Shown here one piece after another: positions 1 to 64,000 of a stretch of DNA of 64,000 nucleotides; position 1 is the first letter of the stretch; every line of letters begins with the position of its first letter. This stretch comes from Winogradskyella vincentii (lineage in GTDB: Bacteria > Bacteroidota > Bacteroidia > Flavobacteriales > Flavobacteriaceae): contig NZ_JAIUJS010000010.1 in the NCBI RefSeq assembly GCF_020166345.1, positions 1 to 64,000 on the forward strand, in the 5' to 3' direction. A program made the position numbers and the translations under genes. The notes below the pieces were generated by a model. It was not told where the DNA came from. It ran no database searches and worked only from the letters and a program-made list of their open reading frames with translations.

Positions 1-650
1 AGTTCAACGGCTAGCATTCCCAAAGTTTGCAGCATACGTTCTGCACCAGCTTCATTTTGTGCATAAAGCATACCTGGCATTTGCATAGGCATATCTTCGT
101 CTGCTGGATCTAGGTGATGCATAATTACATCTACAGAACCTGTATATTCTGTACCGTCTTCTTTTACGAAGTTACCGTCAAAGCTAACAGAACTGCCATC
201 ATCTGATGTTACAGTTTCCGCATTGCCACTAGATATGGTGCCAGTAATACTAGCCTCTAACAACATAATGGTTACTTTGTTGGTTCCATTAGATGGTACC
301 ACGGCACGTGAGCCGTGGATATAGCCTTCCTTCAGGGCTTTTATATAGCCAAAACGCTCTTTAACTGTGGCATTATTAATAATAAATACACCGTTGCTGT
401 CTGTTGTTGCGGTCTCGTTACCTATGGTAATTGTAACACCTTCAATAGGATCTTTGTCATCGTCTATAACGGTTCCCAAGAAGTTTTTGGAGACATCGTT
501 TCCGAAGTATTCCGAAAAATTATCTGGTACGTTTTCCTGTTGTTCACCATCATTCATTGATGGGCCATCATCTTTTTGACAAGACGTAATGGTAAGAAGT
601 GAAAACAACAGTACTAAGAAAAGATTTGGGGACTTTGTAAAGTTTTTCAT
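1..650 (-). CDS. Lipoprotein with carboxypeptidase-like regulatory domain (3' end outside window)
   Basis: The frame is open from an ATG at 650 to the left edge, so the C-terminus is missing (216 residues seen). A hydrophobic signal ends in a lipobox (LTITSC, Cys24), followed by an acidic linker, as expected for an outer-membrane or surface lipoprotein in Bacteroidota. Residues of about 55-110 (FLGTVIDDDKDPIEGVTI, then ATTDSNGVF) have the signature of a carboxypeptidase-regulatory-like beta-sandwich, the fold found at the N-terminus of SusC-like proteins and surface adhesins. No enzyme motif is visible. The specific role is unknown. Confidence 0.75.
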   Translation of the reverse strand, partial: MKNFTKSPNLFLVLLFSLLTITSCQKDDGPSMNDGEQQENVPDNFSEYFGNDVSKNFLGTVIDDDKDPIEGVTITIGNETATTDSNGVFIINNATVKERFGYIKALKEGYIHGSRAVVPSNGTNKVTIMLLEASITGTISSGNAETVTSDDGSSVSFDGNFVKEDGTEYTGSVDVIMHHLDPADEDMPMQMPGMLYAQNEAGAERMLQTLGMLAVE

Positions 651-738
651 GATAGTTTGTATTGATTAAGTTTATGTTCTTTGATATATAACAGCTGAAC
701 AACAAAAACTCCTACCTACTTAGAATTGTATCTATCCC

Positions 739-776
739 AAAAAAAAGCCCTCAACAAAAATATTTTGTTGAGGGCT
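739..776 (-). terminator. Intrinsic terminator of metK
   Basis: Arms 746-759 and 763-776 are perfectly complementary (14 bp, loop ATA). On the minus strand the stem is followed by a T tract (complement of the A run at 739-745). It lies 21 bases after the metK stop. Confidence 0.85.
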
Positions 777-796
777 ATCTTGTTTATTTTTAAAAA

Positions 797-2050
797 TTAC
801 AGCCCGAAGGCGTCCTTTACCTTGTCTACATAGTCTAGTTTTTCCCATGTAAATAACTCTACATCCATTGTTACGGATTCTCCATTTGGTTGTTCGAAAG
901 TCTTGCTAACTGTAACGTTTTCCCTTCCCATATGACCATATGCTGCAGTTTCACTGTACATTGGCTGGCGTAATTTAAGTCGCTTTTCTATTGCTGCTGG
1001 TCGCATGTCAAAAAGCGTAGCAACTTTTTCTGCAATCTCACCATCAGTTAAATTTAAAGGGCAAGTACCGTAAGTTTCAATAAAAATTCCCATTGGTTCA
1101 ACTACACCAATAGCATAGGATACTTGTACTAAAACTTCTTCACATAAACCAGATGCTACCAAATTTTTAGCAATATGCCTAGTAGCATAAGCGGCACTTC
1201 GATCAACCTTACTTGGATCTTTACCGGAAAAAGCACCACCACCATGAGCGCCTTTGCCACCATAGGTGTCCACAATAATTTTTCTACCCGTTAATCCTGT
1301 ATCACCATGTGGACCGCCAATTACAAATTTACCAGTAGGATTAATGTGATATTTAATGTCCTCAGTAAATAAGGGTTTAATATGTTCTGGCAATTTTTCA
1401 ACAACTCTTGGGATTAATATATCCACCATATCCTTTCTAATTTTAGAAAGCATGGCCTCTTCATTGTCAAAATCATCGTGTTGCGTTGATATAACAATAG
1501 CTTCAATGCGTTGAGGTGTATTATCATCACTATATTCTATAGTAACTTGACTTTTAGAATCTGGTCTTAAATATGTAATCTCCTTGTTTTCTCGTCTCAG
1601 CTCTGCTAATTCCTTTAATATTAAGTGAGAAATATGAAGAGCCAAAGGCATGTAATTGTCCGTTTCATTCGTTGCATAACCAAACATCATTCCTTGGTCA
1701 CCAGCACCTTGTTCTTCTTTTGCCCCTCTGTCTACACCTCGATTAATATCTTCTGATTGTTCATGGATTGCAGATATGACACCACAAGAATTTCCGTCGA
1801 ACATGTATTCTCCTTTAGTGTAACCGATTTTATTAATGGTATCTCTAGCAATTTTCTGAACATCTAAATAGGTGTTAGATTTAACTTCACCTGCCAATAC
1901 AACTTGCCCTGTTGTAACTAAGGTTTCGCAAGCTACTTTAGATTCTGGATCGAAAGCTAAAAAATTGTCAATTAAAGCATCACTGATTTGATCTGCGACC
2001 TTATCTGGATGTCCTTCTGATACACTCTCTGATGTAAATAAATACGCCAT
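797..2050 (-). CDS. metK: S-adenosylmethionine synthase
   Basis: Makes S-adenosylmethionine from methionine and ATP in the cytoplasm, usually as a tetramer. The 417-residue protein carries the GHPDK motif (13-17), the GAGDQG signature (about 115-120) and the glycine-rich [10 protein letters not shown] loop (about 266-275) that closes on the triphosphate. It is longer than the E. coli enzyme (384) because of a mid-protein insertion that I recall as common in Bacteroidota. The gene stands alone, with its own promoter, a SAM-II-like riboswitch in the leader and a strong terminator, so it is probably repressed by its own product. Confidence 0.97.
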
Positions 2051-2099
2051 ATATAAATTCTTATGTGTTGATTTGACGTAATTGTTCGGAAAGTTTACA

Positions 2100-2150
2100 C
2101 TGTCTTTAGCATTTTTTCCAGAGGTTGCAATCAGTCAAATCATTCCTCTA
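2100..2150 (-). promoter_or_regulatory. SAM-II-type riboswitch upstream of metK
   Basis: Read on the minus strand, the metK leader contains the conserved SAM-II blocks GATTTGACTGATTGCAACC and AAAAAATGCTAAA. The first helix is AGAGG (2149-2145) with CCTCT (2124-2120), enclosing the GATTTGACTGATTGCA loop. The A-rich stretch and ATGCTAAA follow, as in the pseudoknot's 3' strand. SAM-II elements are known in alphaproteobacteria and Bacteroidota upstream of methionine and SAM genes. The start of the element sits about 6 bases after the expected transcription start of the promoter at 2162-2169. Confidence 0.85.
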
Positions 2151-2161
2151 ATTTTGAAGGG

Positions 2162-2169
2162 CAAAAATA
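2162..2169 (-). promoter_or_regulatory. metK promoter, -7 element
   Basis: TATTTTTG on the minus strand is an exact match to the Bacteroidota -7 consensus TAnnTTTG. Transcription would begin near 2155, just before the riboswitch. No clear -33 TTG is seen at the right distance. Confidence 0.6.
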
Positions 2170-2253
2170 CATATTAAAATGTAAACAGAAAACCTTAATT
2201 GCTTAAGATACTCTTAAATAAAAACAATTATTTTTACGGTCAATAACAAGTTT

Positions 2254-3348
2254 ATGAGGCAAAGGCTTAGCTACCTTTTTATATTATATTGTTTTTTTGG
2301 TTTTTCTCAAGCAGACAAGACTTCTAATACATATTTTGATTTAAATTATTTTTCAGGCAATATTGCGCTTCATAATACCGATATACTTCATTTGATATCC
2401 GGCAGACCACAAGGTTTTATCCTTAGTTGGAATAAAAAGACATATGGAGAAGAAGCGTGGGAACAGCGATTTAATTACCCTGATTACGGTACGTCATTCA
2501 TTTATCAGGATTTAGTTGATGACAGATTGGGTAATAACTTTGGGTTATATGCACATTATAATTTTTATTTTTTTAAGCGAAACCTTACCCTAAGAATTGC
2601 ACAAGGATTGGCTTATACAACCAATCCCTATGATAAAATTGACAATCCCAAAAATATAGCCTTTGGCACAAGACTTTTAAGTTCAACTTACTTAATGGTT
2701 AATTATAAAAAGGAAAACCTATTCAAGCACTTTGGGGTACAAGGAGGTTTATCATTAATACACTATTCTAATGCTAATGTAAAAGCACCAAATACAAGTA
2801 TAAATACCATTGCATTCAATGTAGGTGTAACGTATAATTTGGCCGAAAATGAAAAGGAATACATAGAGAATTTGGATGAGGAAAAATTTACAGAACCAAT
2901 TAGATATAATCTAGCCTTTAGATCTGGGATTAACCAAAGTGATATAATAGGAAGTGGGCAATTTCCGTTTTATATTTTGTCAGCTTATGCAGATAAACGA
3001 TTAAGTCATACAAGTGCTGTTCAGTTTGGGGTAGATGCATTTTTCTCAAATTTTCTTAAAGAATTAATTTATTATCAATCTGTGTCATTTCCAGAAGAAA
3101 ATGTAAGTGGAGATGAGGATTATAAAAGAGTTGGGCTTTTTGTCGGACATGAGTTATTTATAAACAGAATGTCAATTGAAACACAACTTGGTTATTATGT
3201 ATATTATCCATTTGATTTTGAAGGCCGAACCTATATTAGAATAGGTTTGAAAAGATATTTTGGAAATAAGTTTTTTGGAGCGATAACATTAAAATCACAT
3301 GGTGCGAAGGCTGAAGCTGTAGAATTGGGTATAGGTGTTAGATTATGA
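2254..3348 (+). CDS. PagL-like acyloxyacyl hydrolase (lipid A deacylase family), outer membrane
   Basis: A 364-residue protein with a signal peptide (about 1-20, ending FSQA) and a beta-barrel-like composition of alternating aromatic and polar residues, ending in a hydrophobic strand. The segment LIHYSNANV contains the His-x-Ser-Asn-Ala motif (His170, Ser172) that forms the catalytic His/Ser pair of PagL-type lipid A 3-O-deacylases. It is about twice the length of PagL; the C-terminal half (after about 215) looks like further barrel strands and has no assigned role. It overlaps the next gene by ATGA, so the two are co-transcribed. Family membership is inferred from the motif; activity on lipid A is not shown. 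Confidence 0.7.
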   Translation: MRQRLSYLFILYCFFGFSQADKTSNTYFDLNYFSGNIALHNTDILHLISGRPQGFILSWNKKTYGEEAWEQRFNYPDYGTSFIYQDLVDDRLGNNFGLYAHYNFYFFKRNLTLRIAQGLAYTTNPYDKIDNPKNIAFGTRLLSSTYLMVNYKKENLFKHFGVQGGLSLIHYSNANVKAPNTSINTIAFNVGVTYNLAENEKEYIENLDEEKFTEPIRYNLAFRSGINQSDIIGSGQFPFYILSAYADKRLSHTSAVQFGVDAFFSNFLKELIYYQSVSFPEENVSGDEDYKRVGLFVGHELFINRMSIETQLGYYVYYPFDFEGRTYIRIGLKRYFGNKFFGAITLKSHGAKAEAVELGIGVRL

Positions 3349-4088
3349 AAAAAATAGTTTACATATTAAGTCTATTAGTATTCGCTTGTAATAGCGAAGA
3401 TGCTAATGATTGTTTTCAAACTTCGGGTGACATTATACAGGTGGAAATTGATGTAGCCAGTTTCGATCGAATATTAGTAAATAGAGATATAGAATTAGTC
3501 ATTAAGGAAGCGCCCGATTTTAAGGTAACAGTAGAAACAGGTGAAAACTTAATTAACGATGTTGAGGTTGAGGTTATTGGAGATAGATTGGTTTTGACAG
3601 ATAATAATACCTGTAATTATGTTAGAGATTTTGGTATTACAAAAGTTTTTGTGGAAGCACCAAATTTAACTGAGGTTAGGAGTTCAACACAATACGATAT
3701 TCTATCTGATGGTGTTTTGAATTATGATAATTTGGAATTGTATTCTGATGATTTTTTTGCTCCAGACTCATTTACAAATGGTGATTTTAGATTACAGGTT
3801 AATAGTGAAGAACTTAGAATTCTTGTGAACAATATTTCATTTCAATATATATCAGGTGAAGTAAATAAGTTGACAATAATTTATCCAGCAGGTTCTGGAC
3901 GCTTTGAAGGCGAGGATCTAATCGCGCAAGATGTACAAATTAATCATAGAGGGAGTAATGATATTGTTGTCAATCCACAACAATCTTTAACTGGTCTAAT
4001 TCGAGGGACAGGAAATGTAATATCTGTTAATGAGCCTCCTTTGGTCGATGTTGAAATTATTTATACTGGAGATTTAATTTTTAATTAG
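3345..4088 (+). CDS. DUF2807 (head GIN domain) lipoprotein
   Basis: 247 residues with a short lipoprotein signal (LLVFAC, Cys15). The body is a repetitive run of short beta strands (for example FDRILVNRDIELVIKE, then VTVETGENL and LVLTDNNT), matching the DUF2807 'putative auto-transporter adhesin, head GIN' family of right-handed beta-helical envelope proteins. It starts inside the stop of the PagL-like gene (ATGA) and so belongs to the same operon. It converges with gldA, with an 8-base 3' overlap. Function is unknown; a structural or adhesive envelope role is a guess from the family name. Confidence 0.75.
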   Translation: MKKIVYILSLLVFACNSEDANDCFQTSGDIIQVEIDVASFDRILVNRDIELVIKEAPDFKVTVETGENLINDVEVEVIGDRLVLTDNNTCNYVRDFGITKVFVEAPNLTEVRSSTQYDILSDGVLNYDNLELYSDDFFAPDSFTNGDFRLQVNSEELRILVNNISFQYISGEVNKLTIIYPAGSGRFEGEDLIAQDVQINHRGSNDIVVNPQQSLTGLIRGTGNVISVNEPPLVDVEIIYTGDLIFN

Positions 4089-4974
4089 TCAGCTCCCTAA
4101 AGAGACTTTCTAAACTCGCATTTTTTTGATTTAACTGTAAAATCTTAAGATCATTATCATGAGCAAAATCGAAAACATGTGATCTCATGTCTTCCTCTGT
4201 AGAAAAAGTAATTTCATAAATAAAACCGTTTGGGTTTTTTACTGATTTTACCTTTGGTAATTTCAATAGAAAAGCTTCTTCAACCCTATAATCAAACTCA
4301 ACAATAACAATTTGTTCTTGTCCGTCCCTCAACTCTTTGAGATATTTATCTGCAACAACTTCTCCTTTATTAATAATTATCACCCTATCGCACATTGCTT
4401 CAACCTCTTGCATAATATGTGTAGAGAGAAATACGGTTTTCTCCTTGCCGATAGACTTAATTAAATTTCTGATTTCAACGAGCTGATTAGGGTCTAATCC
4501 TGTGGTCGGTTCATCGAGTATTAAAACATCTGGGTTATGCAATAAGGCATTGGCCAATCCAACGCGTTGGCGATAACCTTTAGAAAGCTGCCCAATTTTT
4601 TTATGAGCTTCTGGTGTTAACCCTGTGAGTTCAATCACTTCATTTATTCTCGATTTTGGCGTACCGTATACATTAGCATTAAAATCTAAGTATTCTTTAA
4701 CATACAAATCTGTATATAATGGATTGTGCTCTGGTAAATATCCAACACTTTGCTGCACGTTTTTCTTGTCAATACTAACATCATGACCATTTACCATCGC
4801 ACTGCCTTCATTTGCATTAATATAGGTAGTTAAGATCTTCATCATAGTCGATTTTCCAGCACCATTTGGTCCTAAAAATCCAACGATTTCAGCATCTTTA
4901 ACTTTAAAGGAGACATTGTTAAGTGCTTTTTGCTCTTTGTAATACTTGGATATATTAATTACTTCAATAGACAT
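4081..4974 (-). CDS. gldA: Gliding motility ABC transporter ATP-binding subunit GldA
   Basis: ATPase subunit of the GldA/GldF/GldG ABC transporter, needed for gliding in Flavobacterium johnsoniae although absent from some gliders. The 297-residue protein has Walker A GPNGAGKS (35-42), the signature LSKGYRQR (about 129-136), Walker B VLILDEP (about 148-155) and the H-loop STH. Long stretches agree with my memory of F. johnsoniae GldA, including SVGYLPEHNPLY and the C-terminal extension. gldF and gldG are not in the window; gldA is commonly separate from them. Confidence 0.9.
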   Translation of the reverse strand: MSIEVINISKYYKEQKALNNVSFKVKDAEIVGFLGPNGAGKSTMMKILTTYINANEGSAMVNGHDVSIDKKNVQQSVGYLPEHNPLYTDLYVKEYLDFNANVYGTPKSRINEVIELTGLTPEAHKKIGQLSKGYRQRVGLANALLHNPDVLILDEPTTGLDPNQLVEIRNLIKSIGKEKTVFLSTHIMQEVEAMCDRVIIINKGEVVADKYLKELRDGQEQIVIVEFDYRVEEAFLLKLPKVKSVKNPNGFIYEITFSTEEDMRSHVFDFAHDNDLKILQLNQKNASLESLFRELTN

Positions 4975-5100
4975 TTTTCAGTTTATTTTTTCAAAAATAG
5001 GTATTCTATAATATTGTAGCCTAAATATTGACAATTCTTTAAATCTTGGTATTAATATTCAAAAAAAATGACTCTTATTTTTATTTGTAAAAATATTAAT

Positions 5101-5108
5101 TACTTTAG
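5101..5108 (+). promoter_or_regulatory. Candidate promoter of the aromatic operon leader, -7 element
   Basis: TACTTTAG differs from the Bacteroidota consensus TAnnTTTG by one base. It would start transcription near 5114, giving a very short leader before the peptide ATG at 5125. A TTTG at 5084-5087 is closer than the usual 17-23 bases, so the -33 assignment is weak. Confidence 0.4.
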
Positions 5109-5124
5109 CATCAGAATTATAACA

Positions 5125-5190
5125 ATGAATACATTTAAAACATATTATAGCTGGTTTTATTTCTTTTTTAGCAAAAGGAACGAGGCTTAG
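5125..5190 (+). CDS. Aromatic-rich leader peptide of the pheA operon (attenuator)
   Basis: A 21-codon reading frame (ATG 5125, TAG 5188) lies between a candidate promoter and pheA. Codons 7-15 (5143-5169) read Tyr-Tyr-Ser-Trp-Phe-Tyr-Phe-Phe-Phe, so 8 of 9 consecutive codons need an aromatic tRNA. The operon behind it makes phenylalanine and tyrosine and feeds chorismate synthesis. The last codons overlap the antiterminator strand 5181-5188, as expected for ribosome-controlled attenuation. The frame has no other plausible function and is too short for normal gene finders. Confidence 0.88.
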   Translation: MNTFKTYYSWFYFFFSKRNEA

Positions 5191-5225
5191 TATGTTTTAT
5201 TAAAAATATAATTATGAAAGTCTCG
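5181..5225 (+). promoter_or_regulatory. Antiterminator helix of the aromatic attenuator
   Basis: CGAGGCTT (5181-5188) can pair with AAGTCTCG (5218-5225) over 8 bp, with one G-U pair. The same 5218-5225 strand is the left arm of the terminator, so the two helices exclude each other. A ribosome stalled on the aromatic codons ends upstream of 5181 and leaves this strand free; a ribosome that reaches the stop codon at 5188 covers it. Confidence 0.8.
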
Positions 5226-5244
5226 ATTTGGTCGAGACTTTTTT
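5217..5244 (+). terminator. Attenuator terminator before pheA
   Basis: Perfect 10-bp stem (5217-5226 with 5232-5241), loop TTTGG, then a T run to 5244. It ends three bases before the pheA ATG at 5248, so every transcript from upstream must pass it. Its right arm (CGAGACTT, 5233-5240) repeats the antiterminator strand at 5181-5188 with one base difference. Confidence 0.9.
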
Positions 5245-5247
5245 ATT

Positions 5248-6075
5248 ATGAGCAAACCAATAGCAATACAAGGAATTAGAGGGTCATTTCATCACGAAGT
5301 GGTTCAGCATTATTTTAATGGTAGCAATAATGTTATTGAATGTATGTCTTTTGATAGTGCTGTGGATAGTTTATTAAATGGTAAGGCGGATGATATTGTT
5401 ATGGCATTAGAAAATTCTATTGCAGGATCCATATTGCCCAACTATGCTTTAATAGATAAGCACGATCTTAAAATTGTAGGAGAATATTTTTTAGATATTC
5501 AGCATAGTTTAATGGCCTTAGATGGACAATCGATTAATGATATTAAAGAGGTTCACTCTCATCCAATGGCGCTTTTGCAATGCAAAGTGTTTTTAAAAAA
5601 GCACCCACATATAAAATTAGTTGAGGCAAAGGATACTGCGGATGTTGCCAAACAAATCTCAGAGGATAAGATATTTGGTATTGCGGCTATTGCTAGTAAG
5701 AATGCCGCCTTAATGTTTGGTCTAAATGTCTTGGCAGAAAGTATTCAAACCATAAAGCATAATGAGACAAGGTTTGTAATTGTTAAACGTGAACATCCAG
5801 AAGTAAACGAAAAGATGCTCAATAAGGCTTCTTTGAAATTTATTTTAGACCATAAGCGCGGTAGTTTAGCCACCATGCTAAATGTAATGAGCGATTGCAA
5901 ACTGAATTTAACCAAAATTCAATCTTTACCAAAAATAGATACACCATGGAAATATGCCTTTTTTGTAGATGTCACCTTTGAGGAATATAAAGATTATGAA
6001 AAAGCAAAATCAATAATCGCATTAATGGCTGATGATTTTAAAATTTTGGGCGAATATAAAAATGCAAGACTATGA
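5248..6075 (+). CDS. pheA: Prephenate dehydratase
   Basis: Converts prephenate to phenylpyruvate, the committed step to phenylalanine. The 275-residue protein starts IAIQGIRGSFHHEVV, the substrate-domain N-terminus typical of the family. It has the NETRF motif with the catalytic Thr of the TRF triplet (Thr174) and a C-terminal ACT domain from about 195 (KRGSLATMLNVM, then LTKIQSLP) that usually binds phenylalanine for feedback inhibition. There is no fused chorismate mutase; that domain is on the last gene of the operon. It overlaps the next gene by ATGA and follows the attenuator directly. Confidence 0.95.
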   Translation: MSKPIAIQGIRGSFHHEVVQHYFNGSNNVIECMSFDSAVDSLLNGKADDIVMALENSIAGSILPNYALIDKHDLKIVGEYFLDIQHSLMALDGQSINDIKEVHSHPMALLQCKVFLKKHPHIKLVEAKDTADVAKQISEDKIFGIAAIASKNAALMFGLNVLAESIQTIKHNETRFVIVKREHPEVNEKMLNKASLKFILDHKRGSLATMLNVMSDCKLNLTKIQSLPKIDTPWKYAFFVDVTFEEYKDYEKAKSIIALMADDFKILGEYKNARL

Positions 6076-7214
6076 TTGAAGTAGCAGATCGATTAAAGAA
6101 TGTAGAAGAATACTATTTCTCAAAAAAATTAAGAGAAGTTGCATTTTTAAAGTCCCAGGGCAAACCAATTATTAACTTAGGTATAGGTAGTCCTGATTTA
6201 GAACCACCTCATAAAGCTACCATGGTGCTTCAAGATAGTTTGTTAGATGAAGGAGCTCATAAATACCAGAGCTATCAAGGCTTACCAGAGTTAAGAACTG
6301 AAATTGCAAATTTTTATAGAAGTAGGTATAAAGTTAATCTTAGTGCACAAACAGAGGTACTCCCTCTTTTAGGAAGTAAGGAAGGTATAATGCACATCTC
6401 AATGGCATTCTTAAATCCTGGCGATGAAGTGTTAATTCCAAATCCTGGGTATCCAACATATGCAGCAGTTACCAAATTATTACAAGCAAAGCCAGTTTAT
6501 TACGATTTAATTGAAGAAAATCACTGGCTACCAGATTTTATTGCATTAGAGCGTTTAGACTTAAGTAACGTTAAAATTATGTGGATCAGCTATCCACATA
6601 TGCCAACTGGTGCTAAGGCAACAAATAAGTTTTATGATGAGGTAATTGCCTTTGGGAAGCGTCATGATATATTAATTGTTAATGATAATCCATACAGTTT
6701 TGTACTTAATGATAAACCAATAAGTATAATGCGTTATCGTAATGCCAAGGATGTTTGTTTAGAATTAAATTCATTGAGCAAAACCTTTAATATGGCAGGA
6801 TGGAGAGTCGGCATGTTAGTTGGGAATTACGATTTTGTTCAAGCTGTACTTAAGGTTAAAAGCAATATGGATTCTGGGATGTTCTATGGTGTACAAAAAG
6901 GAGCGATTGAAGCACTCAAATGCTCTGATCTTTGGTATGTAAGTTTAAATAGTGTGTACCAACAAAGAAGAGAGTTAATCTGGAAATTGGCAACCGAATT
7001 AAACTGCACTTACGATGAGGATTCAGCGGGAATGTTTGTTTGGGCAAAATTGCCACCACATGTTAAATCTGAAGAATTCACAGATTTAATCTTAAAGGAA
7101 CATTCTGTGTTTATTACACCAGGTACGGTCTTCGGTAGTAATGGAGAAGGATATATTAGATTTTCATTATGTGCCTCAGACGAAATAATTAAAGAAGCAA
7201 TTGCAAGAGTGTAA
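6072..7214 (+). CDS. PLP-dependent aminotransferase, probably aromatic (phenylalanine/tyrosine)
   Basis: A class I/II aminotransferase of 380 residues. The Schiff-base lysine lies in SLSKTFNMAGWRVG (Lys237). Upstream are the PNPGYPTY and NDNPY segments that hold the cofactor ring and phosphate. By sequence it belongs with the aspartate / LL-diaminopimelate aminotransferase group. Its place between pheA and tyrA, with a 4-base overlap with pheA, suggests it transaminates phenylpyruvate and 4-hydroxyphenylpyruvate. The substrate is inferred from context, not from residues. Confidence 0.88.
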   Translation: MIEVADRLKNVEEYYFSKKLREVAFLKSQGKPIINLGIGSPDLEPPHKATMVLQDSLLDEGAHKYQSYQGLPELRTEIANFYRSRYKVNLSAQTEVLPLLGSKEGIMHISMAFLNPGDEVLIPNPGYPTYAAVTKLLQAKPVYYDLIEENHWLPDFIALERLDLSNVKIMWISYPHMPTGAKATNKFYDEVIAFGKRHDILIVNDNPYSFVLNDKPISIMRYRNAKDVCLELNSLSKTFNMAGWRVGMLVGNYDFVQAVLKVKSNMDSGMFYGVQKGAIEALKCSDLWYVSLNSVYQQRRELIWKLATELNCTYDEDSAGMFVWAKLPPHVKSEEFTDLILKEHSVFITPGTVFGSNGEGYIRFSLCASDEIIKEAIARV

Positions 7215-7219
7215 AGATT

Positions 7220-8071
7220 ATGAATAATGTTTATGTCATAGGAGTTGGGTTAATTGGAGGAAGTTTTGCTTTAGATATTAAGGCGCTGTACCCAAATTGT
7301 ACTGTTTATGGTATAGACAATAATGAAGATCATATTCAACAGGCATTAGAATTAGGCGTAATAGATAAAAAAGCTACCATTACAGAATTGAACAATGCGG
7401 AAATGGTGGTGTTAGCAATTCCAGTTGATGCTACTTTGAAAGTATTACCAGAGGTATTAGATAATATTTCAGATGAAACTATTGTTTTTGATGCCGGTTC
7501 TACAAAAGAGGATATATGTTTAGAGGTAAAGAATCACCCTAAACGCAGAAATTATTTAGCGGCACATCCAATAGCTGGTACCGAGTTTTCTGGACCTAAG
7601 GCTGCTATTAAAGGACTATATAAAAATAAAACAAATATCATTTGCGAAGTAGAGGACACAGCGTTTAAGTTACAGGAAAAAGCCCTGAATTTGTTTTCAG
7701 ATTTAGGCATGAGAATTCGCTATATGAATCCTAAAGCACATGATAAGCATATTGCATATGTATCACATTTATCTCATATAAGTTCTTTTATGCTAGGTAA
7801 AACAGTAATAGAAAAGGAGAAGAACGAAAGAGATATTTTTGATATGGCAGGCAGTGGATTTGAAAGTACTGTGCGATTGGCAAAAAGTTCACCAGCTATG
7901 TGGACTCCAATTTTTGAGCAGAACAAAACCAATGTAATTGAAACCTTAGATGAATATATTTCAAATTTGAAGCATTTTAAAAAGCTAATGGAAGATGAAG
8001 ACTTTGAGGCAGTATATAAAGAAATGGAAGAAACAAACCACATAAAACACATATTAAACGGAATAAAATAA
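7220..8071 (+). CDS. tyrA: Prephenate dehydrogenase
   Basis: Oxidatively decarboxylates prephenate to 4-hydroxyphenylpyruvate for tyrosine. The 283-residue protein has an N-terminal Rossmann motif GVGLIGGS (8-15), a conserved HPIAGTEFSG segment (around 115-124) carrying residues of the prephenate site, and an all-helical C-terminal dimer domain with the HDKHIAYVSHLSH segment. No ACT domain is attached. It sits 5 bases after the aminotransferase in the same operon. Confidence 0.93.
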   Translation: MNNVYVIGVGLIGGSFALDIKALYPNCTVYGIDNNEDHIQQALELGVIDKKATITELNNAEMVVLAIPVDATLKVLPEVLDNISDETIVFDAGSTKEDICLEVKNHPKRRNYLAAHPIAGTEFSGPKAAIKGLYKNKTNIICEVEDTAFKLQEKALNLFSDLGMRIRYMNPKAHDKHIAYVSHLSHISSFMLGKTVIEKEKNERDIFDMAGSGFESTVRLAKSSPAMWTPIFEQNKTNVIETLDEYISNLKHFKKLMEDEDFEAVYKEMEETNHIKHILNGIK

Positions 8072-8098
8072 AATCTAGAAGAAGAGATTAACAACAAA

Positions 8099-9181
8099 AT
8101 GGAAAACAAGAAAGAATTAAGGAATTGGTTAGACGCTTTTAACTTAGATCATCCACTAGTTATAGCAGGACCATGTAGTGCGGAAACAGAAGAACAAGTA
8201 TTAAACATTGCTCATCAATTAAAGGATAGTGATGCTACCGTATATAGAGCAGGAATTTGGAAACCAAGAACGCGTCCAGGAAATTTTGAAGGTGTTGGTG
8301 CCTTAGGATTAAAGTGGCTTCAAAAAGCTAAGCAGGAAACTGGAATGATGATTACAACTGAGGTTGCTAATCCAAACCATGTGGAGCTCGCATTAAATCA
8401 TGATGTAGATATTCTGTGGATTGGAGCTAGAACCACTGTAAGTCCTTTCATAGTTCAAGAGATTGCAGAAGCATTAAGAGGAACAGATAAGCCTGTTTTA
8501 ATTAAAAACCCAGTAAACCCAGATTTATCTTTGTGGTTGGGAGCAGTAGAGCGTTTTTATAAGTCAGATGTAAAAAAACTTGGTGTTATTCATAGAGGGT
8601 TTTCTACTTACGAAAAAACACGTTATAGAAACAATCCAGAGTGGCAAATCGCGGTAGATTTACAAAACCGTTTTCCTGATTTACCATTAATTCTAGATCC
8701 ATCACATATTGCAGGTAGACGGGATATAATATTTGATTTGAGTCAGACGGCATTAGATTTAAATTATGATGGATTAATGATAGAGACCCATCACGATCCT
8801 GATAATGCCTGGAGTGATGCTGCACAGCAAATTACACCTGAAGCGCTTATTAAATACACCGAAGATTTAAGGATAAGAAAAGAAACTGATGATGATGCTG
8901 TTTTTAACAACAAAATTAACACGCTTAGAACAAAGATTGACGTTATTGACCATCAATTAATAGAAATGTTAGGGAAAAGAATGAACGTAGCTGATGATAT
9001 TGGTCAATTGAAAAAGGATCACAATGTTGCAGTTTTACAATCTAAGCGCTGGAATGAAATTTTAGGTAAAATGATTTTAGAAGGTGAAGAAAAGAATCTA
9101 AGTGAAGAATTTGTTTTACGAATGTTTAAAGCAATTCACCAAGAATCGATTAACCATCAAGAAGATATTATTAATCATTAA
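8099..9181 (+). CDS. Bifunctional DAHP synthase / chorismate mutase
   Basis: Residues 1 to about 255 form a type I-beta 3-deoxy-7-phosphoheptulonate synthase (AGPCSAET at 23-30, GIWKPRTRPGNFEG, later DPSHIAG and METHHDP). Residues from about 270 to 360 are an AroQ-class chorismate mutase (LRTKIDVIDHQLIEMLGKR, then KSKRW-like and IHQES segments). The protein thus catalyses the first step of the shikimate pathway and the branch step to prephenate. In this family the mutase domain often gives allosteric control by prephenate. Last gene of the operon, followed by a strong terminator. The chorismate mutase completes what the single-domain PheA lacks. Confidence 0.93.
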   Translation: MENKKELRNWLDAFNLDHPLVIAGPCSAETEEQVLNIAHQLKDSDATVYRAGIWKPRTRPGNFEGVGALGLKWLQKAKQETGMMITTEVANPNHVELALNHDVDILWIGARTTVSPFIVQEIAEALRGTDKPVLIKNPVNPDLSLWLGAVERFYKSDVKKLGVIHRGFSTYEKTRYRNNPEWQIAVDLQNRFPDLPLILDPSHIAGRRDIIFDLSQTALDLNYDGLMIETHHDPDNAWSDAAQQITPEALIKYTEDLRIRKETDDDAVFNNKINTLRTKIDVIDHQLIEMLGKRMNVADDIGQLKKDHNVAVLQSKRWNEILGKMILEGEEKNLSEEFVLRMFKAIHQESINHQEDIINH

Positions 9182-9193
9182 TAATCCTAAAAT

Positions 9194-9220
9194 AAAAGGC
9201 TCGCATTTGCGAGCCTTTTT
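9194..9220 (+). terminator. Terminator of the aromatic operon
   Basis: 11-bp stem (9194-9204 with 9209-9219), loop ATTT, ending in a T run. The flanking A run makes it usable in both directions; the opposing gene ends at 9225. Confidence 0.9.
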
Positions 9221-9224
9221 AATG

Positions 9225-9707
9225 TTATTGGGTAACACGCTTAAATATATATCGAGTAACAAATATTCCCTGTCCATCACCTTTACCTGCATCGCTTTCT
9301 GAACTACTTGTAACAAATGCAAGTTCCCAACCTTCTTTGGCCATAGCAACGAGTTTTGAACTTATTACTGCGTCATTAGCCACAATGTTTTGAAATCTAA
9401 TTCCGCCAAGGTTAAAAAAGTTCAATAGCTTTGTTTCTTCAAAATCCTTAACGCGAATTTCACTGCGCTTAGACTTATTTCTGCCATCTTCGTCCTTATC
9501 GCTAGAACGTTCAGAAGTGAATTCGCTATAATCTCTAGCAACATCAGACGAAATTAATCTTGACCTACCTAAACCATTTGGTACAATAGATTCAACACTT
9601 GTCACAACTTTATACTCAACTTCAGCATAAGATTTTTCATTGTTGATAAACGAAAATGAAATGAATCCAGCCAGGAGTAAGCCAATAATTAAATTTTTTT
9701 GTTTCAT
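9225..9707 (-). CDS. Secreted DUF4177-like protein of unknown function
   Basis: 160 residues with an N-terminal hydrophobic signal (about 6-20). After it come the spaced elements YKVVTSV (about 32), MAKEGWELAFV (about 127) and a final YIFKR (about 153). These resemble the small DUF4177 family pattern (YKVV ... GWEL ... YIFKR). A charged, low-complexity insertion of Ser, Asp, Arg and Lys lies between them at about 65-88. It is monocistronic and convergent with the aromatic operon. Function unknown. Confidence 0.6.
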   Translation of the reverse strand: MKQKNLIIGLLLAGFISFSFINNEKSYAEVEYKVVTSVESIVPNGLGRSRLISSDVARDYSEFTSERSSDKDEDGRNKSKRSEIRVKDFEETKLLNFFNLGGIRFQNIVANDAVISSKLVAMAKEGWELAFVTSSSESDAGKGDGQGIFVTRYIFKRVTQ

Positions 9708-9786
9708 AATACCTAATTTAGTTTAAGCTTAAAATTAAAGACTTTTTTCTGTAATTGTTGTTTCTTTGTTATGATTAATAATAACA

Positions 9787-10737
9787 ATGGTCGGAACGGT
9801 TTATAAATCTACGGGAAGCTGGTATACAGTTAAAACCAGAAATGGTAAGTTTTACCAATGCAGAATAAAAGGCCGTTTTAGAATTGCCGAAATTAAAAGT
9901 ACAAACCCAATTGCGGTTGGCGATATTGTACAATTTGAGTTAGAGACTAAAAATAATGAAGATACAGGAGTAATTAATCGGATAGAAGAAAGAAAGAACT
10001 ATATTATTCGTAAATCGGTTAATCTTTCTAAACAAACCCATATAATTGCCTCAAACATAGATCAGGTCTTTCTCTTAATAACACTTAATAATCCTCAGAC
10101 ATTTACAAGTTTTATCGATCGTTTTTTGGTTACAGCAGAAGCTTATTCGGTGAAAACTATTCTATTATTCAATAAAATTGATACTTATGATGAGGAAGAG
10201 CTATTGGAAGTCAAATATTTAGCGTCTTTATACCGTAAAATTGGTTACGAGTGTATTGGTATTTCTGCAACAACAGGAGAGAATGTGGATAAGGTCAAAG
10301 CCCTGATGGTTAATAAAGTGAGTATGTTTAGTGGTCATTCCGGTGTTGGAAAATCAACTCTAGTAAATGCGATTGAACCCTCTTTAGATTTAAAAACGAA
10401 GGAAATATCAGAGCAGCACATGCAAGGCCAACACACAACTACATTTGCGGAAATGTTCGACCTTAGTTTTGATGCTAAGATTATTGACACTCCTGGAATT
10501 AAAGGATTTGGTGTGGTCGATATGGATCCAGAGGAAGTCGGAGATTATTTCCCTGAATTTTTTGCATTCAAACAAGACTGTAAATTCAATAACTGTTTGC
10601 ATTTAAAAGAGCCAAAATGTGCAGTGAAAGAAGCATTGGAAAACGATGAAGTGTCGTATTCTCGATATAGGAGTTATCTTCAGATTTTAGAAGGAGAAGA
10701 AGAGAATTACAGAACTGATAATTGGGATAACTTATGA
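9787..10737 (+). CDS. rsgA: Ribosome small-subunit biogenesis GTPase RsgA
   Basis: Circularly permuted GTPase that checks late 30S assembly. The order of motifs is the diagnostic one: N-terminal OB fold, G4 NKID (about 130), G1 GHSGVGKS (about 184-191), then G3 DTPG (about 234). A C-terminal zinc site follows with Cys265, Cys270, His272 and Cys278, the Cys-x4-Cys-x-His-x5-Cys spacing of the family. 316 residues is normal length. Its stop overlaps the start of dtd. Confidence 0.96.
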   Translation: MVGTVYKSTGSWYTVKTRNGKFYQCRIKGRFRIAEIKSTNPIAVGDIVQFELETKNNEDTGVINRIEERKNYIIRKSVNLSKQTHIIASNIDQVFLLITLNNPQTFTSFIDRFLVTAEAYSVKTILLFNKIDTYDEEELLEVKYLASLYRKIGYECIGISATTGENVDKVKALMVNKVSMFSGHSGVGKSTLVNAIEPSLDLKTKEISEQHMQGQHTTTFAEMFDLSFDAKIIDTPGIKGFGVVDMDPEEVGDYFPEFFAFKQDCKFNNCLHLKEPKCAVKEALENDEVSYSRYRSYLQILEGEEENYRTDNWDNL

Positions 10738-11186
10738 GGGTAGTTGTTCAAAGAGTTTCAGAAGCTTCTGTTATAATACAAAACGAAGAGGTTGCTTCAA
10801 TTGGTAATGGATTATTGGTTTTGTTAGGTGTTGTAAATGAGGATAGTGCTGAGGATATTGATTGGTTGTGTAAAAAAATAGTGAATCTTAGGATTTTTCC
10901 AGATGAAAAGGGTGTTATGAATACCTCTATTTTAGATGCTGATGGCGATATTATTGTGGTTAGTCAGTTTACATTACACGCTAGTACAAAAAAGGGTAAT
11001 AGACCAAGTTATATAAAGGCCGCCAAACCAGATATTGCCATACCTTTGTATGAAAAGTTTGTCGAAAGATTAAATGCAGATATAGATAAGCCAATTCAAA
11101 CCGGAGAGTTTGGAGCAGATATGAAAGTACATCTTGTAAATGATGGACCTGTTACAATAATTATTGATTCAAAAAATAGAGAATAA
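10734..11186 (+). CDS. dtd: D-aminoacyl-tRNA deacylase
   Basis: Removes D-amino acids (and glycine mischarged on tRNA-Ala) from tRNA. The 150-residue protein starts MRVVVQRVSEASV and has both cross-subunit motifs: SQFTL (about 77-81) and the Gly-cis-Pro motif GPVT (about 138-141). Length and motifs are canonical. It overlaps rsgA by four bases (ATGA), and the MazG-like gene follows after 3 bases, so the three are one operon of translation and nucleotide hygiene. Confidence 0.96.
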   Translation: MRVVVQRVSEASVIIQNEEVASIGNGLLVLLGVVNEDSAEDIDWLCKKIVNLRIFPDEKGVMNTSILDADGDIIVVSQFTLHASTKKGNRPSYIKAAKPDIAIPLYEKFVERLNADIDKPIQTGEFGADMKVHLVNDGPVTIIIDSKNRE

Positions 11187-11189
11187 AAT

Positions 11190-11516
11190 ATGAATATTCA
11201 GAACGCCCAATTAGAAGTTGATAATTGGATTAAGGAACACGGAGTAAGATATTTTAACGAGCTTACTAATATGGCCCAACTGACGGAGGAAGTTGGTGAA
11301 GTAGCACGTATAATTGCTAGGCGATATGGTGAACAAAGTGAGAAAGAAAGTGATAAAGACAAGGACTTAGGAGAAGAGCTTGCTGATGTTGTTTTTGTAG
11401 TTTTATGCTTGGCCAATCAAACAGGAATAGACTTGCAAGAAGCTTTTGATAGAAAAATGGACAAAAAAGCAAAACGAGATCACGATAGGCACCATAATAA
11501 TGATAAATTAAAGTAA
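11190..11516 (+). CDS. MazG-like nucleotide pyrophosphohydrolase
   Basis: A 108-residue single-domain MazG-type all-alpha NTP pyrophosphatase. The metal-binding acidic residues are visible as EExxE in LTEEVGEVARI (Glu33, Glu34, Glu37) and as EExxD in LGEELADVVF (Glu62, Glu63, Asp66). It probably hydrolyses non-canonical or damaged (d)NTPs to the monophosphate. The tail is basic and histidine-rich (HDRHHNND). It ends just before a hairpin that separates it from aroA. Confidence 0.88.
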   Translation: MNIQNAQLEVDNWIKEHGVRYFNELTNMAQLTEEVGEVARIIARRYGEQSEKESDKDKDLGEELADVVFVVLCLANQTGIDLQEAFDRKMDKKAKRDHDRHHNNDKLK

Positions 11517-11520
11517 TTTT

Positions 11521-11548
11521 ATTCCCGCAAAACGCGGGAATCTTTTTT
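11521..11548 (+). terminator. Terminator between the MazG-like gene and aroA, touching the aroA ATG
   Basis: Perfect 8-bp GC-rich stem (11521-11528 with 11534-11541), loop AAAAC, then C and six T's to 11548. aroA starts at 11549, so transcription of aroA from the rsgA operon must read through it, or start inside the MazG-like gene. Confidence 0.85.
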
Positions 11549-12775
11549 ATGGATATTCAAATTTTAAAATCATCAATAAGCAGACAATCTTCAATTGCCA
11601 TTACAGGTTCTAAAAGTGAGTCTAATCGTTTGTTATTACTACAAGCATTGTATCCAGAAATTTCAATTTCAAACCTTTCTAATTCTGACGACTCAGTATT
11701 AATGCAGAAAGCTTTGCAATCAAACGATGAGGTTGTTGATATTCACCATGCAGGCACGGCGATGCGTTTTTTAACAGCATATTTTTCAACACGTGTAGGT
11801 AGAGAGACAATATTAACGGGTTCTTCACGTATGAAAGAAAGGCCTATCAGAATACTTGTAGATGCCTTAAAATCACTTGGTGCTGATATTAATTACCTAG
11901 AAAACGAAGGATACCCTCCTTTAAAAATCAATGGAAAAAACCTTTCTAAAACTAAAGTGAGTCTTAATGCTAATGTGAGTAGCCAATATATTTCTGCCTT
12001 GTTGTTAATTGCCTCAAGACTGGAGAATGGATTAGAGTTAACCTTAGATGGTAAAATCACTTCCGTGCCATATATTAAAATGACACTTGCGTTGTTAAAT
12101 GAAATTGGTATTGACACAGAGTTTGAAGGAAATCAAATTTTAGTAAAACCGTTTACATCTCCACCTAAAGTTGATAATATCACCGTAGAATCCGATTGGT
12201 CATCAGCTTCATATTTTTATAGTATTATTGCCATGAGTGAAATTGGGACGCAAGTTTCATTGTCGGCATACAAGGTAAATTCATTACAAGGTGACTCAGT
12301 TTTGTCTCAAATTTATGGTCAATTTGGAGTAGAAACACAATTCGATAACAATACAGTTTTTATAAAAAAAGTAACTAATGTCTCAATCAACACAAAAATT
12401 GAGTTAGATCTGAGTAATGCGCCAGATATTGCACAAACTATTTCAGTTACGGCATTCGGACTTGGGTTAGAGTGTTCCTTATCTGGTCTTCATACCCTTA
12501 AAATTAAGGAAACAGATCGTTTAGTAGCTCTCAAGGTTGAGCTTGAAAAATTGGGAGCTGAAGTAGTAATTACGGATGCAACGTTGCATTTAAAACCATC
12601 AACTAAAATTTTCAGTGATGTTGAAATTGCTACCTACAATGATCATAGGATGGCGATGGCCTTTGCGCCGTTAGGCCTGAAAACTTCTCTAAAGGTTAAA
12701 GATGCTGATGTTGTTAGCAAGTCCTACCCTCAATTTTGGGAAGATCTAAAGACTCTAGGTTTTAATTTAAAATAA
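11549..12775 (+). CDS. aroA: 3-phosphoshikimate 1-carboxyvinyltransferase (EPSP synthase)
   Basis: Joins shikimate-3-phosphate with phosphoenolpyruvate in the sixth step of the shikimate pathway. The 408-residue protein has the N-terminal GSKSESNRLLLL motif, GTAMRFLTAYFS (around 70), RMKERPI, the KETDRL motif (about 320) and DHRMAMAFAP near the C-terminus. These cover both substrate sites of the two-domain inside-out barrel. It supplies the same pathway as the attenuated operon at 5-9 kb. The ATG directly follows a terminator. Confidence 0.94.
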   Translation: MDIQILKSSISRQSSIAITGSKSESNRLLLLQALYPEISISNLSNSDDSVLMQKALQSNDEVVDIHHAGTAMRFLTAYFSTRVGRETILTGSSRMKERPIRILVDALKSLGADINYLENEGYPPLKINGKNLSKTKVSLNANVSSQYISALLLIASRLENGLELTLDGKITSVPYIKMTLALLNEIGIDTEFEGNQILVKPFTSPPKVDNITVESDWSSASYFYSIIAMSEIGTQVSLSAYKVNSLQGDSVLSQIYGQFGVETQFDNNTVFIKKVTNVSINTKIELDLSNAPDIAQTISVTAFGLGLECSLSGLHTLKIKETDRLVALKVELEKLGAEVVITDATLHLKPSTKIFSDVEIATYNDHRMAMAFAPLGLKTSLKVKDADVVSKSYPQFWEDLKTLGFNLK

Positions 12776-12787
12776 GTAGCTAATTAC

Positions 12788-12819
12788 TTGACAAGGCCTA
12801 TGTTGAGATTGTATATTTG
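12788..12819 (+). promoter_or_regulatory. queA promoter
   Basis: TTG at 12788-12790, a 21-base spacer, then TATATTTG at 12812-12819. This is an exact fit to the Bacteroidota pattern TTG-N17-23-TAnnTTTG, 27 bases before the queA ATG. Confidence 0.75.
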
Positions 12820-12846
12820 CAACTTCAAAAAAACTAGACTTAATTT

Positions 12847-13896
12847 ATGAAATTATCACACTTCAATTTTGACCTTCCCGAAGAATTATTAGCAGAACAT
12901 CCAGCAGAGCACAGAGATGAATCTAGGCTAATGGTACTTGATAGAGAGAAGCAGACTATAGAGCATAAGCTTTTCAAAGATATTATTGATTATTTTGATG
13001 AAGGCGATGTGATGATACTTAATAACACAAAAGTATTTCCAGCACGTTTATTTGGTAATAAAGAAAAAACGGGAGCACGCATAGAAGTATTTCTTTTAAG
13101 AGAATTAAATCAAGATCAACGTTTATGGGATGTATTGGTAGATCCTGCACGTAAAATAAGAATAGGTAATAAACTTTATTTTGGTGAAGATGAAAGTCTA
13201 GTTGCTGAAGTAATAGATAATACTACTTCGAGAGGTAGAACATTACGTTTTTTATATGATGGATCTTATATGGATTTTAGAAGAAAACTTAATGAATTAG
13301 GTCAAACACCTCTACCAAAATATATTAAGAGAGATGTTGAACCTGAAGATGAGGAACGTTATCAAACTATTTTTGCTAAAAATGAAGGTGCAGTAGCAGC
13401 GCCAACAGCAGGATTACATTTTTCAAAACACCTGTTAAAGCGATTGGAGATCAAAGGTGTTGATATGGCTGAGGTTACATTGCATGTTGGTCTAGGTACT
13501 TTTAATCCAGTAGAGGTTGAGGATTTATCTAAGCACAAAATGGATAGTGAGGAAATTTCTATTGATGAAAGAGCGGCTACAATTGTTAATAGAGGAATAG
13601 AGAATAAGAAGCGTGTGTGTGCAGTTGGTACAACATCTATGAGAACAGTTGAGAGTTCGGTTTCTTCAAGTGGAAGATTAAATCCTTATGAAGGATGGAC
13701 AAATAAATTCATTTTCCCGCCTTATGATTTTAGTATAGCAAATAGTATGATTACAAATTTCCATACACCAAAATCTACTTTATTAATGATGGTATCTGCA
13801 TTTGCTGGTCACGACTTTATAAAAAAGGCATATGATGAAGCGGTAAAAGAAAAGTATAGATTTTACTCTTACGGAGATGCGATGCTAATTATCTAG
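12847..13896 (+). CDS. queA: tRNA preQ1(34) S-adenosylmethionine ribosyltransferase-isomerase
   Basis: Transfers and rearranges the ribose of SAM onto preQ1 in tRNA to form epoxyqueuosine. The 349-residue protein shows family hallmarks: the N-terminus [19 protein letters not shown] with [11 protein letters not shown], then [32 protein letters not shown], and the C-terminal [13 protein letters not shown]. It has its own promoter and terminator. Confidence 0.96.
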
Positions 13897-13914
13897 TGAT
13901 ACAATATTCAATTT

Positions 13915-13940
13915 AAAGCCTCTTTTAGAGGCTTTTTTTA
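13915..13940 (+). terminator. Terminator of queA
   Basis: 9-bp stem (13915-13923 with 13927-13935), loop TTT, followed by more T's. Confidence 0.85.
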
Positions 13941-13968
13941 TTTACGCCAAAACCAGATTACAATTAAT

Positions 13969-13976
13969 TACTTTTG
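13969..13976 (+). promoter_or_regulatory. rlmN promoter, -7 element
   Basis: TACTTTTG matches TAnnTTTG exactly and ends 8 bases before the ATG at 13985. The transcript would thus be nearly leaderless, or the -7 element may be a chance match. No clear TTG lies at -33. Confidence 0.45.
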
Positions 13977-13984
13977 CATTATAA

Positions 13985-15025
13985 ATGGAAACAAAGAAAA
14001 AGGACATACGTGCGTTAACGAAAGACCAGTTAAGAGATTTTTTTGTCAAGCAGGGCGATAAAGCTTTTCGTGGCAATCAGGTCTATGAATGGTTATGGCA
14101 AAAGTCTGCTCATAATTTTGAGGATATGACAAATATTTCTTTGAAGACTCGTGAGATGCTTCAAGATAATTTTGTTATTAATCATATTAAAGTAGATCAG
14201 ATGCAACGCAGTTCTGATGGGACTATAAAAAATGCAGTGCGCCTTCATGATGACTTAATAGTGGAGTCTGTTTTAATACCTACACCAAGTCGTACTACAG
14301 CATGTGTGTCTTCTCAGGTAGGATGTAGTCTAGATTGTAAATTTTGTGCAACGGCAAGGTTAAAACGTATGCGCAATCTTAATCCAGATGAAATTTATGA
14401 CCAAGTTGTTGCCATTGATAATGAAAGTAGACTATACTTTAATAGACCATTGAGTAATATTGTTTTCATGGGTATGGGAGAGCCTTTAATGAATTACAAT
14501 AATGTCCTCAAAGCAATTGATAAAATTACCTCACCTGAAGGTTTAGGTATGTCCCCAAAACGTATTGTTGTATCTACCTCAGGAGTACCAAAAATGATTA
14601 AAAAAATGGCGGATGATGAAGTTAAATTTAAACTGGCAGTTTCGCTTCATTCTGCAATTGATGAGGTGCGTACCTCAATAATGCCTTTTAATGCTACTTT
14701 TCCACTTCATGATCTTCGAGAGGCACTACAGTATTGGTATTCTAAAACTAAAAATAGAATCACCTATGAATATGTGGTTTGGGATGGTATCAATGATAAA
14801 AGGAAAGATGTAGATGCATTAGTTGACTTTTGCAAGTTTGCACCAAGTAAAGTCAATTTAATTGAATATAATCCAATCGATGACGGTGAGTTTCAGCAGG
14901 CAGACTCAAAAGCAATAGATATGTATGTGAAAGTATTGGAGTCAAATAATATTACAGTTACCGTAAGACGCAGTAGAGGAAAAGATATTGATGCGGCTTG
15001 CGGCCAGCTAGCGAATAAGACATAA
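13985..15025 (+). CDS. rlmN: 23S rRNA (adenine2503-C2)-methyltransferase (also tRNA A37)
   Basis: Radical SAM enzyme that methylates C2 of A2503 in 23S rRNA and, in E. coli, A37 of some tRNAs. The 346-residue protein has the CxxxCxxC cluster motif at Cys114, Cys118 and Cys121 (GCSLDCKFC), GMGEPLMN, and the C-terminal methyl-carrying cysteine in DAACGQL (Cys339). All catalytic cysteines are present. It is a single-gene unit between two hairpins. Confidence 0.96.
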   Translation: METKKKDIRALTKDQLRDFFVKQGDKAFRGNQVYEWLWQKSAHNFEDMTNISLKTREMLQDNFVINHIKVDQMQRSSDGTIKNAVRLHDDLIVESVLIPTPSRTTACVSSQVGCSLDCKFCATARLKRMRNLNPDEIYDQVVAIDNESRLYFNRPLSNIVFMGMGEPLMNYNNVLKAIDKITSPEGLGMSPKRIVVSTSGVPKMIKKMADDEVKFKLAVSLHSAIDEVRTSIMPFNATFPLHDLREALQYWYSKTKNRITYEYVVWDGINDKRKDVDALVDFCKFAPSKVNLIEYNPIDDGEFQQADSKAIDMYVKVLESNNITVTVRRSRGKDIDAACGQLANKT

Positions 15026-15056
15026 AAAAAGCGACTTTTAAAGTCGCTTTTTTATT
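15025..15056. terminator. Bidirectional terminator between rlmN and the T9SS protein gene
   Basis: GCGACTT (15031-15037) pairs with AAGTCGC (15041-15047), flanked by an A run on the left and a T run on the right, so it can end transcription on both strands. Confidence 0.85.
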
Positions 15057-15069
15057 TTATGTATTGCTA

Positions 15070-16515
15070 TTATTTTTTAGCAACTTTAATCGTTTGGGAT
15101 TTATCTCCAGACGTAATTTTAACTAAATATAATCCTTGAGGTAAACTCGACAAATTTACGCTTCTATTAACTATATCACTGTTGTTAAAGTTTGCTACTT
15201 GTTTACCTAATAGATCATATACTAATACATTATCTATCTCATTTGTAGATTTTATGCTTAATACATCATTTACTGGATTTGGAGAAACACTGAATACTTC
15301 AATTTCTTCTTCTTCTACAGATAGCGCAGTGCTAGTTGTAAAACTCCAAACAGGTCCGGCCGTTGTTCCAAAACAATTTACTGAATCTACACTCCAAAAG
15401 TATGTTGTATCTAAGGCTAATCCTGTAATAGGATCCCCACTTTCAAAATTGTCAAAAGCTTGTGTTGGAGGATTCGCGGTACCTAAATTTAATGTATAAT
15501 CAGTACCTGGCACACCTGCCGCCCAAGAAAAATATACTCTATTTCCATCTACATTTACGGAAACATCTGTAGCCATGTCAGCAGGACTTGGTGAACTTGT
15601 GGCAGCTGGAGCTGAAGTTTCCGTACAAGCAGAGGTTGTAAAACTCCATACAGGTCCTTGGGTTGAGCCAGCACAATTAACAGCTGTGACATACCAGTAA
15701 TAAGTTGTGTTTGGTTGCCATGTAAAGTTAATTCCTCCGCCACTATCAAATCCATTAAGTGTTCCAACATCATCACCTGAAGGTGTTTCACCTAATGAGA
15801 GATTAAAACTATCTGCAGGATCACCTGTGGTTGCAGCCATCCATTCAAAAGGACTAATATTATTGGTAGTGCCATAATTTATTTCTACACCACTAGCGCC
15901 ATTTGCAGGTGTCGTTGCCATAGTTACTTGATCAGGTGCATTAACTGTACATTGGAAAACAGAAACATTATCAACATACCAAGCAACAGACCAATTACCT
16001 GTCCATCTAAATCGAACCTGAGCATTTGCAACACCTGCTAATTCGGTCGTTACATCAAGATTTATAGCTCCACCTGCATAATTGTCTGCTGAATAATTTG
16101 CCACACCAACCCAAGAAGTACCATTGAAAACTTCTACAAATCCACTTCCACCAAAATTTCCCGCAAATAAATGGTTATAAGCTAAAGTTACTGATGTTAG
16201 TGCAGAGCAATTGAATACTGGACTTTCTAATGCGGCATCTTCTGCTGTTCCGTTATTGCCATAGGCATCACTATCAAAAGCCGCATAATTTCCTATTGCT
16301 CCACCGCCTGAGTATACTAAAGTATTTCCTGCTCCCGCTAGGACAGCTTCACCTCCAGATTCTATTGTCCATATTTCGCCATTACCGGCTATATCATTAT
16401 TTGTCCAACCTGCAGGAATAGAGGTTCCTGATTCAAAATCCTCGGTTAGAACAGTTTGTCCAAACATTAGACTCACATAAAAGACCAATGTGAATAATAA
16501 AGTAATTTTTTTCAT
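15070..16515 (-). CDS. Secreted multidomain protein with type IX secretion sorting domain
   Basis: 481 residues. A signal peptide (to about 19, LMFGQ) is followed by a 'choice-of-anchor J'-type beta domain (DFESGTSIPAGWTNND, about 26-190) with many Gly, Asn and Trp residues. Two tandem fibronectin-III-like repeats follow (about 190-395); each ends in the same GPVWSFTTS motif and contains a TTYYWYV or TTYFWSV strand. The last 80 residues are a type A T9SS sorting domain (FSVSPNPVNDVLSI, YDLLGKQV, LPQGLYLVKI, ending KVAKK). It would be exported across the outer membrane and attached or released. No catalytic motif is seen. Confidence 0.88.
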   Translation of the reverse strand: MKKITLLFTLVFYVSLMFGQTVLTEDFESGTSIPAGWTNNDIAGNGEIWTIESGGEAVLAGAGNTLVYSGGGAIGNYAAFDSDAYGNNGTAEDAALESPVFNCSALTSVTLAYNHLFAGNFGGSGFVEVFNGTSWVGVANYSADNYAGGAINLDVTTELAGVANAQVRFRWTGNWSVAWYVDNVSVFQCTVNAPDQVTMATTPANGASGVEINYGTTNNISPFEWMAATTGDPADSFNLSLGETPSGDDVGTLNGFDSGGGINFTWQPNTTYYWYVTAVNCAGSTQGPVWSFTTSACTETSAPAATSSPSPADMATDVSVNVDGNRVYFSWAAGVPGTDYTLNLGTANPPTQAFDNFESGDPITGLALDTTYFWSVDSVNCFGTTAGPVWSFTTSTALSVEEEEIEVFSVSPNPVNDVLSIKSTNEIDNVLVYDLLGKQVANFNNSDIVNRSVNLSSLPQGLYLVKITSGDKSQTIKVAKK

Positions 16516-16654
16516 AAAGTTATAAGGATTAATTAATAGAAACTAAGTTACAAATTATTTAATGTAGGAAAAGTTAAATCTTTAATAATGATAATTTTAA
16601 CGATTAAGCGTGTGGTAATTTGTAATTTTACAGTTTTAGCAGAAAGTATAATTT

Positions 16655-16662
16655 TAGATTTG
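16655..16662 (+). promoter_or_regulatory. Promoter of the polyprenyl synthase gene, -7 element
   Basis: TAGATTTG matches TAnnTTTG exactly, 27 bases before the ATG at 16689. No clear TTG at the -33 position. Confidence 0.5.
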
Positions 16663-16688
16663 GCAAAAAGAAGTTTTCAATTAGTTAA

Positions 16689-17666
16689 ATGAAAATCACA
16701 GAACAAATAAAGCAACCTATAGCCTATGAAATGGAGCTTTTTGAGCAAAAATTTCAACTTTCAATGGCAAGTAAGGTTGCACTTCTCAATAGAATAACTC
16801 ATTACATTGTAAACAGAAAAGGAAAACAGATGAGACCTATGTTTGTATTCCTTGTCGCAAAAATGCTTAATAATGGTGAAGTTAGTGAGCGTACATATCG
16901 TGGAGCGTCAGTAATTGAGCTTATACACACAGCTACATTGGTACATGATGATGTTGTAGACGATAGTAACAGAAGACGTGGCTTTTTTTCCATCAATGCA
17001 CTATGGAAAAATAAAATTGCTGTCCTTATCGGGGATTATTTATTGTCAAAAGGCTTATTGCTTTCTATAGATAATAATGATTTTGATCTGTTAAAAATTA
17101 TTTCAGTTGCAGTTAGGGAAATGAGTGAGGGCGAACTATTACAGATTGAAAAGGCGAGACAACTAGATATCACAGAGGAGGTTTATTACGATATAATAAG
17201 GCAAAAAACAGCAACATTGATTGCTGCTTGTTGCAGTTTGGGAGCCGCCTCTGTAAAACCAAATACTCCTCAAGTTGATACCATGAGAAAATTTGGTGAA
17301 CTTATTGGAATGGCTTTTCAAATAAAGGACGACCTCTTTGATTATGGTGAAGAAAAAATAGGTAAACCAACGGGAATTGATATTAAAGAGCAAAAAATGA
17401 CATTGCCATTAATACACGTGCTAAACAATTGTAATAAAAAAGACAAGGCTTGGCTTATCAATTCTGTAAAAAATTACAATAAAGACAAAAAGAGGGTGAA
17501 ACAGGTTATTGTCTTTGTAAAAGAAAATGGTGGGCTAGAATATGCTATTAAGAAAATGAAAAGTTTTCAAGAAGAGGCACTTACGTTATTGGATAGTTAT
17601 CCTGATTCATCATACAAAGCTTCCCTAAAGCTAATGGTCGAGTATGTAATTGACAGAAAAAAATAA
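16689..17666 (+). CDS. Trans-polyprenyl diphosphate synthase (menaquinone side chain)
   Basis: All-helical prenyl chain elongase of 325 residues. It has the first aspartate-rich motif in LVHDDVVDDSNRRRG (about 86-95), the second in IKDDLFDYGEEK (about 213-220), and GKQMRP near the N-terminus for isopentenyl diphosphate. The pattern is that of long-chain (hepta- or octaprenyl) synthases such as IspB, which in Bacteroidota make the menaquinone tail. Exact chain length cannot be read from the sequence. Confidence 0.9.
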   Translation: MKITEQIKQPIAYEMELFEQKFQLSMASKVALLNRITHYIVNRKGKQMRPMFVFLVAKMLNNGEVSERTYRGASVIELIHTATLVHDDVVDDSNRRRGFFSINALWKNKIAVLIGDYLLSKGLLLSIDNNDFDLLKIISVAVREMSEGELLQIEKARQLDITEEVYYDIIRQKTATLIAACCSLGAASVKPNTPQVDTMRKFGELIGMAFQIKDDLFDYGEEKIGKPTGIDIKEQKMTLPLIHVLNNCNKKDKAWLINSVKNYNKDKKRVKQVIVFVKENGGLEYAIKKMKSFQEEALTLLDSYPDSSYKASLKLMVEYVIDRKK

Positions 17667-17673
17667 TTTTTAT

Positions 17674-17692
17674 ACTACTGATAATCAGTAGT
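17674..17692. promoter_or_regulatory. Perfect 19-bp palindrome upstream of the ECF sigma gene
   Basis: ACTACTGAT-A-ATCAGTAGT is a perfect inverted repeat with one central base, 93 bases before the likely sigma-factor start. The loop is too short and no T run follows, so it reads more like a protein-binding site than a terminator. Confidence 0.4.
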
Positions 17693-17785
17693 TAATAACA
17701 AATTCTCAATCTTTTTTTAATTTCAGGCAACCATTTGCATAACTATTGCGTCTTTAATAATAGAAGAGCAATCGTAAAAACCAAC

Positions 17786-18349
17786 ATGAAAGTTATACAA
17801 CTTCATAAAAACGAATCTAAACTCATACATAAGGCTTCAAAAAACAATAGAGAAGCACAGCATTTATTGTATGAACTGCATGCTCCAAAAATGCTTAGTG
17901 TATGTAGATACTACATTAAGGATGTACATCAAGCGGAAGAGGTGATGTTAAATGGCTTTTTTAAGGTGTTTAAACATCTTAAATCATTTAAGAATGAAGG
18001 TAGTTTTGAAGGTTGGATTCGACGAATTATGGTTAGGGAGGCCATTTCGTTTCTTCGTACTAAAAAAAATATTGAGTTTATTGCTGAGGATGGATATTTA
18101 GAAAAGGATTATTCAAATAATATTAAAACCAATATTGAAGTTGCAGAGATACAGCAAGTAATAGACAGTTTACCAGAAGGATATAAGATGGTATTTGTAA
18201 TGTATGCCATTGAAGGGTATAAGCATCATGAAATTGCAGAATTATTGAATATTTCAGAAGGCACGTCAAAATCACAATTATTCAAAGCAAGACAGATTTT
18301 GCAACAAAAGATTAAAGAATTAAATAACACTAGTTATGGCACCAATTAA
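17786..18349 (+). CDS. ECF-type RNA polymerase sigma-70 factor
   Basis: 187 residues from the ATG at 17786. A start 17 codons upstream is possible, but the extra residues do not look like a sigma N-terminus. Region 2 is visible at about 30-90 (YELHAPKMLSVCRYYIKD, GFFKVFKHLKSF, EGWIRRIMVREAI). Region 4 helix-turn-helix is at about 125-175 (LPEGYKMVFVMYAIEGYKHHEIAELL followed by GTSKSQLFKARQIL). It overlaps the next, membrane-anchored gene by 14 bases, the usual sigma/anti-sigma coupling. The target genes probably include this operon. Confidence 0.88.
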   Translation: MKVIQLHKNESKLIHKASKNNREAQHLLYELHAPKMLSVCRYYIKDVHQAEEVMLNGFFKVFKHLKSFKNEGSFEGWIRRIMVREAISFLRTKKNIEFIAEDGYLEKDYSNNIKTNIEVAEIQQVIDSLPEGYKMVFVMYAIEGYKHHEIAELLNISEGTSKSQLFKARQILQQKIKELNNTSYGTN

Positions 18350-19121
18350 ATTTGAAGAACAATTAAAGGAAAAGCTTGAAAAGCGCACCTTAACACCATC
18401 GTCAGACGGTTGGGCCAATCTATCTAATAGATTAGATGCTGACGACAAGAAATCTAAAAGACCTATCTATTGGTGGTTGAGTATTGCAGCTATGCTAGTG
18501 ATTATGATTGCTATAACAATCCAGGTTTTTAACAAGGATGGGGTTACTGAGATTTCGTCAGAAATCGTAAATGAAGAGTCAAATGAGATTAAGGACAATG
18601 AAGATGCTATTCTAATTAACAATGAAGATAACCAATTAGTTAGTGAAGAAGTTTCACCTAAAGAGCAAATACAGGAAGAAGAAAAAACAGAAAATTCTAT
18701 TATTGATAATAATATTAAGCAATTGGTTGAAAATAAATCAGCGCCTAAAACAAAGTTGGTTTCTAATACAAAAAAGGTAGAAGTCAAAAATCTGGAATTA
18801 GAGAGTCATAAAGCTGACATTAACCAAAACATCATTAAAAATCCAGAGATTGATAAAACAGCAGTGGCAGAGGTTATTGAGAACATTAAAGAAACAAGCG
18901 CCATACAACTTGATAGAGAAGTAGACTCGTTATTAAAATTAGCGAGTAAACAACTCACAACAAACAAACTAATTAAAGAATCTAGTAAAACAGTTGATGC
19001 AAATGCTTTGCTTGAAGAGGTGCAAGATGATATGGGGCAGTCATTTAGAAGTCGTGTATTTGAAGCGCTAAAGGATAGCTATGAGACGGTAAAAACTGCA
19101 GTTGCGCAGCGTAACAATTAA
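18336..19121 (+). CDS. Putative membrane anti-sigma factor
   Basis: 261 residues. The cytoplasmic N-terminus (about 1-42) has the FEEQLKEKLEKR...GWANLSNRL pattern seen at the start of Bacteroidota anti-sigma-like proteins. One membrane helix follows at about 45-65 (YWWLSIAAMLVIMIAITIQVF), then a long Glu/Asn/Lys-rich periplasmic part without recognisable domains. The start lies inside the sigma gene (14-base overlap), which suggests translational coupling and stoichiometric production. The anti-sigma role is inferred from position and topology only. Confidence 0.6.
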   Translation: MAPIKFEEQLKEKLEKRTLTPSSDGWANLSNRLDADDKKSKRPIYWWLSIAAMLVIMIAITIQVFNKDGVTEISSEIVNEESNEIKDNEDAILINNEDNQLVSEEVSPKEQIQEEEKTENSIIDNNIKQLVENKSAPKTKLVSNTKKVEVKNLELESHKADINQNIIKNPEIDKTAVAEVIENIKETSAIQLDREVDSLLKLASKQLTTNKLIKESSKTVDANALLEEVQDDMGQSFRSRVFEALKDSYETVKTAVAQRNN

Positions 19122-19167
19122 AAGAGAATCAAATTAAACAATTATAATCATCAAAAATCGAACAGTT

Positions 19168-20301
19168 ATGAACACAATTACAAGAATTTTCATCCCATTA
19201 TTAGTATTAGGTATATGTGCCATATCATATGGTCAAACCAAAGAGATTGACAGTGTTAATATAGACTCAATGGAACCAGAATTGGCAAGTCAAACATATA
19301 AAAATGAACAAATAGAAAAGCTGAAAAAGCAAAAAGAAAATGTAGAAAAGCAAGAACGCGAATATCTAAAAGAAGACATTGAAAAAATAAATCAACGATT
19401 AGACTCTGGTGAGATAACCGCAGAGCAAGCAGAGAATCTAAAGAAAGAGGCGGCTGAAAAAAGAGCAGCAAATATTGCAGATAAGTTGGCTATAATTGAT
19501 AAGCAGATAGCCATTTATCAAAGAACTGAAAAAGTTTATCAAGTAAGTATGCCGGGATCTGAAGACGACCAGACTATTATCAGAATTGGTGGTGATGACA
19601 ATACCAGTGAGAGTTTTATTTACATAGGTAAAAAGGACGATGATAAACCAAGAAAATACGACAGAAGAACTACTGAAGATATTGTATTTGCTATTGGTTT
19701 TAATAATGCATTAATTGATGGGCAAAGCCTTGACGATTCGCCATATAAACTTGGCGGCTCAGGATTTGTGGAGCTGGGTTACGCTTGGAAAACGAGATTA
19801 TTTGACAATACAAATTTCTGGAGGGTGAAATACGGATTTTCTTTTCAATGGAATAAATTTGATATGAAGGATAATATGTTTTTGGTAAATAACGATGACC
19901 AGATTGAACTGCAAGAATTTCCATTAGATTTAGATAAGGCCAAATTCCGAACTACTAATTTAGTATTTCCAATCCATTTAGAATTTGGTCCATCAAAAAA
20001 GATAGAAAGAGACAACTACTTTAGATATTCAACACGTAATCAATTAAAGATTGGGCTTGGAGGTTATGCAGGTCTTAACATTGGTAGCAGACAAAAACTT
20101 AAGTATAAGGAGGATGGAGAACGCGTAAAAGATAAGCAAAATGGAGGTTTTGAAGTAAGTGAATTTGTCTATGGGCTTAGCGGTTATTTAGCTTGGGGTG
20201 GTACAGCCTTATATGTTAAGTACGATTTAAACCCTTTGTTTAAGGATCAGACATTCGATCAGAACACCATTTCCCTTGGGTTAAGATTTGACATGGATTA
20301 A
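19168..20301 (+). CDS. Outer-membrane beta-barrel protein with periplasmic coiled coil
   Basis: 377 residues: signal peptide (about 1-23, ending ISYGQ), a charged coiled-coil region of Lys, Glu and Gln at about 45-125 (IEKLKKQKENVEKQERE and similar), a linker, then a C-terminal half of alternating aromatic strands (VELGYAWKTRLF, WRVKYGFSFQW, LGLRFDMD) typical of an outer-membrane barrel with a terminal aromatic-rich strand. It is the third gene of the sigma/anti-sigma operon, 46 bases after the second. A sensing or structural envelope role is a guess. Confidence 0.65.
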   Translation: MNTITRIFIPLLVLGICAISYGQTKEIDSVNIDSMEPELASQTYKNEQIEKLKKQKENVEKQEREYLKEDIEKINQRLDSGEITAEQAENLKKEAAEKRAANIADKLAIIDKQIAIYQRTEKVYQVSMPGSEDDQTIIRIGGDDNTSESFIYIGKKDDDKPRKYDRRTTEDIVFAIGFNNALIDGQSLDDSPYKLGGSGFVELGYAWKTRLFDNTNFWRVKYGFSFQWNKFDMKDNMFLVNNDDQIELQEFPLDLDKAKFRTTNLVFPIHLEFGPSKKIERDNYFRYSTRNQLKIGLGGYAGLNIGSRQKLKYKEDGERVKDKQNGGFEVSEFVYGLSGYLAWGGTALYVKYDLNPLFKDQTFDQNTISLGLRFDMD

Positions 20302-20323
20302 ATCAAACAATATTTCAATTTTT

Positions 20324-20357
20324 AAGCCTTGATCTATATTAAGATTAAGGCTTTTCT
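20324..20357 (+). terminator. Terminator of the ECF sigma operon
   Basis: AAGCCTTGATCT (20324-20335) pairs with AGATTAAGGCTT (20342-20353), one G-T pair, loop ATATTA, followed by a short T run. Confidence 0.7.
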
Positions 20358-20426
20358 GTTGAAGTTTTACTGCGCAATTGATTAAGTTGGGCTAGTTTGA
20401 CATTCTATATTAATAATGATGGGGAT

Positions 20427-21257
20427 TTAAATCTTTATTAATAATGGGAAATGATCAGACAAGTGTAAATTGTCAGTTCTTCTATCATCTACACATCGAT
20501 AGCTTTTCACATCTATATTCTTAGTAAGTATATAGTCTATTTTTTTGCTAACAGGTTTTGTAGTATCGAATCCATTAAAAGTACCAATAGGGCCATATGT
20601 AGAAGATTCAGCTATTTTGGAACTCAATTTAAACTCTTTTTCTAGAAATTTAATAGGAGATTCAGATGGAAGGCAATTAAGGTCTCCCATTAAAACTATT
20701 CTTTTATTTGTCAATTGATTTTTTCTGATATAATCAATTATTAAATCTGCAGATTTTAAACGTGCATTTTCTCCTTTGTGATCAAAGTGAGTGTTAAATA
20801 CATAAATAATCTGTTTCGTTGATTTTGATTTGAATTTTCCGTAAACAACAATCCTATTTAGGTCAGCATCCCAGCCTTTAGATACTCTATCAGGAGTACT
20901 AGATAGCCAAAAAATCTTTTTATCTATTAATTCATACTTATAATTGTTATAAAAAATAGGACATCCTTCGCTCTCAGTGTCTAACCCATCCCTGCCATGA
21001 CCGATAAACTTGTATCGACCAAGATGGTCAGCAATAAATTTTAATTGATTTGGCATTGCTTCTTGAATACCAATAAAGTCTGGGCTATAGTATTTTAATA
21101 GTTTCACGACTCCATTTTTGCGGAGATCCCACCAGTTGTCTCCATCATTTGGAGTATCATACCGTATGTTATAGGACATAATTTTGGTTTGAGCAAAACA
21201 GCTTGAGAAGGTTAGTACTAAGCATATAGTAATAATTATGAGTCTAGAATATTTCAT
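20427..21257 (-). CDS. Secreted endonuclease/exonuclease/phosphatase-family hydrolase
   Basis: 276 residues with a signal peptide (about 1-22). The EEP fold motifs appear in order: SYNIRYD (metal-site Asn), IGIQEA (metal-site Glu), NTHFDHKG, MGDLNCLPSE (Asp and Asn of the active site), KIDYIL and the final SDHFPLL (catalytic Asp-His). This places it in the Mg-dependent EEP family of nucleases, sphingomyelinases and phosphatases. The substrate cannot be told; export suggests an extracellular phosphodiester, such as DNA or a phospholipid head group. Confidence 0.85.
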   Translation of the reverse strand: MKYSRLIIITICLVLTFSSCFAQTKIMSYNIRYDTPNDGDNWWDLRKNGVVKLLKYYSPDFIGIQEAMPNQLKFIADHLGRYKFIGHGRDGLDTESEGCPIFYNNYKYELIDKKIFWLSSTPDRVSKGWDADLNRIVVYGKFKSKSTKQIIYVFNTHFDHKGENARLKSADLIIDYIRKNQLTNKRIVLMGDLNCLPSESPIKFLEKEFKLSSKIAESSTYGPIGTFNGFDTTKPVSKKIDYILTKNIDVKSYRCVDDRRTDNLHLSDHFPLLIKI

Positions 21258-21334
21258 TTTATTAAATTACTTGTTGTTTGTCTTTAGATAATTAATTTAA
21301 AACAACTTTCTATTCATGTTTTTTTTGAATTGAT

Positions 21335-22726
21335 TTAATCTTCGAATCTTCGAATCTTCGAATCTTCGAATCTTCGAATCTTCGAATCTTCGAATCTTTG
21401 AGGAATTACCCAGGTATTTTCTTCCTTATTAATTGTTCCACCCAATTCTTCTTTTACAACTCTGTCAACTATTATCAATCCCTTTTTAGCCATATTTTCA
21501 AAAGTGTCAATTCCATTATTTGGGAAGTTTTGTCTTGTTCTGTGGATATTAAATCGATTTGAGAATTGTCTATTGAAAGTTTTTTCTATTCCATCTTTTC
21601 CTATCATGAAACCAATTAAACCACCCCAAGTAGCGGTAGGATTGTCAGAGTCCCATCCAGCAAGAGTTCCAATCTTTATAGTACGTTTTAAATCGCCTTC
21701 ACCATAAAACAAACTTACTAAGCTTGCTGCAAAGTTTATACCAGCAGCAAAGCAACCGTTACAATACAAGTTCTTTGAAGTTATATCGTATCCGTCTTGT
21801 TGTTTGACTTGATATCTATAATAAATTGAATCTCTAGTTTGTTCCCATTTAATTCCTGATTTATAAAGTTTTTGAGTGTAATCAAACATCTTTGCTGGAT
21901 AAGAATTATCATCAAGAAATGCTCGGGCTTCATTTGCCATCCAGTGTATTCTCTTACTCATAGATTTTTCTGTATTTTTTTTTGATGCCAATGAATACAT
22001 TGAAACATAAAACTTTGAAATATCCTCTGCTTCATTTCTTGCGGTGGTTTGAATAGGTAAATGAGCTATATTGATTGCGACATCAGGTCTTGTAGGAGAG
22101 TACAGACCAAAAATCTCAGTAGTTAATTGCGCATCTATCATTTCATAATGTTCATTGTTTGAAGGATTCCCGGTCTCAGGAGGAAGCAAACCATCCCTCA
22201 TTAAATCAAATGCCTTTTGATTTGATACCCATAAATAATTTTCCTCTTCAGTTTTAATATGTTTTAACCATCCGTCACGTATTTGTTGCGCTGATAAAAT
22301 ATAAGTGTTATTGGTGTTGAGGAGGTATTGATACATGTATTCTATATCCGTATCATCATCCGATCCCCAAATCTTAGATTGATCTTTAAAGACAAAGTCA
22401 ATAGTGTCTGAAATATCACTAGGTAATCCTTCGCCCCAAATACTAGGTAGATCGGGTTTGCCCCAGTTTGCTCTTGTGTAAAAGTCACCAGTCTTAATTT
22501 CACCTATATTACCAATTTTATCCATTTCTGTAACGAGACCGGTCCAATTGGCAATACTCTGGCCAAGCCAAAAACCATGTAATTGATCACAGTATCGAGC
22601 ACGAGATAAGGAAATGTATTCTTTTTTCTTATTCGTTGAAATAGTCTGGGTTTCCTTATTCTTTATCTCAGTATTGCACGAAAAAAACACAATCAATAAA
22701 AATATTATTGTTATAAAGTTTTTCAT
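21335..22726 (-). CDS. ADP-ribosylglycohydrolase-family lipoprotein with repeat-encoded C-terminus
   Basis: 463 residues from the ATG at 22726. Lipobox FFSC (Cys17). Family signatures are LHGFWLGQSIANWTG, the acidic SDDDTDIEYMY (metal-site Asp and Thr) and AGWDSDNPTATWGGLIG near the C-terminus, matching the dinuclear-metal site of ADP-ribosyl-glycohydrolases. A lipoprotein form suggests an envelope-side glycoside or nucleoside substrate rather than protein ADP-ribose. The last about 20 residues (RRFEDSKI repeats) are encoded by an 8-bp tandem repeat and are probably an accident of repeat expansion over the original stop. Confidence 0.78.
   Translation of the reverse strand: MKNFITIIFLLIVFFSCNTEIKNKETQTISTNKKKEYISLSRARYCDQLHGFWLGQSIANWTGLVTEMDKIGNIGEIKTGDFYTRANWGKPDLPSIWGEGLPSDISDTIDFVFKDQSKIWGSDDDTDIEYMYQYLLNTNNTYILSAQQIRDGWLKHIKTEEENYLWVSNQKAFDLMRDGLLPPETGNPSNNEHYEMIDAQLTTEIFGLYSPTRPDVAINIAHLPIQTTARNEAEDISKFYVSMYSLASKKNTEKSMSKRIHWMANEARAFLDDNSYPAKMFDYTQKLYKSGIKWEQTRDSIYYRYQVKQQDGYDITSKNLYCNGCFAAGINFAASLVSLFYGEGDLKRTIKIGTLAGWDSDNPTATWGGLIGFMIGKDGIEKTFNRQFSNRFNIHRTRQNFPNNGIDTFENMAKKGLIIVDRVVKEELGGTINKEENTWVIPQRFEDSKIRRFEDSKIRRFED
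21337..21400. repeat. Octanucleotide tandem repeat (AATCTTCG x 8)
   Basis: Seven perfect copies of AATCTTCG from 21337 to 21392 and an eighth with one change (AATCTTTG, 21393-21400). On the coding strand of the glycohydrolase gene, three copies (24 bases) code for one 8-residue repeat (RRFEDSKI). Because 8 is not a multiple of 3, gain or loss of a copy changes the reading frame of the C-terminus. Confidence 0.95.
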
Positions 22727-22886
22727 TATCAAGGCTTATAATTTTGGATAGGATTCTATTTTATTCAATGCGCATGAGTTAAACGAAGTTCGTCGTTTTT
22801 TGGGACAAAGTCAAATAAGTTTCTATCTGCTGTTTTCAAAACAAATAGATTATCTTAAATTTACAGACTTACTAAAATCCAAACAT

Positions 22887-24866
22887 TTGATTTCACAAAA
22901 TACCATATCACAAGTTTTTGAAACTGCTCGCGTAGAAGAAGTGATTGGGGATTTTGTACAACTTAAAAAGGCTGGTAGTAATTTTAAGGGGTTAAGTCCA
23001 TTTAGTGACGAACGTACACCAAGTTTTATGGTGTCACCAGTTAAGCAAATCTGGAAGGACTTTTCAACAGGTAAAGGTGGTAATGCCGTTACCTTTTTAA
23101 TGGAGCATGAACATTTTACGTATCCTGAAGCTATTAAATACCTTGCTAAAAAATATAATATTGAAGTAGAGGAGACCCAGCGTACAGACGAGGAAAAGGC
23201 AAAGGCTGATGCTCGGGAAAGTTTGTACTTGGTAAGTGAATATGCCAATACCTATTTTCAGAAAATATTACATAAAACCGATCAAGGTCAGGCCATTGGG
23301 TTGAGTTATTTTAAGGAACGTGGCTTCACGGAAGAAACCATTAAGAAATTTCAACTTGGATATGCTTTAGATGAGTGGCAGGCATTTACAGATGATGCCT
23401 TAAAAAATGGTTATAGTATTGAATTCTTGGAAAAAACAGGCCTTACCATAGTAAAGGAGGAAAAACGATTCGATAGATTCAAGGGAAGGGTAATGTTCCC
23501 AATCCATAGTATGAGTGGTCGTATACTTGGTTTTGGTGGCCGAATTTTAGGTAACGATAAAAAGGCAGCAAAATATCTTAATTCTCCTGAAAGCGATATA
23601 TATCATAAAAGTAAAATTCTTTATGGTCTGTATTTTGCTAAGCAGGCTATTGCTAAAGAAGATAATTGTTACTTGGTTGAAGGCTATACTGATGTTATAC
23701 AATTTTATCAGACTGGGATTACCAACGTAGTGTCTTCTTCAGGTACGGCCTTAACACCAGAACAAATTAGATTAATTAACAGACTTACCAATAATATTAC
23801 CGTTTTATTTGATGGTGATGCGGCAGGTATCAGGGCTTCAATAAGAGGTATTGATTTAATTTTGGAGCAAGGTATGAACGTAAAGGTCTGCACGTTCCCA
23901 GATGGTGAGGATCCGGATAGTTTTGCCAAGTCTAATACTTTAGAAGAGATTTCGAATTACCTATCTGAAAACGCCAAGGATTTTATACAGTTTAAGGCAT
24001 CTTTATTAGTCAAGGAGTCTGACAATGATCCAATTAAAAAAGCCGAAACTATTCGTGAAATTGTAAATAGTATCTCAAAAATACCAGATCAGATTAAACG
24101 CGAAGTATACATTCAAGAATGTGCTCGGATAATGGATATTAGTGAAGAGGTTTTGTTCAGTACACTCGCTCAGATACATAAAAAAGATGTACAAGAAGCC
24201 AATAAGAAGTACAAACAAGAACAAAAAGCATTTGAAGTAGTAAGGAATGAGGATCAGGTTAAGGAGAAGGTAAATGTTCAATATGAATTAGAGCGAAAAA
24301 TTATTGAGATTTTAATGCTTTATGGAGATAGGACAGAGCAATTTGAAGATTTAGTTTTGAAGGAAGATGAGGTTTCGGGTGATTTAATAATGGAGCCCAC
24401 AATCCATGAGACTCGGGTTTTTGAAAAAATATATTTAGATCTTCAAGAAGATGAAATGATGTTTTCTAATGAAAGATTTAGGGAAATGTACTACTCAATT
24501 ATAGATAAACTAAATCAAGAGAACGAATTTTCTACTAAGGACTTTATTAATCAATTAGATCAGGATTCTGCCTCAACAATAACAAGTATATTGATGGAGG
24601 ACGAAAAATACAACCTTCATGATTGGCATAGAAACAATATCATTCCAAAGGAAAAACAACACACAATATCACAATTAGTGAGCCAGACCATACTAAGTCT
24701 ACGCTGTTATCTAATCGATCAGAAAGTTGCAGAATATAAAGAAGATACTTTAAGAGAACAGTCAAATTCTCGAGCAATTTTAGAAGACGTTAAAGATTAT
24801 GTTGGTCTTAAAATGCTTTTATCAAGAAAGCTTGGTAAGGTTATCGGAGGATACGCTACGAAGTAA
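22887..24866 (+). CDS. dnaG: DNA primase
   Basis: Synthesises RNA primers at the replication fork. The start is TTG at 22887, giving (M)ISQNTISQVFETARVEEVI, the N-terminus I recall for flavobacterial primases; an upstream TTG at 22800 would add 29 unrelated residues, and the next ATG would delete half of the first domain. The protein is 659 residues: zinc-ribbon-like domain (1-100), core with TOPRIM (EGYTDVI at about 270; later FDGDAAG), and a C-terminal helicase-binding region. The zinc ribbon lacks all four metal ligands: they are Ser37, Ser40, Asp58 and Thr61. A near-consensus -7 element (TAAATTTA) lies at 22856. Confidence 0.93.
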   Translation: MISQNTISQVFETARVEEVIGDFVQLKKAGSNFKGLSPFSDERTPSFMVSPVKQIWKDFSTGKGGNAVTFLMEHEHFTYPEAIKYLAKKYNIEVEETQRTDEEKAKADARESLYLVSEYANTYFQKILHKTDQGQAIGLSYFKERGFTEETIKKFQLGYALDEWQAFTDDALKNGYSIEFLEKTGLTIVKEEKRFDRFKGRVMFPIHSMSGRILGFGGRILGNDKKAAKYLNSPESDIYHKSKILYGLYFAKQAIAKEDNCYLVEGYTDVIQFYQTGITNVVSSSGTALTPEQIRLINRLTNNITVLFDGDAAGIRASIRGIDLILEQGMNVKVCTFPDGEDPDSFAKSNTLEEISNYLSENAKDFIQFKASLLVKESDNDPIKKAETIREIVNSISKIPDQIKREVYIQECARIMDISEEVLFSTLAQIHKKDVQEANKKYKQEQKAFEVVRNEDQVKEKVNVQYELERKIIEILMLYGDRTEQFEDLVLKEDEVSGDLIMEPTIHETRVFEKIYLDLQEDEMMFSNERFREMYYSIIDKLNQENEFSTKDFINQLDQDSASTITSILMEDEKYNLHDWHRNNIIPKEKQHTISQLVSQTILSLRCYLIDQKVAEYKEDTLREQSNSRAILEDVKDYVGLKMLLSRKLGKVIGGYATK

Positions 24867-25488
24867 GATTATGGTGTTTTGCTTGGTGAATTAAATCTAC
24901 AATATTAGTTACATTCAACTTTTTAAATAATCTCGCTTTATAAGTACTTACAGTTTTTTCGTTTATATCAAGCTCTTGGGCAATTTCCTTGTTTTTTCTA
25001 CCTATCGAGAGTAGTTTTAGCACTTCAACTTCTCTTGTAGATAATTTTTTAAACAACCTGCTTCTGCTTTTTCGAGTATCCTCATAGCGCAAATGTTTAT
25101 CCATTTTTTCACTTAACGACACTTCGCCAGCATTTACTTTTCGCACGGCAATTTCTATTTCTTCAACACTTGCTGATTTACTTAAATAACCAGAGGCTCC
25201 TGCTTTAATTGTACTGACAGCATAAATTTCTTCAGGCTGATGACTGAAAATTAAAACTCTAACATCTTTATTTTCTTTTTTTATTGCCCTAAGTGCTGTG
25301 ATGCCATTTAGTTCTGGCAAGTCAATTTCAGAAATGATAACATCAACATCATTTCGTCTAACAAATTCGAAAATTTCTATGCCACTATTTAACGTACCAA
25401 CGACGTTAAAATCTGGTTTACTGTTTAAAAACAAATCGAGACCTGTTCTTACAATGGGATGACTGTCTACAATCAATATATTTACCAT
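24856..25488 (-). CDS. NarL/FixJ-type response regulator with Glu at the phospho-acceptor site
   Basis: 210 residues: receiver domain (1-118) and LuxR-type helix-turn-helix (about 145-205, STREVEVLKLLSIGRKNKEIA and EKTVSTYKARLFKKL). Aligned on the conserved Pro58, the phosphorylated Asp is replaced by Glu54 (IISEIDLPELNG), and the second acidic pocket residue is Ser9 (VDSHP instead of VDDHP). Ser and Lys switch positions (IFSHQ, GYLSK) remain. It is therefore probably constitutively active or controlled by something other than phosphorylation. No histidine kinase is adjacent. It overlaps the end of dnaG by 11 bases in the convergent direction. Confidence 0.88.
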   Translation of the reverse strand: MVNILIVDSHPIVRTGLDLFLNSKPDFNVVGTLNSGIEIFEFVRRNDVDVIISEIDLPELNGITALRAIKKENKDVRVLIFSHQPEEIYAVSTIKAGASGYLSKSASVEEIEIAVRKVNAGEVSLSEKMDKHLRYEDTRKSRSRLFKKLSTREVEVLKLLSIGRKNKEIAQELDINEKTVSTYKARLFKKLNVTNIVDLIHQAKHHNLTS

Positions 25489-25624
25489 GATAATTGATTT
25501 TAGGTTTGGTTAGGGTAATGTCAATAAAATAAGCTAATTAAGGCCCAATATGTCAGAAGATTCGTTAAACAAAAGGTACGAAAAATAAAACATATGGTGC
25601 AATTTAATCGTTAAAATGCATAAA

Positions 25625-26413
25625 TCACCTTAAATTAATAGGAATTTCGCAAATTGGTATAGGAATCATCTTGTGTTTGTTCATCGTATTGAAGCGTTTG
25701 TAAATCTCAAATGCTTTCTTTTGTCTACCTTCAAAATCAGAGGCTGTTTTTCCTTCATCGTCCATTTTCATAGCCCATTCTAATTCTGGGTAAGAAGCAC
25801 CAATCTGGTCTTCGTCACTACGTGCATCGCCAAATAAACCATCACTTGGTGCGGCCTTCATAATGGATTCAGGTACTTCCAAATACTCGCCAATTTCATA
25901 GACTTCAGATTTTAATAAATCCGCAATAGGACTAAGGTCTACTCCACCATCACCATACTTTGTATAAAACCCTACTCCAAAATCCTCCACTTTATTACCC
26001 GTTCCAGCAACAAGCAACCCTAAAAGGCCTGCATGATAATATAACGTCGTCATCCGCAAACGTGCTCTAGTATTTGCCAAAGCCATATCTACTGTGGCTT
26101 GATTACCATCCAAACTCACTTCGGTCTTAAACTCTTCAAACACTGGTGTTAAATCCACACGAGTATCCTTTACATTTGGAAAGCGTTTTTTAAGTTGTGC
26201 AATATGTTCTTGTGCTCTGCTAACATGACTTGCAGCTTGATGAATTGGCATTTCAATACATAAAACATTTAAACCAGTTTTTGCACATAAGGTAGAGGTA
26301 ACTGCTGAGTCGATTCCGCCAGAAATACCTACGACAAAACCCTTAACATTGGCATTTGTTGCATAATCCTTTAACCAATTTACAATATGATCAACTACCT
26401 TTTCTGTATGCAT
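25625..26413 (-). CDS. nadE: NAD synthase (ammonia-dependent)
   Basis: Amidates nicotinic acid adenine dinucleotide to NAD. The 262-residue protein has the ATP pyrophosphatase P-loop SGGIDS (31-36), TGNKVEDFGVGFYTKYGDGGVD and ADLLKSEVYEIG. It has no glutaminase domain, so it uses free ammonia. It is divergent from gldB, an arrangement I recall as common in the family. Confidence 0.93.
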   Translation of the reverse strand: MHTEKVVDHIVNWLKDYATNANVKGFVVGISGGIDSAVTSTLCAKTGLNVLCIEMPIHQAASHVSRAQEHIAQLKKRFPNVKDTRVDLTPVFEEFKTEVSLDGNQATVDMALANTRARLRMTTLYYHAGLLGLLVAGTGNKVEDFGVGFYTKYGDGGVDLSPIADLLKSEVYEIGEYLEVPESIMKAAPSDGLFGDARSDEDQIGASYPELEWAMKMDDEGKTASDFEGRQKKAFEIYKRFNTMNKHKMIPIPICEIPINLR

Positions 26414-26445
26414 AATTTTTAGAATATTTTAATATAAAAGAAATG

Positions 26446-26453
26446 TACCTTTG
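26446..26453 (+). promoter_or_regulatory. gldBC promoter, -7 element
   Basis: TACCTTTG is an exact TAnnTTTG match, 36 bases before the gldB ATG at 26490. Because transcription would start near 26460, it rules out an upstream in-frame TTG at 26451 as the start of GldB. Confidence 0.65.
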
Positions 26454-26489
26454 CACAACAAAAATAACGGAAACGTGTTAGGATTAAAA

Positions 26490-27464
26490 ATGTTTTACCA
26501 AATACAAATACGATTTTACATTATTTTAATAGCAACTATGTTTTTAGCGTCCTGTAATGATGATAAAAGCATTGAAAATGAAATTTCTAAGATTGAAATT
26601 GATTATACCATTGAACGTTTTGATAAAGCATTTTACAACGCCAAGTCTAAAGACTTACCAAACTTAAAACAGACGTTTCCATTCTTGTTTTCAAAACAAA
26701 TACCAGATTCGATTTGGGAAAAGAGAATGAACGATACACTTCAAAAAAGTTTATTGTTAGAAGTTAATAAGAAGTTTCCAGATATAAAGGTTGTGAAAAA
26801 CGAACTGACAGGACTCTTTCAACACTTAAAGTATTACGATAAAACCTTTAAGATACCGCGTGTTATTACTCTAACAAATGACGTAGCCTACAGAGATAAG
26901 ACAATTGTAACTGATTCCATTACACTAATTGCTCTTGATAATTTTTTAGGTGCAGACCACGAATTTTACCAAAACATTCCAAGATACCTTGCAAGTAATA
27001 TGGAGAGAGAGCAAATTGCCGTAGATATTGCAAATGGTTATGCAGAGAAATATGTTTATCAAACTAATAGAATGACGCTATTAGATGAAATGATTTATTA
27101 TGGTAAACTACTATACTTTAAGGATATAGTGATTCCATTTAAATCAGATGCTGAGAAAATAGGATACACTGAAGAGCAGTTAAGTTGGGCAGAAGCTAAT
27201 GAAGGCCCAATATGGAGCTATTTTGTAGAAAAAGAACTATTGTATAGTACTGATAGTAAGTTACCTGCACGTTTTATTATGGATGCGCCCTTTTCAAAAT
27301 TCTATTTAGAATTAGATAGGGAATCACCTGGAAGATTAGGTCAGTATATTGGTTGGCAAATAGTTAGGGCATATGCTGATAAGACTGAATTGTCAGTATT
27401 TGATATTATGCAAACTGAACCTGAAGAAATTTTTAGAAAATCAAGATTTAAACCAAAAAAATAA
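26490..27464 (+). CDS. gldB: Gliding motility lipoprotein GldB
   Basis: Lipoprotein required for gliding in F. johnsoniae. The 324-residue protein has a signal ending in FLASC (Cys22). The body contains IERFDKAFYNAKSKDLP, FPFLFSKQIPD, MIYYGKLLYFKD, APFSKFYLELDRESPGRLG and WQIVRAYADK, which match my memory of GldB closely. The family is remotely related to M28/DUF2268-type zinc protease folds, but no intact HExxH is seen. It directly abuts gldC (stop and start adjacent). The start is chosen from the promoter position and the signal peptide. Confidence 0.92.
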   Translation: MFYQIQIRFYIILIATMFLASCNDDKSIENEISKIEIDYTIERFDKAFYNAKSKDLPNLKQTFPFLFSKQIPDSIWEKRMNDTLQKSLLLEVNKKFPDIKVVKNELTGLFQHLKYYDKTFKIPRVITLTNDVAYRDKTIVTDSITLIALDNFLGADHEFYQNIPRYLASNMEREQIAVDIANGYAEKYVYQTNRMTLLDEMIYYGKLLYFKDIVIPFKSDAEKIGYTEEQLSWAEANEGPIWSYFVEKELLYSTDSKLPARFIMDAPFSKFYLELDRESPGRLGQYIGWQIVRAYADKTELSVFDIMQTEPEEIFRKSRFKPKK

Positions 27465-27802
27465 TGGCAAATACCTTAAAAAGTAAAATTGAACTTAATG
27501 TAGAGCTAGATGAAAATCGTGTGCCAGAAAAACTGAATTGGTCGGCACAGGATGGTGGTATTGATAATGAAGAGGCAAAGGCAATTATGCTCTCGGTTTG
27601 GGATAGCAATGCGCAAGAGACTTTAAAAATAGACTTATGGACTAAGGACATGCCTGTTGATGAGATGAAATTATTTTTTCATCAGACCTTAGTTACAATG
27701 AGCGATACCTTTATGCGTGCTACACATGATGAAAAAATGACTGCAACCATGAAAGATTTTTGCGATTATTTCGCGGAAAAATTAGAGTTAAAAAAGAATT
27801 AA
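27464..27802 (+). CDS. gldC: Gliding motility protein GldC
   Basis: A 112-residue soluble protein that begins at the last base of the gldB stop (TAATG). It contains KLNWSAQDGGIDN, AIMLSVWDSNAQETLKIDLWTKDMPVDEMKLFF and a C-terminal DFCDYFAEKL segment, all typical of GldC. In F. johnsoniae loss of GldC weakens but does not abolish gliding. It is cytoplasmic, with no signal peptide. It converges with the next gene with no gap. Confidence 0.92.
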   Translation: MANTLKSKIELNVELDENRVPEKLNWSAQDGGIDNEEAKAIMLSVWDSNAQETLKIDLWTKDMPVDEMKLFFHQTLVTMSDTFMRATHDEKMTATMKDFCDYFAEKLELKKN

Positions 27803-28597
27803 TTATTCTATCATTGAGTCCCTCTCAGTGTCGTAATATGGTATTGTATTGAAAGACTCAGCGCTTTCAGCATTAGCGTATTCGGGATTTATTCTTTTAA
27901 ATCTCATAAACTTGCTAGTATCATAAACTTCCCAAATAGTTAAGGCATTAAACTTCCCTAAACGTGTTTTCATGTCTAACTTATTTTGAGCAATCATCTT
28001 GTCAACAACTTTTTTATCACCTATGCGATTAATTGTTCTTCCGCTGTTACCATTTTGTATTTTACAAATTATCCAATAACCAGTAACTATAGGTGCTTTT
28101 TTAGGTTCAACTTCGATGATTTTACCATTTGCAACAGCTAAACCGTCAAATGATTCATAAGACTTAGATCCTGAGTTGCTAGACAAAGTCGTATTAGATT
28201 CTTTAGTTGTTTCTAAAACTTTTGCAGTTGTTGCATCATTAATAGTATTAGTATTTATTTTGGTAGATGCTAATATGGGTTCATGTCTTAAAAGTGTAAG
28301 TATAATTAATTTATCACTTAGCTTTACTTCAGTTGTAAATCTGCCTAAAGGAATATCTTTTAGCGGAATTGAAGCCTTGTTGTTTCTTATTGAAATTCGT
28401 TTTTCAAATTTGTTATTAAAAAATGAAACAGAGAATATGGTTCTCTCCCCTTCAAGAAGTAAGGTGTCACCAGATTTGTTCAATGAATGTTTTAATTCAT
28501 TAGCTCTGTAGTTTATGTTTTTTAATAACGTGGAGTTTTGACCATACATAAATGCAGTCAAAAGCAATAACAAAATTGTGTTCGTAGTTTTTTTCAT
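27803..28597 (-). CDS. Secreted protein of unknown function, paralog A
   Basis: 264 residues with a signal peptide (to about 19, AFMYGQ). It has an N-terminal beta-type domain (KNINYRANELKHSLNKSGD, then LPLGRF-like and LIILTLLRHE) and a C-terminal module containing YWIICKIQNG, KMIAQNKLDMKTRLGKFNALTIWEVYDTSKFM and an ending ESFNTIPYYD. The same two modules with the same order occur in the gene at 31464-32387, so these are paralogs. A low-conservation linker separates the modules. I do not recognise the family. The gene has no operon partner; it converges with gldC. Confidence 0.75.
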   Translation of the reverse strand: MKKTTNTILLLLLTAFMYGQNSTLLKNINYRANELKHSLNKSGDTLLLEGERTIFSVSFFNNKFEKRISIRNNKASIPLKDIPLGRFTTEVKLSDKLIILTLLRHEPILASTKINTNTINDATTAKVLETTKESNTTLSSNSGSKSYESFDGLAVANGKIIEVEPKKAPIVTGYWIICKIQNGNSGRTINRIGDKKVVDKMIAQNKLDMKTRLGKFNALTIWEVYDTSKFMRFKRINPEYANAESAESFNTIPYYDTERDSMIE

Positions 28598-28793
28598 AAG
28601 TAGGTGTGTTGAGGGGGCAACCTAAAGCTAAAATATTTAGCCATAGTTGAAAATTATGAGATAAAACTATATACTACATTTGTAGTTGCATCAATATGTA
28701 GATAATATGCAAAATTTAAGGTTAATTTACATCAACAGCCGATATATGGTAAAAAATAGGGTATAAAAAATTAAGGTAAATTCAGTCTTTATA

Positions 28794-29248
28794 TTAAAAT
28801 TCTCCAGAAAATGTATCAGTTAAATAATTCTCAAAATTAGGTTTTTCGGTATTCTTTAAAACGTATTTGGTCCATGCAATCCGTTCGTGATTTATTACTT
28901 CTAATTCCCATATACATGGTGCTAAACATTGCCGGAAATTTTTTCGAAATGGCTTAGATTATCGTAATCACTTTTAAAAATTAAAGTATTGAGCATGTTT
29001 TTACCAACCCACCAATTAATTAATGAGAAAATACCTTCTGTACCTGCATGTAGAATTAAAAATCCAATGTTTTCATGGTCTGAATTAAAACCATTATTGG
29101 TTTTTAGCCATTCAGACAATTGTGATTTTACATGGTCGTAGAATTTAGAGTGATTAAATTCACTTTCTTTAGAAATGGTGTAGATTTTTATTTTCCAACC
29201 ATCAGTACTAATCAATTCTTTAAATTCTATGTTCCGTTTTTTGTACAT
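28794..29248 (-). pseudogene. Frameshifted conserved hypothetical gene
   Basis: The first frame starts at 29248 and stops at 28922 after 108 codons. The next frame continues without a stop to TAA at 28794-28796, reading QCLAPCIWELEVINHERIAW and on to FENYLTDTFSGEF. Adding a single A to the run of six A's around 28938-28943 (coding strand) joins the halves as HFEKNFRQCLAPCIWELE, a 151-residue protein. The product has no signal peptide and no motif I recognise. It is either a real recent inactivation or a homopolymer sequencing error. Confidence 0.72.
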
Positions 29249-29293
29249 TTTATTTCTACTTAATCACCCGATTAATTAATCATTTTGAAGTTC

Positions 29294-31015
29294 TTAGTTT
29301 GAAGAATCATAAACTACTTTACCTCCAAAGATTGTCATTGAAATCTTTGTATCTAGGATGTCTCCTTCATCTACAGTCATTAAATCTTGATTGTAAATGG
29401 TAAAATCAGCCAATTTTCCAACTGAAATGGAACCTTTTATATCTTCTTCAAAAGCACCATAAGCGGCATCTAATGTATATGATTTCAAAGCTTGCTCTCG
29501 TGTCATTTTTTGTTCAGGTTCATAACCACCTTCTGGTAAACCTTTTAGGGTTTTTCTACTCACACTTGCGTAAAAACTTGCAATTGGATTCAAAGGTTCT
29601 ACAGGAACATCTGTGCCATTTACAATTGGAACACCACTTTGCAATAATGTTTGCCACATATAAGCGCCTTCTTTAATTCTTTTTTCACCAAGTCTATCGA
29701 TTGCCCATGGTCTATCTGAAGACATATGTACAGCTTGCATTGCTGGGATTACATGTAATTCTGCAAATCGAGGTATGTCTTCAGGGTGTAAATGTTGAGC
29801 GTGTTCAATTCTAAATCTATGGTCCTTTGAAGACTCGGGATATTTGTTAAGTGCTATTTCATAACGATCTAAAATCTCACGATTTGCTCTATCTCCAATA
29901 GCATGTGAGCAGACTTGAAAGCCATGTACCAAACCATTTAGAGCAGTTTTCTTTACAAATTCCATAGGCAAAGTTTCATGACCGAAGTGATCTGGTCTAT
30001 CTGAATATGGCTCTAATAACCATGCGCCTCTTGATCCTAATGCACCATCACAGTTGAGTTTCACAGATCTAATGGTAAAAAGATTATCTTGATCTATCAT
30101 AGTTCCTTTTTCAAACCATTCATTCAATAAATCTCCATCCCAACCTGTTAACATGGCATAAATGCGTGTTTCCATTTTACCTTCAGCCTTCATTTTATTG
30201 TAGAGCTCAATGGTTTCTCTTGGGATACCTGCATCATGAAAGCTGGTAATTCCGTTTTTATGACATGCTTCAACAGCTAAATCGAAGGCCTTAATATCAG
30301 ATTCTGGAGTTCTTTCAGGTATGTGCTGAGTAATCAAAGACTGAGCACGTTCATTAAATACGCCAGTTGGTTTGCCAGAAGCGTCAACTAATACTTCGCC
30401 TCCTTCAACCTCATATTCCTTAACACCATCAATTGATAAATTGATTAAACCTGCGATTTCCATTGCCTTTTCATTAGCAAAACCAGCATGACCACTGGCA
30501 TGCCTTAGATAAACTGGATTGTCTGGAGAAACTTCACTCAATAAATGATGAGTTTGAAATCCATGTACTGTTTCTGCAGGCATACTGTCCCATTTACTTT
30601 GATGCCAGCCTCTACCCGTAATCCACTCACCTGGTTTTGCCAATTTTACACGTTCCGCAACAGCATCTACAATAGCTTGGTAACTTGTTGTATTCATAAG
30701 GTCAAGGTTCAGTTCATTATAACCTAAGCCCATAAAATGACCATGACCTTCTATTAAACCAGGAGTCATTGTCTTACCTTCTAAATCTATAAGTTTTGTG
30801 TCTTTACCTTTAAATTCTTCGGCTTCCTCAAGACTACCAGTAAATATAATTTTATCGTCTTTTGTTGCAATTGCTTCAACAGTAACTAATGAATCAACTG
30901 TATATATGGTTCCTCCAAAAATTAGCATTGTAGCTTTTTGTGAATTATCTTTAGAACAAGACCAAGCAATTAAACAAATAATTAATAATGAAATAGAAAT
31001 TTTTCGTGTTGACAT
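29294..31015 (-). CDS. Amidohydrolase-family (YtcJ-like) lipoprotein
   Basis: 573 residues from the ATG at 31015; a longer frame to 31102 exists, but the 29 extra residues precede a proper lipoprotein signal (LIAWSC, Cys20). The amidohydrolase-3 pattern is seen: LIFGGTIYTVDS at the start, TPGLIEGHGHF with the metal-binding HxH, GRGWHQSKW, FHDAGIP, VHGFQVCSHAIGDRANREILD, RIEHAQHL and a final NGTDVPVEPLNP with the catalytic Asp. Such enzymes hydrolyse amides or N-formimidoyl groups; the substrate is unknown. It is an exported, membrane-anchored form. Confidence 0.88.
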   Translation of the reverse strand: MSTRKISISLLIICLIAWSCSKDNSQKATMLIFGGTIYTVDSLVTVEAIATKDDKIIFTGSLEEAEEFKGKDTKLIDLEGKTMTPGLIEGHGHFMGLGYNELNLDLMNTTSYQAIVDAVAERVKLAKPGEWITGRGWHQSKWDSMPAETVHGFQTHHLLSEVSPDNPVYLRHASGHAGFANEKAMEIAGLINLSIDGVKEYEVEGGEVLVDASGKPTGVFNERAQSLITQHIPERTPESDIKAFDLAVEACHKNGITSFHDAGIPRETIELYNKMKAEGKMETRIYAMLTGWDGDLLNEWFEKGTMIDQDNLFTIRSVKLNCDGALGSRGAWLLEPYSDRPDHFGHETLPMEFVKKTALNGLVHGFQVCSHAIGDRANREILDRYEIALNKYPESSKDHRFRIEHAQHLHPEDIPRFAELHVIPAMQAVHMSSDRPWAIDRLGEKRIKEGAYMWQTLLQSGVPIVNGTDVPVEPLNPIASFYASVSRKTLKGLPEGGYEPEQKMTREQALKSYTLDAAYGAFEEDIKGSISVGKLADFTIYNQDLMTVDEGDILDTKISMTIFGGKVVYDSSN

Positions 31016-31085
31016 TTTTAGAATTTTTTGAGATCCTGAAGTTACGATTTTCGGAAATATAATTTGAAAATTAAATCCTTGTACT

Positions 31086-31432
31086 TTATCGATAATGTTC
31101 AAGATTAAATTTTAAGGCGAGTTCAATCCAATATTCTAAATCCTCATCCATATCAAAACCATCAGGTGTTATAAAAATGAACCCCTTCATTGGTCTGCCT
31201 GTGAAATCCATTGGCAGGCATTCTGGCTTTTCAATAACTTCAGAATAAGCAGACTCTCCTATTTTCAGCATTAGTAAGCTGTCTCCATATTTTTTATCAC
31301 ATGAGTCCCTCAACACATTTTATTGTTAACCATAAAAACCAATCCACCCATCATTTTTTTACTTAGAAATGGAACCCTTTTAGATTTAATAATATTATGC
31401 ATTCTTTCTCCTATATGTTCATCATATGCCAT
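31086..31432 (-). pseudogene. Frameshifted TfoX N-terminal-family gene
   Basis: The frame from ATG 31432 reads MAYDEHIGERMHNIIKSKR and KKMMGGLVFMVNNKMC before a TGA at about 31315. The neighbouring frame then continues with CDKKYGDSLLMLKIG, CLPMDFTGRPMKGF and DLEYWIELALKF to a stop at 31086. Together they give a complete TfoX/Sxy N-terminal domain protein of about 115 residues, broken by one missing base near 31315. Family members are small helper or regulatory proteins; only the name links them to competence. It may be a real pseudogene or a sequencing error. Confidence 0.82.
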
Positions 31433-31463
31433 ATTATTGAATGATATAGTCTAAGTAAATAAA

Positions 31464-32387
31464 TTAGCGTGAGGTTTTTGATTTTCTCGTTTGGTAATAC
31501 GGAACAGGGTTAAAATATTGTGACGATTCTGAAGAAGAAGCATAATTTCTGTTGAGTAACTGTTCTTTCATAAATTTACTTGTGTCATAAACTTCCCATA
31601 TTGTCAATTTGTTATTTCTACCTCTGGCCGTTTTGATTTCGGCTTTGTTTTGTGAAATAAGATCAGCAATTAAATCGCCTGATACTATTTTTTTAGTTTT
31701 ATATGAACTATTACCTGTATTTATTTCTATTTCAATCCAATACTTTTTATTAGACCTTTCAGATGGTTTCTTTAATCTTGTATTTAGAAGTGCCGATGGG
31801 CTATAATTATATCCTCTAATGTTATTATCTGTCTGAGTAGTATTTATTTTAATATCAGTCTCTTCATTTTTAATATCTGCAAGTTGCTCTTCATTTTTAA
31901 AATTTAAATCTTCAGCTTCGGATTCATTTGGTTGTTGAGTTGATTCCGCAATTTTAATCGGTTCCGCATAGGAAGCCATGTCTTGAGGTATGTTGTCTGT
32001 TTCTATAGAAGTGATACTTATACTTTTTAAAGGAGCATCAGATAACATCATAGTTTCACCTACTGCTTCATGCCTTATTAATGTCATTATTATTCGCCTA
32101 TCGCTTAAGACTACTTCTGTAATATATTTCCCTTGTGGTAAATCATTTATGGCAACCTTAGTTTTATATCTATTAATAGACATTTTTTTTTCATAAAAGC
32201 TATTGTAAATCTCAACTTGATAAATAGTCTGTTTGCTTTCTAGAAGTAATGAATCTCCATCTTGATTTAAATCATGTTTTAATTCTTTTGCTCGGAAGTT
32301 TACGTTTTTAATAAGACTAGATTTTTGGCCATAAGAGACTAAAATGCTAAACAAAAAAAGAATCACTAAAAAGTTTTTAGACATCAC
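31464..32387 (-). CDS. Secreted protein of unknown function, paralog B
   Basis: 307 residues with a signal peptide (to about 20, LVSYGQ). The N-terminal module (KNVNFRAKELKHDLNQDGD, LPQGKYITEVVLSDRRII, TLIRHE) and the C-terminal module (KYWIEIEINTGNS, LISQNKAEIKTARGRNNKL, TIWEVYDTSKFM, FNPVPYY) repeat those of the gene at 27803-28597. The linker (about 120-205) is longer and acidic. The fixed motif TIWEVYDTSKFM is almost identical in both. I do not recognise the family. ATG codons at 32387 and 32384 are both possible starts. Confidence 0.75.
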   Translation of the reverse strand: MMSKNFLVILFLFSILVSYGQKSSLIKNVNFRAKELKHDLNQDGDSLLLESKQTIYQVEIYNSFYEKKMSINRYKTKVAINDLPQGKYITEVVLSDRRIIMTLIRHEAVGETMMLSDAPLKSISITSIETDNIPQDMASYAEPIKIAESTQQPNESEAEDLNFKNEEQLADIKNEETDIKINTTQTDNNIRGYNYSPSALLNTRLKKPSERSNKKYWIEIEINTGNSSYKTKKIVSGDLIADLISQNKAEIKTARGRNNKLTIWEVYDTSKFMKEQLLNRNYASSSESSQYFNPVPYYQTRKSKTSR

Positions 32388-32601
32388 AATTGATCTAATG
32401 GATTAAAACAAAGCTATTGTGAGACTTGAGGGATTTTTAGCCTGATTTGAATAAATATAGAATTTCATTACCACTAAAACAAAGCATCAGTGTTTTGTTA
32501 ATTGATTAATAGTTAAAGTGTGGAATAAATTAGTTGAAGTGTAAATCTAATTTGAATTAAAAAGTATCGGTTTTGATTCACTTTATTTTATAAATTAGCT
32601 T

Positions 32602-33222
32602 ATGCGAAAAATTCTATTTGGAGTTGTAATAACACTTATTGTTTTATTTACTTTTAAATATTGCGGTAATAAAAATGAGGATAAAATAACTCTGCAAGAG
32701 AATACTTCACTCCTTGAAAAGCAGATAAAAAATATAGGCAAACTCGTAGTGACTGAAGGTCATTTTAGCGAAGTATTTACCTATAAAAATTCTCAGACTT
32801 ATTTTGGTGATTTATTGGAGGCAAAAAAACAAGCAATTGTAATTGTAAATGCAGATGTTACAGTAAGCTATGATTTATCCCAGATTGAATACAGTATTGA
32901 TGCTGATAAAAAAACACTTGTTATAAAAAGTGTACCAAAGGAAGAATTAAATATTAATCCAGATCTCGAATATTATGATATTCAAGCTGATTTTTTAAAT
33001 CAGTTTGAAGCTAAGGATTATAATGAAATCAAGGAAATTGTCAAGAGCTCATTAATGAAAAAAATTGAGAATTCAGAATTAAAAACTAATGCTAAGAATA
33101 GATTGATAAGTGAGCTTTCTAAATTTTATATACTCACCAATTCAATGGGCTGGACTCTTCAATATAATGAGGAAACTATTAATTCAATCGAGGGACTTAA
33201 CAACTTGGGTATAAAACTTTAA
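32602..33222 (+). CDS. DUF4230-family membrane-anchored protein
   Basis: 206 residues. One N-terminal membrane helix (about 4-20) is followed by a periplasmic domain with LVVTEGHFSEVFTYKNS, AIVIVNADVTVSYDLSQI, and a helical C-terminal region ending GWTLQYN. This order is that of DUF4230 proteins, which in other bacteria are single-pass envelope proteins without a known role. Monocistronic; convergent with the rhodanese gene 11 bases away. Confidence 0.75.
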   Translation: MRKILFGVVITLIVLFTFKYCGNKNEDKITLQENTSLLEKQIKNIGKLVVTEGHFSEVFTYKNSQTYFGDLLEAKKQAIVIVNADVTVSYDLSQIEYSIDADKKTLVIKSVPKEELNINPDLEYYDIQADFLNQFEAKDYNEIKEIVKSSLMKKIENSELKTNAKNRLISELSKFYILTNSMGWTLQYNEETINSIEGLNNLGIKL

Positions 33223-33233
33223 TTTAAATAAGA

Positions 33234-33545
33234 TTAGCTAAAAATAGCATTCCTAACTTTTGAAATTCCTCCACCATTAATGGCATCAACGCCATTTTGC
33301 TTTAGGAATCGAGTTGCACTCGAAGATCTTGCGCCACTGGCACAATATACAACTACAGGTTTATTTGTTTTCTTAATTTCGTCTACACGATAGTTTAGTT
33401 CTTGTAGAGGTATATTTAAAGCCGTTTTAATATGGTTTGTATTAAACTCCCTTTCAGTTCTTACATCTAGATAAATTGCACCTTTAGCTATATATTCTGT
33501 AAGTTGACTTGTTGATTGTCCGAATAGTGTGCTTAAAATTCCCAT
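33234..33545 (-). CDS. Rhodanese-like domain protein
   Basis: 103 residues from the ATG at 33545 (MGILSTLFG; an upstream ATG would add six residues). Single rhodanese domain: YLDVRTEREF, HIKTALNIPL, and the active-site loop VVVYCASGARSS with the persulfide-forming Cys, then INGGG. Probably a cytoplasmic sulfurtransferase or sulfide carrier. The active-site Cys is intact, so it is not merely a structural rhodanese. Confidence 0.9.
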   Translation of the reverse strand: MGILSTLFGQSTSQLTEYIAKGAIYLDVRTEREFNTNHIKTALNIPLQELNYRVDEIKKTNKPVVVYCASGARSSSATRFLKQNGVDAINGGGISKVRNAIFS

Positions 33546-33650
33546 GTTGTAATTTTTTGTCAAATATGAGAACTTCCAAGTGCTTTGAACGTAACTAATG
33601 TTACATGAGGGATTTATAAAAAATAATTTTCACTTAATTTCGCTAATGAA

Positions 33651-34226
33651 ATGAAGAATAAAATAGAATCTCGAAAAGAGGAAATCATAAGGGTAGCTGC
33701 TAAACTTTTTAAGGAAAAAGGATATAGTGCAGTTACGATGCGAGATATTGCAAAAACTATGGGTATTAAAGCAGCCAGTCTGTATAACCATATAAATTCC
33801 AAGCAAGATATTCTTAAGGCTATTATCATTTCTCTTGCTGAAAAATTCACGGCTGGTATGCTAGAAATTAAAGGTTCCGGCGAATCTTGTATCAATAAAT
33901 TAAAAGCCATTATTAAGCTTCATGTAACATTATCTAGTCAGAATATTTATGGAATGGCATCTCTAAACAACGATTGGATGCATTTAGAGGAACAAATGCC
34001 TTACTACATTAAGTTGCGATCAGAGTATGAGGATGATTTTAAGAATATTCTAGAGCATGGTATTGGTGAGGGTGAGCTAATAAATGTAAAACCAGATGTA
34101 ATGATGTTTTCCATTCTAACAACACTACGTTCACTCTATTTATGGATACCAAAAAAAGAGGATATTGATCTCAATGATCTAACAGAAAATCTAAGCCAGA
34201 TTTTACTAGATGGTATTAACAAATAG
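33651..34226 (+). CDS. TetR-family regulator of the phenylacetate operon
   Basis: 191 residues. The N-terminal helix-turn-helix is clear (about 8-54: KEEIIRVAAKLFKEKGYSAVTMRDIAKTMGIKAASLYNHINSKQDIL). The C-terminal ligand domain has no fixed motif. It lies 67 bases upstream of paaE in the same direction, and a perfect 20-bp palindrome sits in between at the promoter. By analogy with PaaR of other bacteria, it probably represses the operon until phenylacetyl-CoA binds. The effector is inferred. Confidence 0.85.
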   Translation: MKNKIESRKEEIIRVAAKLFKEKGYSAVTMRDIAKTMGIKAASLYNHINSKQDILKAIIISLAEKFTAGMLEIKGSGESCINKLKAIIKLHVTLSSQNIYGMASLNNDWMHLEEQMPYYIKLRSEYEDDFKNILEHGIGEGELINVKPDVMMFSILTTLRSLYLWIPKKEDIDLNDLTENLSQILLDGINK

Positions 34227-34242
34227 TTTAGATATTATTTTT

Positions 34243-34250
34243 TAACTTTG
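34243..34250 (+). promoter_or_regulatory. paa operon promoter, -7 element
   Basis: TAACTTTG is an exact TAnnTTTG match. Transcription would begin at about 34257, the first base of the palindromic operator. No good -33 TTG is seen. Confidence 0.6.
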
Positions 34251-34255
34251 TTCAC

Positions 34256-34275
34256 TAACTAACAGTTGTTAGTTA
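34256..34275. promoter_or_regulatory. Palindromic operator of the TetR regulator
   Basis: TAACTAACAGTTGTTAGTTA: two perfect 9-bp arms with a GT centre. The length and symmetry suit a TetR dimer. It covers the expected transcription start just after the -7 element and lies 18 bases before the paaE ATG, a position where binding would block transcription. Confidence 0.7.
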
Positions 34276-34293
34276 AAATTTAGAACAAAGTTT

Positions 34294-35367
34294 ATGGCTC
34301 AGTTTTATAATTTAAAAATCAAGGATATTTATAAAGAAACAGATGATTGTTCTGTTCTTACAATTGATGTTCCAGATGCATTAAAAAATGAATTTTCTTT
34401 TCATCAAGGACAGCATCTTACCTTAAAAGCAGATATTAATGGAGAAGATGTGCGAAGGTCATACTCATTATGTTCCAGCCCTGTAGAGGATAAGTGGCAG
34501 GTTGCCGTCAAGCAAATACTTGGTGGTAAGTTTTCTACCTATGTAAATGAAAGTCTAGATGCTGGTCAAAATATTGAAGTGATGGCTCCAAGTGGTACAT
34601 TTGGAGTTGATATAGATGAAGTAGCTTCAAAAAACTACTTGTTCTTTGCTGCAGGTAGTGGGATTACACCAATTATATCAATGATTAAAACCCACTTAAA
34701 AAGAGAGCCAAATTCAACTTGTAAGCTATTTTATGTAAATAAAACAGCAAAATCCATTATCTTTAAAGAAGAGCTAGAACAGTTGAGAAACACTTATTTT
34801 GGACGATTAGAGATATACTATTTTCTGACCCAAGAAAAGCGCGATATAGAGCTATTTAATGGAAGGTTTGATGATGAAAAGATGGATGTGCTGACAAAGA
34901 TTTTTATTGATATACCAGATACTAGTGAGGTATTTCTTTGCGGACCAGAAAAAATGGTCAACTATGTGAGTAACTATTTAATTGAGGCAGGCTTACCAAA
35001 AGAACTGGTTCATTTTGAGTTATTTGTTACGGGTCTCACAGAAGAAGATATTAAGCGACAAGAACGCTTGGCAAAACAAAATGTTGAAGGTGTTGAGGTA
35101 ACTATAATTGATGGTGGCAAAGAGTTTTTGTTTACCATGACTAAAGATTATGATAATATATTGGATGCTGCACTAAATGCAGGTGCTGATTTACCATTTG
35201 CTTGTAAGGGCGGTGTTTGCAGTACATGCAAGTGTGAAGTTAAAGAAGGAGATGTGGAGATGAAAATAAACTATGCTTTAGAGGAAGATGAATTAAAACA
35301 AAACTTGGTGTTAAGTTGCCAAGCAGTTCCCACTACTGAAAAGGTTGTGGTAGATTTTGATGTTTAA
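34294..35367 (+). CDS. paaE: Phenylacetyl-CoA epoxidase reductase subunit PaaE
   Basis: Passes electrons from NAD(P)H to the di-iron PaaAC epoxidase. The 357-residue protein has an FAD domain (RRSYSLCSSP), an NAD-binding domain (GSGITPIISMIK, later FLCGPEKMV) and a C-terminal plant-type [2Fe-2S] domain with CKGGVCSTC (Cys303, Cys308, Cys311) and a fourth Cys in LVLSCQAVP. All cluster ligands are present. Here paaE comes first in the operon instead of after paaD, as in E. coli. Confidence 0.94.
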   Translation: MAQFYNLKIKDIYKETDDCSVLTIDVPDALKNEFSFHQGQHLTLKADINGEDVRRSYSLCSSPVEDKWQVAVKQILGGKFSTYVNESLDAGQNIEVMAPSGTFGVDIDEVASKNYLFFAAGSGITPIISMIKTHLKREPNSTCKLFYVNKTAKSIIFKEELEQLRNTYFGRLEIYYFLTQEKRDIELFNGRFDDEKMDVLTKIFIDIPDTSEVFLCGPEKMVNYVSNYLIEAGLPKELVHFELFVTGLTEEDIKRQERLAKQNVEGVEVTIIDGGKEFLFTMTKDYDNILDAALNAGADLPFACKGGVCSTCKCEVKEGDVEMKINYALEEDELKQNLVLSCQAVPTTEKVVVDFDV

Positions 35368-35403
35368 AATTGAAGAAGAAAAATAAATAAAGACCAATTT
35401 AAA

Positions 35404-36360
35404 ATGAGTGAAGATCAAATTAAAAATTTAGAAGCTCAATTCGAAGCACGTATAGAACGTGACGAGAAAATTGAACCTAAAGATTGGATGCCAGAGAAAT
35501 ATCGGAAAACACATATTAGGCAAATTTCTCAGCATGCCCATTCTGAAATTGTTGGGATGTTACCAGAAGGTAATTGGATAACCAGAGCACCTTCTTTAAG
35601 AAGAAAAGTAGCATTATTGGCCAAGGTTCAGGATGAAGCTGGTCATGGTTTGTATTTATACAGTGCCTGCGAAACCTTAGGTGTTTCAAGAGATGAATTA
35701 TACGAGCAGTTGCATACAGGGAAGGCCAAATACTCTAGTATATTTAATTATCCTGCATTGACTTGGGCAGATATGGGTGCCATAGGCTGGTTGGTTGATG
35801 GTGCCGCTATTATTAATCAAGTGCCATTGTGCAATACATCTTTTGGGCCATATGCAAGAGCCATGATACGTGTATGTAAAGAAGAAAGTTTTCATCAGAG
35901 ACAAGGGTTTGAGATTATGCTGAAACTCGCAAATGGAACACCAGAACAAAAGGAAATGGCACAAGACGCTTTAAATCGCTGGTGGTGGCCAAGTTTAATG
36001 ATGTTAGGACCTACAGATGACAAATCTGTACATACGGCACAATCCATGAAATGGAAATTAAAACGTAAAACTAATGACGAATTACGTCAGCAGTTTATTG
36101 ATCAAACTGTGCCGCAAGCTGATGTTTTAGGTTTAACAATTCCAGACCCTGATTTAAAATGGAATGAAGACAGAAAGAGTTATGACTTTGGGGAAATTGA
36201 TTGGGATGAATTTTGGCAGGTTGTTAAGGGACATGGTCCTATGAATAAGGAAAGAATGAAAGCACGTGTTGGTGCATGGGAGCGCGGAAAATGGGTTAGA
36301 GATGCGGCAATGGCCTATGCGGAAAAGAAACAAGCAAGAAAAGAAAAACAAGCAGTTTAA
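35404..36360 (+). CDS. paaA: Phenylacetyl-CoA epoxidase catalytic subunit PaaA
   Basis: Di-iron oxygenase subunit that forms the ring 1,2-epoxide of phenylacetyl-CoA. The 318-residue ferritin-like protein has the iron motifs [10 protein letters not shown] (Glu and His) and [12 protein letters not shown] (Glu and His), with [16 protein letters not shown] as in E. coli Paa[12 protein letters not shown] and the C-terminal WKLK/EFWQVV segments also fit. 36 bases after paaE. Confidence 0.97.
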
Positions 36361-36372
36361 AAAATTAAAACT

Positions 36373-36660
36373 ATGTCAACAAAAAACTGGCCACTTTGGG
36401 AAATATTCGTAAGAAGTAAAAACGGATTAGAGCACAGGCACTTTGGTAGCTTGCATGCTGCAGATGCAGATATGGCATTGGAAAATGCTAGAGATGTTTA
36501 TACAAGACGTAATGAAGGTGTAAGTATTTGGGTGGTAGAATCTAAACATATTACTGCTTCCAATCCAGAAAATAATGGAGAATTATTTGAACCAGCACAA
36601 GATAAAGTATATAGACATCCTACTTTTTATGATGTTCCAGATGAAGTAAAACACATGTAA
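36373..36660 (+). CDS. paaB: Phenylacetyl-CoA epoxidase subunit PaaB
   Basis: A 95-residue small subunit that bridges PaaAC dimers. Signatures are WPLWEIFVRSKNGLEHRHFGSLHA and ALENARDVYTRR with EGVSIWVVES. Length is normal. Its stop shares a base with the paaC start (TAATG). Confidence 0.96.
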   Translation: MSTKNWPLWEIFVRSKNGLEHRHFGSLHAADADMALENARDVYTRRNEGVSIWVVESKHITASNPENNGELFEPAQDKVYRHPTFYDVPDEVKHM

Positions 36661-37415
36661 TGAAAAACGAGAATTTATATAATTATATACTTGGTATTGC
36701 TGATAATTCATTGATCTTAGGCCAACGGCTTGGAGAGTTAACAGGTCATGGACCAAATTTAGAAACAGATATTGCATGCACAAATATTTCGTTGGACTTA
36801 TTTGGACAGGTAAGAAGTTATTTTCAGTATGCAAGTAAAGTAGCAGGCGATGGAAGATCAGAAGATGATATTGCCATGCTCAGAAAAGAAAGAGATTATA
36901 AAAATGTGCTATTGGTAGAGCAACCTAATACCAACTTTGCTTATACAATTGCAAGGCAATTTTTATTCGATGCGTATCATTTGGTATTTCTAAGAGAATT
37001 GCAAAAAAGTTCAGATTTAACTTTAGCAGCTATAGCTAATAAGTGCATCAAGGAGGTAAGTTATCATGAGCGTTTCTCATCAGATTGGGTAAGGCGCTTA
37101 GGTGGTGGTACTGAAGAAAGTAAATCGAAAATGCAAGAAGCGATTGCAGATTTGTGGGTTTATACAGATGAGTTATTTCATCAAACCGTAGCAGATAAGG
37201 CAATGGTGGCTGAAGGAATTGGTGTTGACGTTACAAAGCTAAAGGAAGAATACTATAATTATGTAGCTGGAGTATTAGAAGAATCAACTTTAGAAGTTCC
37301 TGATATCAAATTCTTCCAAAAAGGTGGTAAACAAGGAATTCATACTGAACATTTAGGATATATATTGGCAGAATTACAATATATGCAACGTGCATACCCA
37401 AATATGGAATGGTAA
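36660..37415 (+). CDS. paaC: Phenylacetyl-CoA epoxidase structural subunit PaaC
   Basis: 251-residue ferritin-like partner of PaaA. It contains LGQRLGELTGHGPNLETDIA, ISLDLFGQVRSYFQYA, LLVEQPNTNFAYTIARQF and KEVSYHERFSSDWVRRLG, which are typical of PaaC. The iron site is incomplete in this subunit in known structures; it serves as a structural mimic that stabilises PaaA. Confidence 0.96.
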   Translation: MKNENLYNYILGIADNSLILGQRLGELTGHGPNLETDIACTNISLDLFGQVRSYFQYASKVAGDGRSEDDIAMLRKERDYKNVLLVEQPNTNFAYTIARQFLFDAYHLVFLRELQKSSDLTLAAIANKCIKEVSYHERFSSDWVRRLGGGTEESKSKMQEAIADLWVYTDELFHQTVADKAMVAEGIGVDVTKLKEEYYNYVAGVLEESTLEVPDIKFFQKGGKQGIHTEHLGYILAELQYMQRAYPNMEW

Positions 37416-37416
37416 A

Positions 37417-37917
37417 ATGACAACCACAGAACAAAACATTGATAATTCTTTGATAGCAATTCTAGAACAGGTGTCAGATCCTGAAATTCCGGTTTTGTCA
37501 ATTATGGATATGGGTGTTGTGCGTTCTGCCGTGTTTGAAGATGGTATTGTAAAGGTAGAAATAACACCCACTTATAGTGGTTGTCCAGCGATGGATGTCA
37601 TTGGAGATGATATAAAAAAAGCTTTAGAAGAGGCTGGGTACAAATCAGAGATCGATTTAATTTTGCATCCTGCTTGGACAACAGATTGGATTACGCCGCG
37701 AGGAAGAAAAGCACTGGAAGATTATGGTATTGCAGCACCACTTGAGGCAGAAGCAGATAAGGACGTCTTGTTGCATGGTAAGAAAATTGTAAAATGCACT
37801 AACTGTGGTTCTCAAAATACACGATTAGTAAGTCAGTTTGGTTCAACTGCTTGCAAAGCCCAATTCCAATGTGAAGACTGCCAAGAACCATTTGATTATT
37901 TTAAATGTTTAAAGTAA
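37417..37917 (+). CDS. paaD: PaaD, iron-sulfur/assembly protein of the epoxidase
   Basis: 166 residues from the ATG directly after paaC. The N-terminal part is a DUF59/MIP18-type domain (DPEIPVLSIMDMGVVRSA, TPTYSGCPAMDVI), and the C-terminal part holds four cysteines in CTNCGSQNTRL and QCEDCQEPF, as in PaaD, with another Cys in between. It is thought to mature the epoxidase di-iron or [2Fe-2S] centres. A frame beginning at 37390 exists, but its start overlaps paaC by 26 bases and adds no conserved residues. Confidence 0.95.
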   Translation: MTTTEQNIDNSLIAILEQVSDPEIPVLSIMDMGVVRSAVFEDGIVKVEITPTYSGCPAMDVIGDDIKKALEEAGYKSEIDLILHPAWTTDWITPRGRKALEDYGIAAPLEAEADKDVLLHGKKIVKCTNCGSQNTRLVSQFGSTACKAQFQCEDCQEPFDYFKCLK

Positions 37918-38282
37918 TGTTAGGATTAAGAACAACAGCTTATATAGTTAAAGATTTAGCCCAAGCAAAAGCATGGTATACCAAAGCTTTTAAAACTGAG
38001 CCCTATTTCGATGAATCTTTTTATGTAGGATTTAATATCCAAGGATATGAATTAGGGCTAATGCCAGAGGGAAATGAAACCAATTTGAAAGGAGAAAATG
38101 TGTTATCTTATTGGGGTGTTGAAGATATCCAAAAAGAGTTCGAAAGATTAATAGAATTAGGTGCTACCATTCATGAGAAACCAACAAATGTTGGTGGTGA
38201 GCTAATGGTTTGTTCTGTTAAAGACCCTTGGAGCAATATTATAGGATTAATATATAATCCATATTTTAAATTACCTGAATAG
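37917..38282 (+). CDS. VOC-superfamily (glyoxalase-like) protein in the paa operon
   Basis: 121 residues from the ATG that overlaps the paaD stop (TAATG); an ATG four codons upstream is possible. It shows the vicinal oxygen chelate pattern: TAYIVKDLAQAKAWYTKAF at the start, YELGLMP and VKDPWSNIIGLIYNP at the end, with a conserved Glu/Gly segment. The usual His metal ligand in the first strand is not obvious. Its role in phenylacetate breakdown is unknown; a protective or isomerase function is possible. Confidence 0.8.
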   Translation: MLGLRTTAYIVKDLAQAKAWYTKAFKTEPYFDESFYVGFNIQGYELGLMPEGNETNLKGENVLSYWGVEDIQKEFERLIELGATIHEKPTNVGGELMVCSVKDPWSNIIGLIYNPYFKLPE

Positions 38283-38283
38283 T

Positions 38284-39066
38284 ATGAATGACTCAATTTT
38301 ATTGACAATAGAGAATAAAGTAGCACAAATAAATCTAAATAGGCCAGAGGTTTTCAATAGCTTTAATCGTGAGATGGCTTTGAGTCTCCAAGGAATTCTA
38401 GATGATTGCGATTCTAATCCAGATGTTAGGGCAATAGTTCTTACTGGAAATGGTAAAGCGTTTTGTGCGGGTCAAGATTTAAAAGAAGTGACTGATCCAG
38501 CACTTAATCCTGGATTTAAAAAAATCTTAGAGGAACATTATAATCCAATAATAACTAGAATACGATCAATTAAAAAACCAATTATTGGAGCTGTAAATGG
38601 AGTTGCCGCAGGTGCTGGAGCTAATATTGCCTTGGCATGTGATATTGTTGTAGCACACGAAAAGGTTAGTTTTATTCAAGCATTTAGTTTAATTGGATTG
38701 GTTCCTGATAGTGCAGGAACTTACTTTTTGCCACGATTAATTGGGTTTCAAAAAGCCCAAGCTTTAGCAATGTTGGGTGACAAGATTTCTGCTGAAGAAG
38801 CGGAAAGAATGGGAATGATATATAAATCTGTTCCATTAGAGGCTTTTGACGAAACCATAAATCAATTAGCGAATAAAGTTTCTAATATGCCAACTAAGGC
38901 GCTAGGTCTTATCAAAGAATTATTTAATCAATCAATGACCAATTCTTTAGAGGTTCAATTGGCATTAGAGTCCAAATTACAAATAGAAGCAGCTAGTAGT
39001 AATGATTATGCTGAGGGTGTCGCTGCATTTATCGAAAAGCGAAAGCCAAATTTCAAAGGAAATTAG
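38284..39066 (+). CDS. paaG: 1,2-epoxyphenylacetyl-CoA isomerase
   Basis: A crotonase-fold enzyme of 260 residues that converts the ring epoxide to oxepin-CoA. The oxyanion-hole motifs FCAGQDLKEV and GVAAGAGANIA are present. The segment SLIGLVPDSAGTYFLPRLIG carries the catalytic Asp at the place that distinguishes PaaG from ordinary enoyl-CoA hydratases, which have Glu there. One base after the VOC gene. Confidence 0.9.
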   Translation: MNDSILLTIENKVAQINLNRPEVFNSFNREMALSLQGILDDCDSNPDVRAIVLTGNGKAFCAGQDLKEVTDPALNPGFKKILEEHYNPIITRIRSIKKPIIGAVNGVAAGAGANIALACDIVVAHEKVSFIQAFSLIGLVPDSAGTYFLPRLIGFQKAQALAMLGDKISAEEAERMGMIYKSVPLEAFDETINQLANKVSNMPTKALGLIKELFNQSMTNSLEVQLALESKLQIEAASSNDYAEGVAAFIEKRKPNFKGN

Positions 39067-40002
39067 TTGGATAAAGAAACACTCATAGAAGTTCATAATA
39101 GAATAAAACCCTTTATTCATAAAACGCCTGTTTTAAGTTCTGGTTTAATAAATGAAATGGTTAGTGCTGATATTGTTTTTAAATGTGAGAACTTTCAAAA
39201 AATGGGAGCGTTTAAAATGCGAGGTGCAGCAAATGCCATTCTATCACTTTCAGAGGAAGAAAGGGAAAGAGGTGTGGTAACACATTCCTCAGGCAATTTT
39301 GCACAAGCAGTTTCTTTAGCAGCTCAAAAGTTAAATGTTAAGGCCTATATAGTAATGCCTGAGAATGCACCTCAAGTAAAGAAAAATGGAGTAAGGACAT
39401 ATCACGGTGAAATCATTGAATGTGAATCAACACCAGAAGCTAGGGAAACTACTGCAAAAAAAATTAAAGAGTTAAAAGGAGCTTCTTTTTTGCATCCTTC
39501 AAATCAAGATGAGGTGATTTATGGTAATAGTACTGCTGCGATAGAACTATTGGAAGAGTTTCCTAATTTAGATGTAATTTTAACTCCAATTGGTGGAGGA
39601 GGATTAATTGCTGGTACAGCTTTGGCTGCGCATTATTTTTCAAAAAATTGTAGAGTAATAGGTGGAGAGCCAATGGAAGCAGATGATGCATATCGCTCTT
39701 TGATCTCTGGTAAAATAGAAACAAATAATAGCTTTCATACAGTTGCTGATGGACTAAGAACGCATTTAGGTGATCGTAATTTTCCTATAATTCAAAAATA
39801 TGTGGAGAAGATTATCCGCGTCGAGGAGAGTGAAATTGTTGATGCAATGCGAATCATTTGGGAACGGATGAAAATAATAATCGAGCCTTCTTGTGCAGTA
39901 CCGTTTGCAGCTGTATTAAAAAACAAAGAAGAATTTAAGAATAAAAAAGTCGGTATAATTTTATCTGGCGGTAATGTAGATGTAAAAAATCTACCTTTTT
40001 AA
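39067..40002 (+). CDS. Serine/threonine dehydratase-like PLP enzyme (TTG start)
   Basis: 311 residues. The frame starts with TTG immediately after the paaG stop; the next ATG would delete the first strand of the fold. The PLP lysine lies in MGAFKMRGAANAI, the substrate loop is SSGNFAQAVSLAA, and the phosphate-binding loop is GGGGLIAGTA. The pattern is that of serine racemase / threonine dehydratase, without a C-terminal ACT regulatory domain. It has no known step in phenylacetate degradation. Its tight fit between paaG and paaH says that it is co-transcribed. Confidence 0.87.
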   Translation: MDKETLIEVHNRIKPFIHKTPVLSSGLINEMVSADIVFKCENFQKMGAFKMRGAANAILSLSEEERERGVVTHSSGNFAQAVSLAAQKLNVKAYIVMPENAPQVKKNGVRTYHGEIIECESTPEARETTAKKIKELKGASFLHPSNQDEVIYGNSTAAIELLEEFPNLDVILTPIGGGGLIAGTALAAHYFSKNCRVIGGEPMEADDAYRSLISGKIETNNSFHTVADGLRTHLGDRNFPIIQKYVEKIIRVEESEIVDAMRIIWERMKIIIEPSCAVPFAAVLKNKEEFKNKKVGIILSGGNVDVKNLPF

Positions 40003-40011
40003 AATATTAGA

Positions 40012-41166
40012 ATGAACGTAGGAATTATAGGTTCTGGAACCATGGGAAGTGGTATTGCACAAGTTGCTGCCACGGCAGGATGTTCAGTAAAATTATATGA
40101 CACCAATATTGATGCACTGCATAAGGCTGAAAATACTTTGGATAAGATACTGTCTCGACTTATTGAGAAAGGTAGAATTGATAGTGCAGAAAAATCAAGA
40201 ATCCAATCTAATATAGACTATGTCAATAGTTTACATGAACTAGGGAATTCTAATTTAACTATTGAAGCCATAGTTGAAGATTTAGATATAAAGAAAAAGG
40301 TATTTGAGCATCTCGAAACCTATGTTTCAGAGGATTGTATTATAGCCTCAAATACATCGAGCTTATCAATTGCATCAATTGCCTCTGCTTTGAAAAAACC
40401 AGAACGATGTATAGGTATTCATTTTTTTAATCCTGCACCGTTAATGAAGTTGGTTGAGGTTGTTCCTGCCATACAGACATCTGAAGAAGTGCTCTCCAAG
40501 TCTGTGGATGTAATCACAAATTGGAAAAAGACGGTAGCAGTAGCTAAAGATACACCTGGATTTATTGTTAACAGAGTGGCAAGGCCATTCTATGGTGAAG
40601 CACTTAGAATATATGAAGAAGGTATTGCTGATTTTGCAACTATCGATTGGAGTTTAAAGACAATTGGTGGATTTAGAATGGGACCTTTTGAATTGATGGA
40701 TTTCATTGGAAACGATGTTAATTATGCAGTTACAGAATCTGTGTTTACAGCCTTTTACTTTGATTCAAGATATAAACCGTCATTTACCCAAAAACGTCTT
40801 GCTGAAGCTGGATATTTAGGTAGGAAATCTGGTAAAGGTTATTACGATTATTCAGAAGGGACTGCTAAACCTAATCCAATAGAAGATAAGACACTTGGTG
40901 ATAAAATATTCAATCGTGTTCTAGTAATGCTTATTAATGAAGCGGTAGATGCTTTATTTTTAAATATTGCTTCTGCAGAAGATATTGATAATGCCATGAC
41001 TAAGGGTGTTAATTATCCCAAAGGGTTGTTAGCTTGGGCAGACGAGATAGGAATTGAAAATTGCGTTACTACTTTAGATAGACTTTATGATGAGTATCAC
41101 GAAGACAGATATCGCTGTAGTCCATTATTAAGGAAAATGCTTAGAGATAAAAAGACATTCTATTAA
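40012..41166 (+). CDS. paaH: 3-hydroxyadipyl-CoA dehydrogenase
   Basis: Oxidises 3-hydroxyadipyl-CoA in the lower phenylacetate pathway. The 384-residue protein begins with the NAD motif GIIGSGTMGSGIAQVAA, continues with IIASNTSSLSI, RCIGIHFFNPAP and KDTPGFIVNRVARP (catalytic His, Glu and Asn region), and has a second C-terminal 3HCDH domain (GLLAWADEIG near the end). It is shorter than E. coli PaaH (475) because of a shorter C-terminal region. Confidence 0.92.
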   Translation: MNVGIIGSGTMGSGIAQVAATAGCSVKLYDTNIDALHKAENTLDKILSRLIEKGRIDSAEKSRIQSNIDYVNSLHELGNSNLTIEAIVEDLDIKKKVFEHLETYVSEDCIIASNTSSLSIASIASALKKPERCIGIHFFNPAPLMKLVEVVPAIQTSEEVLSKSVDVITNWKKTVAVAKDTPGFIVNRVARPFYGEALRIYEEGIADFATIDWSLKTIGGFRMGPFELMDFIGNDVNYAVTESVFTAFYFDSRYKPSFTQKRLAEAGYLGRKSGKGYYDYSEGTAKPNPIEDKTLGDKIFNRVLVMLINEAVDALFLNIASAEDIDNAMTKGVNYPKGLLAWADEIGIENCVTTLDRLYDEYHEDRYRCSPLLRKMLRDKKTFY

Positions 41167-41573
41167 TGAAGGGTGAGGCAATTCCATATAAAATGTTGAG
41201 TCAAGATGCTTTTAGCCAATGGTTGGGTATAGAAATCTTAGAGTGTGAGGTTGGTCGTTGCAAATTAGGAATGACCATTAGAAAGGATATGATTAATAGT
41301 ATGAATAAAGCTCATGGCGGCATAAGCTATTCTTTAGCAGATGCGGCATTTGGATTTGCGGCTAATACACATGGAAAATATGCGGTTTCAATTGAGACTA
41401 GTATAAATCATATTGAAGCTGTAAATGAAGGAGATTACTTGGTTGCAGAATCCGTAATTGAAAAGGTGAAGAATAAGCTTGGATTCAATGTTATTGAGGT
41501 TAAACGCGAGGAAGAATTAGTTGCGTTATTTAAAGGTATAGTATATAGAACCCAAAAAGATTGGGAAGATTAA
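41166..41573 (+). CDS. paaI: Hydroxyphenylacetyl-CoA thioesterase PaaI
   Basis: A 135-residue hotdog-fold thioesterase. The catalytic region is MNKAHGGISYSLADAAFGFAAN (His-Gly-Gly and Asp), followed by VSIETSINHIEAV. PaaI releases CoA from dead-end intermediates and protects the CoA pool. It starts on the last base of the paaH stop (TAATG). Confidence 0.93.
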   Translation: MKGEAIPYKMLSQDAFSQWLGIEILECEVGRCKLGMTIRKDMINSMNKAHGGISYSLADAAFGFAANTHGKYAVSIETSINHIEAVNEGDYLVAESVIEKVKNKLGFNVIEVKREEELVALFKGIVYRTQKDWED

Positions 41574-41576
41574 AAT

Positions 41577-42785
41577 ATGAAGGAAGCATATATTATAGAT
41601 GGTGTACGTACACCTATAGGAAGTTATAAAGGCACATTGTCTGCTGTTCGTACAGATGATATGGCAGCTTTAGTAATTTCAGAAGTTGTTAAACGAAATC
41701 CTAATATCCCAAAAGAGGCTTACGATGACGTTATTATGGGTTGTGCCAACCAAGCGGGAGAAGACAACCGCAATGTTGCTCGAATGGCATCACTTTTAGC
41801 AGGTTTACCATATACGGTTCCAGGGGAAACGGTAAACAGATTATGTAGCTCAGGATTATCAGCAATTATACATGCAAATCGTGCTATTAAGTCTGGTGAT
41901 GGAGATGTGTTTATTTCTGGAGGAGTTGAAAACATGACAAGGGGACCTTATGTCATTGCCAAACCATCTACAGCTTTTGGAGGTGACTCTAAAATGTATG
42001 ATTCAACTTTTGGGTGGCGTTTTATAAACCCCAAAATGCACCAAATGTATGGTACAGATGGAATGGGTATGACTGCAGAGAATTTAGTAGAGAAGTATAA
42101 TATTTCTAGAGAGGACCAAGATAAGTTTGCGTTTTGGAGCCAGATGAAAGCTTCAAAGGCTCAAGAAAATGGCCGATTGGCGAAAGAAATAATAACTGTT
42201 GAAATTCCACAGCGTAAAAAGGATCCTATCCTATTCTCAAAAGATGAATTTGTAAAACCGAATACCTCAATAGAAGTTTTAGGGAAATTGCGATCTGCTT
42301 TTAAGAAAGAAGGTGGAAGTGTTACTGCTGGTAATTCATCAGGATTAAATGATGGTGCGGCTGCAACAATAGTTGCATCAGAAGAAGCAATAAAGAAATA
42401 TAATCTTAAGCCGCTAGCGAGAATTGTGAGTTCGGCTGTTGTTGGTGTTGAGCCTAGAATTATGGGTATAGGCCCTGTTGAAGCGTCAAATAAGGCATTA
42501 GACAAAGCGGGATTAACAATGGATGATATAGATGTAATTGAGCTTAATGAGGCCTTCGCGGCACAGGCATTGGCTTGTACAAGAGCTTGGGGTTTAAAAG
42601 ACAATGATCCTAGAATAAACCCAAATGGTGGATCTATAGCTATAGGACATCCATTGGGTGTAACAGGAACAAGAATAGCATATTCTGCTGCTTTAGAGCT
42701 ACATGAGCAACAAAAGAAGTTTGCCTTAGTAACAATGTGTATTGGTGTTGGCCAAGGCTATGCTGCAATTTTAGAACGTGTTTAA
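41577..42785 (+). CDS. paaJ: 3-oxoadipyl-CoA/3-oxo-5,6-dehydrosuberyl-CoA thiolase
   Basis: Cleaves the beta-ketoacyl-CoA intermediates of the pathway to acetyl-CoA and succinyl-CoA. The 402-residue thiolase has the nucleophile Cys in RLCSSGLSAI (about 88), the GHPLGVTG motif with catalytic His and the second Cys in TMCIGVGQGYA. Start ADAYIIDGVRTPIG-like (EAYIIDGVRTPIG) is family-typical. Confidence 0.93.
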   Translation: MKEAYIIDGVRTPIGSYKGTLSAVRTDDMAALVISEVVKRNPNIPKEAYDDVIMGCANQAGEDNRNVARMASLLAGLPYTVPGETVNRLCSSGLSAIIHANRAIKSGDGDVFISGGVENMTRGPYVIAKPSTAFGGDSKMYDSTFGWRFINPKMHQMYGTDGMGMTAENLVEKYNISREDQDKFAFWSQMKASKAQENGRLAKEIITVEIPQRKKDPILFSKDEFVKPNTSIEVLGKLRSAFKKEGGSVTAGNSSGLNDGAAATIVASEEAIKKYNLKPLARIVSSAVVGVEPRIMGIGPVEASNKALDKAGLTMDDIDVIELNEAFAAQALACTRAWGLKDNDPRINPNGGSIAIGHPLGVTGTRIAYSAALELHEQQKKFALVTMCIGVGQGYAAILERV

Positions 42786-42786
42786 A

Positions 42787-45324
42787 ATGAAAAAAATACA
42801 ACATTACGTACAAGGACATTGGACCACTGGTTCAGAAGAAGGAACACCAATTCTTGATGCAGTTACTGGAGAGGCTTTTGCTTCAGTGGCAATAGAAGGC
42901 TTGAATATTCCTGAAATTCTACAATACGGCCGATCTAAAGGTGGTGAAAAGCTTCGTAAAATGACCTTTCAAGAGCGAGGTAATATGCTTAAAAAATTAG
43001 CATTATATCTTACTAAAAGAAAAGATGCATTTTATGAATTAAGCTATAGAACTGGAGCAACTAAAGTTGATAGTTGGATAGATATTGAAGGTGGATTTGG
43101 TAATCTTTTCGCTAATGCGTCGTTACGTAAATTGTTTCCAAACCAAGCCTTTCATGTAGAAGGTGATCCAATTGATTTATCAAGAGGTGGGCGTTTTATG
43201 GCGCATCATATTATGGTACCAAAAAAGGGTGTAGCAGTTCATATAAATGCATTTAATTTCCCAGTTTGGGGAATGTTGGAGAAATGCGCTGTTAATTGGA
43301 TGGCAGGTGTACCAGCATTGGTCTTACCAGCGCCATCTTCGTCTTATTTGGCAGAAGCTGTGGCAAGAACAATAATTGATTCTGGTATTCTTCCAGAAGG
43401 TTCTCTTCAAATTATTAATGGTACTGTAAAAACAATATTAGATACTGTTGAATCTCAAGATGTGGTGACTTTTACAGGATCAGCGCAAACAGGCAAATTG
43501 TTAAAAGCACATTCAAGACTTATAGAGGAATCTGTACCTTTTACCATGGAAGCAGATTCGTTAAATGCATCAATATTAGGAGAGGATGCGGTGCCGGGAA
43601 CTCCAGAGTTTGACTTGTTTATTAAAGAAGTCCGTAAAGAAATGACTGTAAAGGCAGGTCAAAAATGTACAGCGATCAGACGTATTATAGTACCTGAAAA
43701 CTTAGTTGAGGATGTGCAAATTGCCTTGGGGAATGCACTAGACAAGGTGACAATTGGAGATCCAAGGTTAAAAGAAGTGCGAATGGGTTCTTTAGTTAGT
43801 CGTCAACAAGTGCAAGCCGTGAAAGATTCGGTTTATGATTTGGCAAAAGAGGCTGAGATTGTTTATGGCGATTTAGATAAAATTGAAACCATTGGTGCTG
43901 ATGCAAAAAAAGGAGCCTTTATAAGCCCAATTTTATTGAGATCTGATCATCCATTTAACAGTACAATTGTCCATGAACGAGAAGCTTTTGGGCCTGTAAG
44001 TACTATTATGCCTTACAAAACCTTGGATGAGGCTGTGGCTTTAGCGCAAATGGGTAAAGGTTCGTTGGTATCGTCAATTGTGACTTATGATGATAATATT
44101 GCAAGAGATTATGTGGTTAATGCAGCAAGTCATCATGGTAGGATTTTAGTGTTAAATAGAGAAAGTGCTAAAGAAAGTACTGGCCATGGTTCGCCATTGC
44201 CTTATTTAGTTCACGGTGGTCCGGGTCGTGCTGGTGGCGGTGAAGAAATGGGAGGAATGCGTGGTATAAAACATTATTTACAACGTACGGCAATTCAGGG
44301 TTCGCCAACTACAATAACAGAAATTACTGGAATCTATCAACAAAATGCCAAATACAAAAAGGCAGAGCAACACCCATTTAAATACCACTGGGAAGATATT
44401 CAGCCTGGTATGTCTTTAAAAACCCACAATCGTACTATAACAGATTCAGACATTGTAAATTTTGCTAATCTTACTTGGGATCATTTTTATGCGCATACAG
44501 ATATTACATCTTTAGATGGTAGTATTTTCGAAAAGCGGACTGCTCATGGTTATTTTATCATTTCGGCTGCGGCAGGTTTGTTTGTTTATCCAAATAAAGG
44601 TCCAGTAGCAGCGAATTATGGATTAGATAGTATTAGATTCTTAAGGCCATTATATCATAATGATACAATTTATGTGCGTTTAACCTGTAAGGAAAAAGTA
44701 GATAGAGATGTAGCTTCAGCAGAACATCCAAGTGGTATTGTAAAATGGCATGTAGAGGTTTTCGATGCTAATTTTGAAAACAGGCCAGAAAGCCAAAAGA
44801 ACGATAAAGACAGTCCTTTAGTTGCAGTTGCTACCATTTTAACTATGGTTCAGAAAAAGCAAGAAACATTTGTTGAAATGACAGATGAAAAAATAAATGA
44901 ATGTCTATCTAAACTTACTGAAGATACCAAGCCAAAATGGGGAATCATGACACCACAGCACATGATTGAGCATTTAGAATATACTTATAAAATTGCTTCA
45001 GGAGAAATTCAAGACTTTGAAGTTTCTACACCAGAAAAGATACTAGAGAAAGTAAAGAATAGTCTTTGGAATTATTCAAAATTCCCTCAGAATTCGCAAT
45101 TCCCTTTACTTGAAAAGGACACACTCGACTCTTTAAAACACCCAGATTTAGTAACAGCTATTTCAAAATTTAAAGATCAGCGTGAAGCATATATAGAATA
45201 CTTTAAAGAGAATCCAGATGCGATACTAAATAACATGGTATTTGGAGAATTAAACAGATATGAATGGTATCTTCTGGAACGAAAACATTTGAATCATCAT
45301 TTTGAACAATTTGGATTAATATAA
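42787..45324 (+). CDS. paaZ: PaaZ bifunctional ring-opening enzyme with an extra C-terminal DinB-like (DUF1569) domain
   Basis: Hydrolyses oxepin-CoA and oxidises the resulting semialdehyde. The 845-residue protein (ATG at 42787; a GTG three codons earlier is less likely) has an aldehyde dehydrogenase domain to about 520 (Cys in GQKCTAIRR, Glu in TMEADSLN) and a MaoC-like hydratase domain at about 530-690 (DHFYAHTD, GYFIISAAAGLF). Known PaaZ ends near there (about 680). Here about 150 more residues follow, with WGIMTPQHMIEHLEY and a final HLNHHFEQFG, the metal-site pattern of DUF1569/DinB-like four-helix proteins. Confidence 0.92.
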   Translation: MKKIQHYVQGHWTTGSEEGTPILDAVTGEAFASVAIEGLNIPEILQYGRSKGGEKLRKMTFQERGNMLKKLALYLTKRKDAFYELSYRTGATKVDSWIDIEGGFGNLFANASLRKLFPNQAFHVEGDPIDLSRGGRFMAHHIMVPKKGVAVHINAFNFPVWGMLEKCAVNWMAGVPALVLPAPSSSYLAEAVARTIIDSGILPEGSLQIINGTVKTILDTVESQDVVTFTGSAQTGKLLKAHSRLIEESVPFTMEADSLNASILGEDAVPGTPEFDLFIKEVRKEMTVKAGQKCTAIRRIIVPENLVEDVQIALGNALDKVTIGDPRLKEVRMGSLVSRQQVQAVKDSVYDLAKEAEIVYGDLDKIETIGADAKKGAFISPILLRSDHPFNSTIVHEREAFGPVSTIMPYKTLDEAVALAQMGKGSLVSSIVTYDDNIARDYVVNAASHHGRILVLNRESAKESTGHGSPLPYLVHGGPGRAGGGEEMGGMRGIKHYLQRTAIQGSPTTITEITGIYQQNAKYKKAEQHPFKYHWEDIQPGMSLKTHNRTITDSDIVNFANLTWDHFYAHTDITSLDGSIFEKRTAHGYFIISAAAGLFVYPNKGPVAANYGLDSIRFLRPLYHNDTIYVRLTCKEKVDRDVASAEHPSGIVKWHVEVFDANFENRPESQKNDKDSPLVAVATILTMVQKKQETFVEMTDEKINECLSKLTEDTKPKWGIMTPQHMIEHLEYTYKIASGEIQDFEVSTPEKILEKVKNSLWNYSKFPQNSQFPLLEKDTLDSLKHPDLVTAISKFKDQREAYIEYFKENPDAILNNMVFGELNRYEWYLLERKHLNHHFEQFGLI

Positions 45325-45326
45325 TT

Positions 45327-46079
45327 ATGGCTGAAGCGTACGTAAAACAAACCATAGAAAATGAAGTAGGGTATATTGAGTTTTTTCATCCTGCTCACAA
45401 TTCACTACCTAGTGATATACTTGCCAGACTAGCAGATACAATAACCGAAGCTGGACAGAATGATAAGATCAAAGTAATTGTTCTAAAGAGTGGAGGGGAC
45501 AGAACGTTTTGTGCGGGCGCGAGTTTCAATGAACTTATAAGTATTAATGATGAAGCTACAGGTAAAATATTCTTTTCAGGATTTGCTAATGTCATTAATG
45601 CCATGCGAAAATGTCCAAAATTCATAATTGGAAGAGTACAAGGAAAAACCGTTGGTGGAGGTGTTGGTCTTGCATCAGCAACAGATTATTGTATGGCAAC
45701 AAAATTTGCCTCAATTAAATTGAGTGAGCTTAATGTTGGAATCGGACCGTTTGTTGTTGGTCCAGCTGTTGAAAGAAAGTTAGGTTTAAGTGGAATGTCC
45801 CAAATAGCAATAGATGCCAATAGTTTTTATTCAGCAGAATGGGCAAAACAAAAGGGCTTATTCACCCAAGTTTATGAGGCAACTGAGGAACTTGATGATG
45901 CGGTTAAGGTATTAGCAGAGAACTTATGTAATTACAATACTGAAGCAATGGCGGAGATGAAGACGATGTTTTGGCAAGGCACTGAAGATTGGGATACCTT
46001 ATTAGCTGAACGTGCTGCAATTAGTGGTCGATTAGTTTTAAGTGATTTTACAAAAGAGACATTGAAGAGGTTTAAGTAA
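45327..46079 (+). CDS. paaF: Enoyl-CoA hydratase/isomerase, probably PaaF (2,3-dehydroadipyl-CoA hydratase)
   Basis: 250-residue crotonase-fold protein. Oxyanion motifs are TFCAGASFNEL and GKTVGGGVGLASATD; the first catalytic Glu is likely in KLSELNVGIGPFVVG. It is the second crotonase of the operon, so the hydratase step of the lower pathway is the best assignment. Sequence also resembles methylglutaconyl-CoA hydratases of leucine breakdown, which I cannot exclude. It shares a base with the paaY start. Confidence 0.75.
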   Translation: MAEAYVKQTIENEVGYIEFFHPAHNSLPSDILARLADTITEAGQNDKIKVIVLKSGGDRTFCAGASFNELISINDEATGKIFFSGFANVINAMRKCPKFIIGRVQGKTVGGGVGLASATDYCMATKFASIKLSELNVGIGPFVVGPAVERKLGLSGMSQIAIDANSFYSAEWAKQKGLFTQVYEATEELDDAVKVLAENLCNYNTEAMAEMKTMFWQGTEDWDTLLAERAAISGRLVLSDFTKETLKRFK

Positions 46080-46678
46080 TGATTTACAGTTTTCAAGGAT
46101 ATATTCCTGTTGTTCACAATAGTAGCTTTGTACATCCTTTAGCTGCAGTAACCGGAAACGTAATTATTGGTAAAAACTGTTACATTGGTCCTGGTGCAGC
46201 TATAAGAGGAGATTGGGGACAAATCATTTTAGAAGATGGCGTTAACGTTCAAGAAAATTGTACTATACATATGTTTCCTGGCAAGTCTATTACCTTGAAA
46301 GAAAGTGCTCATGTTGGACATGGCGCCGTAATTCATGGTGCTAACTTAGGTAAAAATTGTCTTATTGGTATGAATACCGTAATTATGGATGATGCTGAAA
46401 TAGGTGATGAGTCCATAGTTGGTGCAATGGCTTTTGTAAAGGCAGAAACCAAAATACCTAAACGAAGCTTGGTCGTTGGTAATCCTGCTAAAATTGTTAA
46501 GCAAGTGAGCGATGAAATGATAGCATGGAAAACAAAAGGAACACAATTATATCAGCAATTACCAGCTGATTGTTATTCTACACTAAAGGAGGTTGAGCCA
46601 TTACGAAAAGTTCCAGCTGATAGAAAACTTCAAGATGATGTTTACAAAACACTTCGAGAAACCTTTTCTAAAAAGTAA
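46079..46678 (+). CDS. paaY: PaaY-like hexapeptide-repeat thioesterase (gamma-carbonic-anhydrase fold)
   Basis: 199 residues of left-handed beta-helix: repeated [LIV]-G-x4 units such as GNVIIGKNCYIGPGAAIRGDWG, HVGHGAVIHGANLG and IGMNTVIMDDAEIG. Zinc ligand histidines are visible in CTIHMFPGK and VGHGAVIHG. The C-terminal helix and ELRKVPADRK-like tail agree with PaaY, a thioesterase that removes toxic ring intermediates. Last gene of the operon. Confidence 0.88.
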   Translation: MIYSFQGYIPVVHNSSFVHPLAAVTGNVIIGKNCYIGPGAAIRGDWGQIILEDGVNVQENCTIHMFPGKSITLKESAHVGHGAVIHGANLGKNCLIGMNTVIMDDAEIGDESIVGAMAFVKAETKIPKRSLVVGNPAKIVKQVSDEMIAWKTKGTQLYQQLPADCYSTLKEVEPLRKVPADRKLQDDVYKTLRETFSKK

Positions 46679-47152
46679 TTAAATATTACTCAAATCAATT
46701 TCGTTAGTTTCTTTCCCAGTGGACAAGGTGATAAGACTTTGTACATTTCCTAAATAAGGTAAAAGCGTTAATTTAGAAATTATAAAGTGCTCATATGCTT
46801 CTATATCTTCAACAACTAATTTTAATAGATAATCGAAGTTTCCACTTACTCGATGGCACTCAATTATTTCAGGAAAGTTATTTATCTCAGTCACAAATTT
46901 TTCAAGGTAGCTACGCGTATGTCCTTGGAGTGTAATGCCTATAAATACCGTAAGCTTAAGACCTATCTTTTTATTGTCTAAGACAGCAACATATTTTTTA
47001 ATATAACCTTCTCTTTCAAGCTTTTTAATACGCTCAAAAACAGGAGATGTGGTCATGCCTAACTCGTCTGCTATACTTTTGGTTGTTCGATTACTATTAT
47101 GCTGGAGAATACCCAGTATTTGGGTGTCAATTTTATCCAAATTGTATGCCAT
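46679..47152 (-). CDS. Lrp/AsnC-family transcriptional regulator
   Basis: 157 residues from the ATG at 47152 (a start 8 codons upstream is less typical). N-terminal winged helix-turn-helix (LDKIDTQILGILQHNSNRTT, MTTSPVFERIKKLEREGYI) and C-terminal RAM ligand domain (HRVSGNFDYLLKLVVEDIEAYEHF). It is divergent from the branched-chain keto-acid operon, with a candidate Lrp site in between, so it is the likely regulator of that operon, sensing a branched-chain amino acid. It ends directly against paaY. Confidence 0.9.
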   Translation of the reverse strand: MAYNLDKIDTQILGILQHNSNRTTKSIADELGMTTSPVFERIKKLEREGYIKKYVAVLDNKKIGLKLTVFIGITLQGHTRSYLEKFVTEINNFPEIIECHRVSGNFDYLLKLVVEDIEAYEHFIISKLTLLPYLGNVQSLITLSTGKETNEIDLSNI

Positions 47153-47224
47153 AAGAATTTTATTTTGTCTAATCAATAAAACTCAAATATAAAAAGAATA
47201 AAAAATTAATAAAACTAAAATATA

Positions 47225-47239
47225 AAGAAAAATATTCTG
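47225..47239 (-). promoter_or_regulatory. Candidate Lrp-binding site
   Basis: CAGAATATTTTTCTT (minus strand) matches 14 of 15 positions of the E. coli Lrp consensus YAGHAWATTWTDCTR. It lies 50 bases upstream of the -7 element of the keto-acid operon and 73 bases before the regulator's own start. The AT-rich setting makes chance matches easier. Confidence 0.4.
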
Positions 47240-47288
47240 TTTTAATTCAATTTAAAAGTTTTTAACACAAGAAAATCATGATATTAAG

Positions 47289-47296
47289 TATCTTTG
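47289..47296 (+). promoter_or_regulatory. Promoter of the branched-chain keto-acid operon, -7 element
   Basis: TATCTTTG is an exact TAnnTTTG match. Transcription would begin near 47303, so an ATG at 47297 cannot be the start and the TTG at 47321 is preferred. Confidence 0.65.
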
Positions 47297-47320
47297 ATGC
47301 TTGTAAAAACCATATTCAAA

Positions 47321-48625
47321 TTGGCTAAAATTGAATTTAAAATGCCCAGATTGGGTGAAAGTATAACTGAAGCAGCTATTATCACATGGTTTAAGGATGT
47401 TGGAGACCCTATAGAAGAGGACGAAATGCTGTTAGAAGTTGCGACTGATAAAGTTGATTCTGAGGTGCCATCTAATGTTTCCGGTACTATTGAAGAAATT
47501 TTGTTTGAAGCCAATGAGGTCATTAAAATAGGTGATACCATAGCTATTATTGAGAGTAATGGTGAGGCTGTGAATTCGAAACCTAAAAAGAGTGTCATCT
47601 CCAAAAAACTAGAATCGTCAAAACCTAAGCAAAAGAAGTCTGTAATTAAACCCCAAACCCTTCAACTGCAAAACACGGAAAAGTTTAGTGTTTCAAATTC
47701 TAATACATTCTTCTCTCCATTAATAATTTCAATTGCAAAGGAACATCATATAAGTTTTGAAGAGCTGGCTCGAATACCTGCTACTGGTAAGGAAGGTAGA
47801 TTACGTAAGAGTGATGTATTTCAATATATTGAAGAGGGTAGACCATATAAATTTGCCCAGTCCGTAACTCAAGATCCAACTGCTTATCGAATTCCTCAAT
47901 TGACTTTTGATAAGGGTAAGGGTAGGATTGTAGAGATGGATCGCATGCGTCAAATGATAGCAGATCATATGGTGTATTCAAAACACACATCACCACATGT
48001 AACTGCTTATGTAGAAGCAGATTTGACCAATGTGGTGACGTGGAGAAATGCAAACAAAAAAGTCTTCCAAGAAAAATATGGCGAGAAGCTCACCTTTACA
48101 CCATTATTTGTAGAAGCAGTCGCAAAAGCGATTAAAGACTTCCCTGATATAAATGCATCTGTAGATGGGAAAAATATCATTATAAAGGAAGATATTAATG
48201 TTGGTATGGCAACGGCATTACCAAGTGGTAATTTAATTGTTCCTGTTGTTAAAAATGCGGATTCAAAGAGTTTATTAGAGCTAGCAAAAGACGTAAACCT
48301 ATTGGCTTCAAAAGCTCGTGAAAATAAATTACAGGGAGATGATATTAAGGGAAGTACTTTCACTATTTCTAATGTGGGAACATTTGGGAGTGTTATGGGT
48401 ACACCAATAATAAACCAGCCAGAAGTTGCCATTCTTGCTTTGGGTATTATTAAAAAACGCGCAGAAGTTATCGAAACTGAAAATGGTGACGAAATTGCAA
48501 TTAGAAGTATGATGTATTTATCACTTTCTTTCGATCACAGAGTTGTAGATGGCTTTTTAGGTGGGAGTTTTGTCCGTCGTGTAGCAGATTATTTTGAACA
48601 ATTTGATATCAATAGAAAAATATAA
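47321..48625 (+). CDS. Dihydrolipoamide acyltransferase (E2) of a branched-chain 2-oxoacid dehydrogenase
   Basis: 434 residues from TTG at 47321, which gives (M)AKIEFKMPRLGESITEA, the normal E2 N-terminus; earlier in-frame codons overlap the promoter. Lipoyl domain with the modified lysine in EVATDKVDSEVPS (about 43), an E3-binding domain at about 135-170 (ISFEELARIPATGKEGRLRKSDV), and the acyltransferase core with SFDHRVVDG (His and Asp) at the end. With E1 and ilvE behind it, the branched-chain complex is the likely assignment. No E3 (lpd) is in the window. Confidence 0.9.
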   Translation: MAKIEFKMPRLGESITEAAIITWFKDVGDPIEEDEMLLEVATDKVDSEVPSNVSGTIEEILFEANEVIKIGDTIAIIESNGEAVNSKPKKSVISKKLESSKPKQKKSVIKPQTLQLQNTEKFSVSNSNTFFSPLIISIAKEHHISFEELARIPATGKEGRLRKSDVFQYIEEGRPYKFAQSVTQDPTAYRIPQLTFDKGKGRIVEMDRMRQMIADHMVYSKHTSPHVTAYVEADLTNVVTWRNANKKVFQEKYGEKLTFTPLFVEAVAKAIKDFPDINASVDGKNIIIKEDINVGMATALPSGNLIVPVVKNADSKSLLELAKDVNLLASKARENKLQGDDIKGSTFTISNVGTFGSVMGTPIINQPEVAILALGIIKKRAEVIETENGDEIAIRSMMYLSLSFDHRVVDGFLGGSFVRRVADYFEQFDINRKI

Positions 48626-48628
48626 GTT

Positions 48629-49696
48629 ATGTCTTATTCAATAAATATTACTAAAGTTGAAAAATCTGGTGTAGACCAATTAGATTTTGATAATATTCCT
48701 TTAGGAACAACCTTCACGGACCATATGTTCGTTTGTGATTATGAAAACGGAGTATGGGTTAACCCAAGAATAGAACCTTTAAGACCCGTACCAACACACC
48801 CAGCGGCAATGGCATTACATTATGGTCAGGCAATTTTTGAGGGTATGAAAGCCTATAAGGATCCAGAAGGTACACCAATGCTTTTTAGACCAGAACAAAA
48901 TGCCGCTAGAATGAATAAAAGCGCAGATAGAATGGGTATGCCATTATTTCCTGAAGAATTATTTGTGGAAGGCTTAAGGGAGCTTGTCAGTATAGAAAGA
49001 AATTGGATACCACCTCAACAAGGAAGTGCATTGTACCTAAGACCATTTATGTATGCGGACGAACCATTTATTGGTATGAGAGCTGCTACCCATTTTAAAT
49101 TTATAATAATGGCTTCTCCAGCAGGACCATTTTTCAGTAAACCAATAAAATTATGGGCTGAGAATTTTTTCATTAGAGCAGCACAAGGAGGAACTGGAGA
49201 GGCAAAAGCAGCAGGCAATTATGCTGCAGCAATAAGACCTACTGAGTTGGCCAAGTCAAAAGGCTATGATCAGGTTTTATGGTTAGATGCTGATGAGCAC
49301 ATGTTTATCCAAGAAGTTGGAACAATGAATATCTTCTTTAAAATAAATGGTGAATTTATAACGCCAGAATTAGATGGTTCTGTATTACATGGAATAACAA
49401 GGGCAAGTGTCATAGAGTTATTAAGAGATATGGGCTATAAGGTCACGGAAAGAAAAATTACTATTCTAGAAATTAGAGAAGCTTCAAAAAATGGCGAACT
49501 AGAAGAAGCTTTTGGTACTGGTACTGCAGTTGGTATAGCCTATATACAAGAGATAGGTATGGAAGGTGATACGATTCATGTTTCAACCGAAAATCCAGTA
49601 GGAGTAAAAGTCAATGATACCCTTAATGCTATAAAAACTGGACTTATAGAAGATAAGTTTGGTTGGATGAGAAAGGTTCAAAATGAACTCGCTTAA
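48629..49696 (+). CDS. ilvE: Branched-chain amino acid aminotransferase
   Basis: Fold-type IV PLP enzyme of 355 residues. The region LHYGQAIFEGMKAYK carries substrate-binding residues. The catalytic lysine lies in GEAKAAGNYAAAI (about 193), and the phosphate loop is EVGTMNIFF. It converts Leu, Ile and Val to the keto acids that the flanking dehydrogenase genes consume. Three bases after E2 and directly abutting E1, so in this operon it serves catabolism. Confidence 0.93.
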   Translation: MSYSINITKVEKSGVDQLDFDNIPLGTTFTDHMFVCDYENGVWVNPRIEPLRPVPTHPAAMALHYGQAIFEGMKAYKDPEGTPMLFRPEQNAARMNKSADRMGMPLFPEELFVEGLRELVSIERNWIPPQQGSALYLRPFMYADEPFIGMRAATHFKFIIMASPAGPFFSKPIKLWAENFFIRAAQGGTGEAKAAGNYAAAIRPTELAKSKGYDQVLWLDADEHMFIQEVGTMNIFFKINGEFITPELDGSVLHGITRASVIELLRDMGYKVTERKITILEIREASKNGELEEAFGTGTAVGIAYIQEIGMEGDTIHVSTENPVGVKVNDTLNAIKTGLIEDKFGWMRKVQNELA

Positions 49697-51745
49697 ATGA
49701 AAAAAGAAATATTAAAGAAAGGCTTTGTAAAACTCTGTACGGCCAAGGCAATGACTGAGTTATATGAGGCTAATTTCAAGCAAGTTTCAAAATATGTGCA
49801 CGCTACATCAAGAGGTCATGAAGCTGTTCAAATAGCTCTTGGATTACAATTGTTACCTCAAGATTATGCATTTCCTTATTATCGGGATGATGCCATGCTG
49901 CTTGCGTTTGGTATGAAACCTTACGATTTAATGTTGCAGCTTTTAGCAAAGAAGGATGATCCGTTTTCTGGAGGTAGGTCCTACTATTCTCACCCTAGTC
50001 TAAAGGATGATGACAAACCTAAAATTCCGCATCAATCTTCCGCGACAGGTATGCAAGCCATACCCGCAACAGGAGTTGCCATGGGAATGCAGTATAAGGA
50101 ATTACAAGGATTGAATGATACCTCGATAGAAAACCCCTTAGTGGTTTGTTCCTTGGGAGATGCATCTGTAACTGAGGGTGAAATTGCTGAAGCATTCCAA
50201 ATGGCTGCTTTAAAACAAATGCCAATTCTTTATCTTGTTCAAGATAATGGTTGGGACATATCTGCAAATGCCGAAGAAACTAGAGCTCAAAATGCATTTG
50301 AATATGCCAAAGGATTTCATGGTCTTGATGCTATAAGTATTGATGGAGCAAATTTTATAGAAAGCTACAATGCTTTAGAGGAAGTAATTGCAACGATTAG
50401 AAAAGAAAGAAGACCAATTCTGGTGCATGCAAAAGTGCCGCTATTAAATCATCATACTTCTGGTGTACGTATGGAGTGGTATAGAGATGATTTAGATGAA
50501 GCTAAATCTAGAGATCCGTATCCAGTTATTAAAAAGCAGTTATTGGATGCTGGATTTTCAAAACAGGAAGTAAAAAAATTAGAAGAATCAGCTTATAAAA
50601 AAGTTGATTCTGATTTTAAAAAAGCTTTAAAAGCTGAAGACCCAAAACCTGAAGATTTATTTACACACGACTTTGTGCCAACACCGATTATTGAAGAAAG
50701 TGGTGTGCGTGAACCAGAAGGTGCAGAGAGAGTTGTAATGGTAGATTGCGCTTTGTTTGCCGTAGAGGAGCTAATGCGTGAGCATAAAGAGTGTTTGTTA
50801 TATGGGCAGGATGTTGGTGGTCGATTAGGAGGAGTTTTTAGAGAGGCTGCAACATTGGCACAGAAATTTGGTGACGATCGTGTGTTTAATACACCAATAC
50901 AAGAGGCATTTATCGTAGGTTCTACAGTTGGAATGAGTGCCGTTGGATTAAAGCCAATTGTTGAGGTGCAATTTGCAGATTATATTTGGCCAGGATTAAA
51001 CCAGTTATTTACCGAAGTAAGCCGAAGTTGTTATTTAACAAATGGTAAATGGCCGGTGAGTATGATTCTTAGGGTTCCCATTGGGGCATATGGTAGTGGA
51101 GGACCATACCACTCTTCATCAGTAGAGAGTGTTGTTACGAATATTAGAGGGATAAAAATTGCTTACCCTAGTAATGGTGCAGATTTAAAGGGCTTGATGA
51201 AAGCAGCTTATCACGATCCTAATCCGGTTGTTATTTTAGAACATAAAGGGTTGTATTGGTCTAAAGTGCCTGGTACAAAAACAGCAACTTCAATTGAGCC
51301 TGCGGAAGACTACATTCTGCCATTTGGTAAAGCTTGGGTTCTTCAAGAAATTTGGAAACAAGAAGATGTTGAAACACTCACAATTGTCAGCTATGGCATG
51401 GGAGTACATTGGGCATACAATGCATCAGGTGAATTGGGATTGAGAGACCAAATTGAAATCATTGATCTCAGAACTTTGTTTCCTTTGGATGAGGATACTA
51501 TAATGAAATCTGTAAAGAAAACGGGTAAGTGTTTAGTCGTAACTGAAGAGCCTTCAAATAATAGTTTTGCCAGAGCCTTGGCCGGTAAAATTCAAGAAGA
51601 ATGTTTCAAGTATTTAGATGGGCCTGTTATGGTTATTGGGAGTGAAAATATGCCAGCTATTCCATTGAATTCTACATTGGAAGAAACGATGATACCTTCA
51701 ACTGAAAAGGTCAAAGCTAAAATTGAGATGATTTTAGATTATTGA
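49697..51745 (+). CDS. Fused E1 alpha-beta of a branched-chain 2-oxoacid dehydrogenase
   Basis: A 682-residue single chain that joins E1 alpha (1 to about 320) and E1 beta (about 345-682). The thiamine diphosphate motif is LGDASVTEGEIAEAF to VQDN (about 153-185). The beta part contains the LLYGQDVGGRLGGVFREA, NTPIQEAFIVGSTVG and GAYGSGGPYHSSS segments and the C-terminal transketolase domain. The enzyme decarboxylates branched-chain keto acids and acylates the E2 lipoyl group. It ends overlapping the M20 peptidase gene on the other strand by 7 bases. Confidence 0.92.
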   Translation: MKKEILKKGFVKLCTAKAMTELYEANFKQVSKYVHATSRGHEAVQIALGLQLLPQDYAFPYYRDDAMLLAFGMKPYDLMLQLLAKKDDPFSGGRSYYSHPSLKDDDKPKIPHQSSATGMQAIPATGVAMGMQYKELQGLNDTSIENPLVVCSLGDASVTEGEIAEAFQMAALKQMPILYLVQDNGWDISANAEETRAQNAFEYAKGFHGLDAISIDGANFIESYNALEEVIATIRKERRPILVHAKVPLLNHHTSGVRMEWYRDDLDEAKSRDPYPVIKKQLLDAGFSKQEVKKLEESAYKKVDSDFKKALKAEDPKPEDLFTHDFVPTPIIEESGVREPEGAERVVMVDCALFAVEELMREHKECLLYGQDVGGRLGGVFREAATLAQKFGDDRVFNTPIQEAFIVGSTVGMSAVGLKPIVEVQFADYIWPGLNQLFTEVSRSCYLTNGKWPVSMILRVPIGAYGSGGPYHSSSVESVVTNIRGIKIAYPSNGADLKGLMKAAYHDPNPVVILEHKGLYWSKVPGTKTATSIEPAEDYILPFGKAWVLQEIWKQEDVETLTIVSYGMGVHWAYNASGELGLRDQIEIIDLRTLFPLDEDTIMKSVKKTGKCLVVTEEPSNNSFARALAGKIQEECFKYLDGPVMVIGSENMPAIPLNSTLEETMIPSTEKVKAKIEMILDY

Positions 51746-53034
51746 TTTATTAATCTATAAATAAGTATAGCTGTTCTTTTAGTTAAGGCTTCGAAAGTGT
51801 TGAGATTTACAGTTTCCTCTGGAGTATGTGCACCTGAGCCCATTGTACCAAATCCATCTAAACAATCAACATATTCTGCAACAAATGAAGTGTCTGCAGC
51901 GCCACGTTTTCCTGGGTCGTAAGCCAATACCTCTCCTTGATTTAAATCCATGCTTACCGTGTTTAATATGGATAATAGCTTTTTATTTCCTTCGGTAGGT
52001 CCCATAGCTGGATAGCTATCTGTAAATGAAATTTCTGCTGAGGTCTGTGGTAAGTTATTCTCAACGATAGCTTTCATTTTTGAACGAGCATCTTCTTTTT
52101 GTTCTTCGGAAATAAATCGCAGTCCACCTTTTACGACAGCAGTTTGTGATACAACATTACTTTTCCCAAAGGCATTACCTTTGCTGGTCATTTCATCTAA
52201 TTCCGTAAATGTACCACCAAGTAATACACCTGGGTTAAAAGTAAGGTATTCTTCGCCTTTTACTGAGGTGTAAAACTCATTTAGTATCCGAGACATTTCA
52301 AAAATCGCACCTGCTCCAACACGCTCATTAAATATTCCTGACGAATGTGCGCGTTTACCAGAAACTTCTAATTTCCAGCCGGAAGATCCTCTTCTGGCAA
52401 CAGTCGCATAGTTAAATCCAGTTGAAGTTTCAAAACCTAAGGCGATATCACTTCGTTTAGCTGCGTTCACTAAATCTTTTCTGCTAATACTTAATGGTTT
52501 TCCTGTGCTTTCTTCATCACCCGTAAAGGCAACAATAATTTGAGCATCATTCAATAGGTCATTTTCATGTAATGCTTTTAATGCATATAAAATGATAACA
52601 TCACCACCTTTCATATCATTTCCGCCTGGTGCATGAGCAATACTATCATTTACCATTTTAAATTCTTGGAAAGGACTGTCTGCCTCAAAAACAGTATCTA
52701 GATGTCCTATGAGTAATAGTTTTTTTCCTTTATTACCAGATATTTCGGCAAAGAAGTGCCCAGCTCTATTCATTTCTTCTGGCATTTCAATCCATGAAGT
52801 TTCAAAATTGATGTCATCAAAAGCATCCTTAAACACCATACCAACTTTCTTAACACCTTCAGGGTTCATGGTGCCACTATTTATATTAACAACTTTCTTT
52901 AAAAAGGAAAGTGCTTCTGAATTGTTTTGCTCAATAGAACTTAAAATTTGCTTTTCTGTTTTTGATAGGTTTTGAGCAAATAAAGCGTGCGAGAATGTTA
53001 TAAAAAGTAAGTAGAGTAATTGCTGAATTTTCAT
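51739..53034 (-). CDS. Secreted M20-family metallopeptidase (glutamate carboxypeptidase-like)
   Basis: 431 residues with a signal peptide (to about 20, ALFAQ). The dizinc site motifs are in order: IGHLDTVFE (His, Asp), GGNDMKGGDVI (bridging Asp), FTGDEESTG (catalytic Glu-Glu) and GFETSTG, with the final His in GSGAHTPEE. The dimerisation domain lies between about 210 and 330. It is probably a periplasmic peptidase that clips C-terminal or dipeptide residues. Confidence 0.9.
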   Translation of the reverse strand: MKIQQLLYLLFITFSHALFAQNLSKTEKQILSSIEQNNSEALSFLKKVVNINSGTMNPEGVKKVGMVFKDAFDDINFETSWIEMPEEMNRAGHFFAEISGNKGKKLLLIGHLDTVFEADSPFQEFKMVNDSIAHAPGGNDMKGGDVIILYALKALHENDLLNDAQIIVAFTGDEESTGKPLSISRKDLVNAAKRSDIALGFETSTGFNYATVARRGSSGWKLEVSGKRAHSSGIFNERVGAGAIFEMSRILNEFYTSVKGEEYLTFNPGVLLGGTFTELDEMTSKGNAFGKSNVVSQTAVVKGGLRFISEEQKEDARSKMKAIVENNLPQTSAEISFTDSYPAMGPTEGNKKLLSILNTVSMDLNQGEVLAYDPGKRGAADTSFVAEYVDCLDGFGTMGSGAHTPEETVNLNTFEALTKRTAILIYRLINQ

Positions 53035-53208
53035 TTTTATTGTTGTTGACTTTATCCTTTAAAGGTAAAAATTAAAATAATTAATGATGAAAAGTCAAAT
53101 TATAGAATTTGTATCTTTCTATTTTAAAAAATTACAGGTTGTATTCTCATAGTATTTTGCATGTTTAATGTGCTAAAGGAATAAAATCATTGTACTAATA
53201 ATTTATAG

Positions 53209-54270
53209 ATGCTAACCAAAAAACGATACTCGGTCAAAGACATGGTCCTTTGGACACGAGGAGAAACTTTAATATATCTTTTATATGCCGGTATAATTAC
53301 TGTATTATACCATGTTTTTGAATTTACTTTTCTAAATGTCCCATGGACACCAGTGGCTTTAATTGGTACAGCCGTTGCCTTCTTAGTTGGTTTTCAAAAC
53401 AATTCTGCTTATGGTAGAATATGGGAAGCTAGAAAAATTTGGGGAGCAATAGTGAACACCTCTCGAACTTGGGGAATGAAGATTCAAGATATGGTTACTA
53501 ATGAGTATTGCGATAAGCCTGTTACCGAAGATGAATTGAAGCAGCATAAAACTAAATTAATATATAGGCATATTGCATGGATGACCGCATTGAGATATGC
53601 TATGCGTCAAAGAAAATCTTGGGAGACACAGCATCAGGCTAAAACCAATCAAGAATGGCGAGATATGATTCATATACCAGAAGAAGTATCTACACTCGAA
53701 GATAATTTATTAATGTATTTATCTGAAGAAGAAAGAACTTATGTTCTGTCCAAAGGCAATAAGCAAACGGCCTTGTTGTATTTACAGTCTAAACATATTA
53801 GAGCCTTAAAGGAAAAGGGACTTATTTGGGAATTTGCTTTTCTAGAGCTTGAGAATATTTTAGAATCATTATTTACACATCAAGGAAAGTCTGAGCGAAT
53901 TAAAAACTTTCCATATCCGAGGCAATACGCGAGCTTATCACTGTACCTTACAAGAGTATTTGCAATTTTATTGCCATTTGGTCTTATTCCTGAGTTTGCT
54001 GAAATTGGTCATTCTATGTCAGATAGTTTTTATTTAATTGGAAAATATTTTATTTGGACAGCAGTACCTTTCTGTGCAATTGTATCATGGGCTTTTCATA
54101 CCATGGAAAGATTGGCAAGAACAGGTGAAAACCCGTTTGAAGGTGGGCCAAATGATGTGCCTATTTCTACGATAGCAAGAGGTATTGAAATTGATTTAAG
54201 GCAAATGTTAGATGAGCAACCAGAGGACATTCCTAGTCAGTTCCCAGAAGAAAAAAACGTTCAGATGTAA
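53209..54270 (+). CDS. Bestrophin-like (UPF0187) ion channel
   Basis: 353 residues. Membrane helices at about 20-40 (LIYLLYAGIITVLYHVF), 45-65, 240-260 and 275-300. The bestrophin-type segments are VPWTPVALIGTAVAFLVGFQNNSAYGRIWEARKIWGAIVN and, near the C-terminus, ENPFEGGPNDVPIS. Bacterial members form pentameric anion or cation channels. Ion selectivity cannot be read here. Followed by a hairpin. Confidence 0.88.
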   Translation: MLTKKRYSVKDMVLWTRGETLIYLLYAGIITVLYHVFEFTFLNVPWTPVALIGTAVAFLVGFQNNSAYGRIWEARKIWGAIVNTSRTWGMKIQDMVTNEYCDKPVTEDELKQHKTKLIYRHIAWMTALRYAMRQRKSWETQHQAKTNQEWRDMIHIPEEVSTLEDNLLMYLSEEERTYVLSKGNKQTALLYLQSKHIRALKEKGLIWEFAFLELENILESLFTHQGKSERIKNFPYPRQYASLSLYLTRVFAILLPFGLIPEFAEIGHSMSDSFYLIGKYFIWTAVPFCAIVSWAFHTMERLARTGENPFEGGPNDVPISTIARGIEIDLRQMLDEQPEDIPSQFPEEKNVQM

Positions 54271-54274
54271 GCAT

Positions 54275-54303
54275 TAAAAAAGCCTATCTACAGATAGGCT
54301 TTG
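54275..54303. terminator. Terminator between the bestrophin and cold-shock genes
   Basis: AGCCTATC (54281-54288) pairs with GATAGGCT (54293-54300). The A run at 54275-54280 gives a T tract on the minus strand, so it suits the cold-shock gene best; the plus-strand tail is weaker. Confidence 0.75.
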
Positions 54304-54330
54304 TTCTTAAAAAGATTGTAAGATATATGC

Positions 54331-54522
54331 TTATATAACTTTTACATTTACTGCATTTAATCCCTTTTTTCCTTCTGTTAAATCGAATTCTACCTTGTCA
54401 CCTTCCCTTACTTCATCAACTAAACCAGAAATGTGTACAAAATGATCTTTGTCGCTTCCTTCTTCTGTTATGAATCCAAAACCTTTAGAATCATTAAAAA
54501 ATTTTACTGTACCAGTACTCAT
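54331..54522 (-). CDS. Cold-shock protein (CspA family)
   Basis: 63 residues, the size of a single cold-shock domain. It has MSTGTVKFFNDSKGFGFITEE with the RNP1 motif KGFGFI and an RNP2-like DHFVHISG. It binds single-stranded RNA or DNA. A monocistronic gene. The name CspA-like is a family label; the temperature response is not visible. Confidence 0.95.
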   Translation of the reverse strand: MSTGTVKFFNDSKGFGFITEEGSDKDHFVHISGLVDEVREGDKVEFDLTEGKKGLNAVNVKVI

Positions 54523-54653
54523 ATTAATATATATTAAATTAAAGTGCGAAAGTAATCTAATTAATTGATTTTCAAGTATTTTATATTTTTAATTTCAAAT
54601 TAAAAAGGTAACTGCCTAAGCCTTAACCTAAAGAGGACACTATTAGGTAAGAC

Positions 54654-56330
54654 TTATAATTTATAATCTGATAATGGTTTGGTAAACTTTTCAGGGTCTT
54701 CAGCTAAATAATAGCGAGGATCATCAATTGCTTCAACAATAATATCTTCAAAGATTGGACTACCTTTTCGCAACAAGACTTTACAGTCTTGACTCAGGTG
54801 CTTTAGTTTTATTTCCTTGCCTTCAGCCTTGTATTTGTTTACCAAGTTGTATATGGCTTCTAATGCTGAATGATCGCTTATACGAGATTCTACAAAATCA
54901 ATTTCAACTTTATTGGGATCATTTTTGACATCAAACTTAGAATTGAAATTTTGAATTGAACCAAAAAATAATGGACCCCATATTTCATAGGTTTTTGTTC
55001 CATCAGGCTGAATACGCTTGCGTGCTCTAATCATTGTTGCGTTTTTCCAGGCAAATACTAATGCAGAAATAATAACACCAGCAATTACGGCAACTGCTAA
55101 ATCTTTCCAGACTGTAATTGCTGATACTGCTATTAAAACAATAGCATCTGAAATTGGTATTTTTCTCAGTATTCTAAAACTACTCCACGCAAATGTTCCA
55201 ATCACCACCATAAACATAACACCTACCAACGCCGCAATAGGAATTTGTTCAATTAATGGTGCTCCGAATAATACAAAGCATAACAATGCTATGGCAGCAA
55301 CGGCTCCTGAGAGTCTTCCACGTCCTCCTGAATCAACGTTGATAATTGATTGGCCAATCATAGCACAGCCACCCATACCTCCAAAAAGTCCATTAAGCAC
55401 ATTTGCTCCACCTTGGGCTATACATTCTCTGTTACCGTTACCTCTGGTTTCGGTTATCTCATCAACTAGATTTAAAGTCATTAAAGACTCAATTAAACCA
55501 ACAGCTGCTAAAATGAATGCTGTAGATATTATTAAATCCCAGTGACCAGCTAAAGTGCCAAAAAGGCCAAAAATCTGATCTTGAAAAGTAGGTAAGCCAC
55601 CTTGTAATCCTTCGCCACCACCTTCTCTAATAAAGCTACCTACTGTGCTCATTTCAATTCCACCAAAGATGGTGATACAAGCAACTGCAATTATTGCAAT
55701 TAATGCCGCAGGAATCTTTTTTGTTAGTTTTGGCAGTCCATACATAATGCCCATGGTTAAGCCTATGAAGCCCATCATTTTCCAAAAAGGAAAATTAGAA
55801 AATAGTGCAGAAAACCATTCGGATGTATTGTTTAGAAATGAAATATCTTTTGGTACAGCGTTTGGAAAAAGTCCAAGCTGAGACAAAAATATGACTATTG
55901 CCAATCCATTAACAAATCCCATCATTACTGGATGTGGAATTAATCTAACAAATTTGCCTAGTTTAAAAATACCTGCTAATATCTGAATTCCGCCTACAAA
56001 TAAAAGGGTGATAAAAAGCCATTGTAAACCAAGATTTTCAATTGGCGCTTCTAACGTCATCCCAACCTCGTTTCCTTTCTGAATCAAGTGTACCATCACT
56101 ACGGCCATAGCACCTGTTGCGCCAGATATCATACCAGGTCTGCCACCAAATAATGCGGTTACTATACCCATCATAAAAGCACCATATAATCCTACCAGAG
56201 GATCTACACCAGCGACAAAGGCAAATGCTACTGCCTCTGGAACTAATGCCAGTGCAACAGTTAATCCTGATAATATATCATTCTTTGGGTTTTGAGTAAA
56301 ATTCTTTCTTGTAGTTTGGCCAAGTATCAT
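54654..56330 (-). CDS. SulP-family (SLC26) anion transporter with STAS domain
   Basis: 558 residues with 10 or more hydrophobic segments, beginning DILSGLTVALALVPEAVAFAFVAGVDP (first helix of the family) and including NVLNGLFGGMGGCAMIGQS. A shortened STAS domain forms the C-terminus (about 460-530: VEIDFVESRISDHSALEAI). Family members carry sulfate, bicarbonate or other anions. Substrate is not evident. No carbonic anhydrase gene is beside it. Confidence 0.88.
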   Translation of the reverse strand: MILGQTTRKNFTQNPKNDILSGLTVALALVPEAVAFAFVAGVDPLVGLYGAFMMGIVTALFGGRPGMISGATGAMAVVMVHLIQKGNEVGMTLEAPIENLGLQWLFITLLFVGGIQILAGIFKLGKFVRLIPHPVMMGFVNGLAIVIFLSQLGLFPNAVPKDISFLNNTSEWFSALFSNFPFWKMMGFIGLTMGIMYGLPKLTKKIPAALIAIIAVACITIFGGIEMSTVGSFIREGGGEGLQGGLPTFQDQIFGLFGTLAGHWDLIISTAFILAAVGLIESLMTLNLVDEITETRGNGNRECIAQGGANVLNGLFGGMGGCAMIGQSIINVDSGGRGRLSGAVAAIALLCFVLFGAPLIEQIPIAALVGVMFMVVIGTFAWSSFRILRKIPISDAIVLIAVSAITVWKDLAVAVIAGVIISALVFAWKNATMIRARKRIQPDGTKTYEIWGPLFFGSIQNFNSKFDVKNDPNKVEIDFVESRISDHSALEAIYNLVNKYKAEGKEIKLKHLSQDCKVLLRKGSPIFEDIIVEAIDDPRYYLAEDPEKFTKPLSDYKL

Positions 56331-56401
56331 AATAGATGTGCTTAAAAGTCGGCAAAGATAAATTATTTAGAATGAAAGCCTAATTTGTATAGCTATCAAA
56401 A

Positions 56402-56430
56402 CAAAAAAGCACCAATAATTGGTGCTTTTC
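56402..56430 (-). terminator. Terminator of the hutU-DUF4136 unit
   Basis: AAAAGCACCAA (56405-56415) pairs with TTGGTGCTTTT (56419-56429), loop TAA; the A run on the left gives a T tract on the minus strand. It lies 22 bases after the DUF4136 gene. Confidence 0.8.
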
Positions 56431-56451
56431 AATACTAGTATTTTTAACGTG

Positions 56452-57000
56452 TTATTTTTCTGGTGGGAATTGCATCAAAGTTTTCTGAACAAATTCCTTA
56501 ATGCGAGCCTCTTTCTTCTCAACGTTTTTTGTTACCAAATAACCAGTTCCTGAGCCTTGCCAAATTAATTCCTTCTTAGCGTTATCAATTATATCAATGT
56601 AAAGCATACCTTCTGTGCTCGTAGAAACTTGGTTGCCGCCCCAGCCAGGACCCCAGCCCCAGCCACCGTAGCCTCCCCAGCCCCAGCCGCCCCAACCCCA
56701 GGCATTGTTATAAACATCTACTCTTTGGGTTGATTTGGTGAACATGCTAACTAACATATCTGGATCTTCTGATTTGGTGTAGCCCTTAGCAAGTAATTCA
56801 GTCTCAATAGCTCTCAAGATCCTACGTTTGTCTAAGTCACTGATTTCTGCTTTATCAATACCCGGCTTAAAAAAAGCAAAGGTCTTGTATTGGTCAAAAT
56901 TTGCTTCTCTATCATAATCTGCTGCAACTCTTACAGAGCTACATGATGTTAAAACAAGAGCAAAAACTAAAATGGGGATAAATTTTAATAATTTTTTCAT
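56452..57000 (-). CDS. DUF4136 lipoprotein with Trp/Gly-rich stretch
   Basis: 182 residues with a lipobox (LVLTSC, Cys20). The DUF4136 pattern is clear: YDREANFDQYKTFAFF, DLDKRRILRAIETELLAKGY, DPDMLVSMF, then IDIIDNAKKELIWQGSG. Between about 98 and 124 lies a low-complexity run of Trp, Gly and Tyr (AWGWGGWGWGGYGG), a common insertion in this family. It starts 11 bases after hutU and is probably co-transcribed. Function unknown; an envelope role is likely. Confidence 0.85.
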   Translation of the reverse strand: MKKLLKFIPILVFALVLTSCSSVRVAADYDREANFDQYKTFAFFKPGIDKAEISDLDKRRILRAIETELLAKGYTKSEDPDMLVSMFTKSTQRVDVYNNAWGWGGWGWGGYGGWGWGPGWGGNQVSTSTEGMLYIDIIDNAKKELIWQGSGTGYLVTKNVEKKEARIKEFVQKTLMQFPPEK

Positions 57001-57011
57001 ATCACTTTTTT

Positions 57012-59021
57012 TTAAATTTTTTCCAATAAACTATCATCAACTGGGTTTGGTAATGTTACTTTTAAGTTTGGTTCGGCTACCATAGCTCTTTTAATCGCGA
57101 AAATGGCGCCTTCATTTCGTGCCCAACTTCGTCTTGAAATTCCGTTGTTTACGTCCCAAAATAACATTTGTTTTAAACGTCTTGATGCTTCATTAGTACC
57201 ATCAAGAACCATACCAAAGCCACCATTAATTACTTCGCCCCATCCAACGCCACCACCATTGTGAATACTTACCCAAGTTGCTCCTCTAAAACTGTCTCCA
57301 ATCACATTATGAATAGCCATATCTGCTGTGAATCTTGAACCATCATAGATATTACTTGTTTCCCTGTAGGGCGAATCTGTTCCGGAAACGTCATGATGAT
57401 CTCGGCCCAAAATAACTTCACCAATTTCACCTTTTTTAATTGCCTCATTAAATGCCTCAGCAATTTTTACACGACCTTCAGCATCTGCATATAAAATTCT
57501 TGCCTGTGAACCCACAACCAATTTATTTTCTTGAGCTCCTTCAATCCACTTTATATTATCGGCCATTTGTTGCTGAATCTCCTTTGGTGAATTCTGCATT
57601 ATTTTGTTTAATACATCACAGGCAATTTTATCTGTTTTTTCTAAATCTTCAGGTTTTCCGGATGCACAAACCCATCGGAATGGTCCAAAACCGTAGTCGA
57701 AACACATTGGTCCCATTATATCTTGTACATAACTAGGATACTTAAATTCTCTGCCTAATTCACAACCGTCAGATAATACATCTGCTCCAGCTCTTGACGC
57801 TTCAAGTAAAAATGCATTTCCGTAATCAAAGAAATAAGTGCCTTTTGCTGTGTGTTTATTTATTGCAGAAGCGTGTCTTCTTAATGCTTCTTGTACTTTC
57901 TCTTTAAATTTCACAGGATCACTTGCCATCATATCATTGGCTTCGTCAAATGATAATCCAACAGGATAGTAACCTCCAGCCCAAGGATTATGCAATGATG
58001 TTTGGTCGCTTCCTAAGTCGATATGAACATTTGCTTCATCAAATTTTTCCCATACATCAACAACATTACCTAAATATGCAATTGAAACGGTTTCATTTTT
58101 CTCTTTTGCATGTTCCACTCTATACACCAATTCATCAAGATCAGTAATTTTTTCATCTATCCAACCTTGATCCAATCTAACTTTTGTGATTTTAGGATTT
58201 ACTTCTGCACAGACTGTGATGCATCCGGCAATATTACCCGCTTTTGGTTGAGCTCCAGACATACCGCCAAGGCCAGATGTAACGAATAAGTTTCCTTTTG
58301 ATGATTTTCCAATTTTTCTAAATCCGTTTAATACTGTAATTGTGGTACCATGTACAATACCTTGTGGTCCAATGTACATGTAGCTTCCGGCTGTCATTTG
58401 GCCATACTGTGTTACACCAAGCGCATTATACTTTTCCCAATCATCAGGCTTAGAATAATTTGGTATCATCATACCATTTGTAACAACAACGCGTGGTGCG
58501 TCTTTATGAGAAGGGAATAAACCCATTGGATGACCAGAATACATAACCAGTGTTTGCTCGTCATTCATCTCTGCCAGATATTTCATTGTTAATCTATATT
58601 GTGCCCAATTTGAAAAAACACCACCATTTCCACCATAGGTAATTAGCTCATGAGGATGCTGCGCGACTGCATAATCTAAATTATTTTGAATCATAAGCAT
58701 TATACCAGCGGCTTGTTTAGACTTTGCTGGATATTCATCAATTGGTCTGGCGTACATTTTATAGTCTGGACGCAGTCTATACATGTAAATACGGCCGTAA
58801 GTATCTAGTTCATTTTTAAATTCCGGGAGTAATGTTGCATGATGCTTTTTATCAAAATAGCGCAGGGCATTTTTTAAGGCTAATTTTTCTTCTTGATCAG
58901 ATAAAATAGCTTTTCGCTTTGGAGCGTGATTTATTTTTGTGTCATATGGTTTTTGCTCAGGTAATTGCTCTGGAATTCCCTCCAATATCTGGTCTTTGAA
59001 TGATGTTTTAGTTGTTTGCAT
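57012..59021 (-). CDS. hutU: Urocanate hydratase
   Basis: Second enzyme of histidine degradation (urocanate to imidazolone propionate), with tightly bound NAD. The 669-residue protein contains YGGNGGVFSNWAQYRLTMKYL, TYGGNGG, MYIGPQGIVHGTT, GLGGMSGAQPKA (NAD loop), DQTSLHNP, GPFRWVCASG and GVGWGEVINGG. It is of the long (about 670-residue) form, where E. coli-type enzymes have about 557. hutH and hutI are not nearby. It shares one base with the small gene upstream. Confidence 0.95.
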   Translation of the reverse strand: MQTTKTSFKDQILEGIPEQLPEQKPYDTKINHAPKRKAILSDQEEKLALKNALRYFDKKHHATLLPEFKNELDTYGRIYMYRLRPDYKMYARPIDEYPAKSKQAAGIMLMIQNNLDYAVAQHPHELITYGGNGGVFSNWAQYRLTMKYLAEMNDEQTLVMYSGHPMGLFPSHKDAPRVVVTNGMMIPNYSKPDDWEKYNALGVTQYGQMTAGSYMYIGPQGIVHGTTITVLNGFRKIGKSSKGNLFVTSGLGGMSGAQPKAGNIAGCITVCAEVNPKITKVRLDQGWIDEKITDLDELVYRVEHAKEKNETVSIAYLGNVVDVWEKFDEANVHIDLGSDQTSLHNPWAGGYYPVGLSFDEANDMMASDPVKFKEKVQEALRRHASAINKHTAKGTYFFDYGNAFLLEASRAGADVLSDGCELGREFKYPSYVQDIMGPMCFDYGFGPFRWVCASGKPEDLEKTDKIACDVLNKIMQNSPKEIQQQMADNIKWIEGAQENKLVVGSQARILYADAEGRVKIAEAFNEAIKKGEIGEVILGRDHHDVSGTDSPYRETSNIYDGSRFTADMAIHNVIGDSFRGATWVSIHNGGGVGWGEVINGGFGMVLDGTNEASRRLKQMLFWDVNNGISRRSWARNEGAIFAIKRAMVAEPNLKVTLPNPVDDSLLEKI

Positions 59022-59182
59022 TACTTAGTTTTTAAAGCATCCTTGTTAAAACCGTACGGACAATGTCTGCATCCACTTTCGCAACAATATCCTCTTTTAA
59101 GATGATATTGTTCGGTAAAGCAACGGTATCCTTCTGGCGTTAAATAATAATCACCTTCTTCTATTGGGACATATTTCTTCAT
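59021..59182 (-). CDS. DUF5522-like small cysteine protein
   Basis: A 53-residue gene, ATG at 59182 and stop TAA at 59021-59023, overlapping the hutU ATG by one base. The protein contains YYLTPEGYRCFTEQYHLKRG, then CCESGCRHCPYGF, the four-cysteine pattern of DUF5522, a family of tiny conserved proteins that probably bind zinc or an iron-sulfur cluster. Conserved size, motif and translational coupling to hutU make it a real gene. Confidence 0.88.
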   Translation of the reverse strand: MKKYVPIEEGDYYLTPEGYRCFTEQYHLKRGYCCESGCRHCPYGFNKDALKTK

Positions 59183-59231
59183 CTTAAACAAAGATAATGT
59201 AAATTGGTGTGATTTTTGAAGTCTATAACTT

Positions 59232-59555
59232 GTGATTCTAATTTCAAAATATATAGTACCAAGAGGTTATTTAGGAATAACCTTATTTCCTTTTATGTTA
59301 TTGAAAAACAAAGCGTTATCAAAAAACAGTGTTTTGATTAATCATGAAAAAATTCATTTAAAACAACAGCTGGAATTGTTGGTGATCCCATTCTTTATTT
59401 TATATGGATTAGAATTTGTTATTCGTTTAATAAAACACAGAAATTGGCATTTGGCTTACAAAAACATTTCATTTGAAAGGGAAGCATATATAAATGAAAG
59501 TAATTTTGACTATATAAGAAATAGGAAGAATTGGAGTTTTATGAATTATTTTTGA
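59232..59555 (+). CDS. Small membrane protein with HExxH motif
   Basis: 107 residues from a GTG at 59232; the sequence around the start is conserved-looking (SKYIVPRGYLGITLFPFML) but the start is not certain. It has INHEKIH (His38, Glu39, His42), a membrane segment at about 48-66 (ELLVIPFFILYGLEFVIR) and FEREAY (Glu82, Glu84). HExxH followed by a distal Glu resembles the core of M56/M48-type zinc peptidases in a minimal form. The function is unknown. It stops 8 bases before the next gene. Confidence 0.65.
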   Translation: MILISKYIVPRGYLGITLFPFMLLKNKALSKNSVLINHEKIHLKQQLELLVIPFFILYGLEFVIRLIKHRNWHLAYKNISFEREAYINESNFDYIRNRKNWSFMNYF

Positions 59556-59562
59556 CAACTAT

Positions 59563-60474
59563 ATGCAAGCCAATAAGACTTCAAGAATTCAAGAAATATT
59601 ACTCAGTAACGACAAGGATATAAGCTTGTTTATAAAACGAGAGGACGAACTACATCCTTTTATTTCAGGAAATAAATATAGGAAGCTCAAATACAATTTA
59701 ATTGAGGCTAAAAATCAAGAAAAGAATACTATTCTGAGTTTTGGTGGCGCTTTTTCAAATCATATTGCGGCTATAGCATATGCTTCTGAGATTAATGGAT
59801 TTAATTCGGTTGGTGTTATAAGGGGAGAAGAATTGGTTGATAAAATTGAATCCAATCCAACTTTGAAGTTTGCAAAATCTTGCGGAATGAAATTCTTTTT
59901 TGTTAGTAGAGAAACATATAGAAATAAGAATGACCAATCGTTTATTAAAGAATTACAAAATAGATTTGGAGATTTTTATTTGGTACCTGAAGGAGGAACT
60001 AATGAACTTGCTATTAAAGGTTGTGAGGAAATTTTGAAACAAGAAGATAGAAATTTCAATTTTATATGTACTTCTGTTGGTACAGGTGGAACAATATCTG
60101 GATTGGTAAATGCATCTGATACTAATCAAAAAATATTAGGTTTTCCGGCGTTAAAAGGTGATTTTTTAAAGGAAGATATTCGTAAATTTGCCAATCAAAA
60201 AAACTGGGAGTTGATTACCGATTATCATTTTGGTGGATATGGAAAAATAAAGCCAGAATTAATTACGTTTATTAATAGTTTTAAAGACAAATTTGGTATT
60301 CCGTTAGATCCAATATATACAGGAAAAATGATGTATGGGATTTTTGATTTGATAGGTAAAGATTTTTTCCCCAAGAATTCTAGAATTCTTGCTATCCATA
60401 CAGGCGGTTTACAGGGGATAAAAGGTATGAATATTAGATTAAAACAGAAGAACTTACCATTGATTAAAGTATGA
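59563..60474 (+). CDS. PLP enzyme of the D-cysteine desulfhydrase / ACC deaminase family
   Basis: 303 residues. The PLP lysine lies in FISGNKYRKLKYNL (about 38-51), followed by the family loop SFGGAFSNHIAAIA and the phosphate-binding TSVGTGGTISGL (about 165-180). These are typical of D-cysteine desulfhydrase and 1-aminocyclopropane-1-carboxylate deaminase; D-cysteine desulfhydrase is the more common activity in bacteria. It overlaps the glucosaminidase gene by 4 bases. Confidence 0.85.
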   Translation: MQANKTSRIQEILLSNDKDISLFIKREDELHPFISGNKYRKLKYNLIEAKNQEKNTILSFGGAFSNHIAAIAYASEINGFNSVGVIRGEELVDKIESNPTLKFAKSCGMKFFFVSRETYRNKNDQSFIKELQNRFGDFYLVPEGGTNELAIKGCEEILKQEDRNFNFICTSVGTGGTISGLVNASDTNQKILGFPALKGDFLKEDIRKFANQKNWELITDYHFGGYGKIKPELITFINSFKDKFGIPLDPIYTGKMMYGIFDLIGKDFFPKNSRILAIHTGGLQGIKGMNIRLKQKNLPLIKV

Positions 60475-61262
60475 AAAAAGGTATAAAATATATTGCTATA
60501 ATACTTTTTGTTTTTGGTTGTGGGCCAAAAAAGGGGATAGTGACTAAGAAAAAGGACGATAATGAAAAAACAGTAGTAGTTACTTCAGATTCTGAGAAGG
60601 ACAATGATTCTAATAAAGAATTAGTATCTAAACCACTTAGCTCGGTTGATGCCTACATCTCAAAATATGCGTCTATAGCTAAAGCTGAAATGCAAGAATC
60701 AAAAATACCAGCAAGTATAACACTGGCTCAGGGAATTTTAGAATCAGGTTCTGGCAAAGGCAGGTTGGCAGTAGAGGCAAATAACCATTTTGGTATAAAG
60801 TGCCATGGATGGAAAGGGGCAAAGATTTATCATGATGACGATAGGTCTCAAGAATGTTTCAGAAAATATCAAAAGGCAGAATTATCATACAGAGATCATT
60901 CAGAGTTTTTAACAGGCAGAAAACGATATTCAAAATTGTTTCAGCTAAAACCAGATGATTATAAAGGCTGGGCAAAAGGTTTGAGAGTAGCTGGTTATGC
61001 CACAGATAGAAGGTATCCCCAAAAACTCATTAGTTTGATTGAACGCTATGAGCTCTATAGGTATGATGATGAGGTTCTAGGTGGCAAAACACCAAGACGA
61101 GTAATGGTAAACAGTGGTATTACATTTCATATAGTAGAGAAGGGAGATACGCTTTATTCGCTTTCTAGACGATATAAAACAACTGTAGACGCTATTAGAG
61201 GATTGAATAATTTAGATTCTAATGATTTGACCATTGGTCAAGAGCTTAAAATTCCAAATTAA
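60471..61262 (+). CDS. Glucosaminidase-LysM peptidoglycan hydrolase lipoprotein
   Basis: 263 residues with a lipobox (FVFGC, Cys17) and a Lys/Glu/Ser linker. The glucosaminidase (FlgJ/AcmA-like) domain is at about 55-200: ASITLAQGILESGSGKGRLA (catalytic Glu), NNHFGIKCH, CFRKYQKAELSYRDHSEFL and GYATDRRYPQKLI. A C-terminal LysM domain follows (about 220-263: HIVEKGDTLYSLSRRYKT, GLNNLDSNDLTIGQELKIP). It cuts the glycan strand at the outer membrane or periplasm. Confidence 0.93.
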   Translation: MKKGIKYIAIILFVFGCGPKKGIVTKKKDDNEKTVVVTSDSEKDNDSNKELVSKPLSSVDAYISKYASIAKAEMQESKIPASITLAQGILESGSGKGRLAVEANNHFGIKCHGWKGAKIYHDDDRSQECFRKYQKAELSYRDHSEFLTGRKRYSKLFQLKPDDYKGWAKGLRVAGYATDRRYPQKLISLIERYELYRYDDEVLGGKTPRRVMVNSGITFHIVEKGDTLYSLSRRYKTTVDAIRGLNNLDSNDLTIGQELKIPN

Positions 61263-61265
61263 AAT

Positions 61266-62552
61266 ATGTTATATCAAAGAAGTAGTGCACTTTTTAAGGA
61301 AGCAAAGACCGTAATTCCTGGTGGAGTAAATTCTCCTGTAAGGGCATTTAATGCAGTTGGTGGTACACCAATTTTTGCGAAAGAAGCCAAAGGTGCTTAT
61401 GTGTATGATGAAGATGGCAACCGGTTTATAGATTATATTAATTCTTGGGGCCCAATGTTACTGGGTCATGCATTTCCACCTGTTGTAAACGCGGTGATTG
61501 AAAAAACAAAACAGGGGACTTCGTTTGGAATGCCAACTGAATTAGAAACCAAGATTGCAAAGTTGGCTGTCTCTATGGTACCAAATATTGACAAGATTAG
61601 ATTTGTGAATTCCGGTACAGAGGCATGTATGAGCGCAATAAGGTTGGCGAGAGGTTATACTAAAAGAGATAAGATTATAAAATTTGCTGGTTGTTACCAT
61701 GGCCATAGTGATTCATTTTTAATTGCGGCTGGAAGTGGTGCTACAACATTTGGCACACCAAATAGTCCAGGTGTAACTCAAGGCACAGCAAAGGATACTT
61801 TATTGGCAAGGTATAATGATTTATCAAGTGTTGAGGAACTGGTCGATGCCAATACAGATGAAATAGCAGTAATAATAATTGAGCCAGTAGCAGGTAATAT
61901 GGGTTGTATTCCTCCTAAAGAGGGATTTTTAGAAGGATTAAGAGATATATGCAACGCGAATGGGATCCTTCTCATATTTGATGAGGTAATGACAGGCTTT
62001 AGATTAGCAAAAGGAGGAGTACAAGAGCTTAAAGGCGTTGATGCTGATATTGTTTGTTTTGGCAAAGTAGTTGGTGGAGGTTTGCCTGTAGGTGCATTTG
62101 CATCTCGCAACGAAATTATGGATGTACTTGCTCCAATTGGGCCAGTATATCAGGCAGGTACTTTAAGCGGAAATCCATTAGCAATGGCTGCTGGTTATGC
62201 AATGCTTAAGGCCATTGAGACCGATAAAGGATTGATGAATCGATTAGAAGAGAAAACAAAATATTTGCATACTGGTATAACTGAGGCTTTAAGCAAAAAT
62301 AATGTTACACATACCATAAATAGAATTGGTAGTATGATTTCAGTACATTTTGCCGAAGATGAAGTTGTAGATTTTGAAACATCTGCTAAGGGTGATAACG
62401 ACACCTTCAGGGCGTTTTTTCATGGCATGTTAGAAAGAGGTATTTATATTGCGCCAAGTGCCTTTGAAACTTGGTTTATTACAGATGCATTAACATACCA
62501 AGATTTAAATGAAACTATCTCTGCTGTTGAAGAGATTGCAAAAACACTATAA
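61266..62552 (+). CDS. hemL: Glutamate-1-semialdehyde 2,1-aminomutase
   Basis: Forms 5-aminolevulinate in the C5 haem pathway. The 428-residue class III PLP enzyme has [55 protein letters not shown] and the PLP lysine in [15 protein letters not shown] (about 265). The final FEAWF-like (FETWFITDA) segment is typical. Same operon as the preceding two genes (3-base gap). Confidence 0.96.
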
Positions 62553-62583
62553 AAAAAGCCTTGCAATTTGCAAGGCTTTATGT
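62551..62583. terminator. Terminator after hemL, also used by the opposing gene
   Basis: AAAGCCTTGCAA (62555-62566) is the perfect complement of 62568-62579. Seven As at the left give a T tract on the minus strand for the gene at 62601. Confidence 0.8.
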
Positions 62584-62600
62584 TTAGTTTTCAACCGAAA

Positions 62601-62930
62601 TTATTCCTTCGGAAATTCTTTGTAACGTAAATATTGCTCTTCAGATAAAATTGCTTGCATTTTATCTTCAAGTAATGAATTAATTTTTTCTCTCACACCT
62701 TCTTCTACATTTGCCACATTTTTAAGATCTAAAGTAGCTTGCATATATTCTTTGTATGCCGCATATACTTGGTCTTCTTGTTCTTCATCAAATTTTATGA
62801 ACTTTCTTAGTTTTTCAGTTATTTCTGATGCTTTTTCATTTACCGTAATAATACTAGTTTGAGCCATCAATGATTGTGATCCAAAAAACATTGCTAGAGC
62901 GAAAAAACAAAGGGTGATTACCTTTTTCAT
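62601..62930 (-). CDS. Small secreted Spy-like helical protein
   Basis: 109 residues with a signal peptide (about 1-24, SLMAQ). The mature part is helical and charged, with ILSEEQYLRYKEF at the end. The same end motif occurs in the gene at 63033-63470 (ILTEEQYAKFEKM), so the two neighbours are probably distant paralogs. The arrangement resembles Spy/CpxP-type periplasmic proteins, but no family is certain. Function unknown. Confidence 0.7.
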   Translation of the reverse strand: MKKVITLCFFALAMFFGSQSLMAQTSIITVNEKASEITEKLRKFIKFDEEQEDQVYAAYKEYMQATLDLKNVANVEEGVREKINSLLEDKMQAILSEEQYLRYKEFPKE

Positions 62931-62982
62931 GTTGATTAATTAATTATTTGAGCCTAAAATAACAATTTTATTTAATTAAATA

Positions 62983-63010
62983 AAAAAGTATCGCCTAAGC
63001 GATACTTTTT
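62983..63010. terminator. Terminator between the two Spy-like genes
   Basis: 12-bp stem (62983-62994 with 62999-63010), loop CTAA. The A run on the left gives a T tract for the minus-strand gene at 63033. Confidence 0.85.
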
Positions 63011-63032
63011 ACAGTAAAAAAAGGATTCGACA

Positions 63033-63470
63033 TTATTTTCTTTTGGCGCGTTTGTTTCTTCTTTGGTGTCTTCTAGGTTTCATTTTTTCAAACTTTGCAT
63101 ATTGCTCTTCAGTTAGAATATCCTTCATTTTTTGTTTCATTTCAATTTTACTATCTAACCTTGCATTTTGCATCTTCAAAAATTCTTCTTTTGAAGGTTT
63201 ACCTTTTTCTTCTTTGTTTTGATGCTCCTCTCTTTTGTTTTGTCTGTCAACTGCTTGCTCAAGGAGAATCGATTCTACTTTCTTTTGTTGCTTATCTGTT
63301 AAATCTAGTTTTAACGTCAATTTTTTAGTTTTAAGATTTGCAACTTCTTCAGGAGTCAAATCTTTCATAATTTCTTTCCTGTGGTCATTTCCCTTTCTCT
63401 CTTGTCGTCGGTCTTGTGCAGTAGCGCTCAATGTTAAGAATGCTATAGCAATTACTATTAAGTTTTTCAT
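63033..63470 (-). CDS. Small secreted basic Spy/CpxP-like protein
   Basis: 145 residues with a signal peptide (about 1-18, LSATAQ). The mature protein is very rich in Lys, Glu, Arg and Gln, helical, with LTPEEVANLKTKKLTLKLDLTD, which looks like the LT(D/P)EQ-type repeats of LTXXQ-motif (Spy/CpxP) proteins, and a later ILTEEQYAKFEKM. The tail is strongly basic (RRHQRRNKRAKRK). Such proteins often act as periplasmic chaperones or metal-responsive stress factors; this is inference. Confidence 0.75.
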   Translation of the reverse strand: MKNLIVIAIAFLTLSATAQDRRQERKGNDHRKEIMKDLTPEEVANLKTKKLTLKLDLTDKQQKKVESILLEQAVDRQNKREEHQNKEEKGKPSKEEFLKMQNARLDSKIEMKQKMKDILTEEQYAKFEKMKPRRHQRRNKRAKRK

Positions 63471-63556
63471 TTTTAATTGTTTTAAGTTACATCCATAAGA
63501 CTACCTAAAAATGGTTTAGTTTAAATGAAAAAATAGTTTTAACAATAAATTTAACA

Positions 63557-64000
63557 TTAGGCTGTTTTTATAAATGATAGTGTTGTTGGGTAAAGTTCTG
63601 AGTCGTCTAATTTGCACTTCAGCCAGGCATAAGAACTCATTACAAAAATATCTTCTTTATAAACGGTCGTCCATGTAAATGCGTTTTCAATTTTGTTTTT
63701 CATCTGTTTTGTTGAGAAACCATGTGGATTTTTATAAAACTGCTCTGAAAAGTTTAGGAAGGTTAAAATTCTTGTTTGTTTAATTTCGGTTAGATATTTT
63801 TTGTAACGACGTCTAAAGCTTTTCAATCGAGAGTACAATAGATCTTCTTCTTTGAGCTCGATGTAAAGAAGTATTTCTGCAACATTTTTTTTAATTACCC
63901 AATCAATACCTGCCTTTTCAATATACCATTGATCTGTATGGTAGAATTTAGATAAAACAGATCTGGTACTAATTAAATCTCCGTTTTGAAAGTAAAACAT
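63557..64000 (-). CDS. Hypothetical protein, C-terminal part only
   Basis: The frame is open to the right edge of the window; the Met at the edge may be internal, so the true start may lie outside. The 147 residues seen are charged and aromatic (KIDWVIKKNVAEILLYIELKEEDLLYSRLKSFRRRYKKYL-like, in two helical stretches), with no signal peptide and no motif I recognise. It reads like helical repeats of the C-terminus of a larger protein, which I cannot name. Confidence 0.6.
   Translation of the reverse strand: MFYFQNGDLISTRSVLSKFYHTDQWYIEKAGIDWVIKKNVAEILLYIELKEEDLLYSRLKSFRRRYKKYLTEIKQTRILTFLNFSEQFYKNPHGFSTKQMKNKIENAFTWTTVYKEDIFVMSSYAWLKCKLDDSELYPTTLSFIKTA

Follow-up and report, generated by a model that had tools for sequence, protein, structure and literature searches.

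A probable ribosome-mediated transcription attenuator with an aromatic leader peptide upstream of the pheA operon in Winogradskyella vincentii and its relatives

The operon encoding prephenate dehydratase (PheA), an aminotransferase, prephenate dehydrogenase (TyrA) and a DAHP synthase/chorismate mutase in Winogradskyella vincentii is preceded by a leader frame rich in aromatic codons, an antiterminator and an intrinsic terminator. As judged from the sequence, this arrangement very probably acts as a ribosome-mediated transcription attenuator of the operon. All coordinates refer to the window, i.e. the whole stretch of 64,000 nucleotides that was analysed. The features of the leader region and the operon are listed in Table 1.

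The proposed mechanism is as follows. When aromatic aminoacyl-tRNAs are plentiful, the translating ribosome would reach the end of the leader and cover the left arm of the antiterminator; the terminator would then form and transcription would end before pheA. A shortage of Phe, of Tyr or, in this lineage, of Trp would make the ribosome stall within codons 7-15. If the stall occurs at the last Phe codon, the edge of the ribosome would lie just before the arm, leaving the latter to pair with 5218-5225, which would exclude the terminator and allow the operon to be transcribed.

Table 1. Features of the pheA leader region and operon, with positions in the window
Feature	Position	Strand	Description and basis
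Putative promoter	5078..5109	+	Degenerate -33 element TTTTTA (5078-5083); -7 box TACTTTAGC (5101-5109)
Leader peptide frame	5125..5190	+	21 codons, MNTFKTYYSWFYFFFSKRNEA then stop; sequence, same peptide type in relatives
Control codons 7-15	5143..5169	+	Tyr Tyr Ser Trp Phe Tyr Phe Phe Phe; sequence, aromatic density versus controls
Possible hairpin P	5161..5180	+	UUCUUUUU (5161-5168) with AAAAGGAA (5173-5180); fold, -3.4 kcal/mol
Antiterminator left arm	5181..5188	+	CGAGGCTT; overlaps final codons and stop of the leader; sequence, fold, permutation test
Antiterminator inner helix	5191..5210	+	5191-5198 with 5203-5210; fold of 5181-5225, -10.3 kcal/mol
Intrinsic terminator	5216..5244	+	12 pairs, 5216-5227 with 5231-5242; T run 5239-5244
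Common strand	5218..5225	+	AAGTCTCG; antiterminator right arm and part of terminator left arm
pheA, prephenate dehydratase	5248..6075	+	PF00800
Class I/II aminotransferase	6072..7214	+	PF00155
tyrA, prephenate dehydrogenase	7220..8071	+	PF02153, PF20463; NF006307 above cut-off
DAHP synthase fused to chorismate mutase (gene 4)	8099..9181	+	PF00793, PF01817

Leader region and operon

Codons 7-15 of the leader frame 5125-5190 read YYSWFYFFF, as noted in a first-pass annotation of this DNA. A short frame with codons for the product amino acids of the pathway is what is expected of an attenuator. For comparison, 180 upstream regions were pooled after removal of duplicates. A leader was present in 175 of these and was not found within 500 nt in the other five (L042, L150, L193, L200 and L240); L042 and L193 have a short upstream region at a contig edge, while the leader of L150 falls beyond the 500-nt limit. 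In 146 of the 175 leader-bearing regions, the most aromatic stretch of nine residues encoded in the 300 nt preceding pheA contained 7-9 aromatics. The same density was reached in only 1/175 regions on the opposite strand and in 2/875 Markov shuffles.

The putative promoter would place the transcription start at approximately 5113-5118. Promoter counts rest on the exact box TAC[AT]TTAGC, since used in place of a loose -7 box, the scan for which was uninformative (173/175 leaders positive, but also 532/875 shuffles). Of 80 leaders (that of the window and those of 79 loci), 78 have the exact box ahead of their ATG; L017 and L030 lack it. In L017, it is missing because the contig ends some 38 nt ahead of the start codon of the leader, in what looks like sequencing-adapter (Nextera transposase) sequence. 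The box resembles the flavobacterial -7 consensus TAnnTTTG given in the main text of PMC9723704.

The two helices proposed in the first-pass annotation could both be recovered. The antiterminator (5181-5188 with 5218-5225) comprises eight pairs, including one G-U, and the terminator (5217-5226 with 5232-5241, plus the T run) lies within the 12-pair helix of Table 1. These structures have one strand in common and are mutually exclusive, as expected of an attenuator. None of 200 shuffles was as good as the terminator (-14.6 kcal/mol, z -5.93) or the antiterminator (-10.3 kcal/mol, z -3.98). Two elements had been overlooked, namely the inner antiterminator helix (5191-5198 with 5203-5210) and the possible hairpin formed by 5161-5168 and 5173-5180. 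The pairs of the inner helix varied when the corresponding region was folded in relatives. Terminator and inner helix together reach -17.3 kcal/mol. The terminator state is thus the more stable one and antitermination would therefore have to be kinetic; this would be achieved if the left arm and its partner are transcribed ahead of the right arm of the terminator.

The terminator is followed closely by pheA: six T residues occupy 5239-5244 and the gene starts at 5248. As the hairpin itself ends at 5242, six bases before this start, control might also be mainly translational, with the hairpin blocking ribosome entry at the pheA start codon until translation of the leader opens it. We consider this improbable: where a terminator was found (77 of 80 leaders), the hairpin lies anywhere between 5 and 156 nt from pheA, while the hairpin and the T run are kept.

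The operon had been described as making only Phe and Tyr. This is incorrect, as gene 4 encodes a DAHP synthase plus chorismate mutase. It is the sole DAHP synthase found in the genome; the second PF00793 protein is a KDO-8-P synthase, and a search of the genome for type II DAHP synthase (PF01474) was negative. With this enzyme, the operon includes the step that commits the pathway to all three aromatic amino acids. The Trp codon in a leader placed before the only DAHP synthase found is thus fitting and presents no paradox. The 175 leaders contain Phe, Tyr and Trp codons (132 leaders), Phe and Tyr codons only (42) or Phe and Trp codons only (1). The idea that the Trp codon tracks the DAHP synthase was rejected: among loci fetched from the class outside the order, Trp was present in 5/19 leaders and DAHP synthase in 18/20 loci. 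The two of these 20 loci in which no DAHP synthase was found are L234, where the contig ends early, and the leaderless L240.

Spacing and pairing across leaders

The spacing analysis covered leaders with a terminator recognised by the script. These numbered 168, of which 150 were distinct; the seven leaders in which the script missed the terminator (L182, L185, L234, L243, L244, L247 and L250) were left out. Counted between first bases, the antiterminator arm follows the last aromatic codon by a median of 14 nt (sd 1.5, range 7-18) in the 150 leaders. The position of the arm varied more when measured from the leader start (sd 4.2) or from the stop codon (sd 9.8).

A ribosome is taken to cover 15 nt on each side of the first P-site base. 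If stalled at the last aromatic codon, it would leave the arm wholly free in 119/150 leaders and overlap at most 0.3 of it in 142/150. Some overlap occurs in 31/150 leaders, exceeding half of the arm in two of these. A terminating ribosome at the stop codon would cover at least half of the arm in 142/150 leaders. Coverage at the stop is below half in the remaining eight (L180, L194, L195, L237, L249, L251, L252 and L270); their stop codon lies 23-31 nt past the arm start, so that the ribosome would sit in the antiterminator loop rather than on the arm. The codons are thus placed such that a stalled ribosome would free the arm and a terminating one would mask it, as an attenuator requires.

Within the close set of leaders, the stop codon has moved (lengths of 16, 21-22 and 23-26 codons and, in one case, 19), while the spacing between codons and arm is nearly constant; examples are L004, L005 and L050. 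These shifted stops at constant spacing amount to a natural experiment on the effect of stop position.

The spacing also bears on nascent-peptide arrest, for which TnaC is the model. In this case, the aromatic peptide itself would detect the free amino acids from within the tunnel of the ribosome. The core YYNWFYFFF is indeed strongly kept in the close set, being identical in 38/70 matched cores. Across lineages, however, F, Y and W interchange freely and the N-terminal part of the peptide is variable. The most constant quantity is the distance from codons to arm, and the third positions of the core codons are conserved, pointing to constraints on the RNA as well. Arrest by the peptide is considered even less probable than translational control.

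The antiterminator arms differ among lineages and change together. The pairs observed include CGAGAC/GTCTCG, CGGGACT/AGTCCCG, GGGATT/AATCCC, GAGGCTTT/AAAGCCTC and AGCGGGA/TCCCGCT. The helix score of arms from the same leader was 16.74, compared with a mean of 13.78 and a maximum of 14.37 after permutation (0/1000, not corrected for relatedness). For the 52 leaders with arms outside the GTCTC class, the score was 17.17 against a permuted maximum of 14.51 (0/1000, again uncorrected, the permutation control being weakened by related sequences in this wider comparison).

Covariation was also examined in alignment A1, the close alignment of 61 of the 80 leaders. The terminator gave a weakly positive result, with two pairs changed on both sides and 0/500 shuffles as high. 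Two-sided changes in the antiterminator were not in excess over shuffles in A1. Because the arms hardly vary there, covariation in A1 is not informative on either the antiterminator or hairpin P.

Possible hairpin P and the untranslated leader

The last Phe codons may form one side of a short hairpin, P, located directly 5' of the antiterminator arm. The helix score of P halves from the same leader exceeded the permuted maximum both in the 150 leaders (14.22 versus 13.43, 0/300) and in 61 leaders drawn from the wider set (13.31 versus 12.16, 0/500). The third-last aromatic codon is TTC in 140/168 leaders and TTT in nine, a preference expected if its C must pair in P. In alignment A1, seven of the pairs of P were 91.8% paired with zero two-sided changes, and the C-G pair was broken in 22/61 leaders. 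Phe codons followed by Lys/Arg codons favour pairing by composition, and hence the evidence for P in the leader RNA is suggestive only.

The arrangement had been said to fit the classic ribosome-stalling model exactly. Ribosome-mediated attenuation stands as the best reading, but no protector of the E. coli 1:2 type, which gives termination without translation, was seen in the window. P adjoins the antiterminator arm without overlapping it. Nothing seen would thus sequester the arm in untranslated RNA, and read-through is predicted by default. In the trp operon of E. coli the opposite holds, and an untranslated leader terminates.

These features may define a class-wide attenuator family with a layout of its own, in which P lies beside and not across the arm and the untranslated leader reads through by default. 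We offer this only tentatively and consider it somewhat doubtful. If true, termination would need a ribosome that keeps pace with RNA polymerase, and the leader would report naturally on how transcription and translation are coupled in Bacteroidota. Members of this phylum mostly initiate translation without Shine-Dalgarno sequences. Whether RNA polymerase is closely trailed by ribosomes in leaders of Bacteroidota could be tested directly with this element.

Distribution and relation to known leaders

The named PheA closest to that of the window, among the 80 loci kept, was from Winogradskyella sp. KYW1333 (98% identity). An aromatic peptide of the same type was encoded upstream of pheA in 79/80 named loci, the exception being L042 with only 150 nt of upstream sequence. 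A covariance model, R1, was built from 61 of the close leaders and matched 215/299 family genomes at E <= 0.01; chance terminators may have contributed to this number. Twenty weak matches from the family were retrieved, and each of them lay before a pheA operon that has an aromatic leader. The first-pass annotation had named conservation of this region across the Flavobacteriaceae as a check; it is well documented by the close loci and these weak matches alike.

In the order, R1 matched 25/196 genomes at E <= 0.01, 12 of which belong to the family itself. Ten of the 30 order-search loci inspected were without pheA (L158, L165, L167, L170, L172, L173, L174, L176, L177 and L178) and had at most five aromatics in nine on either strand. 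The matches listed for the W. vincentii genome included 13 that were weaker than the leader itself (E 0.09-9.2). Nine of these (L113-L121) had no pheA nearby and also displayed at most five aromatics in nine on either strand. Some weak R1 matches in other genomes are likewise ordinary terminators. In view of the matches without pheA, an E value near 0.01 is no proof of a leader.

The class in question is taken here to be Bacteroidia as defined in GTDB. A pheA match was obtained in only 31 of the 119 genomes searched in the class set. In its other orders, 18/27 pheA loci had a leader with at least six aromatics in nine and 20 had one with at least five; seven had fewer. Outside the class, an aromatic leader within 500 nt before the open frame was identified in 2/27 loci examined (L302 and L303), which were drawn from 77 genomes with a match. 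These wider scans would miss the leader of an operon that starts with a gene other than pheA. The element is thus mainly a feature of the class. In the genomes of L302 and L303, the operon may possibly have been acquired by transfer together with its attenuator. The PheA proteins of L302 (G737) and L303 (G695) are 43% identical to that of the window; other matches listed from the same phylum were 31-42% identical.

AT-rich DNA does yield Phe- and Tyr-rich frames, and some weak model matches are ordinary terminators, but the possibility that a plain terminator of an upstream transcript follows a chance frame is negligible, given an aromatic density far above that of the opposite-strand and Markov controls, the conservation of the leader across the class, and the orientation of the upstream gene (4081-4974, ABC-transporter-like from its sequence), which lies on the opposite strand and is directed away.

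The position and number of leaders vary in some genomes. G380 (C25:18790-19034; L175, L156) carries two tandem aromatic leader-terminator units before one pheA, with the peptides MNNLVSTFRFFGFFFFRKEGAMS and MNQNTQQNFSFFGFFFFKWKSEAVD. Two leaders may likewise be present in G626 (L217, L244). The leader of L150 (G072) is located about 519 nt before pheA, as compared to 179 nt in L147 from the same genus.

No Rfam 15 family matched the pheA leader at gathering score, and the same was true for all 20 further leader loci scanned. The analysis delineates an RNA family unmatched in Rfam 15. The highest-scoring entry for the leader was Phe_leader (RF01859) from Gammaproteobacteria; the 26.5 bits obtained fall short of its gathering score, 55, and hence of membership. 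Phe_leader controls the same gene, pheA, and shares with the element described here a Phe-rich leader frame, control codons within a hairpin, and a terminator directly before the gene. Two differences are apparent: the leader studied here mixes Tyr, Trp and Phe, and its arm is located at the end of the frame, beside and not inside the strand able to pair with the control codons. This comparison uses the general layout of the E. coli attenuator together with the Rfam consensus. Sensing of several amino acids of a branched pathway by one leader is known for E. coli thrL and ilvL; the amino acids and the phylum are different.

Bacteroid-trp (RF01692) resembles the pheA leader in that it occurs in the same phylum and the same genome and comprises a short leader and a terminator before a biosynthetic gene. 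Its representative in W. vincentii (L232:748-867, contig C11; 64.0 bits, gathering score 49) precedes a trpE-like gene and has three consecutive Trp codons. The encoded peptide, MKTIITHTWWWNFSNSTSVN, is Trp-rich and, unlike the pheA leader, lacks Tyr. RF01692 was not matched by the pheA leaders in Rfam scans of the window leader and the 20 further loci.

Several published reports are relevant here. Bacteroid-trp was listed for Bacteroidetes (PMC2864571). In 2010, the authors of PMC2965389 stated that they knew of no leader-peptide system beyond Proteobacteria and Actinobacteria. A comparison with leader peptides was drawn for small frames that lie in long 5' UTRs of B. thetaiotaomicron (PMC7366714). 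The accessible portion of PMC4833913 deals with leader genes near structural genes and makes no mention of pheA. For Flavobacterium psychrophilum, the main text of PMC9723704 reports 'strong clues' that leader-peptide attenuation operates in front of amino-acid operons, as well as a structured 5' element upstream of pheA that is conserved in other Flavobacteriaceae and has no Rfam hits. The latter element has the same position as the pheA leader; the peptide, the arms and the mechanism for pheA are not given in that main text. The pheA element is thus partly known already. The present analysis supplies the anatomy of what that text presents as a structured 5' region. New here are the peptide and the competing arms, the constant spacing from codons to arm, the class-wide range, and the connection with the sole DAHP synthase found. 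A search of the open-licence PMC literature, with subscription journals and supplements outside its scope, found no description of a pheA leader peptide in Bacteroidota in the text accessible to it.

The opinion that attenuators are seldom annotated in Bacteroidota needs correction in light of RF01692 before trpE and the clues given in the main text of PMC9723704. Leader-peptide attenuation of the aromatic pathway would appear to be old, widespread in the class and not solely proteobacterial.

No covariance model of a T-box or riboswitch family matched at the pheA leader. Elsewhere in the window, a SAM-II riboswitch (RF01726; 65.8 bits, gathering score 44) was identified on the reverse strand at 2096-2154. 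It lies directly upstream of a metK-like gene, named from its sequence (797-2050, reverse strand), which is an ordinary arrangement.
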